64,000 nucleotides of DNA from Karstenula rhodostoma CBS 690.94 (taxonomy: Eukaryota; Ascomycota; Dothideomycetes; Pleosporales; Didymosphaeriaceae), in assembly GCA_010093485.1 (NCBI GenBank), contig MU001498.1, forward strand, positions 1,689,126-1,753,125. Direction: 5' to 3'. The notes under the pieces were generated by a model. The model saw only the letters and a list, made by a program, of their open reading frames with translations. It searched no databases and was not told the origin of the DNA. This document shows positions 1-64,000 of the stretch, piece by piece. The position numbers were made by a program, and so were the translations under genes. Numbering within the stretch: position 1 is the first letter of the stretch; every line of letters starts with the position of its first letter.

Positions 1-2276
1 CTTTCTGTACATGTGTGGGAGGTTGGGAAAGGTACGATCGTGCGTTGACCAAGAATGTGTGGTGTGACGAACTCTCTGCAGTGAGTTGCTTTAGGCCCGC
101 AGTCGTTGTCGCGGATAAGTCATTGATGGCGGCCTGACATACGCTCTAGGAATGCATCTGGCCAGTGTTGTAGAGGCGAACTGACCTGGCGTTCGTGTGA
201 TAGCGATTCGGGCGTCCCGGAGAAAGGGACGAGGACTGGTGAACGCTGAAGCAAGATCAATAGCCAGCCCATGAGATTACCAAAGGGGAGACGGCTGCCT
301 GCGAGCACTCTATGATGTGTTTCAGTAGGTCGGGTAGTAGGAAGGGCGCGTGAGGGACCCTTTCCGTCCACACGAATCTGTATGGAGGGCAGAGGAGAGA
401 AACGAGGTGTCGTTGAGTAGGCGGAAGTGTGTGCGTCTCTGCTGAGATGTTGCGCGACGATGAGCTGTCAACCGTAGGGATTCTTTGGCCTCTGGTACGT
501 CGGGACGTCGGCGCTGGAACGCAGCGCGTGAGGTAGGTAAAGAGGACGCGAGTAGAGCGAGGCAGAGAGTGAACGTTCTACTGCTCCTGAGGCGAGTATT
601 GTATTGATGAATCTGTACACGTAGACGGGAGGCTGTCCATCTGCGTCAGCACGAGGGTTAGTACGCGAAGGAGTCGCGAGTGCAGTGGACGTGAACAGCG
701 CAAGTCCCTGATCTCGTTCACACAGCGACAAGGCGATCATAGCTGGGACATGTAAAGTCGAGTGCGTGGATGGGTCTCGTGTGTCGACGGGTCTCAAGAA
801 GAGCAGGTGGTGTTGTGTTGGTAGTTGAGCTTCACGAGGTCGACGTGGAAATAAAGTTACGGAGGGAAAGAACGGCAAGCGGGCTAGGCACTCGGGGCGG
901 GGACAGCGCGGAAGGCAACAGGGGTGTGGTAAAATGCATTGGCAGCAGCACATTTCAACCAATTAGGGGGCTTTGGGTGACGGTGTAAACGGTGCATTGA
1001 TGAACGGTGACTAGCTATTGGTTCTCGCTGTGAATGTACGTAGGGATTCTGTTTGCATGGGTCAGCGTGCGTTCTGCGGCAAATGGGGCTGGGCCGCGTA
1101 CCTATGGACTGGGGATGCGGTGGGAGCGGTGTGGGATCTGGCCTCGCAACGGCTCTCCTCTGATAGTGCAGCAGCCACGAGCGTTTGACCCAGCGATTGG
1201 AAGACATGGTAGGCACGACGATGTAGGCGTGCTGGTGTTGCTCGTGTGATCGACTGTATCGGGTGCAGGGGACTCGGTCGGCCCGAATGCATCCTCGCGC
1301 CGTCGATCTTCCTGCAGGTACCCCCTCTCGAAGCTCTTCCTCTCTACTACGACATTCCACCTGACATGGCGGAGGCATTCGCAGCATCGTAGAAGCTTTG
1401 GCGTGGTGTTGATGATGCCTTGCTCGTTGGTCATGGCGCCTCTGGCTACAGTCGCTGGCGAGGGTACCGGCACTTGGGGAGGGGCATTGACTTTTCGCGC
1501 GCGCTCTCTGGCTCTCCTTCCTCTCCCACCCGCTTACCCACTTCATCAACCCAACAACCTTTACACGACCAACCTTTACCCGCTCTTTCTCAACCGCTGT
1601 AAAAGGAAGCTTCGATGCCTCGTGCGCAGCTTCTTTCTCCTTGAAATCGCCCTTGCTCCTCCGACGGCGTCGCTCTCCTATGCCGCGACTTCTCTCGCAG
1701 CAACAACTGCCAGCCACAGCGTGTTTCTCTGGCGTCCGATCTGCAACTCACAATTTTGATGCTCTTAGGTCGCTCATCGATAATCCCTGCACCGGCATGT
1801 ACAGTACGCAGAGGGCCTCCGCGGGCGGCACCTCGAGCAACCGCGACTGCGACCGCGACCACACCAGCAACGCAACCACGACAAGGGCCACGACGCGTAA
1901 TAACCCCTCTAACGAGTCGAATCGAAACGTGGGAGCGTCAACAAAGTCTACTACGCTCAAAGTCTGAGTGTCCAGGGCGGGTGTGCATCGGGAGTATCTT
2001 CAGGGCCACTCAGCACATCGGAGCGGACAACAACAACACCTGGCTCAAGCACTCGCAATGTGACTTCCGCTTGAGTACAGTACGCTGGATACTGAAAAAA
2101 GCGCGAGCTTGGGTTGGGCCATGCTGGAGATGGGTTGGTCTTCGTGCCTGCAAGCAACATTTGGCGCGGTCGCCATTACGATCTTTGGAGACGATCATCA
2201 GCACTAATAGCTTCCGCGGCTCTTCAGGTACAGCTTGTAGGCTTCGACATGGGCCAACAAAATGTTTTCTCGATAT
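1..2276. other. No recognisable gene
   Basis: Open frames here are Arg/Ser/His-rich, overlap on both strands and contain no motif or convincing exon structure. Around 1480-1700 the plus strand is pyrimidine-rich, as in fungal promoters and 5' leaders, but no coding start follows that I can defend. It could hold a UTR, a non-coding transcript or decayed sequence. Confidence 0.4.
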
Positions 2277-2930
2277 TCACTTTATATCCAGCTTTGTGGG
2301 CCTGACCGCGGCAGCGCCAGTCACTCGTTCGTAAACTTTCTCGCCAACCGGCGCCTTGATCATCGCACCGAACGCCAACGTCTCCTCAACCAAAGGGGTT
2401 GCATCAAAGCAGAAGCCTACCGGTCCATCAACATGCTTCCCTTCCACGGGTAGTCGAGCTGTGAATTCTTTGAGAATATCCAGTGCCTCCCCAGTGAACC
2501 CCACATGAGCTTGGACGCCGCGTACAACACGGGGTACGGGATACCACTAACATTTTCCCGCACGCCCGCAAAGACAGCGCGACTTTTATTGGCGAGTAGC
2601 TGCTGCAGACCCTTCTTCACAATTCCCATGCGCTCGTTCTTTTTCGATGGGCACGATCCGTCGTCGTCCTACCTACGCAAGGAGGCTCCGGGGGCAATGC
2701 AACAGTTTCGAAGATCTTGCCTTATCGTCTGAAGTTGGTTGCGTCCAGAATTTTGCTCTCTTTAAGCATGATGCCAATGCGCTTCTTGATGAAGATGCTC
2801 GGTCACCCTCATATCCGCGGAAACTTCCAGCACGGACGACATCAAGGACCATTCTCAGTTCAACTCGAATCGGAAGTTTGAGGATCCCATGCCGATAAGG
2901 CAGGCCTCGGAATCCTTCAATCAATGAACT
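2277..2930 (-). pseudogene. Unidentified decayed coding fragment
   Basis: The minus strand carries stretches with the composition of a real enzyme but in different frames. A 75-codon frame ending at 2277 is Gly/Val/Ala-rich and regular. Just upstream another frame around 2417-2629 contains SGIPYPVLYAASK, and a third lies at 2673-2930. The apparent continuity of the protein jumps frame at about 2500 and is interrupted further upstream, so I read it as a relic with frameshifts. I do not recognise the family. No intact start or complete domain is visible. It belongs to the run of minus-strand relics between 2.2 and 6.1 kb. Confidence 0.4.
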
Positions 2931-3002
2931 CACACTTTCATGTCGTCCTGGTTGTTATATTCTGTGACCACCGCGCTGCCACGTCTAAACGTGGCAAGTC
3001 GG

Positions 3003-3919
3003 TTAAGGTCGTGGATACCCCATCCCATGCAGGCAGCTCCTATCTCCTGAGGGCCAATACGTGGGACCTTTGCTGAAGTCCGCCATAGTCAATGACTTCA
3101 GCGCCGTGGCTCTGTGGAAATTGTCGGGAGCCTTGCAAGGCGCCGCGGCCAGCGTCGGCAATGCGTTGTAGCTGGCGATGCTGGGGTCTCTGTCGGCCCC
3201 AAATTTGGAGCTTGTACCGGCTCCCCTCCTCTTGTGGGCACAAGAGCGAAGAGTCGGCGACCAGCTGCGGGTTGCCGGCATATCGGACAGGGTTATCCTG
3301 CAGGTTTGTGAGGCACTGGAGATGTACTGGGCGGCGCGGGCCTTGATAAAAAAGACGGATGCCCGTGGAACCCCTTTCAACCAGAAGGGACATTCTCCCA
3401 GCACAGGCCTCGAGCACCATATCCATCTCAACATAGACTTGGCTCGCGCCGGTGTTGAGCCAAAGGTGATGCAGCTCCCGAGATCTGGCATCTCGGAGAG
3501 GGTCAAGAAGATGGTCCTCCAAGAATAGTGTCCTGCGTCGATCCACAAGAGGCAGTTATTCTTCAGCTCGAGTTGATGGAATGTGTCATGAAGGGCACCA
3601 AGAAAGTCGTCCCATCGTGGGAATGTACTTACGCAATCGAAACCCATCGTGGGACTCCATCTTGACTGTTGAACAGGATTATCCCGCAAGTTTGCGAGCC
3701 GATTGCATTGTCTGGGGCTGGGGGTGAAGTCCGGACATTCCCAAGCGAACATCTCGTAGTCCAGGTCCAAGGTCTTCGGGTTGATCTTTTCGAGCCAAAC
3801 CAATGTTCTCTCGGGAATCCACGTAGGTATTCACGGCTTCGGGATGTGACACCGCAGCCGGCGAATCGACTCTTCGGCATCCCCGCCACGCCTAAGGCAT
3901 GAAAACTTCTGGTACTCAT
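3003..3919 (-). pseudogene. Unidentified decayed coding region
   Basis: A 266-codon minus-strand frame (3003-3803) begins with a protein-like segment (LDLDYEMFAWECPDF near its start) and later contains CLLWIDAG, then becomes irregular, while the neighbouring frame (3040-3546) looks protein-like in places. CLLWIDA resembles the RTLWIDAICINQ core of HET domains, but the expected following residues are absent, so that assignment is weak. The frame-switching composition suggests a decayed gene. Function unknown. Confidence 0.3.
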
Positions 3920-4479
3920 GGCGCAGAATGTGCATTTGGGAGCACATCCAAAGCGGAGATTTGTTGTAAACGACGTAGAGAAAGCGTGGTCCCCATTGAT
4001 GGCTATGGCACCTTGGCCGTATCCAGCGTCAAAACTCCTGCTTCTGGCTTGCTGCTAGGGAAGGCTCCCGGGCCATTGTGTTGAAACGATTGTGGTTTGA
4101 CATGTTATTCTTGGGATAATGGTTCATGGTCTCGGGATAAGCTCCAGAAAGGTTATATCCACCCAGGCTGACAACAGCAAGTCAGGTCAATGGTCATCGT
4201 CTCATACATGTTAGATCGACTTACAATTCTGACAGCCACTGTTCATATCACGGGTGGCGGTCGCTGGAGCAGAGCACTGGTGGGAGTCTTCAGAGCGCAA
4301 GCAAATGAGCCTCGCTACCAGGGAACTTGTCGTGCAGGTGGATAACGCAAACATACTCCTGTCTGGCTCCCCGCTGAGACTTGACCAAACGGGTCGCACG
4401 AAGCGAACCCTCTGGATCGACCTTTTACTCTGTCCTTCATAACTTGAACTTCCACTGGACAGGCTCTGAAGGACTGTCG

Positions 4480-4710
4480 GAGTAATCGCTGTCTTGGGCC
4501 CGCAGCCCGCTTCCAGTCCGGTTAGCTCCAAGGCCTTAGGCACAGAGTCTTCGTCTTTGAACTCCACATAGCCGGCACTGGATATGTTAGCAGAATTCAT
4601 AAGGACAGAGTGATACCTACCCTTCGGAGCGACCAGTAACTCTATCCTTTACGATCTGTGCCTCCACAACATGACCGACGGCCCCTGCTCTGCGGCCCGG
4701 CAACCACGCA
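4480..4710 (-). pseudogene. RRM splicing-factor fragment (RBM39/Rsd1-like), intron retained
   Basis: On the minus strand the coding segment ending at 4621 reads VEAQIVKDRVTGRSEG. After a 43-nt interval the segment from 4577 reads AGYVEFKDEDSVPKALELTG. Together these match RNP1 and the strands around it in RRM1 of the RBM39/Rsd1 splicing-factor family. The interval 4578-4620 is a classical intron: donor GTAGGT, branch TGCTAAC, acceptor CAG. Phase is kept across it. Both flanks dissolve: upstream the first RRM strands are out of frame, and downstream the expected linker and second RRM are unrecognisable. Because the intron is present, the copy arose from DNA duplication, not from reverse-transcribed mRNA. 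It is unlikely to encode a working protein. Confidence 0.6.
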
Positions 4711-5402
4711 CCCGCCGCACCACATTCGTCATGCCTCCCGTTGGCATATTCATTTGTCATCCCAGATGAACTGGTGTGCGATATGACAGCTGGCGAATCA
4801 AGGTCACCGACAGGGGATTGAACCTGGTCTTCCGCGAGTCGGCTACTGATGTCTCGAACACGCCCAAAGACTTGGTCTCTATCCGTGGGAAATATCTTGG
4901 AGTTGGATCGCGGAGATCTACGTCTGCTTTGCAAGAACGCGGCACCACTGGAACTGCGTTGAACTCGTCCTTGGCTGTTTCCTCAAACCACCGATTTCAT
5001 TATCGGGAATCTCTAGGCCGGGTCAGCCATACCACTGGAAGGTGGTTGACTTTGCGAGAAGCGGGCAGGTCCTTGAAAGGAGGTGGTTCCAAGTCATGGT
5101 CTTCGGCTGTATGCCAGGTGTCGAGTGAGCTCCTTCTGCTCCAGGTCCGACTGGGAACCAGACTTGCCTGAGGCTGATCTCCGTGAGATGTTTTACAGTC
5201 TTCATCATCATGTTGGGTTGACCGTTCGGAGCCTGGCCTCCAGGGAAGTTCCGTTCATCATGTTTCGTTGCCGAGCAATAGCCACATACTGGTCCCGAAA
5301 CATCACCTGGCACAGGTCAAAAGGTTCTTTGCTGCCCCCTTCTCTCACGAAACACATATCGTAATGTGCTCGATCAATTCTCCCTGTCCAAACGGCACAT
5401 CA

Positions 5403-5775
5403 TCACAAGGCACTGCGGCCCCTCGGATATCCGCACGCACCGACAGCTTTGGTATGGGAGAGGCTGAGAAGCGTTCGCGCTGTCACTCCTTTGTGAGCCA
5501 TCTTCTCGCCATTTTCCCGTCGTACAGGCTGCATCCGCTGTTTAGCCAGCTTCTCTTTAACTGATGCATCCTCTCTTAAATCCACCTGCGTGCCAACAAT
5601 GAGGCAGGGAACACCAGGGCAGTGGTGTTGCACTTCGGGAAACCATTTCTCTCGACTGTTCTTGAACGATGCAGGTGAGGTGACGGAGAAGCACAAGAGG
5701 ATGGCCAGGGGCGGCTCCGAGTATCGGCCCCTGGCCTATCTCCACGAGTTGTGGAGTCCAGATACTTCGCACTTC
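5403..5775 (-). pseudogene. Cdc42-type Rho GTPase relic
   Basis: The minus-strand frame 5403-5696 begins CFSVTSPASFKN and continues through EKWFPEVQHHCPGVPCLIVGT with the TQVDLRED nucleotide-specificity motif and AKQRMQPVRREN. This is the middle of Cdc42, roughly residues 80-145. Upstream, 5700-5775 still resembles the switch II region but is one frame off and substituted. Downstream of the GEKMA segment the Cdc42 C-terminus, including a CAAX box, cannot be found. The P-loop and switch I are also missing. This is a truncated, frameshifted copy of an essential GTPase, so a functional CDC42 is presumably elsewhere in the genome. I saw no intron inside the recognisable part. Confidence 0.75.
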
Positions 5776-5848
5776 CAGTACTGTTTGTTGCGGAATCAAG
5801 TTGCGGTCATTGTCTTTGCGCGCTGGGCATCCTGGCAGTTTCAATCCA

Positions 5849-6110
5849 TCAGCGGAGTCGGTGCCGTCGGCAACCATCTCGAAAGGAGCTTGCCAACTGA
5901 GCATAATGTCCATCGCAGTCTTTGTTGCCAACAAAGGCAGCCAGAGCGTCGTGCTTTTCTTCCAGCTTATGTACCTTCTATCCGACGAGACCGACGTGGA
6001 GGACAGCCTAGGTTGTGCCAGCGGCGTCTGCAGCGCGGACAGTATTCGTGACGCCGATGTAGCCCTGAACCGGAACCTTCTGATCGCCAATGCTTCTCAA
6101 CAGCATAAGA
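5849..6110 (-). pseudogene. Decayed reading frame with two TAG stops
   Basis: One minus-strand frame from about 6110 to the TGA at 5851-5849 has smooth protein-like composition (QGYIGVTNTVRAADAAGTT, then KVHKLEEKHDALAAF) but is broken by TAG at 6010-6008 and TAG at 5980-5978. Both stops are one C-to-T change from CAG, as expected from deamination-type mutation. I do not recognise the family. It may be part of the same decayed block as the Cdc42 relic just downstream on this strand. Confidence 0.35.
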
Positions 6111-7779
6111 CATCGACATCAAGCATGATGACAGGCGCAGGCCTGTGATGCCTCTGGACTTTGTTCACGGTGGCAGAAAGTACGTATTCGACCCTGGTAT
6201 TTGCACCCGAACAGAAGGACGGCAATGATGACTGGGTCACTCTTGACCTCGAATAGATACTGCGTACAGAGAGCCCGGGGTAACACCTGCGGATCTTGTT
6301 GTGCGACAACCTCTAGGTCTGAGCCATTGGTGGATGTTCTGAGGGGTCTTCAAGGCTTTGGCGGTTTGTGTGCTGACAGAGACGTAGTAATTCGACTTCT
6401 GTTGTTCGCGGAGACATTATCGACAGCGATGCGCGGTCGATAGACAGCTCCAACGGTTGACGACGGAGGTGGTGTTGCAAGAGATATTTTTCGGTATTTG
6501 GGCTCGGAGCGCCCTTTGAGCACCCCTTCAACGGAGACCGTGTATCCAGTCAGGCAGCTTGTCTCGCGCTCCTGCTATGCGCAACAGAATCTGCAGTCGG
6601 TCTTTGAGGCTTCTGCGGCACGTGCAGTTCTGCTTGCCTACCGGTCGACTTGCGGGGCGAGGTGGAACAGCCTGCCACGTTCTGGAACCGCAGCGCTGGT
6701 GTCGTGCCATCAAGGCATGCGGTCTGAGGCCGGAGCCGCTGCGTTTAGGATTGTCTGGGCTTGCAGCTTGCGTACATGGCGTGATCGAGGTCGCCGATGC
6801 CACGACGAGGATGCTCCCAGCAATTCGCCGCATCCCTCGAGTTCTATGCCACATTAGAGAATCACCCAGCGATGTTTGCCTCTCGGAACGTACCTGATTC
6901 TGCAAGGCTTTGCTGGAGGTGGGCGAAGAATCCTCCGTTGGTGTTGGCGGTCCCACGAGCTGCGGAGAAAGAACATGGTGTGCACCCCACCGCGAGGGGT
7001 TGCAGGCTCTGACGAGTGGGTCGAAGTCCAAAATTGCTGATGCTTGTCGAGGCCATGCATAGCTCTGCGTAGCCGCCGTGCCTTCCTCGAGGTACCGCCA
7101 GGCGGATGGTGGTGGTGAGGGGCCAGGTCGTGTGGAGGCAGACGAGCACCGCGGCGACGTCCACATCGCCGTCACAGCAGCCGCAGCTAGAGCAGCCGCT
7201 TGCGAAGCTCAGCACCCTCGCCGAGACGCTGGCCGTGGGAAGCCTACCTGCATGCTTTGTGCGTTGTGCGTTATGCGTTGTGCGTTGTGCGTTGTGGTTT
7301 GTGGAGGAGCTGGTGTGGAGGAGATGGTGTGGTGAGGGTAGTGAGGTTGGGGACCTCGACTCGACGCGCCAACGCCGCCGCCCGAGCTCAAGCACCGAGT
7401 GAAGGGCACCGCGAGCAGAAGAAGCCGAACGGCAGCTTGCACGAGTGTCATAGCAGAAGCTCGAGGACGTCCTCGAACGGTCGAGGGCTCCTATGATGCT
7501 CCGAAGGCAAAGGTTTCCCCTGAAAGACTTGGGATGGGCTATACCGCCTACCTTGGGCTTGTATGAGGCAAGGAAGCTACCTCGCGACACGCTTAGTCAA
7601 TGCCCTGTGTGCCTACTGGGTGCCTCGCTGCTCGTAGTCCGTTTGTAAAGGGCGAAGTGAGGGGTTGCCACAGGAAGGACTTTGCAATATCTGGCAACCA
7701 CGCGTGAATCACCACCTCGAAAAAGAACCCACGCCGTTCTGAAGCCACCGGAAACTCTAAGAATCATTTCTGGGACGCC
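6111..7779. other. No recognisable gene; short heptamer repeat
   Basis: No frame on either strand has a recognisable domain. At about 7259-7295 there is a tandem 7-bp repeat (unit GCGTTGT, about five copies, one with an A change). The long frames here owe their length to GC-rich sequence and change composition along their length. I see no gene I can support. Confidence 0.4.
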
Positions 7780-7972
7780 TATATATATTTAAGTTTTGGC
7801 AATTGTCAATGTGCAGTCACGGTAGCGCTCATCTGCCGTGGCTGCACATAGGACAGATGCTAACTTGTGCTATAGGTCGGCAGTTCGAACACCGCTGTCG
7901 CCAGCGCTGCTCTAACGCCTGGGCGTAACATACCCACCGAATCAGGCTTCTTTTTTGCGGCTTTTTTGGGCA
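7780..7972 (+). ncRNA. Structured, probably Pol III-type RNA element, copy A
   Basis: A TATA box (7780-7793) lies about 16 bp before a 14-bp hairpin: 7809-7822 pairs with 7836-7849 (13 Watson-Crick pairs, one G-U). Its loop is TAGCGCTCATCTG (7823-7835). The 5' arm resembles a tRNA A box (TGCAGTCACGG, 7812-7822). A B-box-like AGTTCGAACACC follows at 7882-7893. Between them are GCTAAC (7859-7864) and TATAG (7871-7875). A 3' block from 7914 (AACGCCTGGGCGTAACATAC, then CCACCGAATCAGGCTT) leads into T6 runs at 7951 and 7962, usable as Pol III terminators. Copy B at 10849-11071 shares the TATA spacing, loop, GCTAAC, B box, 3' block and T-runs, but its stem differs in sequence and is still paired. 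It is not a tRNA: no T-stem can form around TTCGAAC. Alternatives are a SINE or a Pol III-transcribed small-RNA precursor. Confidence 0.6.
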
Positions 7973-8896
7973 ATGGGGGCGGACGTAGGTAATGCCAGGC
8001 AGCGTCGCTTATGCCGGCCTAGCAGCTTTTTTGTCGAGTCAAGGCAAAGCCCTGCGTCTATCCTGCTTTTTTCGCTTCTTGGGATTGCTATGTTGTGGGA
8101 TGAGGCAAAGCGTTCGTTTGCTACCCATGCAGATGGTTCGCCAATGCAACCACCACGCTCGACCCCACAGTAGCTACGCCATAGTCGTCGAAAATCCGGT
8201 TTTCGTACTCGACAACAGCCCTGGTTTGGCTACCTCCTACAAGTCATCTCACGATAGGGGTTTCTCGAGTTCCTGTCCCTGGCTCTGGGCCATGAAAGTC
8301 CAAAGCCACTATATTGGACCGGGACGATGCATATGGTCGGGCACAGGAACGGCCACGCTCGCAATTCCATAGGTGGTAGACATGCCACGATAGCCATACC
8401 ACGACCGCTAAGAAACCAGCAATCATTCTTAGTCACGACTCTAAGTCTGGTAGATCCTACAAGTCATCCCGAGATAGGACATTTCTGGGTTCTTGACTGC
8501 CGGATTGTATGGATCTGAGTACATGCACATCATGGCAGGCTCTTAGTTCGATTCAAAAACGTCGCCTCGTGCATATTCCTCTGGCGCTGCTGCAAGCGTC
8601 TAATTGGATGTCACATCCGTCAACGTCGATTCGTTAGGCACGCATTCATGAACAGCATTTGGTTGTATTTGCAATGCGCCGGAAATGCTCACTTGGGCGG
8701 TTTACAAAGATAAAGTCCGGCTTGCAAGAGCGCGCGAAGTATCACAATTGGCAAAGATGAAGTCATGGGTGTTGTTGCGGGCATTGTCACGTCTGCAAAA
8801 GCGGGAATTCGAAGGGGAAAGACCAGGTCTCATTACCTGCATTGGCGACTATGGACTGGAAGCACAATGGCCTAGGGTTCTTCGACCCGCTCGTCT
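7973..8896. other. Intergenic; diverged short duplication
   Basis: No gene is supported. Two related segments of about 50 bp lie at 8221-8275 and 8447-8495 (both contain CTGGT...TCCTACAAGTCATC, then GATAGG and TTTCT.G.GTTC.TG). They look like a diverged local duplication. Confidence 0.4.
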
Positions 8897-9451
8897 TCAC
8901 TGGGCCTCAACACGCTGTGCAGGCAGTCCTAGTTGTCTCCTCCGCCGCCCTTTGCCGCCCTCCTGATCTTCTTTCTTCTCCTGCTGACGCTTCCTCTCCT
9001 TCTCCGCGGGTGTAAGCTTGTGGCCCTGGCCGCCATCCGCCGGCTCTTGCTTCTGCACCAGCTCGAGGTCTCCACTGGGCAGAGAGCTCAGGCCAGCAAC
9101 AACGACTTGGAGCCACTGGTAGACGCGCTGGAAGCAATGCAAGACGCGCCAGGCCCAAGTATCCTCACGCTTCTCGAACTTCGCCCTGCACACCTCGCAA
9201 CTCGTAGCCCTCTTCGCCGCGCAGAATTCGCACTTGCGCATATTGCGCTCGTCGTTGCCATGCTTGGTGAGGTTCGCGGAACACACATAGCACTCCCACG
9301 GTTTCTTGGGCCCTTTGCGGGTGGATTTGTTCTTGAACCGCGTCAAGGAGTTGCCGATAACCGTGTAGATGACGATGGAGACATCGAAGAGCTCGAGGAG
9401 GCGGATCAAAATCGGTTCATTGGGGTCGATATACCCCATGTAGTCGGCCAT
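8897..9451 (-). CDS. Small Cys-rich, probably zinc-binding protein
   Basis: Single exon, 184 aa, ATG in a good context (ACCATGG). Residues about 10-35 are hydrophobic (PILIRLLELFDVSIVIYTVI) and could be one membrane or amphipathic helix. A basic stretch (KNKSTRKGPKK) is followed by paired cysteines, CYVC, CEFC and CEVC, spaced like a zinc-ribbon or double zinc knuckle, with a further Cys in the next helix (LHCF). The C-terminus (about 60 residues) is charged and Lys/Arg/Glu-rich, probably disordered. I do not recognise a named family and assign no function. A 258-codon frame on the opposite strand covers the gene but has no motif and is taken as a GC-driven shadow. The gene lies between the two structured RNA elements. 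Confidence 0.6.
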   Translation of the reverse strand: MADYMGYIDPNEPILIRLLELFDVSIVIYTVIGNSLTRFKNKSTRKGPKKPWECYVCSANLTKHGNDERNMRKCEFCAAKRATSCEVCRAKFEKREDTWAWRVLHCFQRVYQWLQVVVAGLSSLPSGDLELVQKQEPADGGQGHKLTPAEKERKRQQEKKEDQEGGKGRRRRQLGLPAQRVEAQ

Positions 9452-10208
9452 GGTGCTGCGCGCGGTGCCGGTCGTTCGTGCCTGGTTTCGACGTTTGGAC
9501 CTTCAGCAAATGGCCAGCGGACTCTTGGAGCTGTTCGTATGTATGCCTACCTGGCTGTTCCTCGATCTGCGTCCGCCGGGTGCGGTGGTGGTGTTGCCGC
9601 GGTCGACGGGAGAGAGGGGACGGCTGGCTACGCTCGCCGCCCCACACGTGTTTGCGCCAAGAGATATCCCACACACAGAGCCAGCAAGGAGCTTTACCGA
9701 ACTTGGTAGCTCACTCGTCTAGCAAGCAGCGGGGCTACGGAACAGTAACGATGCATGCACGCATTTATTTGGGTCCTCTTGAGGAAATGTAAGGCGTGCT
9801 AGCTTTTCGAAATCCCGCATTTTGGCCGCTTCTATCAGAATGCTCAATATGCGCGTGCGTATCGAAGTAGACACCTTGCCCCGGGGATCTCAGGGAGCAT
9901 TCCCAATTTGAAAGGGACCTCGGCATCTCTGGAATGCAGCTTGATGGTCCTCCTACGATTATGCTTGTCTTCCGTCTAAGGAGGCATGTCATGTGGATGT
10001 TGGGCATGACAGAGGGGATAGTGAAGTACATCACGTCACGCATTTCACGTGCATGGCAGTGGATATGTTGGGATTTCAAGCTGTGTTCAATATGGGCGAT
10101 ATCCGTGCATCACCTTATGCGCTCCACCACAAGCTCCCCGGCTGGTTACCATCCGTTTGGCAGCGCCTGTGTAGACTTTAGCGCGCGTCGGAGGTTCTTG
10201 TTCCTACA

Positions 10209-10658
10209 CTAGGGTTCTGTTGTACCGTTGTTCTCCAGGGGCATCGTGTAGTTGGTATCAAGGGCGTCGTTCCGCCGCTCTTCGAAAATCGCGGCAAGCC
10301 ATATCACGACGCCCAGGGGAACGGCGAAGCCGAGGTCGCAATCGAAGAGAAAATATCCGAGGAACAAGACGCTAATGGCGAAGGCAAGCACATCGCCGAA
10401 GGGGAGGTCGTCGCTCAAGTGAATGTTGCCGAGCAAGATAACGCAGACAAGGAAGGCGAAATCGCGGAGGTCGAGGCCGTCCTCCGCCACGATGGTGCAG
10501 GGGTACAAGCCCATGCTGAAGGCCAGAGCCTCGGGGCGGCTGAGGTCGTTGCCCACATTGTTGCCGCCGAAGCACATGCTAAGCACGCTCGGGGAGATTT
10601 CGCGGGCATCGTACCCAAGGATGGCCATCATATACACGATCAAGAGCAGATCGGTCAT
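10209..10658 (-). CDS. Small hydrophobic membrane protein
   Basis: From the ATG at 10658 the protein is 149 aa (MTDLLLIVYMMAILGYD...); the same frame is open further upstream to 10784, but that extension is Pro/Arg-rich and unlike the rest. At least three hydrophobic segments are visible: the N-terminus, FAFLVCVILLGNIHL, and VLAFAISVLFLGYFLFDCD followed by FAVPLGVVIWLAAIF. The tail (EERRNDALDTNYTMPLENN) is polar. No catalytic motif or named family is recognised. It starts about 190 bp from, and divergent to, structured RNA copy B. Probably lineage-specific; function unknown. Confidence 0.5.
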   Translation of the reverse strand: MTDLLLIVYMMAILGYDAREISPSVLSMCFGGNNVGNDLSRPEALAFSMGLYPCTIVAEDGLDLRDFAFLVCVILLGNIHLSDDLPFGDVLAFAISVLFLGYFLFDCDLGFAVPLGVVIWLAAIFEERRNDALDTNYTMPLENNGTTEP

Positions 10659-10848
10659 TTTCGGAGTTGGTTCGATGTTGTAGGCTGACTTGGGTGGGGT
10701 TGGTGGGTGTCGAGTGCGGTGTTGAGGTGAGAGTCGAACAGAGCCCGCGACTTCCCTTCCAAAGGCAGCCACGTCCCCCACCAATATCCCTTCACTTCAC
10801 CCCACAAACTACAATGCCAAAACACCAATACCCGCATGGTCTTTGGGG

Positions 10849-11071
10849 TTTATATATTTTCGTTTTGCAGTATCTTTCGATCAACTCCACGGTGGACGAA
10901 TGGTAGCGTCATCTGCTATTCGTCTGCCGTGGGGTTGATCGTGGAGCACTTGCTAACTTAAACTTGATAGGGCACATGCACGGCAACAGTTCGAACCCCA
11001 CTCCCGCCCAGCTGGGTTTCCAACGCCTGGGCGTAACATACCCACCGAACAGGCTTACTTTTTTGCTGGTT
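10849..11071 (+). ncRNA. Structured, probably Pol III-type RNA element, copy B
   Basis: TATA box at 10849-10860, 18 bp before a 26-bp hairpin without bulges: 10878-10903 pairs with 10916-10941 (22 Watson-Crick and 4 G-U pairs). The loop TAGCGTCATCTG (10904-10915) is that of copy A less one base. The top of the 5' arm, TGGACGAATGG (10893-10903), is a good A-box match. GCTAAC (10952-10957), GATAG (10966-10970), the B-box-like AGTTCGAACCCC (10988-10999) and the 3' block from 11022 (CAACGCCTGGGCGTAACATA, then CCCACCGAACAGGCTT) follow in the same order as in copy A. T-runs at about 11059 and 11070 end it. Stem sequence differs from copy A throughout while pairing is kept, which supports an RNA-level function. 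No canonical T-arm, so not a tRNA gene. Confidence 0.6.
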
Positions 11072-11207
11072 TTTGGGCCTCCTTGGATGCCACCCCACTT
11101 CCACGCTGATGACGAGTGGCAGAAGCTATCTCACGACGAGCAGCGGTTGACAGCTGCCTCTAGGCTACGACGTCCCTCTTTTTGCGTCCACGGAGAGGAT
11201 GGACCGC

Positions 11208-11399
11208 TTTGATTGCAGCTGCCAGAGCACGTTCCGATACCGGGAGAACTAACATGTACGTTCACTAAGCGAAGTCGGGTAATCCTTCGAATACTTCGGG
11301 CTATGAGCTCGCCTTTTTGGACGAACTTCTTTGATTTTGCCTGCCAGAGCAGGTTTCGTTACCGACAGAATTAACACACATACATTCACGCAACATATG
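11208..11399. repeat. Diverged tandem duplication, about 70 bp, two copies
   Basis: Segments 11208-11276 and 11329-11399 share CTTTGATT..., then CTGCCAGAGCA.GTT.CG.TACCG..AGAA.TAACA and a less similar tail containing TTCAC. Many of the differences are C/T or G/A transitions. No coding sense is visible in either. Confidence 0.5.
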
Positions 11400-11866
11400 T
11401 AGGTATTACGATCGCCATCGTACATTTCTTTTATTCTAGTCCGAGATTATCAAGTCAACGATAGGGCTGTAGACCAGCTGTATGCAGAAGAGGAAATCCA
11501 ACGAAGACACACAGTCGATTGCCGCAAGCGGCGAGCTATCTACTACATGATTCCAACTCGACCTCTCCTCAAGTACCCTGCGCATCGCCTGGTCCTATCA
11601 CGCTGGAATCCGGCGAACAGGACTCCTCACAACAGCACTGCTGATGCCCTCTGAACTCCTCCGGTTGGCCCCATTGTTGGCCCTAGCAATGCTGGCCACA
11701 CTGTGGATGCATCCCCAGCGGAGATACTGCGCGAGTAGAAGGTTCCTTCTCGTAGTCACGCTCGCGGTCTCGCTCTCTCTCACGGTCTTTGCGACTCCGA
11801 CGAGAGGAGTGGTATGTGTCATCTTCCCAGTCGCATGTAGAAAAACCGTGTTCGACCTACGATGGT
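11400..11866. other. No recognisable gene
   Basis: Open frames on both strands here are Arg/Ser-rich and overlap. I see no domain or exon structure. Confidence 0.35.
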
Positions 11867-12702
11867 TTAATTGTGTTTGGTCGTGCGAGGTTGCACTCCT
11901 TTCCTCCTCATGGTCTTCATGAGAAGTCTGAAGAAGCCTATGTGGCCGTTGAACACGTTCAACAATTGCATTTGGCCAACGACCCATTCTGCGAATGCGT
12001 AGAATGGGTCGTTTACCAAATGCTGCAGCTTATCAAAGCTCGTTGGATGCAAGAACAATGGTCGCTTTTATAAGGAGGCTGAAGACGCCTTTGCTGGTGT
12101 GTATGTGCCCTTCGTGGCCGTTGACCACGCCCAGCAATCGCATTTGGCCAACGACCCATTCCGCGCATGCGTAGAATGGGTCGTTTACCAAATGCTGCAG
12201 CTTATCAAAGCTCGTGGGATGCAAGAACACGTGCACATGCTTCAAGAAGAGTTGCTCAAACGCATATTTGGTCCTGTCGTACAGTTCTTTGTCGATCCGA
12301 AGCAGCGAGACAGTGTCCTCATCGTCTAGCTCTCGTGCTATGTTGTTGACGATCTCCGGAGGTGTCCGCTGGCGGGCGTTGGGGGAACGCACGCATGGCT
12401 GGCTAAGCTTGCCAGTTTTTAAAGTGAAGCATTCCCATGCACACAAGGTGTATCGGCGGGCGCTCGCACTCTTCGGCAGGCCGACTCAAGTAGAGTGATT
12501 TGCCAACCAGATGCAGCGAGGCAATGTTCTGATTGAATAGCTCTCGTGCTATGTTGTTTATGATCTCGGGAGGCAGGCCTGGGAGCCTTGACTCTCCTTC
12601 ACTATTGCTGGCAGCTCGTATAGGGTGCTGACGGAGTACAGAATCCTCAACAATCGTAGCGTTTGTGTCTTGCATCCTCAACGTGTATGCCCTGTATTCC
12701 AT
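11867..12702 (-). pseudogene. Duplicated, broken F-box protein sequence
   Basis: Two F-box starts lie in tandem on the minus strand. One near 12595-12520 reads LPPEIINNIARELFNQ; the other near 12375-12310 reads PPEIVNNIARELDDEDTVSLLRIDKEL and continues into EQLFLKHVHVFLHPTSFDKLQHLV. The first frame runs into a stop soon after its F-box. Downstream of the second, about 115 bp (12115-12229) is repeated almost exactly at 11942-12057, so FLHPTSFDKLQHLV and EWVVGQM appear twice in different frames. F-box proteins recruit substrates to SCF ubiquitin ligases, but no substrate-binding domain is intact here. I read this as remnants of tandem F-box genes. Confidence 0.6.
11942..12229. repeat. Direct repeat of about 115 bp inside F-box sequence
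   Basis: 11942-12057 and 12115-12229 are nearly identical (both contain CATTTGGCCAACGACCCATT and GCAGCTTATCAAAGCTCGT). The similarity extends weakly to the left (CTGAAGA.GCCT), giving a unit of roughly 170 bp. Confidence 0.75.
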
Positions 12703-12977
12703 CTACCGGAAAGTACGGATGCGTCTTGTTGTACAACTTGTCGACAAGACAAGATCGTTTCGAGAATCGGATCGGTACGGTAGCCTGGGAGGTCTGGTGT
12801 CGGGCAGCGTCGACATTTTGCAGGAACTCGGCGTCTGGTATTGGTTCGGTTCAAGGTAGGGAGTAATCGGGTCTTTGAGGTTACTGATCTGGGTAGGCTG
12901 GCATGCAGTGGTTTGTGGAGAACCAGCAGCAGGGAGGGGTCGTGGGAGCGCATTCGGCCGCACGCCAACGGTCGACG

Positions 12978-13436
12978 ATGGCTACAAGTAGTTCGTACAG
13001 CTTGAGCATGGCACCAGCAGCTTTACCTGGTTGCTATCAGTACTCATCTACTTCCGGAACCCAAGCGGACTACCTACTCCACCTTCCGAGAGCTCACATG
13101 CGCCATACAGCGGCCTCTCTGGAGAGCAACAACTCCCGAAACCTGAAACCGGATCTCTTCTCGCCACTGAGCCTCACTCCTCCAGAGTCAGTTGGTGTTG
13201 GAATGGTAAGGACTCTCGATCCACCGAAGTGGCAGGCGCGATGGAATCGAGGCCTCGCGATGTCGCTGCGGACGTCGGGAACTGAAGAGGCTTGTCTTGC
13301 GGCTCCTGAGGCTTGGTTCGATGGCCCAACCCTGCGCAAAGAGATCAGAAAAATGTTGCGCGCATACCTGGACCTGCGGAGGGCCGAAGCAAAGCTTACC
13401 AAAGGCCTCCAGGAAGCCCAAACAGCCCACGTGTAG
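12978..13436 (+). CDS. Hypothetical short protein (doubtful)
   Basis: From the ATG at 12978 the frame gives 152 aa with a Ser/Ala-rich start and a helical C-terminus (LRKEIRKMLRAYLDLRRAEAKLTKGLQ) that looks like genuine coding sequence. The frame is also open upstream to 12903. No family is recognised. It could be a lineage-specific gene, a fragment of a longer spliced gene, or chance in GC-rich DNA. Confidence 0.3.
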   Translation: MATSSSYSLSMAPAALPGCYQYSSTSGTQADYLLHLPRAHMRHTAASLESNNSRNLKPDLFSPLSLTPPESVGVGMVRTLDPPKWQARWNRGLAMSLRTSGTEEACLAAPEAWFDGPTLRKEIRKMLRAYLDLRRAEAKLTKGLQEAQTAHV

Positions 13437-13924
13437 GATCACGTGGTTGCGCAGCTGTTTAGGAGTCGCGCAAGACGAAACTGTTTGGCATGATCGAGGC
13501 GGGACTCTGGCCGCGTGGAGAGTACGTTGGTAGGGCTTGAGGGGAGTAAGAGGACAAAGCTGGCGAACGTGGGTGGGCAATCACGGGTTGCCGGCCGTTC
13601 ACCGGAGTAGCAGCACAGCACCCGAGAAAGGGAGCTAAGCCAAGATTGGCGGGAGAGGGGGTCACGCCCGGCGCCATGGCACAAGATCGACACACATCAT
13701 ATAAACTCCCCCGCGGCAGCTTCACCAGCTTCAAGAATCCGTCGACAGCATCAACGACTCGTACTCGAGCTCACCACGGAGAATTCCCCCTATAGCAACC
13801 ACGACAAAAGGTAAAAGCGCCGCAAGCTCGTGACCATTCGACTGTCTAACCTGGCAAACCTGTAAGCAAGCAACCCAATTCTCGAGTCACACCGACCAGC
13901 GCGACAAAGCCAGGACGTCGCAGC

Positions 13925-15107
13925 ATGGACCACGATAGCAAGCAGAAGGATCTGCCCATAGCGGCCAGCATGTCAACGTGGGCCACCGAGGAGGAAACTA
14001 ACTCGGGCTCAGTTGCGCCATCGTCGAGCACCCTGGCACCTCTTCAACCGCCTTCACCAGACCCCAACGCTGCTCTGTCTCCTTACCTTAAGGACGACGC
14101 CACCTACCAGGAGGCGTTCGATCCGACAATCAACGACAAGAACAAGGAAGGTCAGGAGAAGGCGAGCGCAGTTCGCACGAAACCGTTCGAAAACACGAAG
14201 ATAGAGGGCAAATTGGATAGCTCTGCTCGCGGCGACAACTCACCGAGCGACGCTACTCAGCCGGCTTCCACTGGCTATGAACGGAACATTTGGCGTCGGA
14301 AGTCGTCAACAGGGCAGCAACAACTACCAGAAAGACGACGACGGCAACGGCCTTGACAAACATGACGGCCACGACCACGACCACGAGGATGCCGCTGCTA
14401 ACTGTACAGACCCAGGAGCAGGTAGCGACGTAGCGGATAGCTACTAGAACTTTACCAACGATATCAACTCGAAAGAAGCCGAAACCCCGCTCAGGTTCCG
14501 CATTATCCTTCCAACCGCCGAGGAGAACGTACGCTGCGAGATAGAATTGGGTAAGCTCCACGAACCGATCATCGATCCCAAAGGAGCTCAGGTACGTAGT
14601 GATGCCCAGTTAGCACTCGCGGAACAGCGAGAAGAATGGGGAGACGAGTTTCCGCCAACCGATCTCGACGCCGTGCCTTGGAACCCTCATAACTCTGCAG
14701 CGCAAGATGCTCCCGGCGACTCACAACAGCAACGGCCGGGCTCAGAATCAACTAGCACTACGATCGCGTCCTTGCTTCCAGTCACGCCTCTGCCGACTGT
14801 GTTCGAACCCGGCGCGACAACTTCGACTCAGAAGAGTACTCCGGTCGATAGCGACGCTTCCACCAAGACATGCGAGTCGCTGCAAGGCAAGGATGCAGCC
14901 CAGGTCAACGACGCAGCTGCAGCTGAAGCCAACACTGCAGCCTCGGTCAACATCGTGCCCACTTGGAGCAGCTTCCAGGGCCCGCCGAGCCCTACGTGCG
15001 AGGCAGACGACGACGAATACGACGACAACTATAACAACAGTGGTGGCATAGAGGGCCTTTTGAAGGCGAAAAAGAAGGCGCAGAACAAGAAGGCGCAAGG
15101 CATCTAG
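13925..15107 (+). pseudogene. Disordered acidic protein gene with one frameshift and one stop
   Basis: The first frame (13925-14356) begins MDHDSKQKDLPIAASMS and has coherent Ser/Pro/Asp-rich composition to about 14280. There it turns Arg-rich, while another frame becomes coherent: NNYQKDDDGNGLDKHDGHDH, and later TPLRFRIILPTAEENVRCEI. That second frame runs to the stop at 15105-15107 and ends KKKAQNKKAQGI. It contains a single TAG at 14446-14448 (after DVADSY). No intron with usable splice sites explains the switch. The parsimonious reading is one gene of about 390 codons damaged by a one-base frameshift near 14280 and a nonsense change; sequencing error is possible for either. No domain is recognised, and most of the protein would be disordered. 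Confidence 0.55.
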
Positions 15108-16386
15108 GGATTCGGACCTCAGCATCCGTCTCAGTGACTTGAATGAGACAGGATTGCAGCAGCGTGTGCTGTGTTTGGAACTGTTTGATTATGGATTCTC
15201 CAATTCGGGAGGATAAAGGCGGTTTAATGATTTGACTCTAGCGACGTAAGAGTGGGGAGGATGTGTTTCGGTCTCAATGAATTGGGTGGGACACAACGTC
15301 TGCTGCGTTTGAAATTGTTTGGGTACAGCATCCAACACGCTACCCTGTTTGGAATCTCAGTATAGCATCCAAGATGCTGTCCGCCTCTGCTTGCAGTGGG
15401 GCTATGGCTGGTTTCAAGAGTTAAAGTATTGGATTCCAGTAGTAATGCAATGTCCGGAGTCGATCGTGATGAGCGAGAGACCGCAGCACCTCCTCGATTT
15501 ATGTAGTACGTCTGTGACTTATCTTACTCTTGTTGGCCTTAGATCTAACATATTCTATCGTAAGATAATCAAGAAAATGTTATTCCTAGAGTTATAGTTA
15601 TATATAACTTACCTTACCCTAACACTCGTTCTTCCTCGCGGGCGCCTCCCTACTGTCTTCTATGACCCCGGGATCCCTATATGTGATTTAATGTCTGTAA
15701 GGTGAGTATAACTGGCTTCAGTATTATTTGTGCCGGCTTCGGTGAAGCATATGCTATGCTGTGTGGAAATATTGGAGCTACTAATCGTCCGGCTCCGCAA
15801 CTTTTCCGTGGAAGGTCTGTGTCTTGATGACTTCGAAGGGATACACTTCATAGTACATCGATGCCGAACAAACTTTTCAAATTTATCCACACGAGAGATT
15901 TTGGTTACCTGGGAAGATCTTGGATGTCTTCGGGGGATGAGATCGAAAGCTGAGCAACCGTGACTAGGATGGCCGGTTACTTATATTGCATTTAGCATTC
16001 CAGCATCATTATGTGCAAGATCTGTGAAGCCAGGAACAATTCAGTTTTGTAGTTTCATTGGATCTCCGGGTATTCACTAGGGCTACGCGAATGCGAGCCA
16101 TGCTGTGCATGCGTTCGCTACCTACGAACGGAACATGTCCAGATCTTCCCCCTGCAGCATTCCATAATTCCATAACCGCAGTCGTTGCGGTGCATACGAT
16201 AATCCTTCCGAAAACCCGGCGAGAAGAGAGGCATTTTGCCTACTGCTTTCCTCTTGACACTGTCTGCTAATTCTGTGGAACAGATAGCGAAAAAAGGACA
16301 GATAACACATCAATCAACATTTTGCACATGCCGTAGCCATAGATGTATCAAGAATCATGGCTTTGTCGACTTCGAGATCCATTGCA
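15108..16386. other. Intergenic, with remnant of a dispersed repeat
   Basis: No gene is supported. Around 15590-15690 the sequence is AT-rich with an embedded CGCGGGCGCCTCCCTA and is related to 50570-50690. Short GTTTGG...CAGCATCC motifs recur around 15300-15375. Confidence 0.4.
15590..15690. repeat. Dispersed repeat fragment, copy 1
   Basis: Shares with 50570-50690 an AT-rich lead, CGCGGGCGCCT, CCTCCCTA, then a TCTTTC/TCTTCTA and GAC stretch, GGATCCC and CATATGT/ACATGT-like sequence. The second copy has an extra ACAGGCGCCT. Probably ends of a degraded mobile element. Confidence 0.45.
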
Positions 16387-17353
16387 TTAGATCTTTCCAG
16401 ACCTCATCGCGAGGAGAAGGTGGTTCTTGTAGTGAATGGGGCGCGACTCAATTTTCACGTCAGCCTGGTTGGCGCCGTACTGTCCCACAGCAGTGCTTGT
16501 GTTGGCCACCTCGCCCTTGATGTCGATGTTACGCGGAACCTCCTCGTCAATCGATGTATCATCGTCTTCCATTTCCACGTCCTGGGTATCCCACGTCTTG
16601 TCTTCGATGGTGTTGAGCAGTTTTCCGCGCCCCGGCTTTGCCGAACGAAGTGCGGGCTTCTGGGGAATGACTCTCTTTGACACTTTGGAGGTTTCGGTCA
16701 TGTGCGACTTCACTGCACCGCGATTCGGCTTCTGGTGAGGCGCTGCGCCTTGGCTCTGCTTCTGATGCTGATCATCCTTGTGCTTGCGCCTGCGGTTACG
16801 GTTGTGGTGTTTTCCGCGCCAGTGAATCTGGAGTTGCTGGCCTGGGAGAGGACGGAGCGGAGCAGGTGGAGCTGCACCGGCAAGTCCGACTGCAAAACCA
16901 AGCTGGAAGGCGAAGTGCTCCGCGGGACCAATGAAGGCGCTAGGTGGAAGGAACGAGTTGTGGGACATCTGGTAAGTCGGCTGTACTACACCGTAGTTTG
17001 GATAGGATCCTGGATGCTGCGGTCCCCAGTTCATCGGCTGAGGCTGGAATGAATTCGCGAAACCAGGCCAGGCAATACCCTGAGGATGAGCCACACCATA
17101 GCCAACTTGTAGTGTCAGCGTTCGCGTGAAGGCAGCTGAATTCGCGCTCTACTCACGAGGTGCCGGCGGATTGTGCGTCACAGGTCCGACGGAGTTCACG
17201 ATCACCTGCGGGCCCTGCTCTCCATCTTGGAGAACAAACTTTAGTGATTGGACATAGCGAAGAGACGTGAAATGTGCACTTACATGCTTGCTGCGGCACG
17301 GTGACGTGCACCCAGCCGCTGAATCCGGGCTGGCCGGCGAAGTTGTAAGCCAT
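16387..17353 (-). CDS. Unknown basic/acidic low-complexity protein
   Basis: Three exons give 285 aa: 17353-17284, 17225-17157 and 17105-16387. The introns have donors GTAAGT and GTGAGT and acceptors AAG and AAG; this exon 2 start was chosen because the nearer AG at 17239 breaks phase. The N-terminus (MAYNFAGQPGFSGWVHVTVPQQ) resembles a short folded segment. It is followed by a Pro/Gln/Gly/Tyr-rich stretch, a hydrophobic Ala/Pro patch, then Lys/Arg/His-rich sequence (GKHHNRNRRRKHKDD) that could act as a nuclear or RNA-binding region, and an acidic patch (DVEMEDDDTSIDEEV). No family is recognised. Confidence 0.6.
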
Positions 17354-17519
17354 TGCAACAAGCGGATGAGTCGAGCAGATGGTTGTTCAGAGGAAATGTA
17401 TATGGAGGGTGACGCGGTGAGAGGTGAAGAAGAACGCGCCGAGCAATGGTTGCAATTAGCGTCGACGCGTCGTTGCCAAAACAAGACGGGAAGGCACGAC
17501 CTGACGCGTTAACTGGTCA

Positions 17520-19079
17520 TTACAACACTGCACCTACACTGCCTATTTGTTCCATCCATTTTTTCAGGTGTCCTACGACACGACATGCGAGGGCATCCTC
17601 GACCACTTTGTCTTGCCAGGTGCAAGTGATGACAAACTCTCCTCCTCTGAGCGATACAGCAGCGATCAGTAACGCGGCATCGGGTACAGTCGCACTCATT
17701 GTGAACTGAGCTCTTTGGATATGCCAACCCTCTTCTCCCTTACGTACTGCCGTCACCTCTCCTTTCACTGTGCCGTCCAACACGCCCAGATTCGAGATGG
17801 CCCATGAAAGCGCTCTTGGCTTTCGTATTTCCTTCTCGAAAAGCGCTCTTGCATTTGGTACGAACTTCATGAGAGCAAGCCTGTCGTCTTTGAGACCTTT
17901 GGTAAGGCGCCCCTCTATGTCTTCTCGGACCATGGATGCGCCAGACCAGACCAGATCGAGTTGATCAGTTGAGAGGCGCTCATCGTGAGACTTCCCAATG
18001 TGAGACCGTATCTGGGCTACGAATGGGACGTCAAACTCGTGAGTCGTATTGGTAACATAGTTTGCTAGGGTAGTGTTTGGGTCTAGCCGTGGGTATTTCG
18101 GAGGATTTGAAGGCAGGAACCGCCGCTGGTCTATCGCCGTGAGGCTAGCAAACGCTCGCGCTTTACTTCCATCGAGCTGAGATGCTAGTGATAGCAAGAC
18201 TAGGCTGTGCAACAAAGCTGTGAGTGTTGTCTTGTGGTCGCGACAGGCTTTCAAGATTCCGGAAAGCGTGACGTTGTCGACGATACATGTTCTGAACTTC
18301 GTGCTGTACGGCTCTTTCAGTACGGGTGCCCATCTCGCGGTGCTCAGGTTTGGAAACAATGAGGTTGGCTTAGTCTCATTCCAAGCCTGTTGTAAAAGGA
18401 ATCCGGCCGACGTCGGCAGATCCACGAATGATTCGGTGGCTGGAGGGAACAGCTTAGAAACACCAGTAAAATCCAGCTTGCGACCGTTTCTCATTCGGGT
18501 CTTTGGTTCGCTTTCTTTCTCAGCGACCAAAGCCTTTAGAAGCCTGTCATGAAAGATCTTTCCGCCCATGCCGTCGGTATGCGCATGATTCCATGTAAAT
18601 ACAACATCGAGTACATCGTTGCTCACATGTTGCAACACGGCTACTCTCCATCCTGGACGGGTACCCAATCCTGCGAACCTGGTATCCATTTCAGACCGAA
18701 TTTTCTCCTGAACCACCTCATCTGCGTTTGTGAATTTTTCGAGCTTAATCCATTCGACATGGTCGTCGAGGTCAACACTTGCGAGGTGTATCCACACTGG
18801 TTTCTTCGATTCTGCATCTCTGATGGCGGCGCAAAGGGTGGGCGAGTTGGAGATTACGCGGGCAATGGCGCCATAGATCATGTCTTGTAGATTTGCCTCG
18901 AAGTCCGGGCGGTTGATGAGCTGTTTTGGGATTGTATAGCGACAGGCTGTAGAGACACCGCGGTGGTAGTCGAGCGTATACTGTGCTAGTTCATATTGTT
19001 CACTGTAAAATGTAAGATGCATGAAATGATCTCGGGCGAGCATCTTACTTGTATCCCAGCGGTCGGAGGACTGTACCAT
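17520..19079 (-). CDS. Alcohol O-acetyltransferase-like protein
   Basis: Single exon, 519 aa, ATG start. The protein carries the acyltransferase signature NHAHTDGMGG at residues 164-173, matching HxxxDG of the alcohol acetyltransferase family (ATF1/ATF2 type) within the condensation/BAHD-like CoA acyltransferase fold; His165 and Asp169 would be the catalytic pair. Length fits the family. Such enzymes transfer an acetyl group from acetyl-CoA to alcohols, or detoxify sterols or mycotoxin-like alcohols; the substrate here is unknown. The C-terminal half (ISNLGVLDG, then FTMSATVPDAALLIAAVSLRGG) fits the second lobe with its solvent channel. No membrane anchor is obvious. Transcription runs toward the unknown gene at 16387-17353, in the same direction. 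Confidence 0.85.
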   Translation of the reverse strand: MVQSSDRWDTSKMLARDHFMHLTFYSEQYELAQYTLDYHRGVSTACRYTIPKQLINRPDFEANLQDMIYGAIARVISNSPTLCAAIRDAESKKPVWIHLASVDLDDHVEWIKLEKFTNADEVVQEKIRSEMDTRFAGLGTRPGWRVAVLQHVSNDVLDVVFTWNHAHTDGMGGKIFHDRLLKALVAEKESEPKTRMRNGRKLDFTGVSKLFPPATESFVDLPTSAGFLLQQAWNETKPTSLFPNLSTARWAPVLKEPYSTKFRTCIVDNVTLSGILKACRDHKTTLTALLHSLVLLSLASQLDGSKARAFASLTAIDQRRFLPSNPPKYPRLDPNTTLANYVTNTTHEFDVPFVAQIRSHIGKSHDERLSTDQLDLVWSGASMVREDIEGRLTKGLKDDRLALMKFVPNARALFEKEIRKPRALSWAISNLGVLDGTVKGEVTAVRKGEEGWHIQRAQFTMSATVPDAALLIAAVSLRGGEFVITCTWQDKVVEDALACRVVGHLKKWMEQIGSVGAVL

Positions 19080-19715
19080 GATCCACGTCGTTCGTCATCA
19101 CGGAGATTCAGAGCCAATGATTTGAGAAGCGCAAAGTTTTCGACTACTTATGATTGTAGCTGCAAGCGAATGTATATATACATCACAAAGAACTGTATGA
19201 TACCGGCACTTCAAGGTCGTTCTCGAATGACGGCCCCCACGAAGCCTCAACGCTAATCTCCTTCAGGCCTAGCTTTACGCCTCGTCTGGCAGGCTCCAGT
19301 GGGTCGCTCGCCGCAACCCGCGCTCTCCGGAGCTGTCCGCGCGTCAACGCGCGGCATCTATATCGATATACGGATGTCCAATGGACTCAACATCGCTGTC
19401 CGTGTCTTCCGCTGCATGTCATGGTCACCTTTCACGCTTCGCTCCTGCATCCTTTCAATGGCTTATTCGAGGTAACGGCCGTAACAGTGGAAAAATAAGG
19501 AGTGAGTATTTATCGTGCAAGATATACGGCCGACGTGTCCATACTGGAGATCCTACAAAACAATCCGAGAAAATCGATACATTACCCGTGTGTTGAACGC
19601 GACTTGAGCGCGTCGAGCCGCAACTAAAATAACTTTCAAGAGCATAGCAGTCTGTTGGGATAGGTGACAATAGCTGCGGAAATACCTCTGGGTACCACTA
19701 TGTCCTTCTCAACCC

Positions 19716-20499
19716 TTAACCGCCAGGGTAATACTTCATCTCGTCGCTGGCTTTCAGTGTGCTCTGGGGGCGGACCATACCAAGCGTCTTTCTCCCGTGT
19801 TCCGCACTCTGATTAACTCTTTCCCTCCCAGCTTTGGCAATCATCTCATCATTTCCCCTCAGTATGAACTCCTCCAAAGAACGCAACGCACTTTCCGTCT
19901 TTAGCTTATAGTCTCCCTCTACCAAATTTTCCTTGTGCGAAGTCCTGACATGCGCTTTGAATGAATCTTTCCTCTTAGTTAGATCCTTCTTGAAAATAGC
20001 CTCTAGACTGGATCCCCTACTGTTGTCATGCCGTCTGAGGCAGACATGGTGAGCCGCTGCATATTTTCCACCCCATGCGGCGACTATAGCTGCTTGCTAT
20101 CAGTATTTTCTATCTTTTGAGGACTGTGGACAATGTGAAAGACTTACACACGCAACGGGCCCGGAGACGGTCTAGACCGGAATCATTATTGGGGTCAGTC
20201 ACGGAATATGAAGGCAAAGAGATTGTAATCGGTTCTTGCGAAGAGGCGTTCGCCGGGTCGGAATAGATAGTTAACGCCTTGTTGCACTGAACCCGAGCTT
20301 TGGACGTATCCTGCGGATCATCTGGCGAGTGGTACTCGTTCGCTTTATAGGGCGGAGCTGCCTCGATCCCTTTCATGATGGATTGTGATACGGAATTGTA
20401 GAGAGTATCCAGCGAAAAGATGTGAGCCAGTGCATTTGATGAAACAACTTTATTGGGGATTCTTACTCGCCTTCTTATACACTCGACCCACGGAGTCAT
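19716..20499 (-). CDS. Hypothetical protein, two exons
   Basis: Exons 20499-20148 and 20089-19716 give 241 aa. Intron 20147-20090 has donor GTAAGT and acceptor CAG, phase 1, and was placed so that the downstream frame (IVAAWGGKYAAAHHVC) stays open. The start is the ATG at 20499; a TAG lies in frame a short way upstream. The N-terminal half is Ser/Asp/Pro-rich. The C-terminal half is helical and Lys/Arg/Glu-rich (AIFKKDLTKRKDSFKAHVR, EEFILRGNDEMIAKAGRERV). No signal peptide, membrane segment or known domain is recognised. Function unknown. Confidence 0.5.
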
Positions 20500-20505
20500 A
20501 TTCAC

Positions 20506-22162
20506 CTCGTCTTTCTTCCCATTGAACGCCCCCGCCTCAACCTAATCTTTCTATAATCTATAATGCTTTCGAACGTCATCTATTTTCTTAGAGGTTCTAG
20601 GATACCTTTGTGCACTGTCTCATATTATCCTTTCGCCCACATCTCGCCACCAACTAGGCTCTCTTCGCCGCTTGTCATGACATACGCACTAAGTCTGTTC
20701 ACAACGTTACGGAGGATAGGTCTACCACATGGTCATACTCTTCAAAGAATAGGCGACAGGACTGTGCGTATCCTACAAACCATGTGGCAATCTTGTCTGC
20801 TATGCTTCGGCGTTTCCGTATCGAGAAGCGTGAACAGTGAGATGAACATGCGGACGTTATCCACAAACTAAGGCTACCTTTCTGTAGCTTAGGGATATTA
20901 TTTCATTGTTTCATGTTCGCTATAACTTGATGCGCTTCCAGTCTCTGGCTGTTTCTCGGTTCGGGTAGGGAAGGGCTCCCTTTCCGTGAGAGCGCTAGGC
21001 AAACACCGACGAAACGCAAGCGTCTGCAGAGGATGCTATTAAGAAAAACTTCTCTGCATTAGGCATTGCTCTACCTATTACTTAAGCGCTTGTAAATCGT
21101 TGTTTGGTTGATAAATGTTCTCTTTAATTCTAAATCGTCGTCGTGCACCGTGTTGAGTTTCACAGAATGTTCATAGCAAGGGAAGACTCTCCCCAGAGAG
21201 CTTGTTAAACAGTCACAGAGAAATATGGGGAATGCAAATTGGTAACTATTACGGTGCACAATTCTCCGAGTCGCAATAGTGCGCGCGTTTACAACTCGTG
21301 CGTTCAGAACAAGAACTGTCCACAGACGGACGGTGCTGCTTTTACCACTACATTTACGATATCCTAGGCGGATGTTACCACCGTGGGCATCTGCGTGAAG
21401 CTGTCTGTGCACATTCTGTGACTGAGTACGCGTTCTGCAATAGGCGGAGGCACGACGCGTGACGTTATGCGTCTGCCATCTCCTTAGTGTGAACTTCTCG
21501 CAAGGGATGACTAGCTATGTGAGATAGATTTATGCTCACTCAAAGTCTCATTCATCGAGCCGAGAGTCGGAGTTACCCGAACTTTGGTTCTGACGTCTTC
21601 TCAGTGTTGACTCATTAAAGAATCCAGCTACAACAAAGACGATAGGTGATTTCATAATACATGATTGGGCGAAGTGAGTCAAGCAGTTGTGCCACAAGTT
21701 CTGGCGTGACTGTGGCGGCTGGAACAAAATGCAAATACACATGTGCCCCAGGCCAGCGTGTAGACACGTGACTAAAAGATTGCAAAGCCGGGGAAAGACT
21801 GCAAGCTGCCTTTGGCCGCACGATGATGTCGCGAAAGTGTAGATCGGAATCAAGAACGCCGAGACTGCCAACGAAAGCTTAAAGTTACCCCGTGGGGAAG
21901 TACGACTGGGGCAAAAGTTCGTGTTTTCGGTGCATCGTCACCCGAACGTGTGTCATTGGGCGGCCGTGCACCTTCCAAATTTTCCGTCGCCTTGGCCACC
22001 ACCCCCGCAACTTTACGCATGCAAGATTAGTGTCGCCGCCATTCCTTCGACGCTGCAACAATATTTCCAGGATCTCCAAAGGCATGGCAAATGATACCCC
22101 ATTGTCCGAGCTAAGGGATAGGAGCGAAAAGACGCGAGTACGTGGGTGACATCACGTACCGG
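20506..22162. other. Intergenic, no gene seen
   Basis: Frames on both strands are short and irregular. The last part (about 22100-22245) is the promoter side of the PL4 lyase gene. Confidence 0.5.
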
Positions 22163-22169
22163 TATATAA
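22163..22169 (+). promoter_or_regulatory. TATA box of the PL4 lyase gene
   Basis: TATATAA lies 77 bp before the chosen ATG at 22246. Its position would put transcription start near 22195, leaving a short leader. This argues against using the in-frame ATG at 22207, which would sit almost at the transcription start. Confidence 0.5.
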
Positions 22170-22245
22170 TCGCCATGGCTACCTCGGTGAATGCCATTAT
22201 CGCCCATTGCGCAGCACGCGTAGACACTGTAATTACATTCCCAGG

Positions 22246-24379
22246 ATGCGCTTTGGTACCGCGCGTGGAGCGCTCCTGTTCGCATGCATTGGCTTCGCCT
22301 CAGCACGCTTGACCGCCAACGAGACGTCCGCGTATCTTCAGCTTGAAAATGATCACCTCTTTGTCTCGGTAAACAAGTCCATCGGACGGGTAGACCTCCT
22401 GGTGCTTGACGGGCAAGATTTACTTGGTTCGGCAGCCTACATCCCATACACGCCGGGCGGCTCCTCTGGCGATGGCAGATACGGTGTCGGGCCGTATCTC
22501 GATTGCTATTGCATCCCTGCCAATGGCCCTTCAAGCACCGGATCTGGATCATATACGCCTGGTACCATTGCCCCGACCTACAAGCTGTTCAAGGGTGTGG
22601 ATTCTCACCATGCCGCCTATGGTGGTATCATGATGAGCGAAACATATCCACCCACAGGCCAGGTGCTACAACAGTACTGGTTCCTTCGAGATGGTGAGAC
22701 TGGACTGCACACTTTCAGTCGCATTGCCTACCATAACTCGACTACGCCTTTCCTACGAAACTTACAGGAATTCAGGACGCTCTTCAGGCCAAGCACTGAT
22801 TTGTGGACCGACCTGATCACCGACGATAGTCTTGCTAGCAAGATGCCAGTTCCGAACCCGGCTTCAGGCAGCACTGCGAATTCGACGACCGTTCAAGACG
22901 CTACTTGGTATATCGGCAATCGTACGAATGACCCGTATGTTGAAGAGTTCGCGGATTACTTCACCAAGTATACCTTTTCGACGACTTGGCGTGACCAAAA
23001 GGTCCACGGACTGTTCGGCGACGGGACGAACAGCAAGGACAACTCAACTTTCGGTGCCTGGCTGGTCATGAACACGAAAGACACTTACTATGGCGGTCCA
23101 ACACATTCAGACCTGGTTGTCGATGGGATCATATACAATTACATGGTGTCAAACCACCATGGTGACGGTACGCCCAACATCACGGATGGCTTCGATCGCA
23201 CGTTTGGTCCTCAATACTATCACTTCAACAGAGGCCCTGCAGGTGCTTCCTGGAGAGAGCTAAGGAACGAAGCTGTAAAATACGCCACCCCGTCCTGGAA
23301 TGCGGAATTTTATGATTCGATCGCGGAACACGTTCTGAATTACGTGCCGACCTCAGAGCGAGGCTCGTGGAAGGCCAAAATTGACTTGCCTAAGGGTGCG
23401 AAGAACGCGATTGCAGTTCTAGCTCAGGATGGCGTTGACTTCCAAGACAATGTTCTAGATACTTCAGCTTATCAATATTGGGCAGATGTCGAGAGCAATG
23501 GCAAGGTCGAGATTGATCGTATCAAGGCGGGCAAATATCGGATGACGGTGTATGCCGACGGCGTTTTCGGTGATTTTGTACAAGATGGCGTTGTTATACG
23601 AGCTGGAAAGTCGACCAATAGTGGTAACCTGAAGTGGAAGGCCGAGTCCGCTGGCACTGAGCTCTGGCGCATTGGAACCCCAGATAGAGCTGGTGGAGAG
23701 TGGAGACATGCTGCGCAAAGACTCGGTGCGCCGCAGCATCCTGAGGAGTATCGCATCTATTGGGGTGCATACGACTATCTCGAGGACTTCCCCGAAGGTG
23801 TAAACTATCACGTCGGGAAGAGCGACCCGGCGAAAGATCTCAACTATATCCATTGGTCTGTTTTCGGCGGTTATGCGAACTGGAAACGGCCCGAACAAGT
23901 TGCTGGCCATGGCGAAATCAACAACTGGACAATAACGTTTGACTTGAAGAAGCACGATCTTGACAAGAAGAGGGATGCAACGTTCACAGTCCAATTAGCG
24001 GGAGCGAAGACGGCAGCTGGCAACACTGATGTTTTCAATGCAACACAGCCATGGAACAATCTACCCCTCGCCGTTGTCGTGAATGGGCATGAAGTGGAGC
24101 CTTGGATCATCCCGTAAGTGCACCCCGAACAACTTAACAATAGCTGCAGACTTCTAACATGCTCCTAGGTATAACCAGTCATCTTCTTGCGCGACCCGCA
24201 GTGCCATCATTTGCTACACACTAGGTCACAAGTATACGTTCCCAGCAAAATATTTGTCTGCCGTGGAGACGAACGAGTTGGTTCTGAGCCTGCCATACAA
24301 TGCGACAGACTACGAGTCGGCGCTGCTACCAAGGAGTGTATATGTGCAGTATGATGCATTGCGGTTGGAGGTCAAATAG
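22246..24379 (+). CDS. Secreted rhamnogalacturonan lyase, PL4 family
   Basis: Two exons, 22246-24113 and 24169-24379, give 692 aa; the intron has donor GTAAGT and acceptor TAG. The N-terminus MRFGTARGALLFACIGFASARL is a signal peptide. Next come the PL4 catalytic beta-sandwich, an Fn3-like middle domain (about residues 410-460, KVEIDRIKAGKYRMTVYADG) and a C-terminal carbohydrate-binding-like jelly-roll (from about 480, ELWRIGTPDRAGGEW, with EEYRIYWGAYDY and NYIHWSVFGG). That domain order and length are those of fungal RglB-type rhamnogalacturonan endolyases. These cleave the rhamnose-galacturonate backbone of pectin by beta-elimination outside the cell. Several NxT/S sites are present. The last exon is needed for the CBM-like domain (ending YVQYDALRLEVK). 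It lies in the same neighbourhood as a pectate lyase. Confidence 0.9.
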
Positions 24380-25844
24380 AATATACTAGAGCGCAATATT
24401 AGTTAACCAAGATCGGCGGTTTCTCTCGCCTCGCGACATTTCGGACGCGTCTCCGAAGTCCTTACCAGGTCGACCTAGTCGAATGGTTCCTTAAGTCGCC
24501 CAAACCTAAGCTCAAGCCTAACGGAGGCCCGGGCAGTTAAGTCAGTCAATTGTCGTCGATCAGAATGTCCCGAAGTCCAGGTACACGTCCCCTTTGCTGG
24601 CCTGCATCGACCATGAATGGGGTTATTGACACGTTTCGAGCGGCGGCCATATCGGCCTGACCGGAAGTCTTAGATTTCGAGATGGATCCTCGATTAGCGA
24701 ACGGATCCTGGGCTCCGGGAGGCACCATCGTTAGAGCGCACGAAGGCGATGCGATTTTGTGCGCTGGTTCGCTCGCTTTGCTTTCATTTGCTAACGCTAA
24801 AGATAGAAGGTTCTGTCAACAACGGTGACCGCCGTAGCTTGAAGGGATCCTCATTCAGCTTGATTAGTTGGAGACGGCGAGTGGGTATGCGATTTGTGCA
24901 ACAATGCGCCACGGGCAAATCGGGTACGGGCAAGAGAACCATGATCTAGCCCGATGAACCCAGTGAGTCTGCGCCCGCCTGATTCATCTGTTAGGTTTGA
25001 GACTGCACGTGTAGACATCATTCAATGCTCTAATGACATGTCTCCTGCAGCACCACGCAAAATTGGAAGGGCACGCCTACCCCTTTTCCAGCGATGATCG
25101 AACCTCAGTGATCGCAAGCTTGGTCAGCTATCAACTATCCACCTCTATGTACAAAGTACCTACATGGTAATTTCAGCGAAGAAGCAGCACTTCTAACCAT
25201 GCTCACATGGGCTGCGTGACGGCCCGACGACTGGCGAGTTAGGCCCCGGTGATTCGCCGGCGCCGGGTAGATCCCTGTCTCGTCTCCTCACATCTCCATC
25301 CTTTCATGGTCCAAGCCCCGGCTAGTGACGATCGCACTTGCCTAATGCGGACGCCATGCCGCCATTCTCAACATGTTGAGCAGCACGCAGTGTCTACCGC
25401 GTATCTGCCGGCATGTTTTTTCTCTGTGGCTTCCATATTCAGCTCTCTTTGAAGGTATCATGGTGCGATCAAGCACTATAACACCTTGGCGATATGCGCC
25501 TGCGTGGCGTGAAACGTGTGACTGCGGGGATGCCGCTGCGAACTGTTGGTGGCTCATACGGGGCTTCATACAAGTAGAGAATAGCACAGGAGGCTCCCGC
25601 CACTGGTGCGGCCGTGGCTACATGCGGATGATCAAGCAAAGGCGAGGTTGTGCCCTATTACCCTGCTGCGCATCCCGTCTTTGGCTTGCGGTTCCTCGTC
25701 CCTCTCCCCATGTACTGTCTTTGGGTTGTGCGCATCGACCGTGCGCGTATCCTGGCGTGAAAGTGAGGATACTGCGCAGCACCCCTACAAGTATCGAAGC
25801 AATATCCGCAAAGAAAAAGAAAGGGAACGCTAAAGAAGAACAAG
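24380..25844. other. Intergenic, no gene seen
   Basis: Only short overlapping frames without motifs; the last few hundred bases presumably contain the promoter of the 7-TM protein gene. Confidence 0.5.
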
Positions 25845-27082
25845 ATGGATAAGACGGATGATGGGGATAACGGGCCGGTGATACTGGGCGTGACGTGGTT
25901 TCTGTGCGCATTCTCCGGTGTGTTCCTCGCATTGAGACTCTACGCAAAGCTCAGTCGACATTCGAGACTTTGGTGGGATGACTATATCATTGCACTGGCT
26001 TGGGTACGTAACCTGCACTGCCCCTATCTTCTCTTATCCATGGAAGACTGGCAAAACTGATGACCCACATAGGTCCTTCTCCTCGTCGAATCTGCTATAA
26101 CCCAGGCTGGCCGTGGGCTTGGCCTTGGAAAACATATCTGGAACGTCGAGCTCGAAGATGCGTTCGTCCTCACTAGAAACATATACATCGGTGCGACGGT
26201 ATCCTGCTTCGCGGCTACACTTTCAAAGATCTCCTTTGGCATCACTCTACTACGGCTCACCCAAGGCCCCACCAAGGCGTTCGTCTGGTTCTGCATCATC
26301 GGCCTCTTCATCGTCATGTTGCCGTCCGCGTTCCTCTCCTGGTTGTCCTGTCGACCTACCGCAAAACTGTACATCCCATACCTCGAAGGAAACTGCTGGC
26401 CTGCACAAGTAACGAGAGATTACGGTTACTTCAACGCCGCCTTTTGCACCCTCGTCGATTTCGCGCTCGCCCTTTTACCCTGGAAGCTCCTGTGGGGCCT
26501 GCAGCTGCAAGTTAAAGAGAAGATCGGTGTGGGTATCGCCATGAGCATGGGTTTGCTTGCGGGAGTGTGCGCAATCATCAAGGGCGTGCATCTCCAAGAC
26601 GTGACCAATGTTGATTTTTTCTGTGAGTCCCTCCATCGCCGAAGACGCTGTAACGAGCGCGCTAACACGCCACTGCAGACACAGGCAAAGATGTGACCAT
26701 CTGGACCGTCGTCGAAATCGCCACTGCAATCATTGGCGCCTGCATCCCCGTCCTCCGCGTCTTCTTCAAAAACACAATCACCTCGCTGTACGACCGGTAC
26801 CACCGAACCGATGGACGCAGCACCGCCACCGCCACCACGAATTTCGCCTCACACGGCTCCTCCTCCGTCCCGCTGGAAATCGTACAATCACAAAAATCGA
26901 TGAGGACGAGCATTTCCAGCGTGCCGGGGACGGAAGAGCTGGGCATGGTGATCACGGATGATTCTGGACGTGGGCATGGGGGAATTTTGCAGACGAATAC
27001 GGTGACGGTTATGCATGCGCCGAATCCGCAAGGGAGAATTGCGGAGTGGAGGGGGGCCGAGGTGTTGTCGAATTATCGGTAG
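25845..27082 (+). CDS. Seven-transmembrane Pth11-like/rhodopsin-fold protein
   Basis: Three exons, 25845-26003, 26073-26622 and 26679-27082, give 370 aa. Introns have donors GTACGT and GTGAGT with acceptors TAG and CAG, and phases agree. Seven hydrophobic helices are visible: VILGVTWFLCAFSGVFLAL; YIIALAWVLLLVESAI; ATVSCFAATLSKISFGITLL; AFVWFCIIGLFIVMLPSAFL; AAFCTLVDFALALLPWKLLW; IGVGIAMSMGLLAGVCAIIK; WTVVEIATAIIGACIPVLRV. The family's RLYAKLSR...WWDDY motif after helix 1, the Cys in GNCWP and LPWKLLW are typical of the large fungal Pth11-like integral membrane family; there is no N-terminal CFEM domain. The C-terminal tail is Ser/Thr-rich and cytosolic. Family members are putative surface receptors; the ligand is unknown. 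Confidence 0.85.
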
Positions 27083-27572
27083 ACAATGGCGTTCGTTTTA
27101 GCGTTTATTTCCTGTTATACCCGCGTCGCTCGCTATCATTATTCGAGAACGCTTTCTACTGAAGAGAGAGTCCCATCTAGATATCCACCACGTTTATTTA
27201 TCCATGTAACGGAGGAAAGGGGTAAACGGGGGGTGGGAATGACACCCGTTTCTCTTCGAGGCGAACGATCGACAAAAACTAGAATCAGCGTAGACAATAT
27301 AGATGAGGCGCGTTTACTGTGTCAGCTTGCAGCGTGGATTTCGACCAAACAAATATTGTGGGGATTCCCAAGCTGCCTCGGGTCGTGCCGTGCTACCCGC
27401 CGCATCCATGCAGGTTGGATAACGCTCAGTCCACTTACAAATAATCCCACTGACAGGTCAGTGATCCGATTCGGATAACTTCTAGGGAGTCAATTTCAAC
27501 AATAGTGCACCGTGTATATTTACTTCCTTCTTCGAGCAGCCAAACATCACGAGAACAACCGACCAAGGAGGG

Positions 27573-27600
27573 CACGTGATACGGAGTTCACCCGCACGTG
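27573..27600 (+). promoter_or_regulatory. Paired CACGTG boxes upstream of the pectate lyase
   Basis: CACGTGATAC occurs twice, 22 bp apart start to start, about 360-390 bp before the pectate lyase ATG. CACGTG is the usual site of bHLH factors. Spacing of about two helical turns would place both on one DNA face. Confidence 0.35.
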
Positions 27601-27893
27601 ATACCGAGATCCCCCACCATACCTTGATATCCTCTGTCCGCGAAATGCTCAAACTTGCACGGCAGAGAATATCAAGGATCTAAGTGATGGGACAACCTCT
27701 CCGGTACTTCCTGCGTTTTTGGACAATAGCAGTTGCGATACAAATCACAAGCCACAATTATCCGCCAATGAGGAGAGCGGAATGGCCGGACGCGAGTCGC
27801 GTCAACCATGTCTATACATATTCTAATATGGGGATGCCTGGATCGCGGAGTACGGGGTCTAGGGTCCGGATGACGCACGACAGTAAAAAAACG

Positions 27894-27901
27894 TATAAAT
27901 A
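27894..27901 (+). promoter_or_regulatory. TATA box of the pectate lyase gene
   Basis: TATAAATA lies 59 bp upstream of the ATG at 27960, consistent with a short leader. Confidence 0.5.
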
Positions 27902-27959
27902 AGCGAGGAAGTGTGGAAGGTTACTGCGACCAAGCATCGAGTTGCCCCCCAAGACGACC

Positions 27960-29255
27960 ATGATTCTTTCAAGAACCGCGTTGACTTTTCTCTCCGCCAC
28001 TTGTGGCTTGGTGACTGCAGCTTCAATTACGGATGTCTGCACGGTGGGTTATTGTACACTTGGCTCTGGGTGAGTTGGTTTCGTTGCCTGGCCGATTGAA
28101 CTACCCAGCTGTGTGGTTTTTGTGCTCGGTCCACAGATTCTTCCACCGTATCAGTTTTCAAAACTTTTCTTTTCTCGTCTCCGAATGTCGAGCACATCGA
28201 TAGGTCAATGTTGCCATGTTCACTCGTGCTAACACCCGACAGCACCTCAGGCGGCAAAGGCGGCGAAACCGTAACCGTAACCTCCCTTGACGCCCTCACC
28301 AGCGCAGTCGCCGACAGCACACCTCGCATCGTGGTAGTCTCCGGCACCATCAGCGGCGCAGCCAAAGTCATCGTCGGCTCCAACAAATCCATCATCGGCC
28401 GCGACGGTGGCCATCTCCTCGGCATCGGGCTCTTCCTCAATCACTCCTCCAACGTGATTATCAGAAACACGATACACTCCAAGGTGCTATCAACGTACGA
28501 AGATGCAATTACACTCAAGTACTCGACGAACGTTTGGGTCGATCACGTTGATATAAGCAATGACCGCGACCACGGTAAGGATTATTATGATGGGCTGCTG
28601 GATGTGACTCGGGCTTCCGTACGTACCTTCCTACCCACCACCGCTATGCGGGATACAAGATTAGCCAACAAAACCCTAACAGGACCATCTCTAGGACTAC
28701 GTAACCATCTCAAACGCCTACCTCCACGATCACTGGAAAGGCTCGCTCGTAGGCCACAGCGACAACAACCAAGCCGAAGACACCGGCCGTCTGTACGTGT
28801 CCACTCACCCCTACTCTCCTTCCCGACACGCTGCTAACCCCTCAACCCAGCCGCGTCACCTACGCCAACAACCACTTCTACAACCTCTACAGCCGCGGCC
28901 CCATGTTCAGAATCGGAACCGGCCACTTATTCAACAACTACTGGCAGGATCTCGACGACGGCGTGCGCACGCGCGCAGGGGCTCAGCTGCTCATTGAGTC
29001 CTCGGTAAGTGCAGCCCTTCACGTTGGCGGCATGATATAGGTGCTAAGGTGTTCGTGAAGGTTTTCGAAGGCACAAACGATGATATCATTGCGAAAAATG
29101 GCTTCGCTGTTGTTCGGGATGTGGATCTTGGACAGGGCACGAACGAGGCGCCTGCTGGGACGCTGACGAGTGTGCCGTATGAGTACAGTTTGTTGGGGAG
29201 CGCGAAGGTGAAGGCGGCTGTTGTTGGGGTTGCGGGGGCTACGTTGAGTTTGTAG
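27960..29255 (+). CDS. Secreted pectate lyase, PL1 family
   Basis: Five exons: 27960-28069, 28243-28618, 28695-28792, 28851-29004 and 29061-29255, giving 310 aa. All phases agree. In the last intron the acceptor at 29060 was preferred over 29048, because GCTAA at 29043 then serves as branch site and the protein reads LIESSVFEGTND. The N-terminus MILSRTALTFLSATCGLVTAA is a signal peptide. PL1 landmarks in order: TLGSGTSGGKGGETVTVTSL; KSIIGR; NVWVDHVDISNDRDHGKDYYDGLLDV (calcium-binding Asp residues); SDYVTISNAYLHDHWKGSLVGHSD; RVTYANNHFYN; GPMFRIGTGHLFNNYW. It cleaves polygalacturonate by beta-elimination outside the cell. The first intron (173 nt) is long but ends in an ideal GCTAAC branch site and CAG. 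Confidence 0.9.
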
Positions 29256-29614
29256 GCTGTGGGGATGTGTACTGGGAGGAGCTTGCGTTGATGGTGCCTG
29301 CTTATGGGTGGTGCCTGCGAATGGATTCTCCAGCGGATAAGATCATCCAGTCGATTGGTAAGTTAGCTCAGATTACCGCGTAACTGAACTCTAGGAGCGT
29401 TGGATAGGAGGAGCACCCTGCGGGAAGAGAAGATTGAAGATGATTTAGATTATATGGAAGAAATTAAACCACACCATCGTTGCCACAGACCCCCGACCAT
29501 CGCGCGTCCAGCAGTCTATTTACAAAGGAACAAGCCCTCGTTCTCAACTTCCTTCCCTACTCACTCATCACCCTCGTCCAATGACCGAAACATCCTTGCC
29601 TACGTCCAAAACGC
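29256..29614. other. Convergent 3' region
   Basis: Lies between the 3' ends of the pectate lyase (plus) and the beta-propeller gene (minus). No gene is seen. Confidence 0.5.
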
Positions 29615-30893
29615 TCACAAAAGCACCGCCATACCCTGCCCAGCGCTACTCGCAAACCCAGCCAGACTAAACCGCTGCGTCTGCTTCCCCGCCCCCTTCC
29701 CATCCGAAACATCTAAAACCGTAATCGCCGCATCCGTCGTTGCATTTCCAGGCGACAAAGCATAAACGAAGTTCCCCCCGCTCGCCAGATCGATCAGCCC
29801 CGGGTCGCGGTTGGCGGAGAGATCGTATTCCCTGATGATGCTCGCATCGTTGACGTCCATCTCCACGATGAGATCGCGCGCAACGTCCGTGACGAAGGCG
29901 GAGCCCGTGGAGGTGGAGATGGTGGACCAGCATGTCGCCCTTTGACCGTCGATGGTCTGGTTATGAGAGGTGGTAGCTTCGCCGTTGCGGTGTACAGCTA
30001 TGATAGCCGCGCCGAAGGAAGCGTCGGTGGCGAAGAAGGAATGGGGGCGGCCGGGGATGCGGGATGTGCCGAAGAGGACTGCGGTGCTGTTTGGGGAGCT
30101 GCGGACGCCTTGTGTGGCAAGCGTTGAGGGACGGCGTCGTTCATGCTGCACGTCGAACACGGAGATATAGCCGGTTTTGTTGTTCGGGGGGTCGCCTTTC
30201 ACCAGTGTGAGGAGCTTCGTCTCGTCGCCTGAGAACAGGGTTTGCGAGACCGTGTTCAGAGGGCCCTTGGGCGGCGTCGATTGGCCGATGTCGAAGGGAC
30301 GGAGTTTATCCATGGGTCCGATGCCGTGGTGGGAGAAAGAGGCGCAGGATACTCCGGCTACGGCTCCCGTGGTTGCAACGCACACGAGATTGTTTTTTGC
30401 GGAGGCGGCGACGGTGTTGGGGAACTCGCCGGGCACCGCGATGGGCTGGCCCACCGTAGTCAAGCACAGGGGGTCGCGGGGATCGATGGCCAGCATAGTC
30501 ACGGTGTTCGAGCCGGCATTGACAGCGAAAATGTTCTGGAAAGTGTCAGCGTCAATCCCATGTTTTCGATGTGCGTCCACTTACGTTTCCTACGACAGTC
30601 AGTGACGACTGGCTAGCCAAGCCATCGGGGAGCTGAGGATTTCCCGATGCTGCTTGGATCATGACTGCTCCAGCCCCACCCGTCTTGGTGGACCTGCCAG
30701 CCGCGAGGCTTCCATCGCTTTTGATGGGCAGTGCCACAACTGCATTCTCCGCTTCGTTCGTGATGAAGTAGATGGCTTTGCCTGTGGCGCGTTGCTGATG
30801 CCAATGCGTGTTCTTCGAATTCCATGGAGCTGTCTCTCCGAGGGTCGCCAGAGCAGCAAAAAGTAGTGTGAGTTTCTTCGGGAGTGCAGCCAT
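29615..30893 (-). CDS. Secreted beta-propeller protein (lactonase/3-carboxymuconate cyclase-like fold)
   Basis: Two exons, 30893-30585 and 30535-29615, give 409 aa; the intron has donor GTAAGT and acceptor CAG, phase 0. The N-terminus MAALPKKLTLLFAALATLGETAP is a signal peptide. The rest is built of repeated beta-strand blades with recurring hydrophobic-Asn-Ser/Val-Asp patterns (YFITNEAENAVVALPI; NIFAVNAGSNTVTMLAIDP; GYISVFDVQ; SAFVTDVARDLIVEMDV; NFVYALSPGNATTDAAITVLDVS), as in the seven-bladed propeller proteins annotated as 3-carboxymuconate cyclase- or lactonase-like and found in fungal secretomes. No catalytic residue can be assigned, so enzymatic activity is uncertain. It is convergent with the pectate lyase gene. 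Confidence 0.65.
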
Positions 30894-31253
30894 GATTTAA
30901 TGAGGGGACTTTTCTGGTGTGAAAAGCGATCAAGAATAGCACAAATAAAACCAAAGTGATTTGATGAGGAATGTAGTAAGATAGAATAGAGCTTTTGAGA
31001 TCGTGAGAACGCTCTTTAATACTCACACTCGGAATTGTAAAAGCCCCTTCATACTTCCTTCATAGCCATGATTATTCGATCACGGCACCCAGAAAGGGCA
31101 ACAAAGTACATTACTGCTCCTCTCCAATTACAAAATTCACCCGAGCTCGCCCACTAACCCTACTTTAGAACGCGAAGCCCCCACCGAGACAGAAGATCTG
31201 CGACACAGATCCGCAAACGCACAGACCACGAGCGAGAGAGGCGATTAATTCCG
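30894..31253. other. Intergenic, promoter side of the beta-propeller gene
   Basis: No gene. Borders the inverted-repeat element. Confidence 0.5.
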
Positions 31254-31854
31254 GATCCACGTCGCGGGCAGGCCTCTAAGTAATCGCGGGCAGGCCTGTA
31301 ACTAAATCTAGTTAAGTTTTATATAGACTAAGGAGCTATTTTAGGATACTACTCTATAGGGTAAATTACTATAGGGAGAAAGTTTTTTTTAATAACTAAG
31401 CTATTATATTACTTAACGTGTAAATCCTTAGTATTAGTATTTTAGCTAGTATTATATATTATATATTATATTTATTACTCTCTATTACTAATACTAGCTA
31501 TTACTCCCTATTAATTTAACTAATTATATACTTATTTTATATAGAAACTTAGTTATAATTATATTAAACTTTATTCTTAATATCCCTAATATTAATAATA
31601 GTGCCTTATTACTAGTAGAGTTAATATAGGACCTAGTATTTTATATATTTACCTAATTAAGTTTACCTTATTAAGCCTCTAGTAATATTATAGTAGCTCT
31701 ACTATTAAGAAATACTATATACTTATAGTAAATTATACTATAATATAGTTTATCTATATAGTGCCTTAGCCTATAGGACCCCCTATATATACTTAACTAG
31801 ATTTAGTTACAGGCCTGCCCGCGATTACTTAGAGGCCTGCCCGCGACGTGGATC
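31254..31854. mobile_element. MITE-like element with perfect 64-bp terminal inverted repeats
   Basis: 31254-31317 is the exact reverse complement of 31791-31854 (64 of 64 bases by eye). Each end starts GATCCACGTCGCGGGCAGGC and carries TCGCGGGCAGGCCT twice as a subterminal direct repeat. Weaker pairing continues a few bases inward. The inner 473 bp is extremely AT-rich (mostly TA, TTA, TAAT words) with no coding sequence. A clear target-site duplication was not found: flanks read ATTCCG to the left and TATTGATTCC to the right. Length, lack of ORF and long inverted ends suit a non-autonomous DNA transposon. The family is not identified. Confidence 0.8.
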
Positions 31855-32225
31855 TATTGATTCCATGATCACATTTCCCAAATAGGCTCTGGGGCCATGC
31901 GCTTCAGTTAACCGAGCGGCTGAATGCCGGGGGCCAATGCACAAGGTCGCGGACTCCACACTCCGCAGCCAATAAGCGACTGACGTCTCAGCCCTGGCAT
32001 TTGCAGTAATCTTAGGCTGGCATCATCAGCCGCGATGCCGACACCCGTGCTTACCTGGCCTGCGACCTTTCGAGTACCATCGCAACGTCGTAGACGCTAT
32101 GCGCGGTGGTAGTAACCGCTTTCGCAGTCAAGGGCCTTGATTACTCTATCATTGCGGCGTGGCTCTGTTGCCCCTATTAGAATCACAGATATCGGAGGTG
32201 ACAAGGTAAGGTCACGCTTGACACC
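31855..32225. other. Intergenic, bZIP promoter side
   Basis: No gene is seen between the inverted-repeat element and the bZIP start. Confidence 0.5.
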
Positions 32226-33796
32226 ATGGTGAAGTTTACGTTCAAGCCGTTCAAGCCGTTCAAAGGCCAGAAAGAAGCTTCAGGTGCGTCGAATAGTTTC
32301 CCCTTTCCATCTCGCAGCATAGACGCACATGGGCGTGATAGCGAATGCAGCGGCTCGCAAAGACACCGCTGCGAGACGAAGATGGTGCCGACGTAATCTG
32401 GCCTACCCGTGTGGCAGACTTTGGGACATAGGACCTTGGGTTTCCCGAGAACACATGTACCGTATGCTTAGTGACATCTGCATCGTAGATTCGGCGTCCG
32501 CAGAGGAGCCGCGGAATCCCCATCAGAAACGTCGAGAGCAGGTGCGCAAAGCGCAGAAGTAAGTCAAGCGATGACGTGGGGGCTTTACCTGCCCTACTTG
32601 TATGCACACACGGGTTCTGTGCGCCAGTGGATACGGGTTTCCAACCACCGTTCAGTGCACTTACCTCCCAGGACACCAAGTTCTCTCAAACATCCTCCGG
32701 CGACACTACTGCTAATCCATCGACCAGATCCCACCGCGAGCGTAAAGAGGCCTATGTAAAGTCTCTTGAGACGGAAGTCGTACAGCTCCGCGCCAATGAA
32801 GGGAAGCTCTTCCAGGAAACGAAAAAGCTGTATGCTGAGATCAACGTCATGCGGGCTCTACTGGTGCGAAATGGCATTCCAATTCCGTCTGGACTACCTC
32901 TGTCTCCGAGAGATCACGAAAAGGGTGTGGAAGAGGGATGGGGAAGGGATGTGGAGACAGGAGGAAGAGAAGGAGAAGGAGGAGGGGTATTCGAGTTCAG
33001 CGTGGCAGAGAAGATGACCACGCAGTCGCACGAACGGATAGTCGTCCGGCGACAGACGCGGAAGAGGAGTAATGGATGGAGCAATACAGCGCCCGGCTCC
33101 GACCATTCCCGTACGCGATCCACGCCATCACCACCTGGAGTGCTAACACCACCAGTCCCCCTACCAACAACCTTCGACACCATCCTCTCCAGCTCGCCTT
33201 CCCCCCTCGTCAGCACGCAAGACCCCACAGCAGTCGGCATGGACTTCATTTTGAGGTACGCCCCTCCCCCTCCCCCTCCCCTACGTATTAACCTCTAACC
33301 CTGCTGTCCAGTCTAGAAGCCCCCTGTCTGGGCCATATACCGCACGCCCCCTCCACTTCCACCGCCTCGCCCTCCGGCCACGCGCTCATGGCCAGCGCAA
33401 CACTCTTGCACCTCCACCTCCACCAAGACCACGACCATCCACCTGCCTCCCATTCCAGGCCTTCAACATGGACGGTCCCAGAATCCGGCGTCCAGCGGCT
33501 GCTCGAGCTAGCGCGGAACATCCCGCTCGACGGCGAGGTGACGCCCGTGCAGGCGTGGGCGTATATCCGGCAGCATGCGCAGTTTGGGCGTTTGAGGGTG
33601 GAGAGGGTGGAGGAGATGAAGAAGGGGTTGTTGGGGTGGGTGAAGTGCTATGGGTGAGTTAGTGTTTCTTGTAAAGAGGGGAGGGAGAGGTGAAGTTTGC
33701 TGACTGGGTTGGGATAGATTTGGCGGTGTGGTGCCGCTGGATGCGTTTGAGGGGGTGGTGGGGGTGGGTTTTGAGGGTGTGGAGCGGGAGAGATGA
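32226..33796 (+). CDS. bZIP transcription factor
   Basis: Five exons in consistent phase: 32226-32283, 32489-32558, 32728-33255, 33312-33653 and 33718-33796 (358 aa). Exon 1 and the two long introns (205 and 169 nt) are inferred; the central exons are secure. The basic region (about residues 33-50, KRREQVRKAQKSHRERKE) is assembled across the 32558/32728 junction. It is followed by a leucine zipper with heptad residues Leu56, Leu63, Leu70, Leu77, Met84. The middle is disordered (Gly/Glu- then Ser/Thr/Pro-rich). A conserved C-terminal motif, MDFILSLEAPCLGH, marks a family of fungal AP-1/HapX-like bZIPs, followed by a helical domain (VQRLLELARNIPL). It would bind DNA as a dimer in the nucleus. 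Targets are unknown. Confidence 0.8.
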
Positions 33797-34540
33797 TTAT
33801 GCCACGAGGCGGGGCGGGCGTACGAAAGATACTAAATGGAGTGAGGGGGATAGCTGTGATATCCCTGTGTCAGCACCACCATTGGCATGGGAAATGCGCG
33901 GTAACGTAACAGCAGGGCGAAACGGACGGAGTATGGAGCTTTCCTGGGGATCTGAACACATGGGACAAGGGATAGTCAATCGATGAACGCGAGAAGTGGT
34001 GCATGAGGCACTGTTGTGTAGACCAATTCCTTGGAAATGGGTGTCCAGGGCGGTTCAATGATTACGATAGACCTGATGGTGTGTCCCTGGACAATTCCCC
34101 AGCTTTTCAACGTCCCGATTCCCGCTTCTGGTAATGTGAAGTGCAGTGGACCTCCAATCAGCTCAAACGATGCCACGGTACTAGTGGGTGCACCACATGT
34201 GGTAGTTTCCCCCACGGAGGTGTGGAGGCAGTGGGTGACGTCCTATGCCTCGGCAACCGGCTTCCCCAGGATTGGATGGTCCGTGCGCGGTCTGGCGTGC
34301 CATGCCGCATCACCAGCCTCGCTCGCCATGCGACACTTTTGAGAGCATCGTCTTTAATCGTAATTGCCCGTTCCTTCACTATCCACGTCACTTGGCAGGT
34401 TAACTGTGTTCACCCCAGCAAAGCCTACTCGCAACCGGTGACATCGTGCCCCTTTAGGAGCGGGCGCGTTGACCCCCCATCCCCGCGTTCCGCATCGCAG
34501 ACCGGGGTGCAGCTCCAGCTACAGCCACATCTGCGGCAGG
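33797..34540. other. Intergenic, PEX3 promoter side
   Basis: Open frames here lack motifs; the longest overlaps the PEX3 first exon in a wrong frame. Confidence 0.5.
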
Positions 34541-36280
34541 ATGATAGGTGCCACGCGCCGCTGGCTTCGTCGCAACCGCACCAACTTCGCCATCGGTGCT
34601 GGCGTGTTGGGCGCCGGCTATCTCGCGGGGCAGTATGCGCTGGGCAAGCTGTCGGAAGCGCGCCAGCGCATGAGCGACGACCGCATCGCAAAGGAAAAGT
34701 GAGATAATATCCCTCTCGGAATAGAAGGCCATCGCTGACGGATACAGCCTGCGTCGCCGCTTCGAGCAGAACCAGGAGGACTGCACCTTCACCGTGCTCG
34801 CCATCCTGCCCACCGCCACCGAGAACCTCCTGGACGCCGTCCCCGTCGAGCAGGTGCTGGAAGAGCTGCAGAAGCAGAAAGCCGAAAGGCTGGCAAGAAG
34901 CGTAGGACCGAGCGAGATTGCAAGCACAGCACCCCCGAGTGTCGCAGATACCACAGAAGACGATGCCAAGAGCTCCAGCTTCCAGAGCGAGAGCTATGTG
35001 CACGCCAGCCAGATGGCCGGCGACGGCGAAAGTGTCGTGACGGCAGGCAGTGCCGAGGGACCCGCCGATTCGGGTGAACGCAAGAGCAAGAGGAGCAAGG
35101 CCCAGCTGTGGAGCGAGATGAAGATCAGCTGTAAGTCCACTATCGTATGCACCGTCCTGGATAGCAGCTCACCATACCAGCCATCACACGCGCATTCACG
35201 CTTCTATACACCCTCTCGCTCCTCACACTCCTCACCCGCATCCAGCTGAACCTCCTCGGCCGCCGCAACTACCTCGCTTCCGTCGTGACGCTCGCATCCC
35301 CGCCCCCAGCGAATCAAGAGTCGCGGATAAACCTGGAGAACCACGACGACGACAACTTTGAGCAGGCATACGGCAACGACTTTGAGACGAACCGGAGGTA
35401 TCTGAGTCTGAGCTGGTGGCTGCTGCACAAGGGATGTCTGAACCTGATGGAGAAGGTGCGCGTCGCTGTGAAGGACGTCTTCGGCACACTCAACCCGAGA
35501 GAAGAGATCACCATCGAGAGGCTTTCCGAGCTTACCCTGGAGGTTCGGAAGAGGGTCGAGGGCGCGACAGAAGAGGAACGCAGGTTTGTCTCCGCTCTCT
35601 CTGCTCATATGTTTACCGCTAAATGCCGTAGGACACGAAAGTGGCTGCCTTACCTCCTTCCCAGCCATGACCAAGAAGACTATGTTCTGCGCGAGAGCGG
35701 TATGACCACATCCGAGGACGTCACTTCTCCTACTACGGCAACGTCGCTCCGCCGTCTCATCGACGAAACCTCCGACCTGATCGACTCGCCCGCCTTTACT
35801 CACGTGCTTACCCGCCTCCTCGACGCCGCTTTCTCCCACCTCATCGACGTCAAGATCTCCCAGCTTTCGTACAAGATCCCGCCCATCTCCGAGAGCACGG
35901 CACGCGTGCAGGAAATCGTGGGCAGCGACGTCAAGGCCAAGGTCGCCAGCTCGCTCGCTGTCTTTTGCAGACAAGCGCACAACATCGGAAGCGGGGCCAA
36001 CAACGAGTACCTGGCGGCTATCGAGCAGGTGCGCGACCTGGAGGCTTTCGCTGCCGTCGTGTACTCGAGCAATTTCGAAGTGGAATCACCGGATTTCACG
36101 TCAACACGACCGACATCCATGGTCGACAAGAGCAACAGGACGAGCATGACTACGAGCGGTGTGGATCCGCTCGCACCGGGTTTAAGTCAACCTGCGACTG
36201 CGAGGGGGAGCGTGGCCGATCCCAGCTTCGAAAGCGCCTGGGGGAAAGCGCTGGCGAAAGAGGATGGAAAGCCGTACTGA
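34541..36280 (+). CDS. PEX3: Peroxisomal biogenesis factor 3 (peroxin-3)
   Basis: Four exons: 34541-34698, 34748-35130, 35181-35583 and 35632-36280, giving 530 aa. PEX3 is the peroxisomal membrane receptor that docks PEX19 and inserts membrane proteins. The N-terminus MIGATRRWLRRNRTNFAIGA followed by GVLGAGYLAGQYAL is the basic peroxisome-targeting stretch and the membrane anchor. Next come the family block KENLRRRFEQNQEDCTFTVL with LPTATENLLDAVPVEQVLEEL (the PEX19-binding region), the hydrophobic helix ITRAFTLLYTLSLLTLLTRI, and the conserved LNLLGRRNYLAS. The last intron (35584-35631) is 48 nt long, divisible by three and has no in-frame stop. Splicing is inferred because it has GTTTGT, GCTAA and TAG signals and restores the family spacing RRTRKWLPYLLP. 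Confidence 0.93.
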
Positions 36281-36719
36281 GCAGACGGCGCGAGTGTCGC
36301 CTTGATCAGACTTCTTGTATAGTACATTTGGGGTTTGAACTTGATCTATACCGGCAGGGGACAGACGGGATGGGATGAAAGATACCCGCGCACAGCTACT
36401 TATAATGAGATATGTCCATGAGGGGAACGGGATGGTGCTTTTCTTACACGAGCTTGTTACTTGTATTGTTGGGAACTATTAGCAGCGATGCACTAACACG
36501 TGAGCAGGCGACGAGTCGATGACGTCAGCACGCGCTGTGCAACGCGGAACGACGCAGTCTTTGCACGCAACACGCATCACTCTTTTGCAGTACTAGAAGT
36601 GGTTTTCCCGGAGCAAATAGCTGTTTCTTTTCTTGAGTCCGCCAACAAAGACCCCTGGGAAGACTTCATCCACCACACCACACCACACCACAAAAACTTA
36701 CAAACCTCTGAACACCACC
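36281..36719. other. Intergenic, GT8 promoter and leader
   Basis: No gene. A CACCACACCACACCAC microsatellite at about 36670-36692 and CACCACC before the ATG make a CA-rich leader. The frame is open upstream to 36633, but the extension is Thr/Pro/His low-complexity and was not used. Confidence 0.45.
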
Positions 36720-38024
36720 ATGTCCACCCAAGAAAGAGATGACAATGGCAACGGCAGTCTAAACGCCTACGCAACTCTCCTCACCCGCCCTTCCTACCTC
36801 GCCGGCGCCCTCCTCCTCGCCTACACCCTGCACCACCACTCCCCCACCACCCCCCTCATCATCATGTACACGCCTGAAACCATGTCCGACCCCGCCGTTG
36901 CCGCCCTCCGTGCGGAAGCAAAGTACTCGAATACAGTGCTGTATCCCGTCGAGCATCTGCGTCTTCCCGTCGGGGGTGGAGATGATTCAGAGGGTGGCAT
37001 GGTCGCAGAACGCTTCATCGACACGTGGACGAAACTCCGCGTCTTCGAGGTGTTGGAAGTCGAGGGGCGGAAAGTGGAGCGTCTGTGTTTCCTAGACGCG
37101 GACATGATGATCTTCTCCGATCCGTCGCCGTACATCTTCAGCCAGGCCAACGACGCCTATCTCGCCGGCGGCGACGCAAAGAGGCTGGTCGCCACGCACA
37201 TCTGCGTGTGCAACCTCGACGGCGACGCCTGGGCGCCCGCCTCATGGACAAAGGAAAACTGCGCACACAGCTACGTCACCTCTCCGCAGGGCGTGCCGGA
37301 AGTGAAGGCGGAGCCTAGCACCATGGCCGAGATGAACACGGGGACGTTTGCGTTTCGTCCGTCTCCCGCGCTCGCGTCCTTCGTGCTGGCCGCGTTCGAC
37401 GACACGCCGCCCCGGGAACTGCGCCGGCTGAAGTTCCCCGACCAGGATTTCCTCAACATCGTATTCGCGGGGCGCTGGAGGAGCGTCAGCTGGCGCGTCA
37501 ACGCGCTCAAGACGTGGCGGTACTGGCATCCGCGCATGTGGGCCGACGACGAAGTCACAGTACTACATTACATCGTGGACAAGCCGTGGGCGGCGCGCGT
37601 GCAGACTAGCCCGTCGGGGGCCAAGATCGCAGGATACAAGGGGGACGACGGGGAGACGCATGGGTGGTGGTGGGATGTGTTTGCGCGGTGGGAGGGGGAG
37701 AGGCGGGAGCTGGGCGAGGCGGAGTTGCTGGATACCACGGCGAGATACGTCGCTGGGGTTGATGGCAAGGACAGCGAGGAGATGCGGGCGGTGGGGGGCG
37801 GGGCGCAGGCGTTTGCGAAGAAGTGGGCGGATGGGAAGCCCGTGGGTGATGTGGGGGGTGGTGGGGGGGAGAAGGGAGAGGGAGAGGACCAGGGGAACGC
37901 AAACGAAGTCTCCGGCAACCCGCCCGCGGGCCAGTCAGATTTCGGCCAGGGTCCCCACGGTCCGATTCTGAGGAAGCCCATGTTTGGCGAGAGGGGCCAT
38001 GGGAGGGTTGTTCGGGGGCGATAA
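36720..38024 (+). CDS. GT8 glycosyltransferase (glycogenin/galactinol synthase-like)
   Basis: Single exon, 434 aa. The N-terminus has the GT8 Rossmann-like start (NAYATLLTRPSYLAGALLLAYTL, then PLIIMY). The metal- and nucleotide-sugar-binding DxD is FLDADMMIF (Asp126-Ala-Asp128). Later blocks MNTGTFAFRPS, LKFPDQDFLN and VLHYIVDKPW fit the family (the NAG/FNxG, PDQD and HxxxxKPW motifs). The last 60 residues are Gly/Glu-rich and disordered. There is no signal peptide or membrane anchor, so it is likely cytosolic or nuclear. GT8 members transfer glucose or galactose from UDP-sugars. Glycogenin activity is not certain; the autoglucosylated Tyr and the glycogen-synthase-binding tail are not obvious, so a galactinol-synthase-like enzyme is as likely. 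Confidence 0.85.
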   Translation: MSTQERDDNGNGSLNAYATLLTRPSYLAGALLLAYTLHHHSPTTPLIIMYTPETMSDPAVAALRAEAKYSNTVLYPVEHLRLPVGGGDDSEGGMVAERFIDTWTKLRVFEVLEVEGRKVERLCFLDADMMIFSDPSPYIFSQANDAYLAGGDAKRLVATHICVCNLDGDAWAPASWTKENCAHSYVTSPQGVPEVKAEPSTMAEMNTGTFAFRPSPALASFVLAAFDDTPPRELRRLKFPDQDFLNIVFAGRWRSVSWRVNALKTWRYWHPRMWADDEVTVLHYIVDKPWAARVQTSPSGAKIAGYKGDDGETHGWWWDVFARWEGERRELGEAELLDTTARYVAGVDGKDSEEMRAVGGGAQAFAKKWADGKPVGDVGGGGGEKGEGEDQGNANEVSGNPPAGQSDFGQGPHGPILRKPMFGERGHGRVVRGR

Positions 38025-39095
38025 AGCCGCAGGAACAGTGTAGACGTGTCGAAGTGACACTCGTGTATAGATTCGGAAGAAAAATATATCGTCCATCAAA
38101 AGGGACGGCGGTAGACGGCGCTGCTGGGGAGCCACACCTATCCCACAGCCGTTATGTATATTCCAAACACCCATCCGCGCGAGCCGACGTGTGGAATATA
38201 TGCCTATCCCGTGAGAAGGTTGAATAACTCGCTCGTTGTACCAACAGCTTGAATATACGCATTTGTTTGCATTATAAACACATTTGCTGGCAGATAGGAA
38301 GCGCAGGTAAATGCGCGAGTTTAGTTCGGTTCCATCGCAAACGAACTTGTTCACGGAGAGGTAGGTAGATTGTGCAGGTGAGAGGCTCATCTATGATATT
38401 GTGTAAGAAGGGGTTCAATTCGGTTTTGGTTCCGAGTTCGAAATACGTGTCGTGGGGTGGGTGATGGGTGATTTCAGCTTACTCGATCAGCTGGCAGGGA
38501 TAACGCACCGGTGAACGACGCACTAATAATGCTCCCCTTTAACACATTTGTGAACGTTATCATCACATTCACGCGCTAGAAAACCTTCATCACATGAGCA
38601 CCACTTTCGCTGCAGAACCTTTGATATTACCAAGAATATATGTCCAGGATGGAATTACACTTTTCATCCGGCAAAAACTCCACCTCGGACGAATCTTCAC
38701 CGGCATGGAGGCTCCCCAGGTAGGGGAGCACGGCTGCGCCGATGTCCCGAAGAGGAAAACCTGCCACCGCTATCTATATAAGGGCGTATGTCCAAATTAG
38801 TTGCAGTGTAGGTAGATGGCCTGGACATATACCACCCGTGAACCGAACAAACTCATAGCTGTCGAATCCCAATAAGCCCAAACCTAAAGTCGCACTAGCT
38901 CCTTCTCTCCAACACCTGAGATGGTCGAAGAAGACAATAAGCCGAGTATTGGAAAGAAATTGAAGTATGTGCCGCGCCTTCATCGCCAGGCGTGAAGCAG
39001 CGGCAAAAAGAGGAAAGCTCGCAGTTAAGAGGGTTGATTCTGCTTGGGCGAGGTTGCCGGTGGCAGATCAGAGGACTTGGTATGGAAACCCCTCT
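38025..39095. other. Convergent intergenic region, no gene seen
   Basis: Between the GT8 gene (plus) and the coiled-coil gene (minus). The short frames present lack recognisable motifs. Confidence 0.5.
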
Positions 39096-41760
39096 TCAGT
39101 ACAGATCGATCAAATCGACCTGAATATCGGCCTTGTGCACACGCTCATCCTCGCCCGCCGCCCGGCCGTACGTGAGCAGACGCCTGCCAGATAGGAAGGT
39201 GGGTACTTCGCCATTCGCCCGGGCAACGCTGCTATCCGCGCGGTCGCCAGTCGTGTCGCTGCCGTTTGTGAGGGCGCCGTTGGTCGTCGGTGTCTGCGGC
39301 GGCGGGGCCTGTGACTGGAGCGAGGGATGGATGGGACGGGGGGCGCTCCTGGGACCGAATTGGGGGACGCCGAAGGTGGGGTCGGCGCGGGAGAGAGGCG
39401 TGCTGTGGTTTTCCACGCCGTTTTGGGGGATAGAACTGTGGGGCGGAGTGCTGTTCGCTCCGTTGGTATGGCCGTTGGTGTGACCGTTGGCGTAAGCAAA
39501 AGGATGGGGATGAAATTCTGTGGGGGTGCTGAAGGAGTTTGGAAGGCCGCGAACCGGGCCTCCCTGCTCCCGGATAGGTGCACTGTTGCCGACTCCGTCC
39601 TCATGTCCGTTATCGTGTCCAATTGCATGTCCATTGGTGCGTCCATTGAGATGCGCGTACGGGTGGGATCGGGCAGGTGTATCAGCTGCATTGCCGTTCG
39701 CGGTAGTAGAGTCGAGACGGGAAACAAGGCCGGAGGGCATAGGACCATCAGGCTCACTCCAGGCAGGGGATTGCTGCGAAGACGCTGCCACATCGCGGCG
39801 GCCCATTTTCAACCCACGGGTGAAAGGGTTGTCCGGATGACTCTCATCGAACAAGAAGGCCATCTCGGGGCTGTCGTGGGCCAGTAAGCCAGCCTGGAAC
39901 CGCTTCATGCGGTCGGAAATGCTGTGGCAGGTTGCAAAGCCCTTGTCGTGCCAGATCTGTCGCAGTTCCTCATTTCCTTCCGCTTGTCCCAAGGCCTTGC
40001 CTTCTGCCAGGCCGCGGTCGTATTCCGTGCTCTCTCGAGCAGTGATCGCCTCCTCCAGTTCAGCACGAATCCGGGATTCTAGCTTCTCGGCCACTTGGAC
40101 CTTGTACATGGCGGAATATGCTTTCTCACGCATGTCGATGGCGGCCTCACGGTTGTCCAGCTTCTCCTTCTTGATGGTGAGCTGGGCGTCAACTTTACGA
40201 TCCCGACGACCAATCTCATGAATCACCCTCTCACGGATGATCTCCTCGTTGACGTTAATGAAAGGCTCCAGACCCTGCTCGTCTGCCTCTGCACCAGCAA
40301 ACTGCCTCTGCCCCTCGGCAAGAAGATGCTCGATCTTCCGAGTCAGACCTTCGCGGGCGTTGAGGCCCAGCTCCCATTCCTTCAAGTGAATCTTCTGTTG
40401 GACTAACGCGGCACGCTGGCCCAAAATGTCGTTTATAATCTCCTGCAGCGCTGTCTCATAACGATGTCGGGCGCGCACCTCGATACGATCGAGCTCAACT
40501 TTATGGGCCTTTCGCTCGTTGTCGAGGGTCTGCTGGAGCGTTCGCAGATGAGCCGAGCCCATCCGGGCATCATCTCTGGGATCAGCTCGATCGTATTGAT
40601 TCTGATTCCCGAATTGTGGCCTACGTAGAGCGCGGGGCAAGTTCTCGAACTATCACGTATTAGTAAATTATACCTCACACAACGTTGGGTACAGGACTCT
40701 TTACCTTTTGCACGAATGTGCCTGCTGGAGGGAACCGGTTATGCTGCGGTGTCGGCGGAGCATGCTTGAAGTTATCAGTCTCATGTAAGAAGTAATGACG
40801 AAAACTTCTATTTACCTGAGAAAGATAGATGCTCTGAGTCGGCATCGTGGCCCCTCCACTAGGAACCAGCGTGCGTCGAGAATTAGACGTGGGTTGTGCA
40901 TTCTGGCTACTCCTATCACCCAGGGAATCTCGAGATCTAGGCATGTTCTCGGGCGAGGATGCCGTAGCTACGTTGTTAGTTTCTGAAGACCATTCGAGTG
41001 TGAAATCAGGGCAATACAGCGGTAGATTCACCTTGGGGTGATATATGAGTAGTCGGGTCCTCGCCAGCAGAATTGTGTACCACTGTCAGGTCCTGCTTCT
41101 TCGCAAAGTCCTTGGACTCGACCCTATCGCTCGAAGTCAAGTCTTCCATATCGATGATTGGAAGGACTTCATTCGTTCCCGATGCAGTATTTTCCAAAAG
41201 ACGTTGAGTGTTGCCCGAGTTATCCACCGGCTGTTCGATATTCAAACAGTTACTGCCAGGAGTCGGGATCACTTCATCGTTCGGTGACCGGGTAGTTATG
41301 CGTTCTTCACTTGCGTCGTTACTCAATTTCTGCTCGAAGTTGTCAGTTCGCGGTATACATTGAGAAAAGGGTTGTTCCTTACATTGGAGTCAGCTGCATC
41401 CACCTCCACGTCGTCCTGTGGTCGATTCCCGTACGAGGCGTCTGCAGGAGATCCAGTATCGCCATTGCCGGAGTTAAGAAGATGATGAACGGAGTGGGAG
41501 GCTGCAAGTTGGTTGCACAATGCTACCTCAACGCCGTTGTTGGAGCCCCTACTCTTGACCTCACCTTCTACCGAACCCTCACTCTGTGTATCCACGTTCG
41601 CCATGACAGTTCCCTCGGGCGTCTCGAAAGGCGACGCAAGCATGGGAGTCGAACCGAGTCGCAATCCGATAAACCCTTGAAGCAGTTCTTGAATGTCTTC
41701 TAGAGGTGGGTAGACAGGTGACTGCGAGAGGTGGCAGGAATCTTCGAGAGCGACGGCCAT
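39096..41760 (-). CDS. Large coiled-coil protein with disordered ends
   Basis: Five exons: 41760-41383, 41329-41032, 40967-40816, 40764-40705 and 40649-39096, giving 813 aa, all phases consistent. The ATG at 41760 (context ACCATGG) was chosen; the frame is open further upstream without an ATG, so an additional 5' exon is possible. The first about 290 residues are Ser/Asn/Glu-rich and disordered. A long coiled-coil region follows (LRTLQQTLDNERKAHKVELD through REAAIDMREKAYSAMYKVQV and LEEAITARESTEYDRG). Then comes a conserved-looking block (LRQIWHDKGFATCHSISDRM) and an Asn/Gly/His/Pro-rich low-complexity tail with repeated NGHTNGH/GHDNGH. The C-terminus is ADIQVDLIDLY. Scaffold or regulatory role is possible; no family is recognised. 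Confidence 0.65.
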
Positions 41761-42154
41761 GGTCTTATATGTCGAGTCTGTGGGCTCTCCGTGCAAACGC
41801 TTACGTTTGGTGAAGGCGGAATAGTCCCCCTGCGTGGGGTGCGTGACCAAGGTTTTGGCGTTTGTAAAGGACCTAGGGAAGTGTAAGACGCAAACGAATG
41901 GTGAAGCTCGGTTCCGAGTAAGTAGTTGTAATATGCCATGGAATACTTTGCGCTGAGTAATACGGTAAGTAAGTACTGGAAGACGCTCTGTAAACTGGAA
42001 AGGGTAAGAGTATATCCATTAAAGTGAAGTTAAAGATGTAAATGTTCTCAACAAATTACTGTAAGAGAAGACTTATTGGTGTCAAGCCGAAGAGACTCGA
42101 GTGAGATATGCTATTACCTCAGAGAAACTGTCAGTAGCTACAGTCCCGAAGTCG

Positions 42155-43777
42155 TTAGTCTTGGTTGAGCATAGCAGGGACGTCAACCTTTTCGACGACA
42201 CGAAGTCGAACCCCCTGTTCTCCAAAGCTTCGGACCAGGTCCTCATCATCCCCACCATACAATCCCACCCTACCACCCTCGTACTGAATGACTAGGTCTC
42301 GTAGTCGCGGAAGATGTTGTGTGCAATCAACTGCCAGCCGCTGCAACGACGTGCAATCCGAGGTGCGCCAGGTGTCTGAATCAATGTATCGCATGGTATA
42401 AGATATCGTCAGGTTCTCCAGCGACGGGGGAAGCTCTGGTGCAATTGGAAATTCAGGTACGCCCCCGGGAAGCTCGGTTATCCTGCATTGCTTGTCGGGT
42501 ATAAAGAGGTTGCACAGCTTTGCTTCTTTCAGAGTAGCCATCTGGCAGAGACTAGGGCAAGAAACCCAGGAGTCACTACTAGTATACTCAAAGCCTGCCC
42601 TGCTTGCCATAAGGCATAGTGTTTCCATGGTTTTGTGATGCTTCTGGAGGTTCGGCAAAAGTTCGACCTGCTCATGTGACAACTGACACCACAGGAAAGT
42701 CCAATGACAGACGAAGTGACGGAGGTTGTCGCAAACTGAAAGGAGGTTGTCGACATCTTTAAATGGGAGAGTACATTCGGTAATTTCGATTCGTTGAAGC
42801 CTCTCGAAGGTCAATCCTGAGGGTATGTGGTAGGAGAGACCCCCTGTGACGCCAGACGCACGCAGCTCCGTGAGTGGTGAACACCCTAGAAGCGCCACGT
42901 AAATACGATTGAGATCGACAAGATGTTGTCTCATATAACCTTCTGAGACGTTGGTCTGGAGGGTAAGCTTCTGAAGTTTGCGTAAACTGTGCCTTGGGAC
43001 ACTCTGCATGTTTCTTCTGTCTTGGTCCCACATGCCTTCGTCTGGAAGGTCAAGAAGACATCTCCAAAACGTAAAGTCAGGGCTCTCGATCGAGATGACG
43101 GACATTTGCTGTATGTTTGGGCACATGCGGATGATCCAGGCGAGCTTCTGAAAGTATTCATTCACTGCCCATAGTCAGCAAAAACCTCTTCTAAATGACT
43201 CCCCAAGCCCTTTATGTATGAGCGTGCTGCATGAGGGGGATGGACATGATGGCGTACCCCATTTATCAGCATTCCCGTCTTCTAAATCGTTGAAAAGCTT
43301 GTTCCCGAGGCAGTCCTCCAGCAGGTTTTCGACGTACTGAACATGAGATCTCAGCTCTTCTCTGTCGGTGAGAGTTCTGCAAACTAGGCGCAGCGGTTTG
43401 ATCCCATAGCTTGTAGTGGACCCCACGATTGCATCATAAAGCGCGGGTATCGCAAGCCTGTTGAGTCTCTTTGAGGTCAGACAGAGCGCATAGAGTGCCG
43501 ATCTTCGATAGTAGTTCTCATATTGCCGATCCGTTTCTTTGTGTCTGTTCTTGAAAGCCAGCGACTGAGGTTGATCGAGCCGGATCGCGAGCAACTCAGA
43601 AATGACCAAGAGAATGAGTTCATCAGGAAGGTCGAGGAGGCTTCGCGTCCCAAGTTTGGCCGCTATCACGTTGGCTCCGGGCTTGAAAAGGTATTTGGTC
43701 TCAAACTCCCAGGATGTGTCTTTCTGAAGCGGGGCTGTACGCGGGGGGCGTTTCCGCCTTGGCTTTGTGCGAGCCAT
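42155..43777 (-). CDS. F-box protein with LRR-like C-terminal region
   Basis: Two exons, 43777-43258 and 43164-42155, give 509 aa; the intron has donor GTACGC and acceptor CAG, phase 1, and the junction reads KWVNEYFQKLAW. After a basic start (ARTKPRRKRPPR), the F-box core is LLDLPDELILLVISELLAIR, about residues 47-66, and TSKRLNRLAIPALYDAIV completes it. The C-terminal part has irregular leucine-rich repeats (LTELRASGVTGGLSY; LQRIEITECTL; LPPSLENLTISY; LVIQYEGGRVGL), typical of fungal F-box proteins that present substrates to SCF ubiquitin ligase. Substrate unknown. Its layout resembles the F-box gene at 47055-48644. Confidence 0.75.
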
Positions 43778-46022
43778 TTGCGTAATGCCGGGCTAGACGA
43801 AATCCGACCCCACTTCAGCTTTAGTGCCGTTCAAAATTGGTACGGTATACAAGGTTCGAGATTATCCAAATCTGTGGTGACGTGAGGCACAACAAGATGG
43901 GCGGGTGGCGTTCGACTCTGCAGCTCGAGTGAAGTTGAGCGGCGCGTTAAGCGATCTCCCAATTGCAACTAGCCGGGTTGTTGCCTGGAAAGCGTCACAT
44001 GACCTCTGGGACCAAACAAATTTGAAGAATGACCTGTTGCAGAGCACACCAATATTAGAGGTATGTTTAAGGGGAAATCACTGTCATGTCTCGGGTTACA
44101 CCATAACAACATAAAATTTGGGAAGCGGTGTATCGCCACTACGGGCGCGAACACCCAGTACCTGGGCTTTTGTCAAGGATTGATGACGGGAAATTGGACA
44201 TCACAAGCTGTTCGTCAACCTGGAGCACTGGAGGCCAGTAGACGATAGTAATAATCATCAGGGCGGCTTTGAAGACAATTGGAACCACTCAATCGATACA
44301 AGCGATCCTAGATGCCCAAGTGAAGACTATAACCATCATCATCCTCATGAAAGCAAAGCGGACGGCGACGAGACACGTGATGTGTATGTGTATTGAATCA
44401 TGACTAGCAGCCACACCGTCACGTACCACAGGTAGCGCATGCAGGATATCGTCGGGTCACTCAAGTACGTCCGGATGTTGGTGGGATCCCGTAGCAGCGC
44501 ATCATTCCCAGACAACCCCGCAGGAAGCTGGAGTTGGAACACAGATTCGGTCGCCTCAACTGATAATTGATTGAAGTAATCAACCCGCTCCAGGATGCAA
44601 CAACGAGTGAAAGAAGGATTCGCCAAATGAAGTATTATGCGAATGAGAAGTCCGAGAGGTCATCGTGGAATCTGAAAATACCAGGATCCTCTTTCCGGTT
44701 ATAGTGTGGATCAGTTTATTCCATTCCTGCTGCCAAGGCTAACGACAGTGCAGACACCAATGCAAGATACCAGGATGAGAGGACCACTGGTCGTCAGTTT
44801 GACTCTTCTTGGACTGAGTTATGGTTCATTGTATGCTGTCTTTCTCTGTACGAGAACCCTATGACAGTTGCTCCACTTGTAGAGTAGATAGAAAGGATGA
44901 TAGGACTGAACGAAATCGAGAAGTAGAACGTGCTATGTACATACACAGTAGTTGTAAACACATAGAGACAGTATCGTGCGCGACAGTCCAATACATATAA
45001 TGAATCTGGAACACTGATTCGCAACGATTATGATGATAGGTTGGGTCGCGTACGCCTTTGTGTGGCTTATAGACTAGTTGTTTTACCTGGGGGTTTTTCG
45101 TATAGCCATGAAGGATTTGGCCTAGACTCCTCTATATGCAATATGTCATGGCAGACTGCATTATGGTTTGATGCAGTAGGCTTACTATTCCATTGCCTAA
45201 AGATTACTGTGCTGTTGCCTAGAGCACACCTGGAAAGCCTATTCATAATTGTGAAAAGTGCTCTTATCGCAGAATGGCCGCGAGATCGCGGAAAGGTCTA
45301 GGCGTCCTTGCCTATCTATGATCTACGTCAGGGCGCCATTTGAAGCGCAGCGATAGGAAATAGTACGAGAACTCGCGCCCGGAATTCGGTAAGGGATGCG
45401 AGAAAGTCACCGACAAGGCTGTCGTTTACTTTCAGCAAAACGTCAGCCATGTAGGCAACCTTTGAAGTTTGCCTACATGGTTTCTATGAAAAAAAAAAAT
45501 AAAAAAAAAAATCACAGCACACTTCCAGCCACCAAAAAATCATTGTTACCTCGAAAGTCACAAAATGACCGTCGGGCAGATTCATAACCTTCACCGTCAC
45601 GATAGCAGCGCTCACGAGAAACGCACTAACTTTTACTACCGCTGTATGTGGGCTATGAAAGAGCGGGCAGAGGGTTCCCGCACAGGGGCAAGAGAAGCGA
45701 GCATGAGCGATAGGTGCATGGCACGCGTCACAATACCAGCAGCTCTATGGCGGCCAGCCGATGCCTTGTCAGTGTAACGTTCTATGTAGCGGTGAGCATT
45801 GGATGACATGATAAGAATAATGCAGATTCGGATTTCCACCACACATAGGTTTGAACGGGAATAGATGGTGACTGGGTCGTGTTGATTGGAGTATTTTAAT
45901 TCTCTCGATCAGACTGTGCGACCCTTGAACATTCAGTGCTCGACACTATCAACTGGGATGTAACTCCCTCGGAGGAGCATTTCGGATACCATAGGTATAT
46001 ATGTGGAACACACTGGTTCGAG
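43778..46022. other. Long intergenic region, one hairpin, no supported gene
   Basis: No gene is supported over 2.2 kb. A minus-strand frame near 44345-44650 (VEATESVFQLQLPAGLSGN, NIRTYLSDP) looks faintly coding but starts at TTG, has a TGA just upstream and no partner exons. A 12-bp hairpin and an A-tract lie at 45447-45511. Confidence 0.4.
45447..45480. other. Perfect 12-bp hairpin beside an A-tract
   Basis: CCATGTAGGCAA (45447-45458) pairs perfectly with TTGCCTACATGG (45469-45480) across a 10-nt loop. Beginning 9 bp later, the plus strand has a run of about 21 As interrupted by one T. On minus, the T-tract precedes the hairpin, so it is not a simple Pol III terminator in that direction. 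Possibly the end of a degraded inverted-repeat element. Confidence 0.4.
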
Positions 46023-46582
46023 CTACACCACCTTCCGAACCCTTCCAGTCTCGACTTCATATATCCAGCCTGTGACCCTTACACCCTCTTCCACCGCCTT
46101 GCTCTTCAGCCATTCTACATCCTCTTTGACTTTCTCTTCCAACACTGGGAATGTAAGAAAGTCAATATTTTCGACTTCCTTCGCTGCAGCTTCGCCTTTG
46201 TTCTTCTTCACAAGCCCATGCGCAGTGTCGTCGTCGAAAGTCAACATGCCACAACCCGTGTGTTTGACGAGTAGGATTTCCGTTGTGCCTAGCAGTTGCT
46301 GACTTATAACAAGTGATCGGAAGGCATCGCGGGCTGAGGCACCGGCGTTTCGGATGACGTGGGCTGCACCCAGCGGGATGTTGAATGCTGCGGCTGGGTC
46401 GATTCGAGCGTCCATGCAGGTCACTGTGGAATGCATGTCAGCTACAGCAGACTTAGTCGTACCGAAGAACACTTGCGGACAGCATATTTCTGACTCGGTG
46501 GAAGTGCAAGATGGCCCTGCGTGAAAGAAGCTGCGTAGGCCTTGTTGCCATCAACTAGGTTCTGCTCTGCAGAGGATGACAT
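46023..46582 (-). CDS. Beta-class carbonic anhydrase-like protein, GC-AG intron
   Basis: Exons 46582-46477 and 46423-46023 give 168 aa. The active-site motif KYAVLTCMDARID is built across the junction: Cys38 (zinc), then the Asp40/Arg42 dyad. His90 and Cys93 (LLVKHTGCGML) complete the zinc site, and HVIRNAGA is the family's third landmark. The small size and lack of a signal suit the compact cytosolic beta-CA type that interconverts CO2 and bicarbonate. The donor is GCAAGT, a GC-AG intron (46476-46424); the GT candidates nearby (GTACGA at about 46463) break the phase or the motif. Branch GCTGAC and acceptor CAG are good. Confidence 0.85.
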
Positions 46583-47054
46583 GGCGGCTGCGCGGGGTCG
46601 GATAGTGCGGGCAAAGGCGTCGGGTTAGCAATTAACGATACCGATATTGTTCCAAAGCCTATCTATATAGCAGCTCTACCTCGTCTTCCCATGCTAACGG
46701 CGCCCTTGGTGGTGCATCTTGTTCGAAAGCGGCAATGGTGACAGAGCGGGGTATGATCGCGCCATACGAGGCTGAGATGCCCAGGCAACTTACATGATAA
46801 GAGTCACAGATCGAAATGGCCCTTATGACATGCATCCGTGATAGAGACACGCTTCTACTGCGTCGATGCTGGTTTTGAGATGAAGTCGCGTCCCTTTAGG
46901 TGAGACGACATGAGGTTATCGATAAGGCTCGTAGGCTTATATAATAACGAGTTACGCCGAAAGCGGGGGGCGCGTTTCGCACATATGAACGCGCGACACG
47001 CACCGTTGATAGCCTAGCCATCGGCTTCACTTTCCGTCGTTGCAGCATTGTGCG
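46583..47054. other. Divergent promoter region
   Basis: Between the carbonic anhydrase (minus) and the F-box gene (plus). No gene or clear core motif is recognised. Confidence 0.4.
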
Positions 47055-48644
47055 ATGGCAATACGTTCAGAGAACCCTGATAGCTCTCCTAAGCTGAGTG
47101 AGCTGCCTGGGGAGCTCATCCTCGAGATTCTACAGTATCTTGCCGTTACTCGCGGTTACCTCCCCCCAGAGGAAGAAGCGTCACGACAGACAGAGAATGC
47201 GCAGCGAATTACAGCATTACATGGACTGAGTCTTACTTGCCGTCGACTCAATGACATCGTAACTCCCTATCTCTATGAGTCCATCACCAAACTCGGACGA
47301 AGCACGAACTGGTCGAATGTCGGCTCTCTGTTGGATACTATCAAACGAAAACCAAAACTGCTACAATTTATCCGGTACATCGAAACAGATGGCGCAGAAT
47401 TTGACGAGAAACTTGGTCCCTCGCTTGAAACCAAGTTGAGAGGCCTTGCGTCTATCAACTACGACTTTTACACTGGGCATACCATGCAGGAAACTTATTT
47501 CCCTTGTGCTCTTGTCGTTTCAACGCTCATTCGGCTCGCTCAAAATCTGCAAAGCCTTGCAATCGAGGCGATGTGGCATCGGGAAGCGATTTACGATCTG
47601 TACTCTAATCTTGCCTTGCGCGACGTTTCGCTAAGAAACACAGACGGTGACGGTAGCATTATTCACATTTCAGGATCGTCTGCGACAAGATTCAGCCCTG
47701 CTGTAATGTTGCTTTCAAATGTTGGTCAGGTCGAGGCAGGAGGGGAATGGCTCAAGGATCCTGGGACATATGATGGTCCTCACGATCATTCAATCTGCTG
47801 TCATAATCAAGCACCAGGAGATTTCAAGGGCTCCCCCGTACACCTGGAGGAATTACAGTCGGTGGCAGTCGAGCGTTTAGCTCTCGAAGGCAACATACGT
47901 GATATCGATCTGGAAGACCTGCTCGGTGGCTGCACTTTCCTCCGACAGCTTCGTTGCCGGTGGACCTCAGGCAGCCGTACCCGCTTTGTAGGGGGAGCGA
48001 TTGACCTCGAAGAACTTCGCAAAAGCCTACGACCGTTCGAACATACGTTAGAGTCACTTGTATTGGATACCCTGGATTCCTCCTGGTTGGTCGAGCTGGA
48101 TCAGGTTATACCCACGATTGGAAGCCTGCGCGAGTTCACGAACCTGAAGCACATCGAAGTTTCCGGCATGGTCCTTTGGGACGACGACGAAGACCTTACA
48201 GTCAAGCAGCCCCGGCTTTCTTCAATCTTGCCGTCCGCATTGGAGACGTTGGTTGTTAATGTCGAATGGGACGACGATGTTGAGGAGGCACTAGTAGACC
48301 TAGCTACTGATCGCGCTACGCATTTCCCGAGCTTGAAGAAAATCGACTGCTCCTGGCGGCCTGCCCCCATGTTTGTCGGACGGGATCTCATTGCCGAGTT
48401 TGGAAGACTTGGTGTCCAGTTGAAGCTAGACATAGCTTCGTGCACTGAAGACGAAGAGAAAAGGATCGAGGCCGATATGATACGGATGGAACAAGAAATT
48501 GAATTTATGGATCAAAGAGCTGAGGCAGTCGCAGCGGAAATGAGGCACTTTGATGCGGAAATGTCACGGTTCGGAATGACACGAATAGAAGAGGATGATT
48601 ATGCGTCAGACGCTACGGATGGATTAGTTGAAGGATATTTTTGA
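47055..48644 (+). CDS. F-box protein with LRR-like region
   Basis: Single exon, 529 aa from the ATG at 47055 (the upstream in-frame start at 47040 is TTG). The F-box lies at the N-terminus: PKLSELPGELILEILQYLAV, with GLSLTCRRLNDIVTPYLYESI after a 30-residue insert. The central region has irregular leucine-rich repeats (LESLVLDTLDSSWLVELD; TNLKHIEVSGMVLW; PSALETLVVNVEWDD). A helical C-terminus (DEEKRIEADMIRMEQEIEFM) may form a coiled coil. It would recruit a substrate to the SCF ubiquitin ligase through Skp1. The layout parallels the F-box protein at 42155-43777, suggesting a local or lineage-specific family. Confidence 0.75.
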   Translation: MAIRSENPDSSPKLSELPGELILEILQYLAVTRGYLPPEEEASRQTENAQRITALHGLSLTCRRLNDIVTPYLYESITKLGRSTNWSNVGSLLDTIKRKPKLLQFIRYIETDGAEFDEKLGPSLETKLRGLASINYDFYTGHTMQETYFPCALVVSTLIRLAQNLQSLAIEAMWHREAIYDLYSNLALRDVSLRNTDGDGSIIHISGSSATRFSPAVMLLSNVGQVEAGGEWLKDPGTYDGPHDHSICCHNQAPGDFKGSPVHLEELQSVAVERLALEGNIRDIDLEDLLGGCTFLRQLRCRWTSGSRTRFVGGAIDLEELRKSLRPFEHTLESLVLDTLDSSWLVELDQVIPTIGSLREFTNLKHIEVSGMVLWDDDEDLTVKQPRLSSILPSALETLVVNVEWDDDVEEALVDLATDRATHFPSLKKIDCSWRPAPMFVGRDLIAEFGRLGVQLKLDIASCTEDEEKRIEADMIRMEQEIEFMDQRAEAVAAEMRHFDAEMSRFGMTRIEEDDYASDATDGLVEGYF

Positions 48645-48805
48645 GTTCTTACTTCATTACTGGTCGGCTTGTGTAGAATACCAATGTGCTTCAACCACGT
48701 CCCACGCCGTGACGAGATGAGCTGTCATTAGCTTGGGACGGTAAAATGTATTCCTGACCGGGAGAGGTAGCGCTACTTCTTGTGCGGTACGTGATTATAC
48801 ACCGC

Positions 48806-49891
48806 TCATGAACACACTACTTTAATATCGAATTTCCCGATTGCAGCTGGCTTCTTATGTGCCCACGCGATGCCATCTTCGATAGCCTTATCCCACTGAG
48901 CAGAAGCTTCTTTCAACGCAGGCCCGAATGTCCGATGTCCATGGGGGACCCCCTTGAACAGTCTGACCTCGGTTGGTACGCCAGCCTCAGATAACAGCTT
49001 CCCGTACAGAAGCGCCTCGTCTCGCAGCGGGTCCAAGCCAGCAATTCCGAGCATGGTTGGTGGTAGCCCTTTGACATTTTCTGCCGACGCTGCAGTGAGA
49101 GTGTTGAGTCGGGTGTCCTTCAAGTCGAGCTTTGGTATCTTGAGCAGCTCCATGAAATACCGGACAGTTGACATTGGCAAGATTGGCGCATTTTCGTTCT
49201 CTACGATCGATGAGATCTCCGGGCTTTTCATCCACTTCAGCGCTCCTTCAGCGTAGGTCTCGTGATAGGCCAGAGCCGGGATGATAAGGACTTGTGCAGC
49301 GATCTCGGGAAGCCCATTCAACGCCTCGTTCTTCCCGAGATGTTTTTCCAATACCAACGCAGCAGTTAGTTGACCACCGGCACTGATGCCGCCCACTACA
49401 ACTTTTAACGGGTCGATCTTGAGCTTGTCCGTGTTCTTGTGCAGCCAGATGAACGCGTCCTTGGAATCGTTCCACGCCGTTGGAAAAGTGTGTTCGGGCG
49501 TGTGGCGATAGTTGACATTGACAACGACAGCTCCGGTGTTGATCGCGGTGTTGGCGCACGCCGCATCCCCAGTGCCCAGCGTGCCGAACATGAAGCCGCC
49601 ACCATGGAAGTATAGATATGCGGGCAAGACTTCGTCATCGGACTTCGATGCTGCACGATAACTCCGGGCCTCGATCGTGGATCCGTCACGTGTGGGAATG
49701 GAGTGATCCGTCATGCGTACATGGGGGCCGAGTTGCTCCATCAGCTTAGCGGATGCATCTTCACGGCCGGCATTGACCATATCCCGGGCTGCTTTGGGGT
49801 CGGAACCGAAGTCGAAGAAGGGAACTGGGAGCGCCTTCTCGATCTTGAGCCATTCTTCCGAGGGGCCGCCGTACTCGCTGAAGTCGCACAT
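48806..49891 (-). CDS. Alpha/beta-hydrolase fold-3 esterase (HSL-type)
   Basis: Single exon, 361 aa from the ATG at 49891 (MCDFSEYGG); the frame is open a few codons further. The oxyanion-hole motif HGGG is at 96-99 and the nucleophile elbow GISAGG has Ser170. Asp287 (GIAGLDPLRDE) and His317 (GVPHGHR) would complete the triad. This set defines the hormone-sensitive-lipase-like esterase family. There is no signal peptide, so it is probably cytosolic. Members hydrolyse small carboxyl esters and sometimes xenobiotics or secondary-metabolite intermediates; the substrate cannot be told. It is convergent with the F-box gene at 47055-48644 and is the next gene downstream of the hybrid histidine kinase on the same strand. 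Confidence 0.88.
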   Translation of the reverse strand: MCDFSEYGGPSEEWLKIEKALPVPFFDFGSDPKAARDMVNAGREDASAKLMEQLGPHVRMTDHSIPTRDGSTIEARSYRAASKSDDEVLPAYLYFHGGGFMFGTLGTGDAACANTAINTGAVVVNVNYRHTPEHTFPTAWNDSKDAFIWLHKNTDKLKIDPLKVVVGGISAGGQLTAALVLEKHLGKNEALNGLPEIAAQVLIIPALAYHETYAEGALKWMKSPEISSIVENENAPILPMSTVRYFMELLKIPKLDLKDTRLNTLTAASAENVKGLPPTMLGIAGLDPLRDEALLYGKLLSEAGVPTEVRLFKGVPHGHRTFGPALKEASAQWDKAIEDGIAWAHKKPAAIGKFDIKVVCS

Positions 49892-50848
49892 GGCTACTGG
49901 AACCAAGCTGGAAGTTTTGCGAGAAAAATTATCTTTATGTAGAATATTATGGGAGTTCCAACACGGAAGCCAATAAAGGGTCCCTGTTAAGAGTTTATGT
50001 AGCTCATAGACGTGTTGGCGGAATGTACGCTAATTAAGTAGAGATCATCCGAACCCATGCCCCGCACTTCACTCTGGACCTCGGCACTCGTCCCGCCAAC
50101 AATATAGGAAGAAAGTTAGCAATAATATAATTCCTAGTACACGTGTCATTAGTCTGTTGAAATGCCCGCGGAGGTTGCGCGGTGGTCCTAGAAAAGGCTG
50201 ATTGTGCGATTGTGACCGATACCCCGAGCACCAGGCTTGATCCCTCATGAACTCGTTTCATAATAAGAAACCCCTAATTCTTTGCGTGTTTCCAGGGAGC
50301 GAATACGGGGAGTGTGGCGAGACTGAAGGGCGGGACAAGCGGCACGCCCGCAGCGCCACCGGGTTCACTGTGGAATTGTACACTGTGTTCGTCATCACGG
50401 GGCGGCACGTGGCGGAATGCGGGACTGGAAGTTCCATGAGATCAAGGAGGAGTCAGCGAGGCGGTTGAGCGCGATGGTTGTCGAGGAGTAGCGGGAGACG
50501 GATAGTTTAAATGTTTTGTAGGAGTAAGGGGAATTGAGGGAGTGCTGTTGTAGCATGTTGTGCGCGCGTAAGATATATATACCTTATTCTACTAATTACT
50601 TTAATACTCCCTCCTATTCGCGGGCGCCTACAGGCGCCTCCCTATTATCTTTCACGACTATAGGATCCCCACATGTCCAGTTGGGATTAGTGTTCGCAAC
50701 GGCGATACGAACTGTAGAAGCGGGGGAAAAATAGAATAAGATAAATGTCGTTTCTCGCAAAGTCGTCCGCCCGTCCGAGACCCAGCCTCGACAGTACGCC
50801 TACAGCAACTCAAATGTGCGCTGTTACTCCGGCCGAAGAACCCTTGCG
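49892..50848. other. Intergenic, with dispersed repeat fragment
   Basis: No gene. Contains the second copy of the dispersed repeat (50570-50690). The 3' end of the histidine kinase gene follows. Confidence 0.45.
50570..50690. repeat. Dispersed repeat fragment, copy 2
   Basis: AT-rich lead, then CGCGGGCGCCTACAGGCGCC, TCCCTATTATCTTTC and GGATCCCCACATGT. Related to 15590-15690, which lacks the internal ACAGGCGCCT. Confidence 0.45.
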
Positions 50849-53800
50849 CTATGTGACTTGCTTCGCTTCCTCCACACTAGCCCGCCTAGTTCTCTCCTGT
50901 CCCAGTATCTCGGCAAGCTTCTTGAAATTGACGGGTTTGGTCATGTACTGATCAATGCCCGCGTTCCATGCTTCCAGCCTCGCACTGTTGGATGCAAGGC
51001 CCGTTAGCGCCACGACGCAGCACCGTGGGACGCTGTACGCTTGTTCGTATTGCCGGATCGCGCGTGTGGCTGTCATGCCATCCATCACCGGCATGGACAT
51101 ATCTAGTCAAATCGTCAGTACCGATACTGATGCAAAGTGGGCGCTACTTAGTGGCACATACCCATTAAGATGAATTCGTAGCGGGTGTTGGGATTTTGGT
51201 ACATCTGTAACGCCGTAAGACCGTTTTCGGCCTCGGAGTATGTGTACTTGTGCTTCTTGAGGAAAGTTACCAAGAGCTGCAGTATGTCAGCATGTCCAAT
51301 TAGCGGTGGCTCTCACCGCCAGCAAGCCTACCCTGCGATTGATAGAATTGTCGTCAACGACGAGCACGTGCAGTTCGGTCGATTTGGGGCGCACAGGCAA
51401 CACATCCTTCAATTCCACGGGTGGGCTCTCTGGGATGTGGGACACTATCTGGGTGATAGAAGGTTTCAAGATCTCCATGTCGAAGTCTGGAGGAGGTGAG
51501 GGCTCTACAAATTGATCGGGTGTTGCTTGGCGGGATGGCGGAGAATCCAGCGACTTCTGCAGGGGAAAGGAGACTTGCTCTTGCAGTCCTGTAGGGATGT
51601 GTAAGAACAAGTGGCAACTACCAGTAAGGCGGGGGGCAATACTAGTATTGCTTGGGATATTCTCACTGGTATCACCGAAGCGATCAAGACATTGGTTGAG
51701 AATGTACGCCAGCTTGTACGGGCCACAACTAGTAAAGTCAGTTCCTATATTGCGTAGAGGAAGGATAACACCAATTGTTCCACTTACGGCTGGGTCATGA
51801 TCTCCACTACGCTTTCTTTATTTGCTACCCGAACATCGGAACGGAAGGTAGATGCTTCCAGTGCGTCCATGGCAACAAATATGGTGACCGGCGCACGTTC
51901 ATTGTTGACTCTCCATCTCCTTATCGTGTCGAGGTATTCAAATGACGGCTCCGGACAGATGACAATATCGGCTTCGTGACCAGACCACTCTTCCGTCTCA
52001 ATGACCTGCATTTTGAGATGCGTCTCCAGAGTACTTTTCAAAGCATCTGTAAACCGCCCTAGTCCGCCGCTGTTTCCAAAAGAGTCCGATGATTCGCTGG
52101 GAGAACGGTGTTTCTTGTGGAGAATACATATGCGACGTCCGGCCAATCGAGCCATCGCAGGAGCGTGGTCGGTTACCCTAGACGGTGGCGGAGGTGGAAC
52201 AGTGGGTTTCGTAAGTGAAAGTTTCACATTGAAAGTGGTGCCAACAGAAGGTTCACTGCAGACCTCCATCTTTCCGCCACTTGTCTCAATAATCTGTCGG
52301 ACGATACTGAGACCCAGGCCCACTCCTGAAGAATGTGAGTTCTCCTGTGAGAATGGCTGAAAAGCCTTGTTTGCGAGAAAGGATGGAGACATGCCGGCGC
52401 CGGAATCCTTGATTGTCAGGGTGATAGTGCTCGTAACCTCTCCTTTGTCGCTCACTTTGGCTTCGCTGCTTCGTAATGATACCTGAATATGACCACTCTC
52501 GGTATATTTGACAGCGTTTCCAAACAGGTTCATGACGATGCGCTTCCACGCACCCACAGGGAAGCAACGATTCCAATCTTCTTCTTGCGCCAAGTCGAGT
52601 ACAATGTAACATTGCTTGCGATTGGACGATGTTGGTGGCTCTTCTTTCAACACTGGATTGTATTCCGGATCATTTGTCGGCGTTGTGACGCTCTCACTGG
52701 GATCCAGTACCGGTACGTACAAAGAGCCCGAAAACACCGCTTCGATAACTTCTTCAGTAGCCAATCTCAAATCGAAAGATGGCTAGATAAGGCAGAGATA
52801 TTAGAACGAGTTGGCCAGGCGCTAGTGAACGATTGAAACCATACCTGCTTGGTCTTGCGTGTCTTCAGTGGCTTTGAAGATAGACGTATTGTATTAGCAT
52901 TCTTAAGCCTTCGAGAAGAAACGGTCTTGCCGGCTTCGTTGCTCTTTGCATAGTCCATGACCTGGTTGATTGTGTCGAGAAGAGTCTGCCCGCATGAATG
53001 CAACGAGTTCAGCATGCTGATCTGAAAAGAGTCCAGTTTAGTGTCTTTAATAAATTCTAAGGTGCCAAGAATTCCATGTAACGGAGAACGGAGCTCATGG
53101 GAGATGGACGCCACGAACGTGGTTTTTTGCCTAGCGGAGGTGATTAGTTTAAAAGATGTAAGTCGAGTGAGGGTAACTATGACGATGGAGCTGTGCATGG
53201 GATGCAGACCCAGTTCGGCTCGAGCAGTGGCCTCAGCGCGACAAAATAGCATAACAAACTTACTGTCGACATGTAAGCGTGATGTGCGACAGCGAAGAGT
53301 GAAAGGGTGTCAAACCTGGTGTGATGCGAGAGCATCTAGCCTCGATAATTCACGCATGATGGAATCGCTGAATATTTTGAAATAATTGAGGTCCACAGTG
53401 GAGGACAGCAAGCGCTGTGGGCTATTGCTCCAACAAAGGCATCCAGCGAACCATCGTGAGCGCTCCTGCGTGGCGGTTAGAGTGATGATAAGCTTGAAGC
53501 AACAGCGTATGACCTACGTAGTCCCAGAATGGCACAAATGCAACGCTTCTCGCGTTGGGAAGAAGAGCATGGACCGCAGCCGAACTCCTGAATTTTCGTC
53601 CCGCTTTCCTCTTCGCATCTGCTGTGGCCTCTTCCCCAGCACTGGCACTCGAAGATGTGTCATCGGTCGACGAAACAGATGCACCCGTAGCTGTGAAATT
53701 TGTTATCTTTCCCAAAGACCATTCTTTGAGCAATCGCGCCAGGTCTCTTTCTAACAGAGTACCAAACTCAGAACCGTCATTGGAAAACCTTCCTCGTAGG

Positions 53801-54912
53801 GCATAGCCAAGCACTGAGCATTTCTTGGGCGATTTGTCTTCGTGCGTCACGTGGCGACTGCTCTGAGAGCTCGTAGTATCGCTACCTGAGGAGGCGGAAC
53901 TCAGAGATTCCCCTGAACCGGTATCATCTTCGTTACTTCCTGGGAATTGACGGTGGCCAGTCGCTGCAATAGATGCATCTAGGATCAGCACGCCATCTAA
54001 GTTGCTAGACGCCATCATGACATTGGCGGCACGGGAGAACATGTCTTTGGAGTGGAGGGGCAAGATAGAATTTTGAAGGGTGCCGATGGATCGTTCGTTG
54101 GAGGCTGAAGCCTGGATTGTCCTCGAGCCCAGGGACGAAACAGCCTCACCATTGTGCGTGGACACGGTCCCAGCTGATGTCGCCCCAGATCGATGCGAGC
54201 CGTTGTCTGAGAAGACCTTGAAGGGCTTCAATGCGGATGCTCCCTGAGCAAAGGATAGCAAGCCGCGCGTGAACTGCTCGCCGCGCTGATACTGGTCCCT
54301 AAGGGTGTACGTGTCCAGGTATTTTGTGATGGTTGCGGCAAAGTCCTGGAGAAGCGTAACCTCTGCACCAGCAAGGCCGGGGTCAGGGCGAGGTTCGTGG
54401 TCCCAGATTGATAGCACGCCCACGACTGTGTCGCGGGGACTGACCAGCGGAACTCCTGCATAGAAGCGCCACTTGGGGCCCCCCTGCACGAAGCTCTTAG
54501 GGGCATGTCGCTCATTTTGCGACAGGTCGTTGATGACGAGGGCGGCATCGGTCCTCAGCTCCAGCACCTCTTCGCAGACACCCCACGATCGCGGAACGCT
54601 CACATTGCCCAGCCACAACGCGGCCGCGGCGTCCTCGGGCTTGGGGCGAAGCGGGAGAGTCGGGGTGGCTTCGGCCAAGAAATGCTGGTGACTGTCGTCT
54701 ATCAGAGTCACACAGGCGCGGGCGACGTTCAGACGCGTCGCGGTGAGCTGGGCGAGGGCGATCAAGGTGGAGTCGGCAGATACGCGGGGTGTGTGGCCCT
54801 GGTCGGGAGCCTCGTCCTTGGGTAGGTCCCGAAATGCAGACCCGTACAGCAGATACACATCGCGCTCCCGTCTCCGTACGGCCACGGGGGGCTTCCGTTG
54901 GGTTTTCGTCAT
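50849..54912 (-). CDS. Hybrid histidine kinase (GAF, HisKA, HATPase, REC)
   Basis: Eight exons: 54912-53518, 53465-53316, 53130-52845, 52782-51788, 51728-51622, 51588-51332, 51276-51162, 51102-50849. Order: GAF-like sensor (about 50-210, LTATRLNVARACVTLIDD, RFYAGVPLVSP), a Ser-rich linker, HisKA with phospho-acceptor His in FVASISHELRSPLHGILG, HATPase (N box NLFGNAVKYTESG, G1 DSGAGM, F box FQPFSQ, G2 GVGLGLS) and a receiver (VLVVDDNSINRR, phospho-Asp in MDMSMPVMDG, Lys in MTKPVNF). There is no membrane segment, so it is probably cytosolic. It would feed an Ypd1-type phosphorelay. Odd point: with acceptor TAG at 53132-53131 the exon reads GCAAAAAACC, one A too many to join HisKA in frame. The alternative acceptor AAG before 53261 keeps the frame but inserts about 45 unlikely residues. 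Confidence 0.85.
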
Positions 54913-55129
54913 GTCGCGATGGAGGTCGGCGCACCCATGGGCTCCGCTTCGGTCAAGCAGTCAAGCGCAGGGCTTCCCCGCCACGAACGCGAGCGGACCT
55001 TTTTTGCGTTTTGCGGTGCAGGAGGGAGGGTTGCACGGGGCAGCTACATTGGAGATCGGGAAATGGAATGGGATTTACGAGATCGCTATCGCCATCGCCG
55101 CTAAGTGGGCTCGATCCTGCGCGGTCTAG

Positions 55130-55815
55130 AATCTAAATCGTCACTCACCCGGAACGCCACTGCGCCCCACATCTAAGCTCACTAGCCTCTGCCTCGAGCA
55201 GGACCGACGACAAGTGAGATTATCATGGCCCCTGGCAGCCAGCAATGATCGATATCTAGGCACCAATACTCGGATCCGGCGGATGAAAGCGAATCGCATG
55301 TGGGTGCACTGGACCCACGCCCACCATCGCAGTAGTGATCTACATGCTCGCCCGCACAGCCCTGGAGTTGTGCTCGTCACGTCAAGATGCTCGATGGAAG
55401 CTGCATCTGTCCAGACAATCACCAAATACATTCAAGTGCTAGAAGTACCTCCGGGGTATCTGAGGTTTTCCAGTCTGTGACCCGCGCTACACCAAAGTTA
55501 TCCAGCCCAGGTGCCCAGTATTCACGTGACGCGACTGGAAAGCTCCTGACACCCCAAAGGTATACCGATGCAGCAGCGAACGACTTCTTACCTTCTTTGT
55601 ATAGTATACTGGCGGTATCTCTCACACAGCACTACAGTATATCCAGGTGCCTACATATAGATCACGTGCCCCTATCTAGATCACGTGCCCATGTAGAGGT
55701 CACGTGCATGGTAACCGTGTGAAACCGGGCGAGCTGGCCGGAACCAATGAACTCCATCTGAAGAGGAACCCAAGGAATCAAAAGATGGAGCATACAAATA
55801 CCTACATGCAGCCAC
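55130..55815. other. Intergenic, with CACGTG minisatellite
   Basis: No gene. Contains three CACGTG boxes in a 19-bp tandem repeat (about 55657-55710). Confidence 0.45.
55657..55710. repeat. 19-bp minisatellite with three CACGTG boxes
   Basis: CACGTG occurs at 55663, 55682 and 55701, exactly 19 bp apart, in units close to TAGATCACGTGCCC.. (third unit: AGAGGTCACGTGCATGG). CACGTG is a bHLH-type site. Confidence 0.6.
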
Positions 55816-58728
55816 CTACCCATGTCCCACTTTAGAGTTCCTCCAGCGGCGCACTGCACGATCTAACGGTGCGCGGCCTTCTGAGTCTGTCGCATCAAGA
55901 CGTGCGCCGTGGTCGATCAACAGTTGTACAACACTGACCGAAGACAGAGACACTGCAAGGTGTAGCGGCGTCTGACCTTTCTTGTCCTTAACTTCCAGGT
56001 CGTTGTGCTCATGTACGGATAGGAATAGTCCCTCCATGGCTTCACTTGACGACCTTCGAGCAGCTATGTGGAAGGACGTGCGTCGAAGCCTGTCTTTAAG
56101 ACAACGGTCTGAACCTCGGGAGACAAGAAAGCCGATCATCGTCCTTGGGCCCTCGCGGTAGGCAACGTACAGCGGACTAAGTCTGTCTACCTCGGTTCTC
56201 TTGGTCATTTTCTACCCTCCGTTCGTTGATCCGTTTGTCGCGCTTTGAAGCTTCAAGCAGGAGATTTGCAATATCCACTGGTAGTTCACTATCCATGTGC
56301 GACGTTGCAACCACGTGTAGCGCTGTCCAACCAGCCCCATCACGACAAAAAGGATCAGCATCTTTTCCGAGAAGATACTTGACCACATCGTGGTGGGCGT
56401 GGGCTGTAGCAACAATCAACGGATAGTTGAGTTTTCCACCTTGCTACTTCGCAGAACCATCGCGCCCATGTCATCAGATTCGATTCAGATGCATAGTAAA
56501 GCAGACTAGCTCCGTAACGCATGTCTTCCCGGCTTTTTTGAAAGCGCTTCAGTCTGGATGAGTCGTATATCAGCCTTTCCAGGACGGTATGACAGCTCGC
56601 GTGGTTTTGTGCGGCAGAAGTGGCACGGAAGGCGTAGAAATCCTGATAATAATGCAGCAGAGCCGGTATCTCATCGATAACGCGATACTCTCATAGGCTT
56701 GTTTCATCGTCTGCAAGACCAATTAGAAATAAAGCAGACAAGCGATATGCAAAAGCACGCTCACCTTCCGTAGACTGAGAGGAAGACTCAATTGGACCAA
56801 ACTACTCCACAGATACGCGGTTCCGATGGAACTTCGTGTTTATCTCACTAAGCGAAGTTCGGAAATCCGTCATTCCTACTGCTCTTGTCCCTGACGAGGC
56901 GCTTGCCCCGAAACTTGTCTCACTGGGCGCTTTGAAATTTCGGTCAATAATGCCGTACGATGGCGCCTCTTCTACTTGAGTTCGAATTCTTTGATCCGTT
57001 CCTTCAATGCTATAGTGATCTCATTGTGAGTATGTGGCCCAGAAGAGTCTGGACTGCCAACCTCACGATCATATGGAGCGGTTCGATCCGCTTCCAGAAC
57101 AAGACTCTCCCTTGATCCATATTGGCTGGAAGGCACCATGTCTTCGACGAAACTATAGCTAAGACCCTTAGCGGTTTTTTGCAACCTGTCAGACCCAGCA
57201 GTGTCAAAGTAAAACACTGCAATCACATCTTCCGTTGTGCGTCTGTGTGTTGATAAGTATGACGTGGTGTGTTTGAGTAGTGTAGATTTCCCGGATCCAG
57301 GCTTGTCTTTGATCCAAAGTAGTCCGGAGTCATCGTCACCGTCAAACCAGGACTTTAATGCTTCTAATTCGCTGATCCACTGGCAAGAATTTGCTAAAGG
57401 CTGGCGAATCGCACGTCCTCTTGTATCCATGCAGGGGAAGCATAATGAGAGGATAACGCCTAGCAGAAAGTCAGCGTTACGGTAAGTTGAGGTAGGATAT
57501 CCTATTCTTGGTCTGTTTCTCTTGTTCTTGATTTGTCAGCCTATATTTCGTTTATACGAGGTATATGATCTGACCGTAGTAGTCGTACCAGTTGATGTTG
57601 ACGACCGCGCAGATTAACTTGTATATGCTCTCCAGCTCTGCTCCGACCTTCTGAAACTCAGTCATCCAGATCCTCGAAGCGACACATGCCCATATGGTCT
57701 GCATCAGTTGTTTCTGCGCGCTCTTTTGGGTTGCCGATGAGGGACGAAAGATGAGGCACAACCTGCATGTAGATCTCAATAGCATATTTCGGATGTGAAT
57801 ATTGCTTCTTTTCAAACTCACCTTGTCATTCAAAGGCCCAAGCCTGACTCCAGACAGCGCGCGGCCTTCTTGGAACGTTCTGATCCGGAACTTTTCTCTC
57901 GCCCATAGCCTGATGAAGTTATGGTGGCATCGTTCGAGATCGCCGTTCTCTAAGCCTAACGCATCCAAGAGCGAAGAGTTACTGTCTATGAAGAGTTACT
58001 GTCTATGAAGAGAGCACTTGCAATTTTGCGCCCTTTTTCTCCCCACGCAGCCATGTCCTCACTTCCACGATGTGGTGTGCCCATAAAGACAATGGCAGCA
58101 GTAGACTTGACGATGTCTTGGATATCGAGATCATCTTGATGATCACTAGAAATGGCAAGAGCTTGTTTTCTTAGGTGAGTAGCTGAGTTTAGTGCGATTT
58201 GAGAACCGAAAGACATACCTCTTTGATCATTATTCCACCAAGAGAGTGAGCGATGAAGAACAAAGGACGCCCAACCTGTCTATGGCGGCATAAAGCGGAG
58301 ACGAAATCTTTTCCATGCGAGTACAGATGATTTTGGTTCACTGACTTTCCAAAACGTGTAATGCGCGTATCATACCCATAGACAGAGATCCTCGCCCTAG
58401 CGCAATGTGTAGGAAGTAGTGACTCAGGCGAAAACGTTTGCCTTGGGCCATTCATGTTATGACCCGATTCCTTACCACCCCTAGGTTGCACTGTGGCATC
58501 CTGTCGTCTGCCTCGACCTTTGAGGAGCTTGCGGAATGCGTTCCATGTTCGGGGTGGGTCCTGTCGCTCCTGTTGCTGCGGTTCCAAGTCTTGTGCCCAC
58601 GTACCAAAGGCGTTGCCTTGGAGACCATGTACTAGGATTATACTGCGTATATCAGCGACACTGTAATCAAATTCGATGGGAGGCCAGTCATTGGACGTGT
58701 TCGTAGGAAGGTGTCGGTACGGTAGCAC
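55816..58728 (-). pseudogene. Broken esterase-NACHT-ankyrin NLR gene
   Basis: Fragments follow the order of a fungal NLR on minus. From 58728: a DUF676/lipase-like domain (IILVHGLQGNAFGTWA, FFIAHSLGGIMIKE, MGTPHRGS). From 57453: the linker SLCFPCMDTRGRAI and a NACHT start with P-loop GLLWIKDKPGSGKSTLLK. From 56419: ankyrin repeats (DGAGWTALHVVATS, KKGQTPLHLAVSLSSV). Lesions: a 17-bp tandem duplication at about 57973-58006 creates a stop after FIDSNSS; a frameshift lies near 57650 (RFED to EFQKVG); the NACHT domain ends after about 150 residues at 56972, and the rest, including Walker B, is missing before the ankyrins. The first frame has no ATG. Several intron signals survive. Such proteins act as intracellular sensors, often in non-self recognition or programmed cell death; this copy is probably dead. 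Confidence 0.8.
57973..58006. repeat. 17-bp tandem duplication disrupting the NLR frame
   Basis: The unit GAAGAGTTACTGTCTAT is present twice in a row. Because 17 is not a multiple of three it shifts the minus-strand frame and exposes a TAG. With one unit counted, the frame would continue into SSLLDALGLENG. Confidence 0.8.
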
Positions 58729-60461
58729 GCGCAGACTGCCGAGGACCCAGCCAGCCCAAGACGGCCTAGTTACTTCTTACTCCATCACTGGCTCGGAACC
58801 CTTCGGCGCGTAAACCTCACCGAAGCCGACATCCTTCATGGTAGAAGAAGTCATGTTGAAGGTTCTAGAGGAAGTTGTAGGTGTGTTGCGAAAGCAGTCT
58901 GCTCACTGCATCTCAGAGCCTGAAAAGTCGCGCTTGGCTTTTAGCCTTACCAAATCCGAACACACCTATACGAGCTCCTTGCTTGCTCACCGAATCCTTC
59001 GTCTACTAATATGGGATACCATTTCGTGGTTCATGTTAACAATCAGAAAATCATACAAGCTAAGAAGGAAATCCCAAAGACAAATCGCATATTTATTGTA
59101 CACTAATGCTGCTCAACTGTAGGAGTCATCGAATAACTACAATTCCACTGTGTTCTTGCTTAGAAATTAGAGAGGGTACGGTACGAGGTACCTGTAAGCT
59201 GCGGCGAAGCTTTATATAAGCCGTAATCCGCTTTGGAAGATTCCCTTTATAACATATAGTATAAGGTGTGTTAGCAACCCGAGAGGCGCAAGGGTACCTC
59301 AACACTCCAAACCCCCAATCCACCCACTAGACTCGTAGCGACGATAGGTTGTGTACAGGGTATACCGTCCAGGGCAAGTCCTGCAAAGCCTGCGTCACGA
59401 AGGCATAATGCTTGTGGGTGCTGGCATGGTGGTGCGCAACGTGCACGATTCCCGCCTCAACAGTGCCGTAAGCTAACCTATATCTTTCTGTCGAGCCACA
59501 ACATTCCTGTTGGATGGAAGGTAAGTATTTACCTTTGACGAGGCACTTCAAGAAGCCGCGACTGCCATTCACTGTGCCGTCCTCCCTACGCTCATCAGCG
59601 TAGAAGAACCCGCCCAAACTGCGTCAGCATTACTTTGGAGAGAATATTCCACCCAGTACGCTCAACAGTAGCCTTTGACTTTCAACACTGCATCGAACAG
59701 CATGATTCAACACGCCCTGGCAGCCTTGCCCATTTTGAGGGTCAACCGCACGAGGTTGGACACGACCATCTCATTTAGGGCGTTTCCCGCGTAGATGAAC
59801 ATACCATTTGCTCATAGCTGGTTCAGTGTCTCAACATCCCATAGCCTCTACCAGCTGGGAAAAGACAGAGCTCCAGTACTACATCTACCTACGCCGCGAG
59901 CAGTGCTTAATTCAACCCATATAGTTTGATAAGCGAAGTTAACAGTTCTTAAGTCAGCAAGGTGCGATTCTAGATGGCTAGATACATTCATTAGTAGCAG
60001 GTACCGCTGCGTGCATTGAAACACTTTTCTAAGCACCATTATTCTCGAGTCTGTTGTTCCTACAATAGACAGACCCGAGCAGGGCATTGCGTATCTATTT
60101 CAACTAGGGTCTAACAAACATCAGTTTTTAACAATGTTAGAGGTCGAAGCTGTGGTGCAAATGGCGACTTTCTGGTGCTGCAACAACAGTTGTGATGTGT
60201 CAGCAGCATCTGAGCGAATGCATAGGTAGATGAGAACGTCGCGCGTGCCTTGCGATGAGCAGAGTCGAAACGAAGAAAAAGTTGCACGCACAATCTACAG
60301 CGGGCCATACTATTTCGAACGCTTTTTGGATTTGTGTATCATGACTATCATCACCGTGCGCTTCACGTCAGGTCAGAGCCAGAACCAAGAAAAAGAAAAA
60401 GAAAAAGAGAAACTCTCCAACGCCTGCCATGCACGGAATCGATCGTCAGAGCTGCCCCACT
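58729..60461. other. Intergenic, no gene seen
   Basis: Only short frames without motifs. At about 60383-60408 there is an (AAAAAG)n-like microsatellite close to the LSG1 3' end. Confidence 0.5.
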
Positions 60462-62530
60462 CTACTGATACTCCTCCCTAACCTTCTTCGCCTTCCGCTT
60501 GTTCGCCTTGAAGTGCTTCTTGCTGCTCGTCTGCAGCTCGCTAACATCCACGCCCTTCTCCATCGCCGACACGGCCTTCAATTTCCTGCCGCTCAGCTGC
60601 TTGCCCTGATCGCTGTACTGGTAATGGAAGGGGCGCGATACGTGTCCGGTGCGCCCTGCGCCGAAGAACGTCTTGTCCAGTCGCGAGCCCTTCTCACCTG
60701 TAAGCGGAGCCGCGTCGATGTCGAGGTCTTCGTCCATTTCGGAGGGTTCTTCGGTGTCGACGAGGGAAGAAGCGGCCACGGCGGCGAGACGGCGGCGACG
60801 TTTTTCGGGGAGGTGGTTGATATCGTAGAGTTCGCGGTTGAACTGTTTGGCGTCTGTCGGGGGTTCCGTGGGCGGGGGATGAACGTATAGGAGCTTGCCC
60901 TTCACGTAGTCTTTGAGGATGTAGCGTGCTGCGCGCGACTCGTCTGGCTGTCCCAGGCCCTGCGTCTGGAAACCTCTTGCGATAGCGTAGGCACGAAGGA
61001 CCTCTTCAGAGGTGGGAATACCGGTACCGCCTTCCTCACGCGGTCGCACTTCAATCTTCATTCCGTAGATGGCTTCAAGGAAGGGTTTGGGGACGCGCTG
61101 TGCGACCAAACCTGCTGGCCCAGTGTACTCGCGCAATTGATCAATTGGGAGAACACCTGCACAAACGAGCTCGCCCTTGGTTGTCGCAAAGTTGGGGAAG
61201 ACCAGACCAGGGCAATCGCAGAGGATGACCTGGTCGCTGAGGTGGATGGTCTGGAAGTGCTTCGTCTTACCAGGAGTCGCAGAAACCGAAACCTTCTTTG
61301 CGCCGATGAGGGCGTTGATGGTGGATGACTTTCCGACGTTGGGGTAACCCACGAGGCCGATTTGCGTCTTGCGTGGTGCGCCGTTCGGGCCTGTGTCGAC
61401 ATCTGGCGCGTGTTCAAGGAAGAGAGCCTCAAGTTCGTCGGTTGTCAGGATGCGTATCCGCTCCTCTTCGTCGGACAAAGGAACACTACCGGAGGGGCCT
61501 GGCACAGTTTCCTCGTCGACCCACTTTGCCTCGTCCTCTTGCTTGTCCTGCAGTTCGATCTTTTTGGCCTCTTTTGCAAGATCATCACCTTCGACGTCGA
61601 TTTCCTCCTCGACCTCGTCCTCGTCTACGTAGTCGTCAGAGTCGTCAGAGTTATCAGAATCCTCTTCCTCATCGCTTCGCTCGAGATCATCCCTAGCTGC
61701 GTTCAGCTCCTTGGCCAGCTCAGCAGAGAAGAACTTGTAGTTGATGCCCTTCTCCACGAAGTAATCTGCCCATGCTTTGCGCTGGTCCAAGGTCATCATA
61801 TCTGCCTTGTTGACCAACAACAGGTTGTTCTTCTTTGCATCCACCTCCTTCACGTACGTCTCGAGATCCTCGCTTCGGAACAGCAGGGGATTTCGCGCGT
61901 CCACAATCTGCACAACCAAGTCGGACCTCTCGATGACGCGCCACAGCTGCCTCCAGACCTCGAGATTTCGCTCGAACGGCGTCATGAGCAGATCGTTGTT
62001 TTCCTGCAGCTCGGCCAGCCCTCTTCGCCACTGCAGCAGCGACTCGCGCTCTCTGGTGTCTAGTTGCTGGGGGGTTGTCTTCTCGTCCCAGTGAGGTCTC
62101 CTCGGTACGCTGAGCTTCTCCTTGTTCTCTCTGTGCTTTCGCACCGCGGTGCGCTCTTCGTCTGCAGACAACAGGTAGGGGTTCTTCTGGTCACGGTGGA
62201 TGATTTTGACATTGTTCAGCTTTTCGGCCGTGAAGTCGGTGCCGGCGAGCTCGGCAGTGGAGAGGAACTCGTCGAGGTCGTTCTGTTCCGTCACAGAGCG
62301 CATCTTGACCCACGAGGCCTCCTTCTTGTCGTTGGTGATGTACTGGAGTGCGTTAGCATATCGCCTCAGCGGTACATGCGCATGCTCACCCTCTCTCCAT
62401 TCTGGCCCGTCCGCTCAATACCGCCCTGGAAGTTGCCCTTGCGCATGTCGGCACCCTTGCCCTTGCCGAAGCGGTCGTTCATGAGGCTGTTACCCAGCCC
62501 CACGCTCTTCTTCGACTTTGCGAGCACCAT
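60462..62530 (-). CDS. LSG1: Large-subunit GTPase 1, 60S ribosome biogenesis
   Basis: Two exons, 62530-62390 and 62342-60462, give 673 aa; the intron has donor GTGAGC and acceptor CAG. Lsg1 is the cytoplasmic GTPase that triggers release of Nmd3 from pre-60S subunits. Its GTPase domain is circularly permuted: DARNP (about 195-199) and G4 NKAD (225-228) precede G1 GYPNVGKSS (about 379-387) and G3 DCPG (about 423-426). An acidic insert (DEEEDSDNSDDSDDYVDEDE) separates them. The N-terminus (VLAKSKKSVGLGNSLMNDRF) and basic C-terminus (HFKANKRKAKKVREEY) are family-typical. It is divergent from LTV1, with 265 bp between start codons. Confidence 0.95.
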
Positions 62531-62795
62531 GTTTTCGACTGTTTCTGTATTTCCTGTATGAGTGTGTGTTGGTGTGCTGGTGTGTGGTGGGAGAGAGAGT
62601 GGTGGTCGGCGAAAGCGAAAAGTTGCCCCGCTACCGTCATTCACCCCTCGCTTCGCTAAATTTTGAAAAGAAATGTCGAACCGTCCCGCGTCCGCCGCCC
62701 AACTTTTGTGCTAGCCGCTTCTCGGGCTGTGCCAAAGCCTACCCACGGTAAAACACCCACGACACCTTTTCACACCACACTCCCCTACCGCCAAC
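62531..62795. promoter_or_regulatory. Bidirectional promoter between LSG1 and LTV1
   Basis: 265 bp separate the two ATGs. The half near LSG1 has CACA/TGTG-rich and GAGAGA sequence; the LTV1 side is pyrimidine-rich (CCTTTTCACACCACACTCCCC). No TATA box is visible. Confidence 0.55.
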
Positions 62796-64000
62796 ATGCC
62801 GCGCCGAAGATTTATGTAAGACGCACTGGGTTTTTGATGGTCGCAAGTACCCCACTAACCGGTCCAGCGATAAGAAGGACGCGATTAACTACCGCCTCGT
62901 GCACCGCGCCCAAAACGACCCGCGCATTCACGATGAAAACGCCTCGTCCATGGTCTTTGCGGAAATCGAGGGCAAGAACACGCGCGATAACTCCGAGCCC
63001 GCCGGCAGTTCGCGGGCTTCACAGCACTCGTCCGCCTCACGATGGACGACCGGCACGGGACGAACAGGACGGAGCCAAATCAAATCGCGCGCAGACTTAG
63101 AACCCGAATTCTCTTCCAATGTGCGCAAGAACGAGGGTGAGGCTGCCAGCCACGGCGTTTTCTACGACGACTCGGAGTACGACTACATGCAGCACATGCG
63201 GGACCTGAACAGCGGGAGCGGTGATGCCTACTTCATCGAGGCGAAGGAGCCGAAGAAGAAGGGCAAGCAAAAGATGGACTTGGCAGACGCGCTCCGTGCA
63301 GCCACGCTGGACGATAGACAGAGCGAGGCCGGGATCAGCATGAGCAGCAGCATCAGTCGGGCGGCCAGCGATGTTTTTGGAGAGGACCTTGCGCCCTCCG
63401 AGTTCGTGAGGAAGACGACATATCAGGACCAGCAGAACATCCCAGATGCGATTGCGGGATTCAAGCCCGACATGGACTCGCGACTGCGCGAAGTACTGGA
63501 GGCCCTAGAAGATGAAGCATACGTCGAGGACGAAGAAGACTTCTTCGCCCAGCTGACGCAAGATCCTGCCGAAGTCGGACAATATGAGTGGGAGGATCAA
63601 GATTTCGACGACGGCGACGACACCATGGACCGCTTTCTCGACGAAGAGGACCCAGGGTGGGAGACCGACGACACCATCAAGGCATCTTCACCGAAGCCGA
63701 AGAAGGAGAAAGAACCCGTGGAACCCACTGACCCAGCAACCCTGCCCGCACCAGACGAGGCCCCCGCCCCCGCTGAAGAAGGCCAAATGGACTACATGGA
63801 GGAGTTCAAGAAGTTCAAGAGCGACGCCAAGGCCGGCAAAGCACCCAAGCCCGCTGCCCCCTCGGACATGCAATCTTCAATCATGACCGGCGCCTCGGCG
63901 CTCACGGCCGGCGGCCGCAAGAAGAAGCGAAAGGGCGCCCTTACGTCGACGTCCAACTACAGCATGACGTCGTCGGCGCTGCACCGGACCGAGGGTCTGA
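62796..64000 (+). CDS. LTV1: LTV1, 40S ribosome biogenesis/export factor (3' end outside window)
   Basis: Exon 1 62796-62815 (MPRRRF plus two bases) and exon 2 from 62868, open to the window edge; the intron has donor GTAAGA, branch ACTAAC and acceptor CAG. The junction reads MPRRRFIDKKDAINYRLVHR, the diagnostic start of Ltv1. Further landmarks: AQNDPRIHDENASSMVF; DDSEYDYMQHMRDL (with the acidic segment before it); LPSEFV-like APSEFVRKTTYQDQQNIPDA; and the acidic central part DPGWETDDT. Ltv1 assembles with Enp1 and Rps3 on the 40S beak and is released by casein-kinase phosphorylation. About 390 codons are visible; the C-terminus is missing. Confidence 0.92.

Follow-up and report, generated by a model that had tools for sequence, protein, structure and literature searches.

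A putative five-member family of small RNA polymerase III genes with a sequence-variable 5′ hairpin in Karstenula rhodostoma

Introduction

What do the closest described RNA polymerase III (Pol III) systems look like? The vault RNAs, the Y RNAs and the adenovirus VA RNA are all short, are made by Pol III and have hairpins and a U-tail, and the VA and vault RNAs carry internal A- and B-boxes. To our knowledge, few fungal Pol III RNA families are described outside tRNA, 5S, U6, SRP and RNase P/MRP. In the genome studied here, a TATA element precedes the RNA start by 30 bases in the U6 gene and by 29 bases in the SRP gene, TTTG lies between the two, and the B-box of both genes is CAGTTCGAGTCC. 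The available part of PMC11547032 gives TRGYnnARBGG as the A-box consensus and GGTTCRAnYCY as the B-box consensus.

Here we describe two elements in a 64,000-nucleotide stretch of Karstenula rhodostoma DNA (the window), together with their relatives elsewhere in the genome (Table 1). The window likely holds two paralogous genes of a family of small noncoding Pol III RNAs. At the level of sequence, the family, its promoter layout, its stem pairing and the strand bias of that pairing are real; we infer that Pol III transcribes the elements, and where transcription would start and stop.

Table 1. Features of the two copies in the window.
Feature	Positions	Strand	Remarks
Copy 1 upstream promoter, TATATATAT (7780-7788) and TTTTG (7794-7798)	7780..7798	+	layout as in U6 and SRP genes
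Copy 1 5′ hairpin, 17 bp (7809-7825/7833-7849)	7809..7849	+	base at predicted transcription start
Copy 1 A-box-like TAGCGCTCATCTG, hairpin apex	7823..7835	+	GGYRGCG in 5/5 members; first half fits TRGYnnARBGG, second half does not
Copy 1 TGCTAACT	7858..7865	+	identical in 5/5 members
Copy 1 B-box AGTTCGAACAC	7882..7892	+	9/11 to GGTTCRAnYCY
Copy 1 tail: 28-base block, GCCTG...CAGGC pairing, putative terminator T-run (7951-7956)	7914..7956	+	
Copy 2 upstream promoter, TATATAT (10851-10857) and TTTTG (10863-10867)	10851..10867	+	
Copy 2 5′ hairpin, 29 bp (10878-10906/10913-10941)	10878..10941	+	0 mismatches, 5 G-U
Copy 2 A-box-like TAGCGTCATCTG, hairpin apex	10904..10915	+	
Copy 2 TGCTAACT	10951..10958	+	conserved across members
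Copy 2 B-box AGTTCGAACCC	10988..10998	+	10/11 to GGTTCRAnYCY
Copy 2 tail: 28-base block, GCCTG...CAGGC pairing, putative terminator T-run (11059-11064)	11022..11064	+	

Results

Five members in two local sets

The family has five members, all on one contig: copies 1 and 2 in the window, and m1, m2 and m3, which form a 1.1-kb cluster 0.9 Mb from the window copies. The latter three were found by searching the 44.3-Mb genome, whose closest named protein match (94%) is to Paraphaeosphaeria sporulosa, for TATA followed by TGCTAACT or for TGCTAAC followed by a B-box. Sequence profiles were used in place of a covariance model because MAFFT misaligned the variable stems. The profile of m1–m3 matches copy 1 (E 5.7e-6) and copy 2 (E 2.2e-4) from the TATA to the B-box, and these are its only matches outside the cluster locus (143,856 bases searched). 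Reciprocally, the profile of copies 1 and 2 matches m2 (E 4.4e-5) and m3 (E 1.8e-4) and misses m1; it also gives an antisense match on copy 2's own palindrome at E 1.8e-4, the strength of the m3 match. The five-member profile additionally has a weak match to a tRNA-Ser locus, L047 (E 0.1). The m1 and m2 sequences are near-copies and so are not independent.

The TGCTAAC plus B-box pattern by itself is not enriched (12 rows against 13 in the control), and seven of its 12 rows lie outside the family, six (L048, L049, L050, L057, L058 and L059) having been rejected on reading and L051 being tRNA-like by eye. Three AT-rich TATA plus TGCTAACT rows (L061, L071 and L072) were rejected on their matched sequence, and have no profile match either. 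One degenerate copy, a relic, was seen besides the five members.

Between the flanks of the window copies (4800-9300 against 9301-14500) there is no similarity, all other matches having E values of at least 0.8, and in a protein comparison of the m1–m3 cluster locus with the window the best of 92 rows has an E value of 0.005. No segmental duplication is seen between the window copies or between the cluster locus and the window.

Could the elements be a SINE, as the sequence-only reading had allowed, or another retroposon family? They do contain A-box-like and B-box sequences and a T-run. Against this, the five copies and the relic occupy two local sets on one contig. When each window copy was searched against the DNA of the whole genome, in a type of search that skips very common words, only its own locus and that of its partner came back (80.6 bits, E 5.6e-15; 79.7 bits), with no dispersed copies. 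Moreover, TATA and TTTTG are conserved even though they lie upstream of the predicted transcript, a part that retroposition would not carry. The copy number of five and the conservation of the upstream TATA argue against a SINE, and we consider this option extremely improbable.

Promoter and terminator layout

Common to all five members are a TATA run, TTTTG or TTG, the hairpin, an apical GGYRGCG, TGCTAACT and a B-box. In the window, TATA, TTTTG, hairpin, TGCTAACT, B-box, 3′ block and T-run occur in the order and at the places first reported for them. Counted from the T that opens the TATA run, the distance to the hairpin base is 29, 27, 30, 29 and 31 bases in copy 1, copy 2, m1, m2 and m3, respectively, and the upstream promoter of copy 1 is identical to that of m2 at 22 of 23 bases. 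When more flank is included, minimum-energy folds of four of the five members gain pairs 5-9 bases further out. The B-boxes match the consensus at 9, 10, 10, 10 and 8 of 11 positions (same order, by eye). For the A-box, the TRGY half fits in four members (m3 has CGGC) and the second half fits poorly; a terminator of at least five T is present in all five. Set beside the U6 and SRP genes of the same genome, this layout supports the earlier proposal of a Pol III-like arrangement.

Genome-wide, a promoter-pattern search gave 33 rows (20 loci) against five control rows. Among 18 of these loci that were checked, six are tRNAs called by ARAGORN, and the U6 and SRP genes are also present. The loci L037 and L039 have the same promoter layout but no profile match.

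A 5′ hairpin that varies in sequence

The hairpin stems comprise 17, 29, 15, 17 and 20 bp in copies 1 and 2 and m1, m2 and m3, the first two values replacing the 14 and 26 bp originally given for the window copies. The stems vary in sequence between members, yet pair on the sense strand: 98 stem pairs form over the five members, 15 of them G-U. In the window copies all 46 pairs form, seven as G-U, in line with the earlier claim of full pairing apart from G-U pairs; the companion statement that their stems differ nearly everywhere is overstated, as CACGG and CCGTGG occur in both. For each of the five members, folding is better on the sense than on the antisense strand. Compared with 500 dinucleotide shuffles, the energy of the hairpin region has a z score of −7.1 in copy 1 and −11.0 in copy 2, but only −2.6 in m2, and at −0.3 the m1 region is no more stable than its shuffles. 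The basal helices of m1–m3 are paired in 24 of 24 cells with one double change, a pair count that 169 of 500 shuffles also reach. Two of the outcomes that the sequence-only reading had named as refuting it, a lack of further homologues and stem pairing not kept in them, were not borne out: three homologues exist, and each has a hairpin at the same place, the one in m1 being weak.

A hairpin of this kind raises a second option of that reading, namely that these are Pol III-transcribed precursors of Dicer-dependent small RNAs (milRNA or hpRNA), in which the hairpin is cut and the rest serves as promoter and terminator. The 29 bp of copy 2 without a mismatch would suit such a precursor, for which a stem accessible to Dicer would have about 20 bp or more, and the major Neurospora milRNAs depend on Pol III according to the portion of PMC3547838 available. 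However, the stems of the other four members are 15-20 bp long, three of them with internal loops; a 22-nt stretch of a copy 2 arm, the one stretch tried, has no other genomic match at up to three mismatches; and the best-conserved parts apart from the promoter fall outside the hairpin. In addition, the available text of PMC3547838 reports no predicted A- or B-box for milR-1 and T-runs directly after the milRNA in milR-1 to milR-4, while a figure legend in the same portion, contrary to that text, marks putative A- and B-boxes among milR-1 to milR-4. We therefore regard a milRNA-type precursor as unlikely.

Constant motifs and the 3′ tail

Downstream of the hairpin, the block of about 36 bases that had been described as shared by the window copies is conserved, although strict identity covers 28 bases (7914-7941 and 11022-11049), after which the similarity continues through the T-run with two one-base indels (by eye). 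The 28-mer occurs twice in the genome at up to three mismatches, and not at all in the control. Short stretches of the block gave one match on a viral contig (L005, read) and six in bacterial genomes (unread), all taken as chance. More generally, GCCT...ACCGAA(N)CAGGC precedes the T-run in four of the five members with differing loops; m2 lacks the tail. The tail hairpin is 4-5 bp long. The minimum-energy folds of m1 and m3 do not contain it, and a CGCCCAG/CTGGGCG pairing competes with it in copy 2. Three of seven rows found with the tail pattern (L074-L076) have no Pol III context on reading.

Inspection by eye revealed no conserved helix around GCTAAC. Might the motif instead be an orphan branch site, with TGCTAACT and a following YAG recruiting splicing factors as a decoy, a trans-splice acceptor or the end of a hidden intron? 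In all five members GCTAAC is followed by a CAG or TAG whose last base lies 9-13 bases further on, and the genome's U6 gene appears to bear an intron (both by eye). Nevertheless, it is not unusual for a span of this length to contain a YAG, visual inspection showed no consistent 5′ splice site, and a crude intron scan did not rise above noise, with 11 and 18 hits against 15 in the shuffled control. We judge this reading very unlikely.

Comparison with known RNA families

No known family can be assigned to the elements, in agreement with the sequence-only reading: they have no Rfam match and no tRNA, and the U6, SRP and MRP genes are located elsewhere. With Rfam 15, the window has no match at the gathering thresholds and, at E<=10, two sub-threshold rows that lie between the copies; the locus spanning m1–m3 has one sub-threshold row, beside m2 and off the element. 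All of these off-element rows are far below their cut-offs. ARAGORN, run with its bacterial setting, found no tRNA in the window or in the locus spanning m1–m3, and neither C/D nor H/ACA snoRNA boxes were seen on the elements by eye. A known family too diverged for the Rfam models, such as RNase P RNA or a snoRNA, would be a further explanation, and one expected Pol III RNA is indeed unaccounted for, RF00009 (RNase P RNA) having no match in the genome. This miss shows little, as the same search gave no match in any control genome, and five divergent copies of 113-187 nt are ill-suited to RNase P RNA. We find this explanation distinctly unlikely.

Discussion

Among the three options first raised (a new noncoding RNA family, a SINE, and a hairpin precursor), a new noncoding RNA family is the best fit. 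How might its genes work? We propose that TFIIIC would bind the B-box and the A-box-like sequence at the hairpin apex, with TFIIIB/TBP on the upstream TATA. Pol III would start at the hairpin base and stop at the T-run, producing RNAs of about 113-187 nt. Such an RNA would begin with a hairpin in which pairing, not sequence, is kept, followed by the constant UGCUAACU, and in four of the five members it would end in GCCU...ACCGAA(N)CAGGC and a U-tail. Most likely, one common partner would bind the constant pieces, with the 5′ hairpin serving as a structural module independent of sequence. An RNP-type role is our guess. A more specific version, which we hold to be very improbable, is a Pleosporales-restricted Pol III RNP RNA whose UGCUAACU...YAG is an orphan branch site/3′ splice site that binds the U2 snRNP or the branch-point-binding protein, the RNA acting as a splicing decoy or regulator.

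With five genes, a defined promoter, a variable 5′ hairpin and constant motifs that resemble binding sites, the family would enlarge the set of fungal Pol III RNAs, and its sequence signature is directly testable in RNA-seq data and in the genomes of other Pleosporales.

How does the family compare with described systems? From the vault, Y and VA RNAs it is set apart by its different helix layout and by the lack of an Rfam match. PMC5640933 likewise presents structured noncoding RNA candidates from fungi, 15 motifs in all; the comparison was with the descriptions in the available part of that paper, and identity with one of them is possible. With this scope, the family probably corresponds to no catalogued family. 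Neurospora milR-1 to milR-4, as described in the available portion of PMC3547838, resemble the family in having a hairpin, a TATA-like element, a T-run and Pol III transcription (predicted for the family). They differ in that their T-run directly follows the milRNA, whereas in the family the hairpin opens the predicted RNA and at least 57 bases separate it from the T-run. The SRP RNA gene of this genome (G000:C5:204502) shares an upstream TATATATA and TTTG as well as a CAGTTCGA B-box inside the transcript, but no SRP model matches the elements, and SRP RNA is 267 bases long here against 113-187 for the family. Finally, the U6 snRNA gene (G000:C3:1527927) has TATA 30 bases upstream, TTTG, a CAGTTCGA B-box, a 5′ stem-loop at +1 and a T-run, all features with counterparts in the family. 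In contrast to U6, the family lacks U6 sequence and comprises five divergent copies, and its B-box lies inside the predicted RNA and not in an intron.

A family of Pol III-like elements

Copies 1 and 2 share a strand and are separated by 3.1 kb; sequence comparison around both copies revealed no relatedness of their flanks. Each is composed of a TATA box, TTTTG, a hairpin, the constant motif TGCTAACT, a B-box, a 28-base block that is identical between the copies, and a T-run, which bears out the sequence-only reading that the same modules occur in the same order from TATA box through T-run. That reading also described stems of 14 and 26 bp, fully paired apart from G-U; the pairing holds with zero mismatches, and the lengths are corrected to 17 base pairs in copy 1 and 29 in copy 2. 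Both hairpin regions greatly exceed 500 dinucleotide shuffles in folding stability (z -7.1 and -11.0, respectively). In these two stems every one of the 46 pairs forms; seven are G-U and none is A-C, a pattern that favors selection acting on the sense RNA rather than simple repair of a palindrome in the DNA.

A promoter pattern built from copies 1 and 2 together with the U6 and SRP genes of this genome (44.3 Mb, 29 contigs) gave 33 rows, equivalent to 20 distinct loci, versus 5 control rows. At one of these loci, L027, which spans a cluster of three further members (m1, m2, and m3), the first 20 promoter bases are those of copy 1. A genome-wide TGCTAAC plus B-box pattern was not enriched as such (12 rows versus 13 control rows), and copies 1 and 2 together with m1-m3 account for five of its 12 rows. 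TATATAT plus TGCTAACT gave 12 rows in the genome versus 4 control rows; nine are the five family loci and three are other AT-rich places. m1-m3 are further homologues of the two copies.

Locations of family members and other features (L, locus extracts; C, contigs of this genome, G000)
Feature	Window or extract position	Genome position	Strand
Copy 1	window 7780-7956		same as copy 2
Copy 2	window 10851-11064		same as copy 1
m1	TATA at L060:4008	locus at C7:800596	
m2	TATA at L060:4343	locus at C7:800931	
m3	TATA at L060:4952	locus at C7:801545	
U6 gene	L012:1501-1657	C3:1527927	+
Second U6-like copy	L012:1938-2036	C3:1528364	-
Pol III-like locus L039	L039:1502-1780	C15:602089	+
Pol III-like locus L037		C12:1357112	-
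Degenerate tandem repeat (unit ~170 bases)	L060:1561-2042		
Internal repeats	window 11600-12700		
PL4 lyase frame	window 22150-24117		

m1 is 90% identical to m2 over 105 bases and 70% identical to m3 over 224 columns. Profile searches covered 143,856 bases (the window, L060, which spans the m1-m3 cluster, L081, L082, and 16 other loci). In these, the only matches of an m1-m3 sequence profile beyond L060 were the two window copies, each from TATA to B-box (E 5.7e-6 for copy 1, E 2.2e-4 for copy 2). A profile built from the two window copies matched m2 (E 4.4e-5) and m3 (E 1.8e-4), missed m1, and also matched copy 2's own palindrome on the antisense strand (E 1.8e-4). A sixth, degenerate copy may lie near L060:4640-4790; the candidate (L060:4652-4769) holds a hairpin, ACTGACTGTGTATAG, GCATTCGAACC, and a T-run without a clear TATA, and scores E 0.03 with the m1-m3 profile and E 5.9 with a five-member profile. 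Since the search patterns demand exact motifs, more diverged members may exist.

Elsewhere in the window, the PL4 lyase frame aligns across 95% of its length, at 94% identity, with a protein named from Paraphaeosphaeria sporulosa, which places the fungus within or close to that genus of Pleosporales. The internal repeats show up as short segments sharing 43-84% identity when translated frames are compared, and TRF reported no repeats in that region.

RNA structure and constant parts

Hairpin pairs number 17 in copy 1, 29 in copy 2, 15 in m1, 17 in m2, and 20 in m3, and 15 of these 98 are G-U. The sense fold is stabler than the antisense fold in every member, by a small margin in m1 and m2. m1-m3 are built alike: 6-7 pairs at the base, then a loop of one against three bases, 2-3 pairs, a one-by-one loop, and at the apex a stem of 7 (m1), 8 (m2), or 11 (m3) pairs; by eye, copy 1 resembles a version of m3 that has lost matching segments from both arms. 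Counting against the structure claim, hairpin-region z-scores are -0.3 (m1), -2.6 (m2), and -3.8 (m3). In the m1-m3 basal helices all 24 cells are paired, with one double change, a result that 169 of 500 shuffles equal because there are only three sequences.

TGCTAACT is identical in all five members, and four carry the tail GCCT...ACCGAA(N)CAGGC; m2 stops directly after the B-box. Genome-wide, the tail pattern gave 7 rows versus 3 control rows, and the three rows outside the family were dropped for want of Pol III context. Copies 1 and 2, whose tail loop has an additional GGGCGTAACATACCC, fold with a tail stem of 4-5 bp, which the m1 and m3 minimum-energy folds lack. In copy 2, a CGCCCAG/CTGGGCG alternative pairing competes with this stem.

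Identity of the RNA

Neither Rfam (copies 1 and 2 in the window search; L027) nor ARAGORN (window and L027) assigned an identity to the elements; high-E-value Rfam rows adjoin them without falling on them. U6, SRP, and MRP RNA are rejected since their genes are found elsewhere in the genome. No RF00009 match to RNase P RNA was obtained in the genome, a search silent in every control too, so this does not establish absence. The SINE raised by the sequence-only reading fails on copy number, location, and the conserved upstream TATA. Allowing up to 3 mismatches, a single 22-nt stretch from the arm of copy 2 matched nowhere else, which lends no support to a silencing target. The leading titles and abstract openings of the literature searched do not describe the family; it could be one of the 15 motifs of PMC5640933.

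Another option of that reading, a new ncRNA family, is the best-supported account: a Pol III gene family whose transcripts would be RNAs of ~113-187 nt that begin with a 5' hairpin, continue through the constant UGCUAACU into a 3' tail, and end in a U-run. The sequences establish the family, the layout of its promoters, and the pairing, and from these transcription is inferred. Our best guess is that these RNAs have an RNP-type role.

Comparison with the U6 and SRP genes

ARAGORN was run on 18 of the 20 promoter-pattern loci and called tRNAs at six. Four more are U6, SRP, the L027 cluster, and copy 1; L022, L033, L038, and L042 are tRNA-like by eye, and L025 and L036 look like chance. L037 and L039 are Pol III-like with no assigned identity. 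L039 has TATA, TTTTG, TGGCGAGTTGG, GGTTCGAGTCC, and a T-run ~250 nt later, with no Rfam match up to E 5; L037, which the family profiles do not match, has TATA, TTTG, GTGCTAAC immediately 5' of the B-box, and CTCTTTTTGCTTTTGC. The second U6-like copy, intronless and diverged in its 5' part, is convergent with the U6 gene a few hundred bases away.

Box consensus sequences were taken from PMC11547032. With extra flank, the minimum-energy fold gains some pairs farther upstream in four of five members. In the U6 and SRP genes of this genome, TATATGTAT and TATATATA begin 30 and 29 bases ahead of the RNA, respectively, TTTG lies between the upstream box and the RNA start, and CAGTTCGAGTCC lies downstream, in U6 within an apparent intron (by eye) as its B-box. 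The hairpin bases of the five members sit 27-31 bases downstream of the initial T in the TATA run, and the U6/SRP spacing applied to copies 1 and 2 places the predicted start within ~3 bases of the hairpin base.
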